From Methanobacteriota archaeon (GTDB lineage: Archaea > Hydrothermarchaeota > Hydrothermarchaeia > Hydrothermarchaeales > JACRDW01): 11,643 nucleotides of DNA. The position numbers were made by a program, and so were the translations under genes. Shown one piece after another: positions 1 to 11,643 of the stretch; positions within the stretch are counted from its first letter, which is position 1, and every line of letters begins with the position of its first letter. The stretch lies in assembly GCA_016212785.1 (NCBI GenBank), contig JACRDW010000092.1:1-11643 (forward strand), given 5' to 3'. Below the pieces are notes generated by a model. It was not told where the DNA came from. It did no database searches and saw nothing but the letters and a program-made list of their open reading frames with translations.

Positions 1-297
1 CAGCGTGCTTTCCAGCTCGCCCCGAAGAACTGGCGGAAATCTCGGGTCCTGCACCGCAGCAGAAACTGCTGCCCTTGTTGTAGCCTCCACGAGAGGCATC
101 ACAGGCTCCGGATAGCCGATGCAGCCCCGCAAATCTTTTTTTGGATAGGTTTCCAAGGTAACGAAAACGCCTGCCTTTTCTTTCACTTTCTCAGGTGCAT
201 TTTTAGGCGGCACAGTAAGTTTTCCTTCGTTTAGATATTTCTCTATCGCGCTTCTGGCGAGCTTAACCAAAAAAGCGCCGTCCTCCAGAGAGTACAT
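1..297 (-). CDS. AMMECR1 domain protein (3' part beyond the window)
   Basis: Reading the minus strand from an ATG at 297 gives 99 uninterrupted codons to the left edge. Residues 56-62 are LRGCIGY, the signature of the AMMECR1 family. The following stretch (PVMPLVEATTRAAVSAA, then QDPRFPPV) also fits the family, in which a Ser/Ala-rich helix precedes a DPRF motif. Full-length archaeal members are about 200 residues, so roughly half is missing through the window edge and not through truncation. The family is widespread, and its exact biochemical role is unsettled; in many genomes it neighbours or is fused to MEMO1-like proteins. The ATG is preceded by GAAGGGA. An in-frame TTG two codons upstream is a weaker alternative. 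It lies downstream of, and in the same direction as, the iron transporter gene with a 79-nt gap. Confidence 0.88.
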   Translation of the reverse strand, partial: MYSLEDGAFLVKLARSAIEKYLNEGKLTVPPKNAPEKVKEKAGVFVTLETYPKKDLRGCIGYPEPVMPLVEATTRAAVSAAVQDPRFPPVLRGELESTL

Positions 298-376
298 TTT
301 CAATCCCTTCGTCGTTACACTCCTCGGTATTCAATATACAGCGCAGGAAGTATAAGTAATTTTGGGGTTGCAGACT

Positions 377-1252
377 TTACATCTCCACGTGCAACAACGT
401 CCTTACGAGGAATCCTATGCCAAACGTTAAAGCCGCTATTCCAAGGCTGATCAGCGTCATCTCAAAAAACCTTTCCCTGAAAGAAATGTCCTTTGCAACA
501 GAGATGTAAAAAGAGAATATGGAAATAACTATGAGCGCATTCAAAATTGTGAAGCTCAGGCTGAAATAGAAGTTTGTGAAAAGCAAGTAAGGAAAAATCA
601 GAAACAAAACAGTAAGAAGATAAGCCGAACCGCTGTAAACCGCTGCCTTTGATGGTTCTTGGATGCCTTCTTCTGATTTGGTCGATAAATATTCTGCGGC
701 AGATATCGCCAGCGACTCAGCAATCCCGGTAATTAAACCTGCCATTGCGATTATACGCGAATTTTGCAGAACGAGCGTCAATCCTGCAAGCGCTCCGAGA
801 AGCGATACAAGCGCATCATTCCAGCCGCGAACCACGGAGCTGATATATCTGAGCCGCTCTTCATCTATCAGCTCTATGAGTTCCTTTTCATGCTCGTCTT
901 CATCTTTCAAAATACTTTTGGCATCCGGCACAAATTTTGAGATATTTTCGTACGTTATTTTAGCCTGTTCTTCTCCCCTCTCCATTAATTTTATTCCAAA
1001 CGTTATTCCAAATATTCTTGAAATGTAAGAATACTTCCATATTTTCAGCTTATCCGCAGCTACGTCTTTGTTTGTATATTCCTTCCAGAAATTATAATGC
1101 TCCAGCTCCTCGCCTGCGATTCGTTTTAAAACTTCTTTATTGTGGGGGTCTTTTGTCGATTGAGATAACCTCCCATAGATGAAATGTTCCGTAACCTCGT
1201 TTCTTTGAGAAGCTAAGATTATTTTTTTCGTTTCTTCGTCCAAGTCTTTCAT
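377..1252 (-). CDS. Rubrerythrin-VIT1 fusion (Er-VIT / MbfA-like) iron transporter
   Basis: The 291-residue protein has two parts. Residues 1-135 form a ferritin-like (rubrerythrin) four-helix domain with diiron-type ligands E19/E22, E49-x-x-H52, E91/E94 and E118-x-x-H121. Residues 136-291 are a VIT1/CCC1-type membrane domain starting at RGWNDALVSLLGALAGL. About five hydrophobic segments can be seen, near 147-162, 167-190, 205-230, 232-252 and 266-287. This architecture is the erythrin-vacuolar iron transport family; characterised bacterial members (MbfA) export iron from the cytoplasm, with the ferritin domain sensing or binding Fe. The direction of transport here is inferred. A TATA box at 1277-1285 is centred about 29 nt before the ATG and there is no Shine-Dalgarno, so the transcript is probably leaderless. 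A short dyad just upstream may be an operator. Confidence 0.9.
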   Translation of the reverse strand: MKDLDEETKKIILASQRNEVTEHFIYGRLSQSTKDPHNKEVLKRIAGEELEHYNFWKEYTNKDVAADKLKIWKYSYISRIFGITFGIKLMERGEEQAKITYENISKFVPDAKSILKDEDEHEKELIELIDEERLRYISSVVRGWNDALVSLLGALAGLTLVLQNSRIIAMAGLITGIAESLAISAAEYLSTKSEEGIQEPSKAAVYSGSAYLLTVLFLIFPYLLFTNFYFSLSFTILNALIVISIFSFYISVAKDISFRERFFEMTLISLGIAALTFGIGFLVRTLLHVEM

Positions 1253-1276
1253 TGCTAAAGTATAGCTATTCAGCGC

Positions 1277-1285
1277 ATATATAAG
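1277..1285 (-). promoter_or_regulatory. TATA box of the Er-VIT gene
   Basis: The minus strand reads CTTATATATGCG here. Its centre is about 29 nt upstream of the ATG at 1252, so transcription should begin within a few bases of the start codon. Confidence 0.6.
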
Positions 1286-1296
1286 TTTTTAAAAGT

Positions 1297-1317
1297 AAAT
1301 TCGCAGTGTGCGAGTTT
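1297..1317. repeat. Imperfect dyad between divergent promoters
   Basis: The sequence has arms AAA-T-TCGCA and TGCGA-G-TTT around a GTG centre: eight of nine arm positions pair. It sits between the TATA box of the iron transporter (1277-1285) and that of the toxin-like gene (1343-1356). This is a position where an archaeal regulator could act on either promoter. No known regulator motif was recognised. Confidence 0.35.
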
Positions 1318-1342
1318 AGCCTCTTTTCTTGCCTTGAACATC

Positions 1343-1356
1343 TTTATTAATATATA
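1343..1356 (+). promoter_or_regulatory. TATA box of the PBECR-like/DUF2283 pair
   Basis: TTTATTAATATATA is centred about 26-29 nt before the ATG at 1378. No Shine-Dalgarno is visible, so the first gene of the pair is probably translated from a leaderless transcript. Confidence 0.6.
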
Positions 1357-1377
1357 GCGTCAGCTAATGGTAAAATA

Positions 1378-1692
1378 ATGAACATAATATTTGAGCTCGA
1401 AGATATCCTACGAAGAAAAATAATTCTTACTGGCGGAACACTTGAGCACATCTTAGAAAAACCTGAAATGTTAAATCAGGAGGAAAGAATCAAAGAAACG
1501 CTCACACAGCCAAGAATAATTAAGCGAAGCAATTACATCGAGACTGTTTTGCTTTATTATCGCTTATACGGTCAAACACCTGTTACACGAAAGTATTTAT
1601 TAGTAGTTCAAATAACAAATAGCATTGGCTACGTTAAGACCGCGTTTTATACTGATAGAATCAAAAAAGGCGAAACTATATGGGAAAAATGA
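1378..1692 (+). CDS. Small PBECR-like nuclease-fold protein (putative toxin)
   Basis: The product has 104 residues. Its layout is that of a family I recall from archaea and cyanobacteria: an N-terminal FELEDILRRKIILT, an EHILEKPEM block with His24, a central IKETLTQPRIIKRS block, the VLLYYRLYG strand, then YLLVVQI and a C-terminal TAFYTDRIKKGE. Such proteins are annotated as PBECR2-like (phage barnase/EndoU/ColicinE5-D/RelE-like nuclease fold) and are commonly followed by a DUF2283 gene, as here. A ribonuclease toxin role is therefore inferred from fold and neighbourhood, not demonstrated. The stop codon overlaps the next gene's ATG as ATGA, implying translational coupling. Base composition is more AT-rich than in the neighbours, consistent with mobile accessory DNA. 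Confidence 0.7.
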   Translation: MNIIFELEDILRRKIILTGGTLEHILEKPEMLNQEERIKETLTQPRIIKRSNYIETVLLYYRLYGQTPVTRKYLLVVQITNSIGYVKTAFYTDRIKKGETIWEK

Positions 1693-1895
1693 AGCTCTGG
1701 TACGATAAAGAATCCGACATCCTTGAAATCACCTTTGAGAATAAAAAAGGTTACGCCAAAGATGCCGGCAATGACGTCTGGATAAGAGTAGATGAGAAAG
1801 AAAATCCCATTGGAATAACAGTCATCGGCTTCAAAAAGCGCCCGCAGGAAATTGAGCTACCGATTGCTGTTTCTGTGAGCGAAGTTGAAGTTTGA
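1689..1895 (+). CDS. DUF2283 family protein (putative antitoxin)
   Basis: The 68-residue product starts MKLWYDKESDILEITF and continues with a GITVIGF strand and an IELPI segment, a typical small DUF2283 domain (all-beta, no enzyme residues evident). DUF2283 genes repeatedly sit beside small PBECR/RelE-like nuclease genes, and an antitoxin role has been inferred from that context. I chose the ATG at 1689 because it forms an ATGA overlap with the upstream stop and gives the usual family N-terminus. An in-frame ATG at 1680 would add only MGK. Downstream the sequence enters the tRNA region, with no clear terminator immediately after the stop. Confidence 0.75.
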   Translation: MKLWYDKESDILEITFENKKGYAKDAGNDVWIRVDEKENPIGITVIGFKKRPQEIELPIAVSVSEVEV

Positions 1896-1960
1896 TCTTC
1901 CACACATACATCTTTTCCATCAGTTGCATCCCTAACCCAGATTCGCCGTGTGCAAGACCT

Positions 1961-2000
1961 GTGCGCCGTGGCATGGACTCGAATCCCCTGAACGACAGGG
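1961..2000 (-). pseudogene. Degenerate tRNA 3'-half-like segment
   Basis: On the minus strand a 5-bp hairpin (CCCTG, loop TCGTT, CAGGG at 1986-2000) is followed by GATTCGAGTCC and then GCCACGGC-GCAC. This resembles the long variable arm, T-loop and acceptor 3' strand of a class II tRNA. The next bases copy the GCGCAC that follows the acceptor of the intact tRNA at 2024-2111. The T-stem pairs poorly, and no 5' half with a matching acceptor (GCCGTGG) is present. It is therefore best read as a decayed or partial tRNA copy, or as a chance resemblance. Confidence 0.3.
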
Positions 2001-2023
2001 AAGGTCGTTTTAATGACCCCGTG

Positions 2024-2111
2024 CGCTGCGGAGGGGGTTTGAACCCCTGATGACCTCGTGGGGGTCACACTCGGTCATAAGCCGAGCGCATTACCGCTCT
2101 GCCACCGCAGC
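2024..2111 (-). tRNA. Class II (Ser-like) tRNA with anticodon UAU
   Basis: A complete 88-nt cloverleaf reads on the minus strand. The acceptor stem is GCTGCGG/CCGCAGC (2105-2111 with 2025-2031). The D arm has a 3-bp stem GCA/TGC, with A14, G15 and the G18-G19 pair in the loop. The anticodon stem is CTCGG/CCGAG with loop CTTATGA. The 21-nt variable region carries a 5-bp stem TGACC/GGTCA, and the T arm is AGGGG-TTCAAAC-CCCCT. The discriminator is G73, and CCA is not encoded. U8-A14 and G15-C48 tertiary pairs are possible. Long variable arm plus G73 is the archaeal serine-tRNA pattern (leucine uses A73). Yet loop position 33 is T and positions 34-36 read TAT, which would decode the isoleucine codon AUA. 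Either this is a non-canonical tRNA or an anticodon-mutated tRNA-Ser copy. The fold is certain; the identity is not. Confidence 0.8.
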
Positions 2112-2140
2112 ATGCATAATTATTTATACCTGTTAAGATT

Positions 2141-2150
2141 GTATGATAAA
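2141..2150 (-). promoter_or_regulatory. Possible TATA box of the tRNA gene
   Basis: The minus strand reads TTTATCATAC, centred about 35 nt upstream of the tRNA 5' end, which would give a leader of roughly 9 nt. A second TATA-like stretch (2119-2128, TATAAATAAT) is too close to the mature 5' end to serve normally. Confidence 0.3.
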
Positions 2151-2151
2151 T

Positions 2152-2182
2152 TGACTTCGTGGGGGTTGGTGGCTCTGCCACC
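2152..2182 (-). repeat. Internally deleted partial copy of the tRNA
   Basis: Two segments match the intact tRNA in the same order and strand. Plus-strand bases 2152-2166 match 2051-2065 at 14 of 15 positions (variable arm). Bases 2172-2182 match 2096-2106 at 11 of 11 (D arm and acceptor edge). The 30 nt between them in the tRNA, including the anticodon arm, are replaced by 5 nt. This looks like a tRNA-derived remnant from duplication, or recombination at an integration site. Confidence 0.5.
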
Positions 2183-2188
2183 TTTTTT
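2168..2188 (+). terminator. Hairpin followed by six T
   Basis: GGTGGC-TCT-GCCACC is a perfect 6-bp stem followed by TTTTTT on the plus strand. Archaeal termination depends mainly on T-runs, so this could stop plus-strand transcription before the convergent Mut7-C operon. It is built from the tRNA-derived remnant, so the function may be incidental. Confidence 0.4.
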
Positions 2189-2245
2189 ATCGCAATTTGA
2201 TATTCTTTTTCCAAGAGCGCAGGAAAAGTAAAGGTGGAAGGGATT

Positions 2246-2302
2246 ATGCGCATTGTCGTTGACGATTACGGCGCGTATATTTCAAAGAAACAGAGTCGCT
2301 AA
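2246..2302 (+). pseudogene. 18-codon fragment resembling the N-terminus of Cas1
   Basis: An ATG at 2246, preceded by a strong Shine-Dalgarno (AAAGGTGG, 8 nt spacing), opens MRIVVDDYGAYISKKQSR and then a TAA. Archaeal Cas1 integrases commonly begin with this kind of beta-strand: MRLVVDGFG in the Archaeoglobus protein as I remember it, often followed by a basic KK segment. The match covers only the first strand and hairpin. Everything after residue 18 is missing, and the stop overlaps the end of the convergent gene at 2299. The quality of the ribosome-binding site suggests a once-real gene start. It could instead be an unrelated short ORF. No other cas gene or CRISPR repeat is in the window. 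Confidence 0.4.
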
Positions 2303-2682
2303 CTCCTCTTCAGAAAAACATATTTCCTCGGCATTAGATTTTTCCTGTCCATTTTGAAGCCGCAAACTCTGCATTTTTTGCCGACTGCTGCTTCGTTTCC
2401 GTACAGGTCTTTTACTTTGAGAACTTCGAGTTCGCTGCCGCACACATAGCATTTCTTTGCTTCTCTGTCTGTTTTTCTCTTCTCCACAAAAATTCTGACC
2501 GCAGGCAGCCTCGACGCAATTTTTCTCACCCGGTCTTCGGAAAGCATATAATACTGATTTTGCTCTTTCAGTTTTTTCAAAACCAGCGAGTGGAGCAACT
2601 TTTGCGATTCGACTTCTCTATATTTTTCCAGAATCTTGGTGATGGCGCTGCCAATCTCTTCCTCTCCGGGTATCTTGTACAT
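2299..2682 (-). CDS. Small archaeal zinc-ribbon protein, function unknown
   Basis: The 127-residue product has an N-terminal helical part (MYKIPGEEEIGSAITKILEKY) and a segment resembling a winged-helix unit at about 25-68 (SQKLLHSLVLKKL, then LSEDRVRKIASRL). It ends with a zinc ribbon whose ligands are C78-x2-C81 and C104-x2-C107. This layout is familiar from uncharacterised archaeal proteins; nucleic-acid binding is an inference from the two modules. The open frame extends 30 codons further upstream, but I place the start at 2682. That ATG lies 2 nt after the Mut7-C stop and gives the conserved MYKIPGEEE beginning, whereas the longer version would overlap the Mut7-C gene by 88 nt. The tight spacing indicates one operon and a related role. 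Confidence 0.72.
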   Translation of the reverse strand: MYKIPGEEEIGSAITKILEKYREVESQKLLHSLVLKKLKEQNQYYMLSEDRVRKIASRLPAVRIFVEKRKTDREAKKCYVCGSELEVLKVKDLYGNEAAVGKKCRVCGFKMDRKNLMPRKYVFLKRS

Positions 2683-2684
2683 CT

Positions 2685-3149
2685 TCAGACCCCCATGTTT
2701 AAACTCCTCACCCTTTCTCTTATATTTTTCCAGTGCCCGCCGTGCCAGTATATCTTTCCGCAGCTCCTGCATTCCCAGAACTCGCTTATGCGCTCAAATA
2801 CAGTTTTCGGCACCCTGTCTTTTATTTTTTCCTTTTTGATTTCTTCAACATCAGAGTTGCACATGGGACAGCGAGAAAATTCAGGAGCGGAGCGGATGAT
2901 GAGTTTTCTTTCTCTCACGACTTGCTTCAGCTGCTCCAGAATATTGTCGCTCGTTACGAGCGTTGCATCAATACTCATGTTTTTGGCTTTCTCGCACAGT
3001 TTTTTGTCTTTTGAGAGCAGTATTCTGCCTGATTTTGCGTGTTCGAGTATGCTGTTGTCGGAAACGTCATTTGCATACGCTACGTCGTATCCGCTCAGCC
3101 TCAGCCATCTCGCTAAGCGACCAAGCATCGAGTCTGCGATGAATTTCAT
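2685..3149 (-). CDS. Mut7-C RNase domain protein (PIN-like, zinc ribbon)
   Basis: The 154-residue product starts MKFIADSMLGRLARWLRLSGYDV, the classic opening of the Mut7-C RNase (DUF82, COG1656) family, a PIN-like nuclease fold. Asp6, Asp28/Asp31 and Asp48 (LLSKDKKL) are the acidic residues expected near the metal site. A C-terminal zinc ribbon has ligands C94-x2-C97 and C127-x2-C130, followed by the family's YWHGGHW motif at 134-140. Length matches stand-alone archaeal members (about 150-165 residues). An RNA-processing or decay role is known only by fold. The ATG at 3149 is 27 nt from the centre of a palindromic AT box, so the transcript should be leaderless. The downstream zinc-ribbon gene is probably co-transcribed. 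Confidence 0.88.
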   Translation of the reverse strand: MKFIADSMLGRLARWLRLSGYDVAYANDVSDNSILEHAKSGRILLSKDKKLCEKAKNMSIDATLVTSDNILEQLKQVVRERKLIIRSAPEFSRCPMCNSDVEEIKKEKIKDRVPKTVFERISEFWECRSCGKIYWHGGHWKNIRERVRSLNMGV

Positions 3150-3170
3150 AGATAATCATCAGCAAAGCAT

Positions 3171-3182
3171 AAATATATATTT
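3171..3182. promoter_or_regulatory. Palindromic TATA box serving two divergent operons
   Basis: AAATATATATTT is a perfect 12-bp palindrome. Its centre is 27 nt from the Mut7-C ATG (minus, leaderless) and about 52 nt from the CBS operon ATG (plus), predicting a plus-strand start near 3203. A single TBP site may be used in both orientations. Confidence 0.6.
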
Positions 3183-3189
3183 GAACGTA

Positions 3190-3216
3190 GAAGATTTTAT
3201 CAAAGATAAAATCTTC
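3190..3216 (+). promoter_or_regulatory. Perfect 12-bp inverted repeat at the CBS operon start
   Basis: Arm GAAGATTTTATC (3190-3201), loop AAA, then its exact complement (3205-3216). The centre at 3203 coincides with the transcription start predicted from the TATA box at 3171-3182. The right arm ends just before the Shine-Dalgarno GAGGT (3218-3222). It may be an operator that blocks RNA polymerase, or an RNA hairpin near the ribosome-binding site if transcription starts slightly upstream. No known family motif was recognised. Confidence 0.6.
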
Positions 3217-3228
3217 AGAGGTTCAAAA

Positions 3229-3783
3229 ATGGAAACGGAAATCAAAGTCGGAGAAGCAATGGAGCCAAGCGTTATAACTGTTGGACCGGATGCGCCTGCA
3301 GACGAAGTGACAAGAATGATGGCAAAGAAAGATATCGGAAGCGTTGTGGTCGTCGAGAACGGAAAACCCATAGGCATAGTTACAGAAAGGGACTTCTGCT
3401 TCGGCGTGGTTGCGAAAAACAAAATGCCGAGCAAGGTCAAGGTCAAAGATATAATGTCAGCTCCGCTTAAAACGATTGGACCTGACACGACTTTAAAGCA
3501 GGCGTCTAGATTAATGGCGAAGCACAATATTCGAAGGCTGCCTGTGATAGATAAAGGTGTTTTGGTAGGAATCATAACAAATAAGGATATACTTGCAATC
3601 TCTCCGCAGATGATTGAAATACTCGAAGAGCTTTCAAAGATGAATGCCGAACTGCATTCTACAAGGGAAACTCCAGAAAGAGGAACGTGCGAGGTTTGTG
3701 GAGACCTCATGGTACCGGTATACGAGGTTGATGGCATTTACGTCTGCGAGAGTTGTAAGGAGGAAAAGCCGGGTGGGGAATGA
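3229..3783 (+). CDS. Two-CBS-domain protein with C-terminal zinc ribbon
   Basis: The 184-residue protein has two CBS domains (about 8-62 and 70-125) with the ligand motifs GIVTERD (49-55) and GIITNKD (114-120). A helical linker leads to a zinc ribbon with C154-x2-C157 and C173-x2-C176. CBS pairs form Bateman modules that usually bind adenine nucleotides or S-adenosylmethionine. CBS plus zinc-ribbon proteins are a known archaeal family (Thermoplasma Ta0289 is the structural example), but their physiological role is open. I chose the ATG at 3229 because it follows GAGGT with 6 nt spacing and gives the normal CBS beginning; the open frame extends far upstream without meaning. It is the first gene of a three-gene CBS operon and overlaps the next by 11 nt. 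Confidence 0.88.
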   Translation: METEIKVGEAMEPSVITVGPDAPADEVTRMMAKKDIGSVVVVENGKPIGIVTERDFCFGVVAKNKMPSKVKVKDIMSAPLKTIGPDTTLKQASRLMAKHNIRRLPVIDKGVLVGIITNKDILAISPQMIEILEELSKMNAELHSTRETPERGTCEVCGDLMVPVYEVDGIYVCESCKEEKPGGE

Positions 3784-4549
3784 ACTGATAGATAATATAA
3801 TGAGCAGACCTCTGTCTGTCAGGGAAAGCGACTTAGCTACAAAAGTCAGGTCCATCTTCAGGAGGTCCGGATACAGAAGTCTGCCGGTTGTTGACGGGAA
3901 AGAAAGGCTTATTGGCATTATCACCAGACGCGATGTGCTGAAAATCACTTCTACGAAGTCTAATGTTACTGCAAAGGGAATAATGTCATCGCCTGTTATT
4001 TATCTCACCCCGGACGAAGATTTGCTCGGCGCTGCCAGAAAAATGCTCAGGGCAAAAGTAGGTAGAGCAATGGTCGTCGAGTCCAGGCAGAGCATGAAGT
4101 TAGCTGGGGTTGTGAGCACTCACGATATTTTAAAAGTGCTGTTCGAGAAGCATCGCTCTCCAAAAAAACTTGTTAAAGAAATAATGAATAGAAATGTATT
4201 CACCTGCTCCCCGAGCGATCCGATAACCAAGGTCTGGAGAAAGATGGAAGAGGTCAGCTGCACAGGCATGCCGGTTGTGAAAAAGAAAGTGCTTGGAATG
4301 GTAACCAGAGGGGATATAATAGCTGCAGGTTTTGCCAGAATTCACAGAGAGAACGAAAGCGGAAAAAGCAGAACATTGACTGTGGAGAGAGTCATGCAAA
4401 CTCCGGTCATTTCAATTGCTCCGGACGCAAAAATCGAAGACGCCGCAGCAATAATGCTGAAGAAGAATATCAGAAGCCTGCCGGTGATAGAGAAAGGCAA
4501 GCTTTTGGGCTTGGTTGACAGGAACGATATTATCGGAGAGATGATATGA
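3773..4549 (+). CDS. Four-CBS-domain protein
   Basis: The 258-residue product is almost entirely four CBS domains, at about 6-58, 67-122, 134-186 and 204-256, i.e. two Bateman modules. The G-h-h-T/S-x-x-D ligand motif is present as TRRD (51-54), STHD (115-118) and TRGD (178-181). In the fourth it is DRND (249-252), with Asp replacing Thr. There is no catalytic, membrane or DNA-binding domain, so the protein is a likely nucleotide sensor or adaptor acting on a partner, as proposed for AMPK-gamma-like archaeal proteins. The start is a GTG at 3773, with AGGAGG 9 nt upstream inside the end of the previous gene. No good ATG exists before the first CBS domain. It ends in an ATGA overlap with the next gene. 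Confidence 0.85.
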   Translation: MGNELIDNIMSRPLSVRESDLATKVRSIFRRSGYRSLPVVDGKERLIGIITRRDVLKITSTKSNVTAKGIMSSPVIYLTPDEDLLGAARKMLRAKVGRAMVVESRQSMKLAGVVSTHDILKVLFEKHRSPKKLVKEIMNRNVFTCSPSDPITKVWRKMEEVSCTGMPVVKKKVLGMVTRGDIIAAGFARIHRENESGKSRTLTVERVMQTPVISIAPDAKIEDAAAIMLKKNIRSLPVIEKGKLLGLVDRNDIIGEMI

Positions 4550-5460
4550 GAGGATACAAGCTGGATAAGCCGAGTTTTACCCAGGCAAGGGAGAGGGGCG
4601 CTGTGGAATTTGGGACCAGAATAGCTGAAAGAGAATCGATAATGTCCATAGCAGCAAAAGAAGTTGTTACCATACCTCCGACCATGACGATAAAGGGTGC
4701 TGCAGAGACGATGACGAAGTACGGGTTCAGGAGGCTGCCGGTTGCCGACCCGGGCACTAACAGACTATTGGGAATCATAGGAAGCAGCGACATAATAGAC
4801 TTTCTCGGCGGAGGCAGGAAATTCCAGATAATCCAGAAAAAATACAGGGGCAACTTCCTCGCGGCGATAAACGAGTCCGTTAGGGAAATAATGGTCACCG
4901 ACGTGCTGACCGTTGATAAAGATGCAAGCATCAAAGAGGTTTTGAACCTGATAATTAAAACCAGGATTGGCGGCGTGGTTGTAGTTGATAGAGATAAAAA
5001 AGTCCTGGGCATAATTACCGAGCGCGACCTGGCTTTTCTATTGGCTGACAAGCTGACAGGCAAGAAGGTCGAAGAATACATGACAAAAAAAGTTGTAACA
5101 GCCTCTCCCAAAACTACGCTTGGTGAGGCAGCCAGAATCATGACCAAAAATAGTTTCAGGAGACTGCCGGTAGTAAGCGATGGAAAGCTCGTCGGAATGC
5201 TCACAACCCGCATGATAATAGATTTCATAGGCAGAAATAACATTTTTGCAAAAATCGTTGAGAACAGGGTAGACGAGGTTTTGAAAACGAAGTGCGAGGA
5301 AATAATGAAAACAAGAGTTGCGACGGTCACGAAGGACATGGACTTGGGGGAGGCAGCGAGGGTAATTAAAGACGAGGGCGTGGGCACGGTTTGTGTTGTG
5401 GACAACGATAAGCTGGCGGGAATACTTACAGAGAGAGACCTCGTTCTTGCCCTAGCGTAG
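4546..5460 (+). CDS. Four-CBS-domain protein with basic N-terminal extension
   Basis: The 304-residue protein begins with a basic segment (MRGYKLDKPSFTQARERGAVEFGTRIAERE), a lead-in I recognise from methanogen-type four-CBS proteins. CBS domains follow at about 30-88, 109-167, 172-228 and 248-303. The second and fourth carry an intact TERD ligand motif; the first has GIIGSSD (Thr lost) and the third GMLTTRM (Asp lost). Ligand binding may thus be limited to one site per Bateman module. The FLGGGRKFQ/YRGNFLAAINES linker between domains 1 and 2 is also family-typical. Its ATG overlaps the upstream TGA (ATGA), so the two proteins are translationally coupled and may form a complex. The biological target is unknown. 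Confidence 0.87.
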   Translation: MRGYKLDKPSFTQARERGAVEFGTRIAERESIMSIAAKEVVTIPPTMTIKGAAETMTKYGFRRLPVADPGTNRLLGIIGSSDIIDFLGGGRKFQIIQKKYRGNFLAAINESVREIMVTDVLTVDKDASIKEVLNLIIKTRIGGVVVVDRDKKVLGIITERDLAFLLADKLTGKKVEEYMTKKVVTASPKTTLGEAARIMTKNSFRRLPVVSDGKLVGMLTTRMIIDFIGRNNIFAKIVENRVDEVLKTKCEEIMKTRVATVTKDMDLGEAARVIKDEGVGTVCVVDNDKLAGILTERDLVLALA

Positions 5461-5481
5461 CTAGTGCGCAATGCTTATGAA

Positions 5482-5495
5482 CTTGCTAACGCAAG
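5482..5495 (+). other. Small hairpin between the CBS operon and pyrC
   Basis: CTTGC-TAAC-GCAAG forms a 5-bp stem with a 4-nt loop in the 43-nt gap before pyrC. No T-run follows, so it is not a convincing terminator. No separate TATA box is evident, and read-through from the CBS operon into pyrC is plausible. Confidence 0.3.
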
Positions 5496-5503
5496 CGTGA
5501 ACT

Positions 5504-6694
5504 ATGCTCATAAAAAATTGCAGGCTGGTCACTTCGAGAGAGATAATTTTTGCAGACGTTTTAATCGAGGGCGAAAAAATAGCAGGGATAGGGCGGGGGT
5601 TGAAGAGCGGAGAGGTAATAGACGCAAAAAATAAATTTGTGATACCAGGCTTGGTGGATGTTCACGTGCACATGCGGGACTTTGAGCAGAGCTACAAGGA
5701 AGATTTTTTCTCAGGCAGCAAAGCTGCACTTGCGGGCGGAGTAACAACCTTCGTCGACATGCCGAATTCTTCTCCGCCCGTAATAGATTCAAAAACCTTC
5801 CAGAGAAGGCTCGAAGCTGCAAGCAAAAAAAGTTTGGTAGATTTCGGTCTGAATTTTGGAATCACCGCAGGAAATCTGGAGGAAAGCAAAAAAGTGGCTC
5901 CGGTTGCATGCAAGATTTACATGAACGGCGCTCTCGGCGAGATAAAAGAAGAAACTCTTGCGCAGGCAATCAAGGAATGCAAAGCTGCAGTGCATGCAGA
6001 AACGAACACAAGCGGAGAGCCGAAGGCCGAGGAGGAAGCTGTTAAAAAAGTTTGCAGCCTGGCTGCGAGGTTTAAAAAGCATGCGCATATCTGCCACATT
6101 ACTCTTCGCAATTCTCTGAATCATCTAAACGAGTATACGACCTGCGAGGTAACGCCGCACCATTTGCTGCTTACCGGGGAAATCGCGAGAGTAAGCCCAC
6201 CCCTGAGGACGCCGGCAGATACGAGAGCTTTATGGGCTGCGCTGAAAAGCGGAAGAATTAACATCGTGGCAAGCGACCATGCTCCTCACGAAGCCTCTGA
6301 GAAGGAGGAGGACGCGCTCGCAGGAATTCCAAATTTGGATATAATGCTCCGGCTATTTTTAACTCTCGTCAACGAGAGAAAAATCACAATTCAGGAACTC
6401 GTGCGCTGGACGTGCGAGAATCCTGCGAAAATTTTTAGAATAAAAAACAAGGGAGAGATAAAAATCGGCATGGACGCAGATTTGGTCATTCTAAACATGG
6501 ACGAAAAAAGCAAAGTAGACGTGGATGAATTCTATTCAAAAGCTAAATATTCGCCTTTTGAGGGACAAACTATCGTCGGCGCAGTTGACAGAGTCATTCT
6601 AAGGGGCAAGCTGGCTTTCGAGGATGGCGACATACTTGTGGAGAGGGGCTCCGGCAGATTGATATCGCTACATCCCCAGTCTTTCTGCGGCTAA
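5504..6694 (+). CDS. pyrC: Dihydroorotase
   Basis: This cytosolic zinc amidohydrolase (396 residues) interconverts carbamoyl-aspartate and dihydroorotate, the third step of pyrimidine synthesis. The metal and catalytic residues are visible: H54-x-H56-x-R58 in DVHVHMRD, Lys137 in ACKIYMNG (the lysine expected to be carbamylated), H164 in VHAE, H198 in HICHIT, and D258 in ASDHAPHE. MPNSSPP at 86-92 and EVTPHHLLLT at 215-224 are typical of the archaeal/class I type. Length is slightly below the usual 410-430. It lies 43 nt after the CBS operon in the same direction and has a weak GTGA ribosome site. Its last 27 nt overlap the convergent histone gene, so the C-terminal tail (LISLHPQSFCG) is shared with that gene's antisense. 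Confidence 0.93.
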   Translation: MLIKNCRLVTSREIIFADVLIEGEKIAGIGRGLKSGEVIDAKNKFVIPGLVDVHVHMRDFEQSYKEDFFSGSKAALAGGVTTFVDMPNSSPPVIDSKTFQRRLEAASKKSLVDFGLNFGITAGNLEESKKVAPVACKIYMNGALGEIKEETLAQAIKECKAAVHAETNTSGEPKAEEEAVKKVCSLAARFKKHAHICHITLRNSLNHLNEYTTCEVTPHHLLLTGEIARVSPPLRTPADTRALWAALKSGRINIVASDHAPHEASEKEEDALAGIPNLDIMLRLFLTLVNERKITIQELVRWTCENPAKIFRIKNKGEIKIGMDADLVILNMDEKSKVDVDEFYSKAKYSPFEGQTIVGAVDRVILRGKLAFEDGDILVERGSGRLISLHPQSFCG

Positions 6695-6880
6695 CTTTAT
6701 ATCATCTGCTTTTACAGTCTTCCTGCGAGCGTGCTTTGAAAGTTTGCCTGCCTCTATTGAAAGCTGGGAGCCTTTCTTTTCCAGGACTTCCACGAGCGCC
6801 GCCGCCGCATCTACGCCCACCCTTAAGCCCGTCACATTTCTTATAATTCTGTCAGCAGCTGCGATTGGTATTTCAGCCAT
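6668..6880 (-). CDS. Archaeal histone (HMf/HTk family)
   Basis: The 70-residue product has the minimal archaeal histone fold: MAEIPIAAADRIIRNVTG (helix 1 with basic residues), a long central helix (DAAAALVEVLEKKGSQLSIEAGKLSKHA) and the closing RKTVKADDIKLAAERL. The KHARRKTVKADDI segment is the family hallmark and supplies DNA-contacting basic residues. It dimerises and wraps DNA into nucleosome-like filaments. The ATG has a good GGTGAT ribosome site 4 nt upstream (6885-6890) and a TATA box at 6909-6920, giving a very short leader. The gene converges on pyrC with a 27-nt 3' overlap and follows hdrB on the same strand after 73 nt, with its own promoter. Confidence 0.95.
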   Translation of the reverse strand: MAEIPIAAADRIIRNVTGLRVGVDAAAALVEVLEKKGSQLSIEAGKLSKHARRKTVKADDIKLAAERLGM

Positions 6881-6908
6881 TCAAATCACCAGTTATAACT
6901 TAACGATG

Positions 6909-6920
6909 TTTAATATAAAC
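6909..6920 (-). promoter_or_regulatory. TATA box of the histone gene
   Basis: The minus strand reads GTTTATATTAAA, preceded by a purine-rich CGAAAA possible BRE. Its centre is about 35 nt before the ATG, placing the start just upstream of the GGTGAT ribosome site. Confidence 0.6.
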
Positions 6921-6953
6921 TTTTCGAACCCATTTTTACCTAAAAGCTTCTAT

Positions 6954-7817
6954 TTAGAGAGATTTCAATAATTTTTCAACGGGCACGATATTCTTGTCCA
7001 AACCAAGTTTTTTTGGTGCAATGCCAAAGGCAAGACCAACGAGCTGGGTAAGATACAGCACGGGCATATCTATTTTTTCGTTATATGCTTTTTCGATGTT
7101 TATTTGCTTCGCATCCAGTGCTAAATGGCAGAGCGGACATGCGGTTGCGACGCACTGCGCTCCGGCAGCTTTTGCTTTTTTAAGCAGCTCGTAGCTGAGC
7201 TTCAGCATGATATCTTCGCTGGCGAGCATTACCGGACCGCCGCAGCACTTGGTTTTTAAATCATAGGGGAGCACTTCGACGCCTATTGCTGCGAGAATTT
7301 TATCCATGGAGACAGGATTCTCAGGGCTGTCGAACTTTTTCTTTCTGGGCGGCTTTACAATCACGCAGCCGTAGTAGGGCACTGCCTTAAGCTTCAGCGG
7401 CTTGACAATGTTCTGGGACAGCTTTTCAATTCCTATGTCATTGATTATCGTGTCGAGCGGGTGCTTGACTTCTACGTTGCCTTCGTATTGAAGTCCGTTT
7501 CCAAGGAGCTCGTTCACTTTTTCCAGCAGCTCAGAATTTGCGGCAAGAGCTTCGCTGGCTGACCATTCCCTCTGATAGCACTCAGGACAGGGTACTATGA
7601 TGTTCAAGTTTTGTTTACCTGCTATCGCGAGATTTCTCGCAGGCAGGGCTAGGGAGAGTAAATAATCCACCGAATGAGCAGCGGTTGCGCCACAGCAGTT
7701 CCAGTCCTCTAATTCAACAAGCTCAACGCCCAGAGCTTTGAAAACTTCCCGCACGGACATGTCATATTCTTTTGCGGTAGACTCGAGAGAGCATCCGGGA
7801 TAGTAGCCGAGCTTCAT
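6954..7817 (-). CDS. hdrB: Heterodisulfide reductase subunit B
   Basis: HdrB carries the active-site non-cubane [4Fe-4S] clusters that reduce the CoM-S-S-CoB disulfide in methanogens, or a comparable disulfide elsewhere. The 287-residue product shows both cysteine-rich CCG motifs complete: C9, C41-C42, C77-x2-C80, and C151, C191-C192, C227-x2-C230. The length is typical. Its ATG overlaps the hdrC stop as ATGA, and GGGAG lies 3 nt upstream of it, so HdrC and HdrB are made together. HdrA, the flavin subunit that completes the complex, is not in this window. Since HdrBC-like pairs also occur outside methanogenesis (for example in sulfate reducers), the substrate is inferred only from the archaeal context. 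Confidence 0.93.
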   Translation of the reverse strand: MKLGYYPGCSLESTAKEYDMSVREVFKALGVELVELEDWNCCGATAAHSVDYLLSLALPARNLAIAGKQNLNIIVPCPECYQREWSASEALAANSELLEKVNELLGNGLQYEGNVEVKHPLDTIINDIGIEKLSQNIVKPLKLKAVPYYGCVIVKPPRKKKFDSPENPVSMDKILAAIGVEVLPYDLKTKCCGGPVMLASEDIMLKLSYELLKKAKAAGAQCVATACPLCHLALDAKQINIEKAYNEKIDMPVLYLTQLVGLAFGIAPKKLGLDKNIVPVEKLLKSL

Positions 7818-8398
7818 TTGCTCCCCCCCATTGCTTTTTCATAAATCTTCTTAATCTGCTGCATGTTCTTGACTTTGCTCGGCATGAATGCGAGCTTGCC
7901 CTTCTTTGTAAGCTCCAGCCCGAATGGAGCGTCCTTGAGCAGTCTCGCTACCGAACCTGTGAGAGAATCCTCTGCTTTGAGTGCGAACTTTAGAAAGAGC
8001 ATGGGCTCGAAAAGTCTGCCGTAAGCTCCAGCTACCTCGACGAACGTCTTGTAAAATGCGGCTGCCTTCTTGTTTTTAGTCTCTATGCCGCTTTTTATCG
8101 CTATGCTCTTCAGCGCCGCCATTACCTTCGTTATTTCAACCCCTCTCGGGCAGCGGGTCATGCAGGTATAGCAGGAAGAGCATACCCAGATTGTGCCGCT
8201 TTTTAAAACTTCGTTTCTCATTCCGAGGTTTACCATCCCTATTATCTGCCTCGGGGTATAGTCCATTGCATAGGCGGTTGGACAGCCTCCACTGCACGTG
8301 CCGCACTGAAAGCAGAGCTGCACGTTCTTGCCGCCCGCTTCTGCTACCTCCTGAATGAAGTTCGGGTCGCACTCGGTTAGCCTGATTGGCTCTTCCAT
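7814..8398 (-). CDS. hdrC: Heterodisulfide reductase subunit C
   Basis: HdrC is a small two-cluster ferredoxin-like protein that passes electrons from HdrA to HdrB. The 194-residue product contains two [4Fe-4S] motifs: C29-x2-C32-x2-C35-x3-C39-P and C73-x2-C76-x2-C79-x3-C83-P, followed by a helical C-terminal half of the usual length. I start at the ATG at 8398, which has GGTG 8 nt upstream; an in-frame GTG at 8407 lies inside that ribosome site and is less likely. A TATA box at 8435-8446 would give a leader of about 17 nt. The promoter region is shared with the divergent membrane-protein gene. It is the first gene of an hdrC-hdrB operon. Confidence 0.93.
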   Translation of the reverse strand: MEEPIRLTECDPNFIQEVAEAGGKNVQLCFQCGTCSGGCPTAYAMDYTPRQIIGMVNLGMRNEVLKSGTIWVCSSCYTCMTRCPRGVEITKVMAALKSIAIKSGIETKNKKAAAFYKTFVEVAGAYGRLFEPMLFLKFALKAEDSLTGSVARLLKDAPFGLELTKKGKLAFMPSKVKNMQQIKKIYEKAMGGSK

Positions 8399-8434
8399 GA
8401 ATCCCACACCAACTTTAATTTAACATTATTTTTT

Positions 8435-8446
8435 ATGATATAAATT
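8435..8446 (-). promoter_or_regulatory. TATA box of hdrCB
   Basis: The minus strand reads AATTTATATCAT, centred about 43 nt before the hdrC ATG. This places the transcription start near 8415, just ahead of the GGTG ribosome site. Confidence 0.6.
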
Positions 8447-8463
8447 CTTATCGTTTGAAACAC

Positions 8464-8475
8464 TTTTTATAATAG
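8464..8475 (+). promoter_or_regulatory. TATA box of the membrane-anchored protein gene
   Basis: TTTTTATAATAG is centred about 25 nt upstream of the ATG at 8494. No Shine-Dalgarno lies between, so a leaderless transcript is expected. Confidence 0.55.
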
Positions 8476-8493
8476 AGCAACTATCTATCGACT

Positions 8494-9612
8494 ATGATAA
8501 AAAAGTTCATCCTCATCATCTTATTCTTTCTCCTGCTGCTCTATCTGCGCTCCTTCTTCGTTCCAGAAGAGCTTCCTTCGCTGGTGCTGGATAAAACAGA
8601 GTTACTGCACGTGGTTGAGGAAATGCCCCGGGATAAAGACGCTGCGGGCAAGCTCGCCGAAGATGTAATCTTCCAGAACTACAATATTTCCAGAAAAAAT
8701 TTTGAGCACTACTTTTCACTGAACAGATTTAATAAAACGCAGTTCAGGTGGATGCTCTACTACGATGTGAGGAAAAATCAGAGCCTCGCCGTGTATCTGG
8801 TTAAGAAGCTGACCGAGGAGGAAGCGTTTGCCATAGCAGACGGGTTTGTAATAAATGGCGTGGGTAGAGAATATTTTACAAAGTACTTCAAGAGAAGCGC
8901 TCTCAAGAACGATACAGCTTATTATTCTTATCTCTTCTCTCCGTACAATCCGATTGAGATGTGGGTCAGGCTGGACTACGAGCGGAACATAAAAGGGCAC
9001 TTCGTTCTTTTGACCCCGCAGGAAATCAAGCTCGATGCAAAGGATGCCAAGAAAATTGCAAGTACTCATTTTCCTGAGCCGATTTCTGCGACGCTTATCT
9101 TCGACGGTTCCAGAATAGCCTGGAGGTGCATCTGGCAGCATGTCGCCACTGAAGAGGATTACGCAAGGCAGAGAGTTTATGGAGCGGATGTAGATGCGAC
9201 TACCGGCGGAATTCTGAGAACTTTCAAGTACGTCAAACCTGCTCCAACATCCACGCCGATGGCTCCGATACAAAAGTCGCAGGTCGATGCTTTAGCGCAG
9301 AAGCTCAGCGCCTTCCATAAGTTGAAGGATGGCGCAGTCATAAACCTGCGGATAAGCCAGAGCTTCAGCGAGAAATTTCATATAATAAAGTCATTCGGCA
9401 AGTTCATCGCAAAAGACGGTTTATCTGATGATGCGGACATAACGATATGGATTGACAGGGAAACTTTTCTCAAGTCGTTAGAGAGCGGCGACGCTTGGTC
9501 TTACTTCATTCAGGAGAGCAAGTCAGGTCACATAAGCATAACAGAGGAAAAAAGTCTTCTCGTTCTGGCGCAGAAGGGATACGTTGCGCTGTACGAGGAG
9601 TTAAAGAAGTAG
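8494..9612 (+). CDS. Membrane-anchored extracytoplasmic protein, PepSY-like
   Basis: I do not recognise a named family. The 372-residue product begins MIKKF followed by a hydrophobic run (about 5-18) and then polar sequence, a signal anchor or uncleaved signal peptide; the rest should face outward. Around 160-245 an alternating segment ends in VYGADVDATTGGILRTFKY, which resembles the end of PepSY domains (strand, then D-x-x-T-G-x-I). Near 253 there is a Pro/Thr-rich linker (APTSTPMAP). The final ~110 residues (ADITIWIDRETFLKSLESG, then GHISITEEKSLLVLAQKG) recall SCP2/sterol-carrier-like domains, with lower certainty. It is transcribed divergently from hdrCB, possibly as a leaderless mRNA, and overlaps the convergent deaminase gene by 12 nt. 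Function is unknown. Confidence 0.75.
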   Translation: MIKKFILIILFFLLLLYLRSFFVPEELPSLVLDKTELLHVVEEMPRDKDAAGKLAEDVIFQNYNISRKNFEHYFSLNRFNKTQFRWMLYYDVRKNQSLAVYLVKKLTEEEAFAIADGFVINGVGREYFTKYFKRSALKNDTAYYSYLFSPYNPIEMWVRLDYERNIKGHFVLLTPQEIKLDAKDAKKIASTHFPEPISATLIFDGSRIAWRCIWQHVATEEDYARQRVYGADVDATTGGILRTFKYVKPAPTSTPMAPIQKSQVDALAQKLSAFHKLKDGAVINLRISQSFSEKFHIIKSFGKFIAKDGLSDDADITIWIDRETFLKSLESGDAWSYFIQESKSGHISITEEKSLLVLAQKGYVALYEELKK

Positions 9613-10911
9613 CTCAGTCTTTCCTGCTTTCTCCAGCAAATCATAGGTCTGTTCGTTTGCGAATTTAAGCACTTTTCCTTCGTTCAGAGTTTTTACCTGT
9701 CTGCCCTGCATTACCACTTTCCCGTCCACGATTACCGTATCAACGTCGCTGCCTACGGCACTGTAAACGAGGTGCGAGACCGGATTGCTCAGCGGCGTGA
9801 GGTGCGGCTTATTCAAATCAACCAGTATAACGTCTGCCCTCTTGCCGACCTCTATCGAGCCTATCTCTTTCTCCATTCCGAGAGCCTTAGCGCCGTTTAT
9901 GGTTGCGAATTCGAGCACCTTCTCCGCAGGTACCAGCGAAGGATTTCTATTGTGCAGCTTGTGCACCAGAGCACAAATCTTCAGGTCGTCAAACATGTCC
10001 AGCGAGTTGTTGCTCGCCGCACCGTCGGTGCCCAGGGAAACTACGATACCCTTCTCCAGAAAATCAGGCACCCTCGCAACTCCTGAGGCGAGCTTCATGT
10101 TGCATGTCGGATTGTGCGCTATTTTGACGTCTCGCTTTTTTATATTTTCTATCTCCCTGTCCGAGGTCCAGGTGGAGTGCGCAGCAACAACGGTAGGTCC
10201 GAGAAAGCCTATCTTTTCGAGATACTCAAATGGAGGCAGGCCTTTTTCTTTTTTGGAATTCTCAACCTCTTCTTTCGTCTCCGCGACATGGATGTGTATT
10301 CCTGTGCCGCACTTATCCGCGAGCTCCTTTGTTTTAATCAGCAGTTCTTCTGAGCATGTGTAAGGGGCGTGGGGACCAAAAAATGCCCTAACCCTTCCAC
10401 CTGCGCTGTACTTCCTTATGTTCTCCTCTCCATGCCTCAGCGCAGCTTCTGTTTTGCCCCCGCCGCCGAAGTCGAACATTGCATGCGAGATGACACCTCT
10501 TATGCCTGATTCGCCAATGCTTTTTGCGACTTCATCCAAGAAGAAGTACATGTCGTTAAAGCAGGTAGTTCCGCTCTTAACCATCTCAAGGCAGCCGAGC
10601 AGGGAGCCTGCATAAACGTGCTTTGCCTCCAGCTTGCTCTCTATCGGCCATATAACTTCCCGGAGCCACTTCATCAGCGGCACATCGTCTGCTATGCCCC
10701 TGAATAGCGTCATTGCGAGGTGCGTGTGAGTGTTTATCAAGCCGGGCATCACTATTTTTTTGGCAGCGTCGATAACGACATCTGCCTCGCCCTTTATGTT
10801 CGCCCCAATCTCAACGATTCTGCCCTCGCTTATCGCAACAGAAAAGTTCTTCAATACCCTGCGCTGATTGTCCATTGCGACGACGATGCCGTTCTTGATT
10901 AGAATGTCCAT
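9601..10911 (-). CDS. dadD: 5'-deoxyadenosine/SAH deaminase family amidohydrolase
   Basis: The 436-residue cytosolic metal-dependent deaminase belongs to the MtaD/TrzN-like SAH, MTA and 5'-deoxyadenosine deaminase group. Motifs in order: MPGLINTHTHLAMTLFRG (metal ligands H62, H64), GPHAPYTCS (H181), HIHVAET (H208, catalytic E211), AAHSTW (H245), HNPTCNMKLASG (H266) and GTDGAASNN (D296). The methanogen homologue studied in Methanocaldococcus (MJ1541, DadD) deaminates 5'-deoxyadenosine and SAH, salvaging products of SAM-using enzymes; specificity here is inferred by similarity, and MtaD is the alternative name. The ATG at 10911 sits about 24 nt from a TATA-like box, so it is probably leaderless. 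Its 3' end overlaps the convergent membrane-protein gene. Confidence 0.88.
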   Translation of the reverse strand: MDILIKNGIVVAMDNQRRVLKNFSVAISEGRIVEIGANIKGEADVVIDAAKKIVMPGLINTHTHLAMTLFRGIADDVPLMKWLREVIWPIESKLEAKHVYAGSLLGCLEMVKSGTTCFNDMYFFLDEVAKSIGESGIRGVISHAMFDFGGGGKTEAALRHGEENIRKYSAGGRVRAFFGPHAPYTCSEELLIKTKELADKCGTGIHIHVAETKEEVENSKKEKGLPPFEYLEKIGFLGPTVVAAHSTWTSDREIENIKKRDVKIAHNPTCNMKLASGVARVPDFLEKGIVVSLGTDGAASNNSLDMFDDLKICALVHKLHNRNPSLVPAEKVLEFATINGAKALGMEKEIGSIEVGKRADVILVDLNKPHLTPLSNPVSHLVYSAVGSDVDTVIVDGKVVMQGRQVKTLNEGKVLKFANEQTYDLLEKAGKTELLL

Positions 10912-10928
10912 GCCATATAATTTATTTA

Positions 10929-10940
10929 AATATTTATATC
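10929..10940. promoter_or_regulatory. AT box shared by dadD and hisA
   Basis: On the minus strand this reads GATATAAATATT, about 24 nt from the dadD ATG. On the plus strand AATATTTATATC lies about 28 nt from the hisA ATG. With only 51 nt between the two start codons, both promoters must overlap and both transcripts would be leaderless or nearly so. Confidence 0.55.
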
Positions 10941-10962
10941 TGTGTCGTTTCTATACATAATC

Positions 10963-11643
10963 ATGTTCTTGGTAATTCCTGCCCTTGACCTGAAAGACGG
11001 CAAGTGCGTCCGGCTTCGCCAGGGCGACCCGAGGAAGAAAACCATCGAGCTGGAAAATCCGCTCGAGATAGCGAGAAATTGGGAAGCCCTTGGAGCACCG
11101 AGGCTGCACCTCGTCGACCTTGACGGAGCTATAGGCGGCGAAAGAAAGAACGAGCAGATTGTGAGAGAAATCATCCAAGAGCTTGCGATACCTGTTCAGT
11201 TCGGGGGAGGAATAAGAAGCATCGAGGATGCGAGGCTTTTTCTGGATCTCGGAGCTGAGAAGATTATTATCGGCACGATTGCGATTCAAGAGCCGAAAAT
11301 AATTGAAAAACTTGCAGAGAAGTACGGAAGGGAAAGAATAATCGTGGCGCTCGATTCGAGGAACGGCAAAGTTGTGATTAAGGGCTGGACAGAAGCAACA
11401 GATATAAAAGCTGCAGAAATCGTTGGGAAATTTGAAAAAAATGCGAGCGAAATTTTGTTTACCAATGTGGACGTGGAAGGGATGATGAAGGGCATCGACG
11501 AGAAGGCAGTAAAAGAGATGGTTGACTCGACTTCTCTCGGAGTACTCATTTCCGGCGGCATTTCCTCCCTTGACGACATTAAAAAAATCAAAAAACTCGG
11601 CGCCAAGGGCGCTGTGATAGGCTCTGCCTTGTACAAGGGCAAA
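10963..11643 (+). CDS. hisA: Phosphoribosylformimino-5-aminoimidazole carboxamide ribotide isomerase (3' end beyond the window)
   Basis: HisA opens the ribose ring of ProFAR (an Amadori rearrangement) in histidine synthesis. The visible 227 residues form nearly a whole TIM barrel: MFLVIPALDLKDGKCVRL with catalytic Asp9, the LHLVDLDGA strand at 48-56, the phosphate-binding FGGGIRS at 80-86, VALDSRNG with the second catalytic Asp131, an FTNVDVEGMMKG segment, and the second phosphate loop SGGISS then GAVIGSALYKGK. The family is about 235-245 residues, so only some 10-20 are lost at the right edge. The FTNVDVEG segment departs slightly from the commoner YTD-x-x-x-DG form. Its close relative HisF is less likely, as the sequence starts with FLVIPALDLKDG and has the HisA-type GDP at 21-23. 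Confidence 0.92.
   Translation, partial: MFLVIPALDLKDGKCVRLRQGDPRKKTIELENPLEIARNWEALGAPRLHLVDLDGAIGGERKNEQIVREIIQELAIPVQFGGGIRSIEDARLFLDLGAEKIIIGTIAIQEPKIIEKLAEKYGRERIIVALDSRNGKVVIKGWTEATDIKAAEIVGKFEKNASEILFTNVDVEGMMKGIDEKAVKEMVDSTSLGVLISGGISSLDDIKKIKKLGAKGAVIGSALYKGK

Follow-up and report, generated by a model that had tools for sequence, protein, structure and literature searches.

The tRNA gene and its surroundings

The window (the whole stretch of DNA that was analysed, 11,643 nucleotides) is contig 42 of a draft genome, G000, which comprises 1.11 Mb in 161 contigs and is 93% complete. The phylum is probably Hydrothermarchaeota: the nearest named relatives of the dihydroorotase (PyrC) encoded in the window come from Hydrothermarchaeales/Hydrothermarchaeota, at 51-57%, and further PyrC relatives in the protein collection are 83-95% identical. 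HdrB reached 54% identity at best in named genomes, a set that may lack records close to the window. A single tRNA was called in it by ARAGORN, on the minus strand at 2023-2111 with the anticodon tat, and the Rfam tRNA model matched 2024-2111 of the same strand with 59.4 bits (gathering score 29; E = 2.4e-12). The features of the locus are as follows:

1964..2008, minus strand: possible remnant of another class II tRNA, similar to its variable arm, T-arm, and 3' acceptor (by eye; blastn)
2012..2018, minus strand: trailer motif GGTCATT, 5 bases past G73 (pattern search)
2024..2111, minus strand: class II tRNA gene with G73; anticodon UAU at 2077-2079 in the loop C-U-UAU-G-A (ARAGORN, Rfam, stem pairing)
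2051..2067, minus strand: variable arm, TGACC-CCCACGA-GGTCA, whose stem GACC/GGTC is common to two sister genes (pattern scan of 394 archaeal genomes)
2112..2151, no strand assigned: A/T-rich spacer from the tRNA to the mimic, possibly a divergent promoter (sequence; TATA-like scores are not unusual or mildly so)
2152..2166, minus strand: variable-arm copy, identical at 14 of 15 bases, with a start-to-start distance of 101 (upstream match scan)
2168..2182, minus strand: copy of the 5' D-arm, a perfect hairpin that is followed on the plus strand by T6 (sequence)
2183..2188, plus strand: run of six T after the hairpin, which would be terminator-like if an antisense RNA were made (sequence)

The acceptor stem of the tRNA (GCTGCGG/CCGCAGC) has seven pairs, a D-stem is present, the anticodon stem is CTCGG/CCGAG around the loop CTTATGA, and the T-arm (AGGGG-TTCAAAC-CCCCT) has five stem pairs. 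The acceptor/T-stem body is 7/5, and CCA is not encoded. A first-pass annotation of this DNA had described a class II tRNA with G73, a UAU anticodon, and a full cloverleaf, and this was confirmed by ARAGORN, by the Rfam score, and by the reading of the stems. The minus strand, a tRNA mimic upstream of the gene, and the sister genes described below are additions to that account.

The serine identity features that had been claimed (G73 and a long variable arm) were read from the sequence, as were G1-C72 and G30-C40. In Methanosarcina barkeri, the serine marks given in the accessible part of the source are G73 and G30-C40 and, for one enzyme, also G1-C72 and the base of the variable arm (PMC9976931); G73, G30-C40, and G1-C72 are carried by the window tRNA. 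The label "Ser-type" rests on these marks and on the variable arm, and the sequence itself appears divergent. Scored against isotype profiles, the tRNA reached 25.5 bits on the Ser profile (39 Ser tRNAs), 18.8 on the Leu profile, and 18.6 on the Cys profile; ordinary Ser tRNAs, each left out in turn, reached 45.8-79.0 bits on the Ser profile. The anticodon is not one of those of serine (NGA or GCU). A sequencing error that had changed a Ser anticodon was named in the first-pass annotation as grounds for withdrawing its claim; such an error is unlikely, because UAU is at least two changes away from UGA, CGA, GGA, and GCU, and because the sisters carry other non-Ser anticodons.

Two further observations were made downstream of the gene. 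The stretch at 1964-2008 matched Ser, Leu, and sister tRNAs (the last with the anticodon GAU) in blastn at 77-79% over 24-30 nt (E 0.03), which is only suggestive of a tRNA remnant. At 1378-1895, convergent with the tRNA, a 104-aa frame overlaps a gene for a DUF2283 protein (Pfam); by size and order, these two resemble a toxin-antitoxin pair.

Sister genes in one order

A sister gene with the anticodon GUG was first seen in a DNA search of 61 genomes (G000 included). Eight Ser-type class II tRNAs, including those of the window and GUG, then served to build a model that was run on the 20 genomes of the order. Matches were listed down to about 60 bits; every listed match of at least 69 bits was read (66 in all), plus some lower ones. 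Among these 66 listed matches, four were class II tRNAs with G73 and a non-Ser anticodon: UAU (the window), GUG and GAU (both in G006, of the same order and another family, 62% complete), and UAA (in G014). The search of relatives for the same gene, advised in the first-pass annotation, yielded two sisters in the same order, but with anticodons that differ from UAU; the other genomes compared all lie outside the genus and family of G000.

The UAU, GUG, and GAU genes formed one clade (ultrafast bootstrap 97, SH-aLRT 90), and the group nearest to it was ordinary tRNA-Ser (97/92), represented by 39 tRNAs; the tree is rough, since only 88 columns were available and the bootstrap had not settled. 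The three genes share a common ancestry. On the Ser and Leu profiles, respectively, the GUG tRNA scored 31.7 and 24.6 bits and the GAU tRNA 29.7 and 30.7. By these scores, all three (the window tRNA at 25.5 and 18.8) are far from any isotype group, with an affinity to Ser that appears loose and that, for GAU, is nearly tied with Leu. The UAA tRNA (G014:C89:179-271; L189/L268), which has a Leu anticodon, was nested among ordinary Ser tRNAs on a long branch, and no 9-base repeat of it was found in the 178 bases upstream.

The acceptor, D, anticodon, and T stems of the three sisters hold 20 pairs each, and all 60 pair cells were standard pairs. Seven of the 20 pairs had changed on both sides among the sisters, compared to 2.2 ± 1.2 in shuffles and none in slid controls. 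The cloverleaf has thus been kept by compensatory change, and the three sisters are not decaying copies: the loss of stem pairing by which a tRNA pseudogene is recognized was seen in none of them. A silent, decayed tRNA-Ser copy thus finds no support, and pairing was kept in the two sisters, which belong to another family.

The family is, on these searches, small and restricted to one lineage, with three loci in two draft genomes. The variable-arm pattern GACCN{4,9}GGTCANCNGGGGTTCRAA was matched only in G000 (once) and G006 (twice) among 394 archaeal genomes. A pattern for class II tRNAs with G73 and W35 was matched in eight of the 394 (nine rows), of which three rows were tRNAs (in G000, G006, and G014) and the other six were chance-like by eye; this pattern misses the GUG sister because it demands a GCNGNGG acceptor, U33, and no intron. 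In viral contigs, one pattern scan gave no match, and another gave one match where ARAGORN finds no tRNA. The trailer of the window tRNA recurs as GGTCACT, 4 bases past G73, in both sisters. Across the 23 genomes of the phylum, the pattern GGTTCRANNCC-N10-G-N{2,7}-GGTCAYT had four matches, namely the three sisters and one in G013 that is tRNA-like by eye.

Several other tRNAs drew attention during this work. G000 also holds a Leu-type class II tRNA (G000:C137:211-294; L027/L036) with A73, the acceptor strand GCGGGGG, and the Phe anticodon GAA; it groups with Leu(UAA)/Leu(UAG) and is similar to G004's Leu(UAA), from which it differs by G34 in place of U34 and at a few more positions. The same genome has a tRNA-Phe(GAA) of its own, with an intron, at C100:8652-8779, and the GAA of the Leu-type tRNA may be an error or a real change. 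The tRNA-Cys(GCA) of G000 (L023) and of G007 (L258, L243) has C73, and its D-arm is similar to the one in the window tRNA; immediately downstream of the former is a frame that looks like CysRS by eye, and G007 has a second tRNA-Cys with U73. A tRNA-Leu(UAA) in G007:C223 (L253), with encoded CCA, a bacterial look, and a very long branch, is possibly contamination of that draft genome.

A truncated tRNA mimic upstream of each sister

Upstream of each sister lies a truncated tRNA-like copy that lacks the acceptor and T-arm, stands at a near-fixed distance, and repeats the variable-arm letters of its own tRNA. The spacer between tRNA and mimic measures 39-40 bases at the three loci, and the distance from copy to original is 101 bases in the window and 97 and 98 in the sisters. 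The GAU mimic holds the whole variable arm, the GUG mimic its 5' strand and loop (the 3' strand is missing), and the window mimic nearly the whole arm, with two changes; the loop letters of the variable arm are kept identical in all three. The D-arm copies are perfect hairpins, GGTGGC-AGA-GCCACC in the window and GGGGC-CGGA-GCCCC and GGTGGCAG-AGTGG-CTGCCACC in the sisters. A hairpin like an anticodon arm is present in the GUG and GAU mimics and absent from that of the window. In the GAU mimic, its stem reads CCCGA/TCGGG, as against CCAGG/CCTGG in the tRNA, and is still fully paired.

These copies were compared to the upstream regions of other tRNAs by seeking the best 15-base match of the variable region in the 160 bases upstream (141 tRNAs had enough flank, 34 were too short, and 107 were scored). 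The sisters took exactly the three highest places, with 15, 14, and 14 matching bases out of 15 and a match start of -55 in each case; the next best had 13, 12, and 11 of 15, at other offsets. By a cruder measure, the longest exact string shared with the same 160 bases, the sisters ranked 3rd, 8th, and 9th of 111 tRNAs, and above them stood copies of the 5' end or T-arm near ordinary tRNAs. A hairpin pattern run over 23 genomes of the phylum returned 24 rows; the GAU mimic is among them, and the window's own mimic is missed by this pattern. Rfam, applied to four loci, returned nothing but tRNA above the gathering score. A box C/D guide RNA was also considered by eye and was dropped, there being no clear D box.

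Repeats were seen near other tRNAs of G000 as well. Val(CAC), Val(GAC), and Leu(CAG) (among L012, L007, L017, and L009) have copies of their own 5' ends, 16-23 bases long, which lie some 130 bases upstream and are linked to a repeat that forms a hairpin, GAGCC-TTTTTG..CAAAAA-CCCTCGGG. The same repeat, with no tRNA piece, precedes Val(TAC), and other repeats flank several tRNAs.

The mimic could be what is left after tRNAs were duplicated repeatedly or after a site-specific recombination event in the variable arm, with the GACC/GGTC stem and its loop of 5-7 bases as the recombinase core and the copy as a leftover attachment site. The upstream copies do keep the parts that lie 5' of and in the variable arm, with no T-arm or acceptor and with identical loop letters at all three loci; several tRNAs of G000 adjoin hairpin repeats and truncated tRNA copies, and the stretch at 1964-2008 may weakly hint at a 3' tRNA fragment downstream. 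However, decay or random leftovers would not be expected to yield a best match starting at -55 at three loci from two families, D-arm hairpins that pair perfectly, or, as in the GAU mimic, an anticodon-arm stem that has become paired anew; Pfam identified no integrase among six window proteins. We regard this origin as unlikely, although it survives better than the decoding explanations considered below.

Strand and possible promoter of the mimic

Read on its reverse strand, the mimic complements the variable arm. Over the stretch that can be aligned, the mimic differs from its tRNA at two positions in the window, one in GUG, and none in GAU; all of these differences are G to A, and G-U pairs therefore remain. 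The D-arm copies pair in part, with pairing interrupted in GAU by a single change from C to G. Predicted folding energies for the reverse and forward strands were -12.6/-10.4, -24.8/-22.2, and -32.9/-32.4 kcal/mol, so that the reverse strand is only slightly better; for the window mimic, only the reverse strand is predicted to form a hairpin across the variable-arm copy. Beyond the mimic, the reverse strand reaches T6 in the window, ACTTTTTC in GUG, and GCTTCTTCTTA in GAU, the last not a T-run.

TATA-like matches were scored against a consensus. The forward match was 5/8, and 93 of 148 other tRNAs had one as good; the reverse match was 6/8, equalled in 31 of 148. As promoter evidence, these matches are weak. 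With modest confidence, we favor the mimic as a putative divergent antisense RNA.

Anticodon loops and the meaning of AUA

The t6A modification, used for ANN codons, is placed on A37 where it follows U36. Among the 126 tRNAs that ARAGORN called without an intron, U36 was found in 26 and was followed by A37 in 24; the remaining two, with G37, are the UAU and GAU sisters. U33 was present in 125 of the 126, the exception being the GUG sister with C33. The occurrence of U36-G37 or C33 in these loops argues that the family does not consist of ordinary elongators.

The use of AUA was studied in 18 chosen genes of G000, where AUA is the commonest Ile codon (AUA 202, AUU 107, and AUC 75; 202 of 384). 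At 121 AUA positions, the commonest homolog residue was I in 54, V in 22, and L in 22 (98 of 121). Ser, which the first-pass annotation had expected at AUA codons if the tRNA were expressed and charged with serine, occupied only 14 of 1311 homolog cells, a count drawn from the 13 of the 18 genes with homologs among the compared loci and in which 161 of the 204 matches came from HdrB and HdrC. In PyrC, compared to 120 listed of 7870 homologs, Ser occupied 12 of 1524 cells at 13 AUA positions; at the control positions in the same listed homologs, it occupied 206 of 358 cells at three TCA codons and 352 of 1286 at eleven AGC codons. Insertion of Ser at AUA as a general event thus finds no support, and reassignment of AUA to Ser is rejected on these homologs, in which AUA aligns with Ile, Val, or Leu, not with Ser.

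An unusual class II tRNA-Ile(UAU) that stands in for an agmatidine-modified tRNA-Ile(CAU) and decodes AUA as Ile would accord with several observations besides the frequency of AUA. TiaS (searched as PF08489 across 20 genomes of the order) was found in 16, including G006, and was not found in G000 (93% complete). ARAGORN called no CAU among the 37 tRNA hits of G000, and two archaea are known to have tRNA-Ile(UAU) instead, according to the part of PMC8450103 that was available. These absences are weak evidence, since Ser(UGA) and Leu(GAG), among further expected tRNAs, were also not found in G000 and intron-bearing genes are hard to call; because these tRNAs are missing and several of those found lie near contig ends, the lack of TiaS and of a CAU tRNA may be an effect of the assembly. 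G007 (94% complete) is also without a detected TiaS, and no UAU was called among its 38 tRNA hits. An Ile tRNA is expected to carry A73 and A37, and the window tRNA has G73 and G37; the anticodons of its sisters are GUG and GAU, and TiaS is present in G006. We consider this explanation improbable.

Equally hard to sustain is a mistranslating tRNA, charged with serine and used at AUA at a low rate, whether it makes the proteome ambiguous or is a toxin that the upstream RNA keeps in check. The marks G73, G30-C40, and G1-C72, as known in part from M. barkeri (PMC9976931), are in place, and expression of allo-tRNAs in E. coli leads to the insertion of Ser, according to the portion of the review at hand (PMC7609411). 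However, with AUA the commonest Ile codon, misreading should carry a cost even if it is rare; U36-G37 or C33 is found in the loops; and nematode class II tRNAs with UAU and CCC anticodons gave no detectable misincorporation in the sections of PMC4300185 consulted. As for the enzyme, no second SerRS exceeded the cut-off in G000 beyond one serS, and no SerRS exceeded it in G006 (62% complete).

Proposed role of the locus

The evidence points to an RNA locus that is being maintained, and not to an altered genetic code. Our preferred reading, held with middling confidence, is that of a lineage-restricted family of class II tRNAs with serine identity marks and the anticodons UAU, GUG, and GAU, which probably do not decode and which have an upstream partner element. 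The suggestion of a regulatory tRNA, made in the first-pass annotation, is supported to this extent by what can be read from the DNA.

The tRNA would be made and could be charged with serine by way of its variable arm and G73, but would not be used as an ordinary elongator. The upstream element would be its partner, most simply a short RNA transcribed in the opposite direction from the shared 39-40 base spacer. The 5' part of such an RNA would be complementary to the variable arm, and its end would consist of the D-arm hairpin and a pyrimidine-rich stretch. By covering the variable arm, the partner could hinder recognition by SerRS and so set the level of charged tRNA. The outcome would be a controlled, serine-charged RNA whose use is other than decoding or, on the boldest view, a tRNA that does harm and is held in check.

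More tentatively, and with considerable doubt, we propose that the locus may be a two-RNA module, in which a serine-charged, non-decoding class II tRNA is paired with a divergent antisense RNA directed against its variable arm and partly its D-arm. It would act as a self-contained regulator or as an RNA-only toxin-antitoxin pair in one archaeal phylum. No such two-RNA module was found in the open-access literature searched. The mimic offers a testable handle on the role of class II tRNAs with wrong anticodons, in that it supplies a partner, a strand, and a target arm. Should the tRNA be charged with serine and yet be withheld from the ribosome, its function would lie elsewhere than in general translation.

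Comparison with known systems

Class II tRNAs with wrong anticodons are already known in bacteria and nematodes; an archaeal one was not found in the open-licence literature, a search outside of which most subscription papers lie. The bacterial allo-tRNAs (Mukai et al. 2017, as described in the available portion of the review PMC7609411) are class II, with SerRS identity elements and diverse non-Ser anticodons. UAU is among the commonest anticodons in their 8/4 group, and one UAU group was not usable for translation in E. coli, according to the same portion. The archaeal parallel to allo-tRNAs drawn in the first-pass annotation holds for the class II form, the Ser marks, and the non-Ser anticodon UAU. 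It does not extend to membership: allo-tRNAs, as described there, are bacterial and have 8/4 or 9/3 bodies, whereas the window tRNA is archaeal and has a near-fixed upstream mimic, and it is excluded from the group because its body is 7/5.

Leucine identity goes with A73 and a Leu-type body. The window tRNA has G73, falls outside the Leu tRNAs in the tree, and scores lower on the Leu profile than on the Ser profile. It differs in these respects from the nematode nev-tRNAs, which are class II with class I anticodons, include nev-tRNA-Ile(UAU), and are matured (PMC4300185 and PMC4033280, each in part). They are eukaryotic and were charged with Leu in vitro, with no detectable misincorporation (PMC4300185), and the sections seen of these sources mention no upstream mimic.

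The tRNA-Ile(UAU) of Nanoarchaeum and Korarchaeum shares with the window tRNA its anticodon and a genome in which no tRNA-Ile(CAU) was found (PMC8450103, in the part available). The window tRNA differs in its long variable arm, G73, G37, and GUG and GAU sisters. Archaeal tRNA-Sec, with a 9/4 body and the anticodon UCA in the portion of PMC7609411 at hand, is ruled out by the 7/5 body and UAU. Ordinary archaeal tRNA-Ser, the nearest group in the tree, has G73, G1-C72, and G30-C40 in common with the window tRNA; the latter is set apart by a longer variable arm, another anticodon, the base at position 37 (or, within the family, 33), a low profile score, and its upstream mimic.
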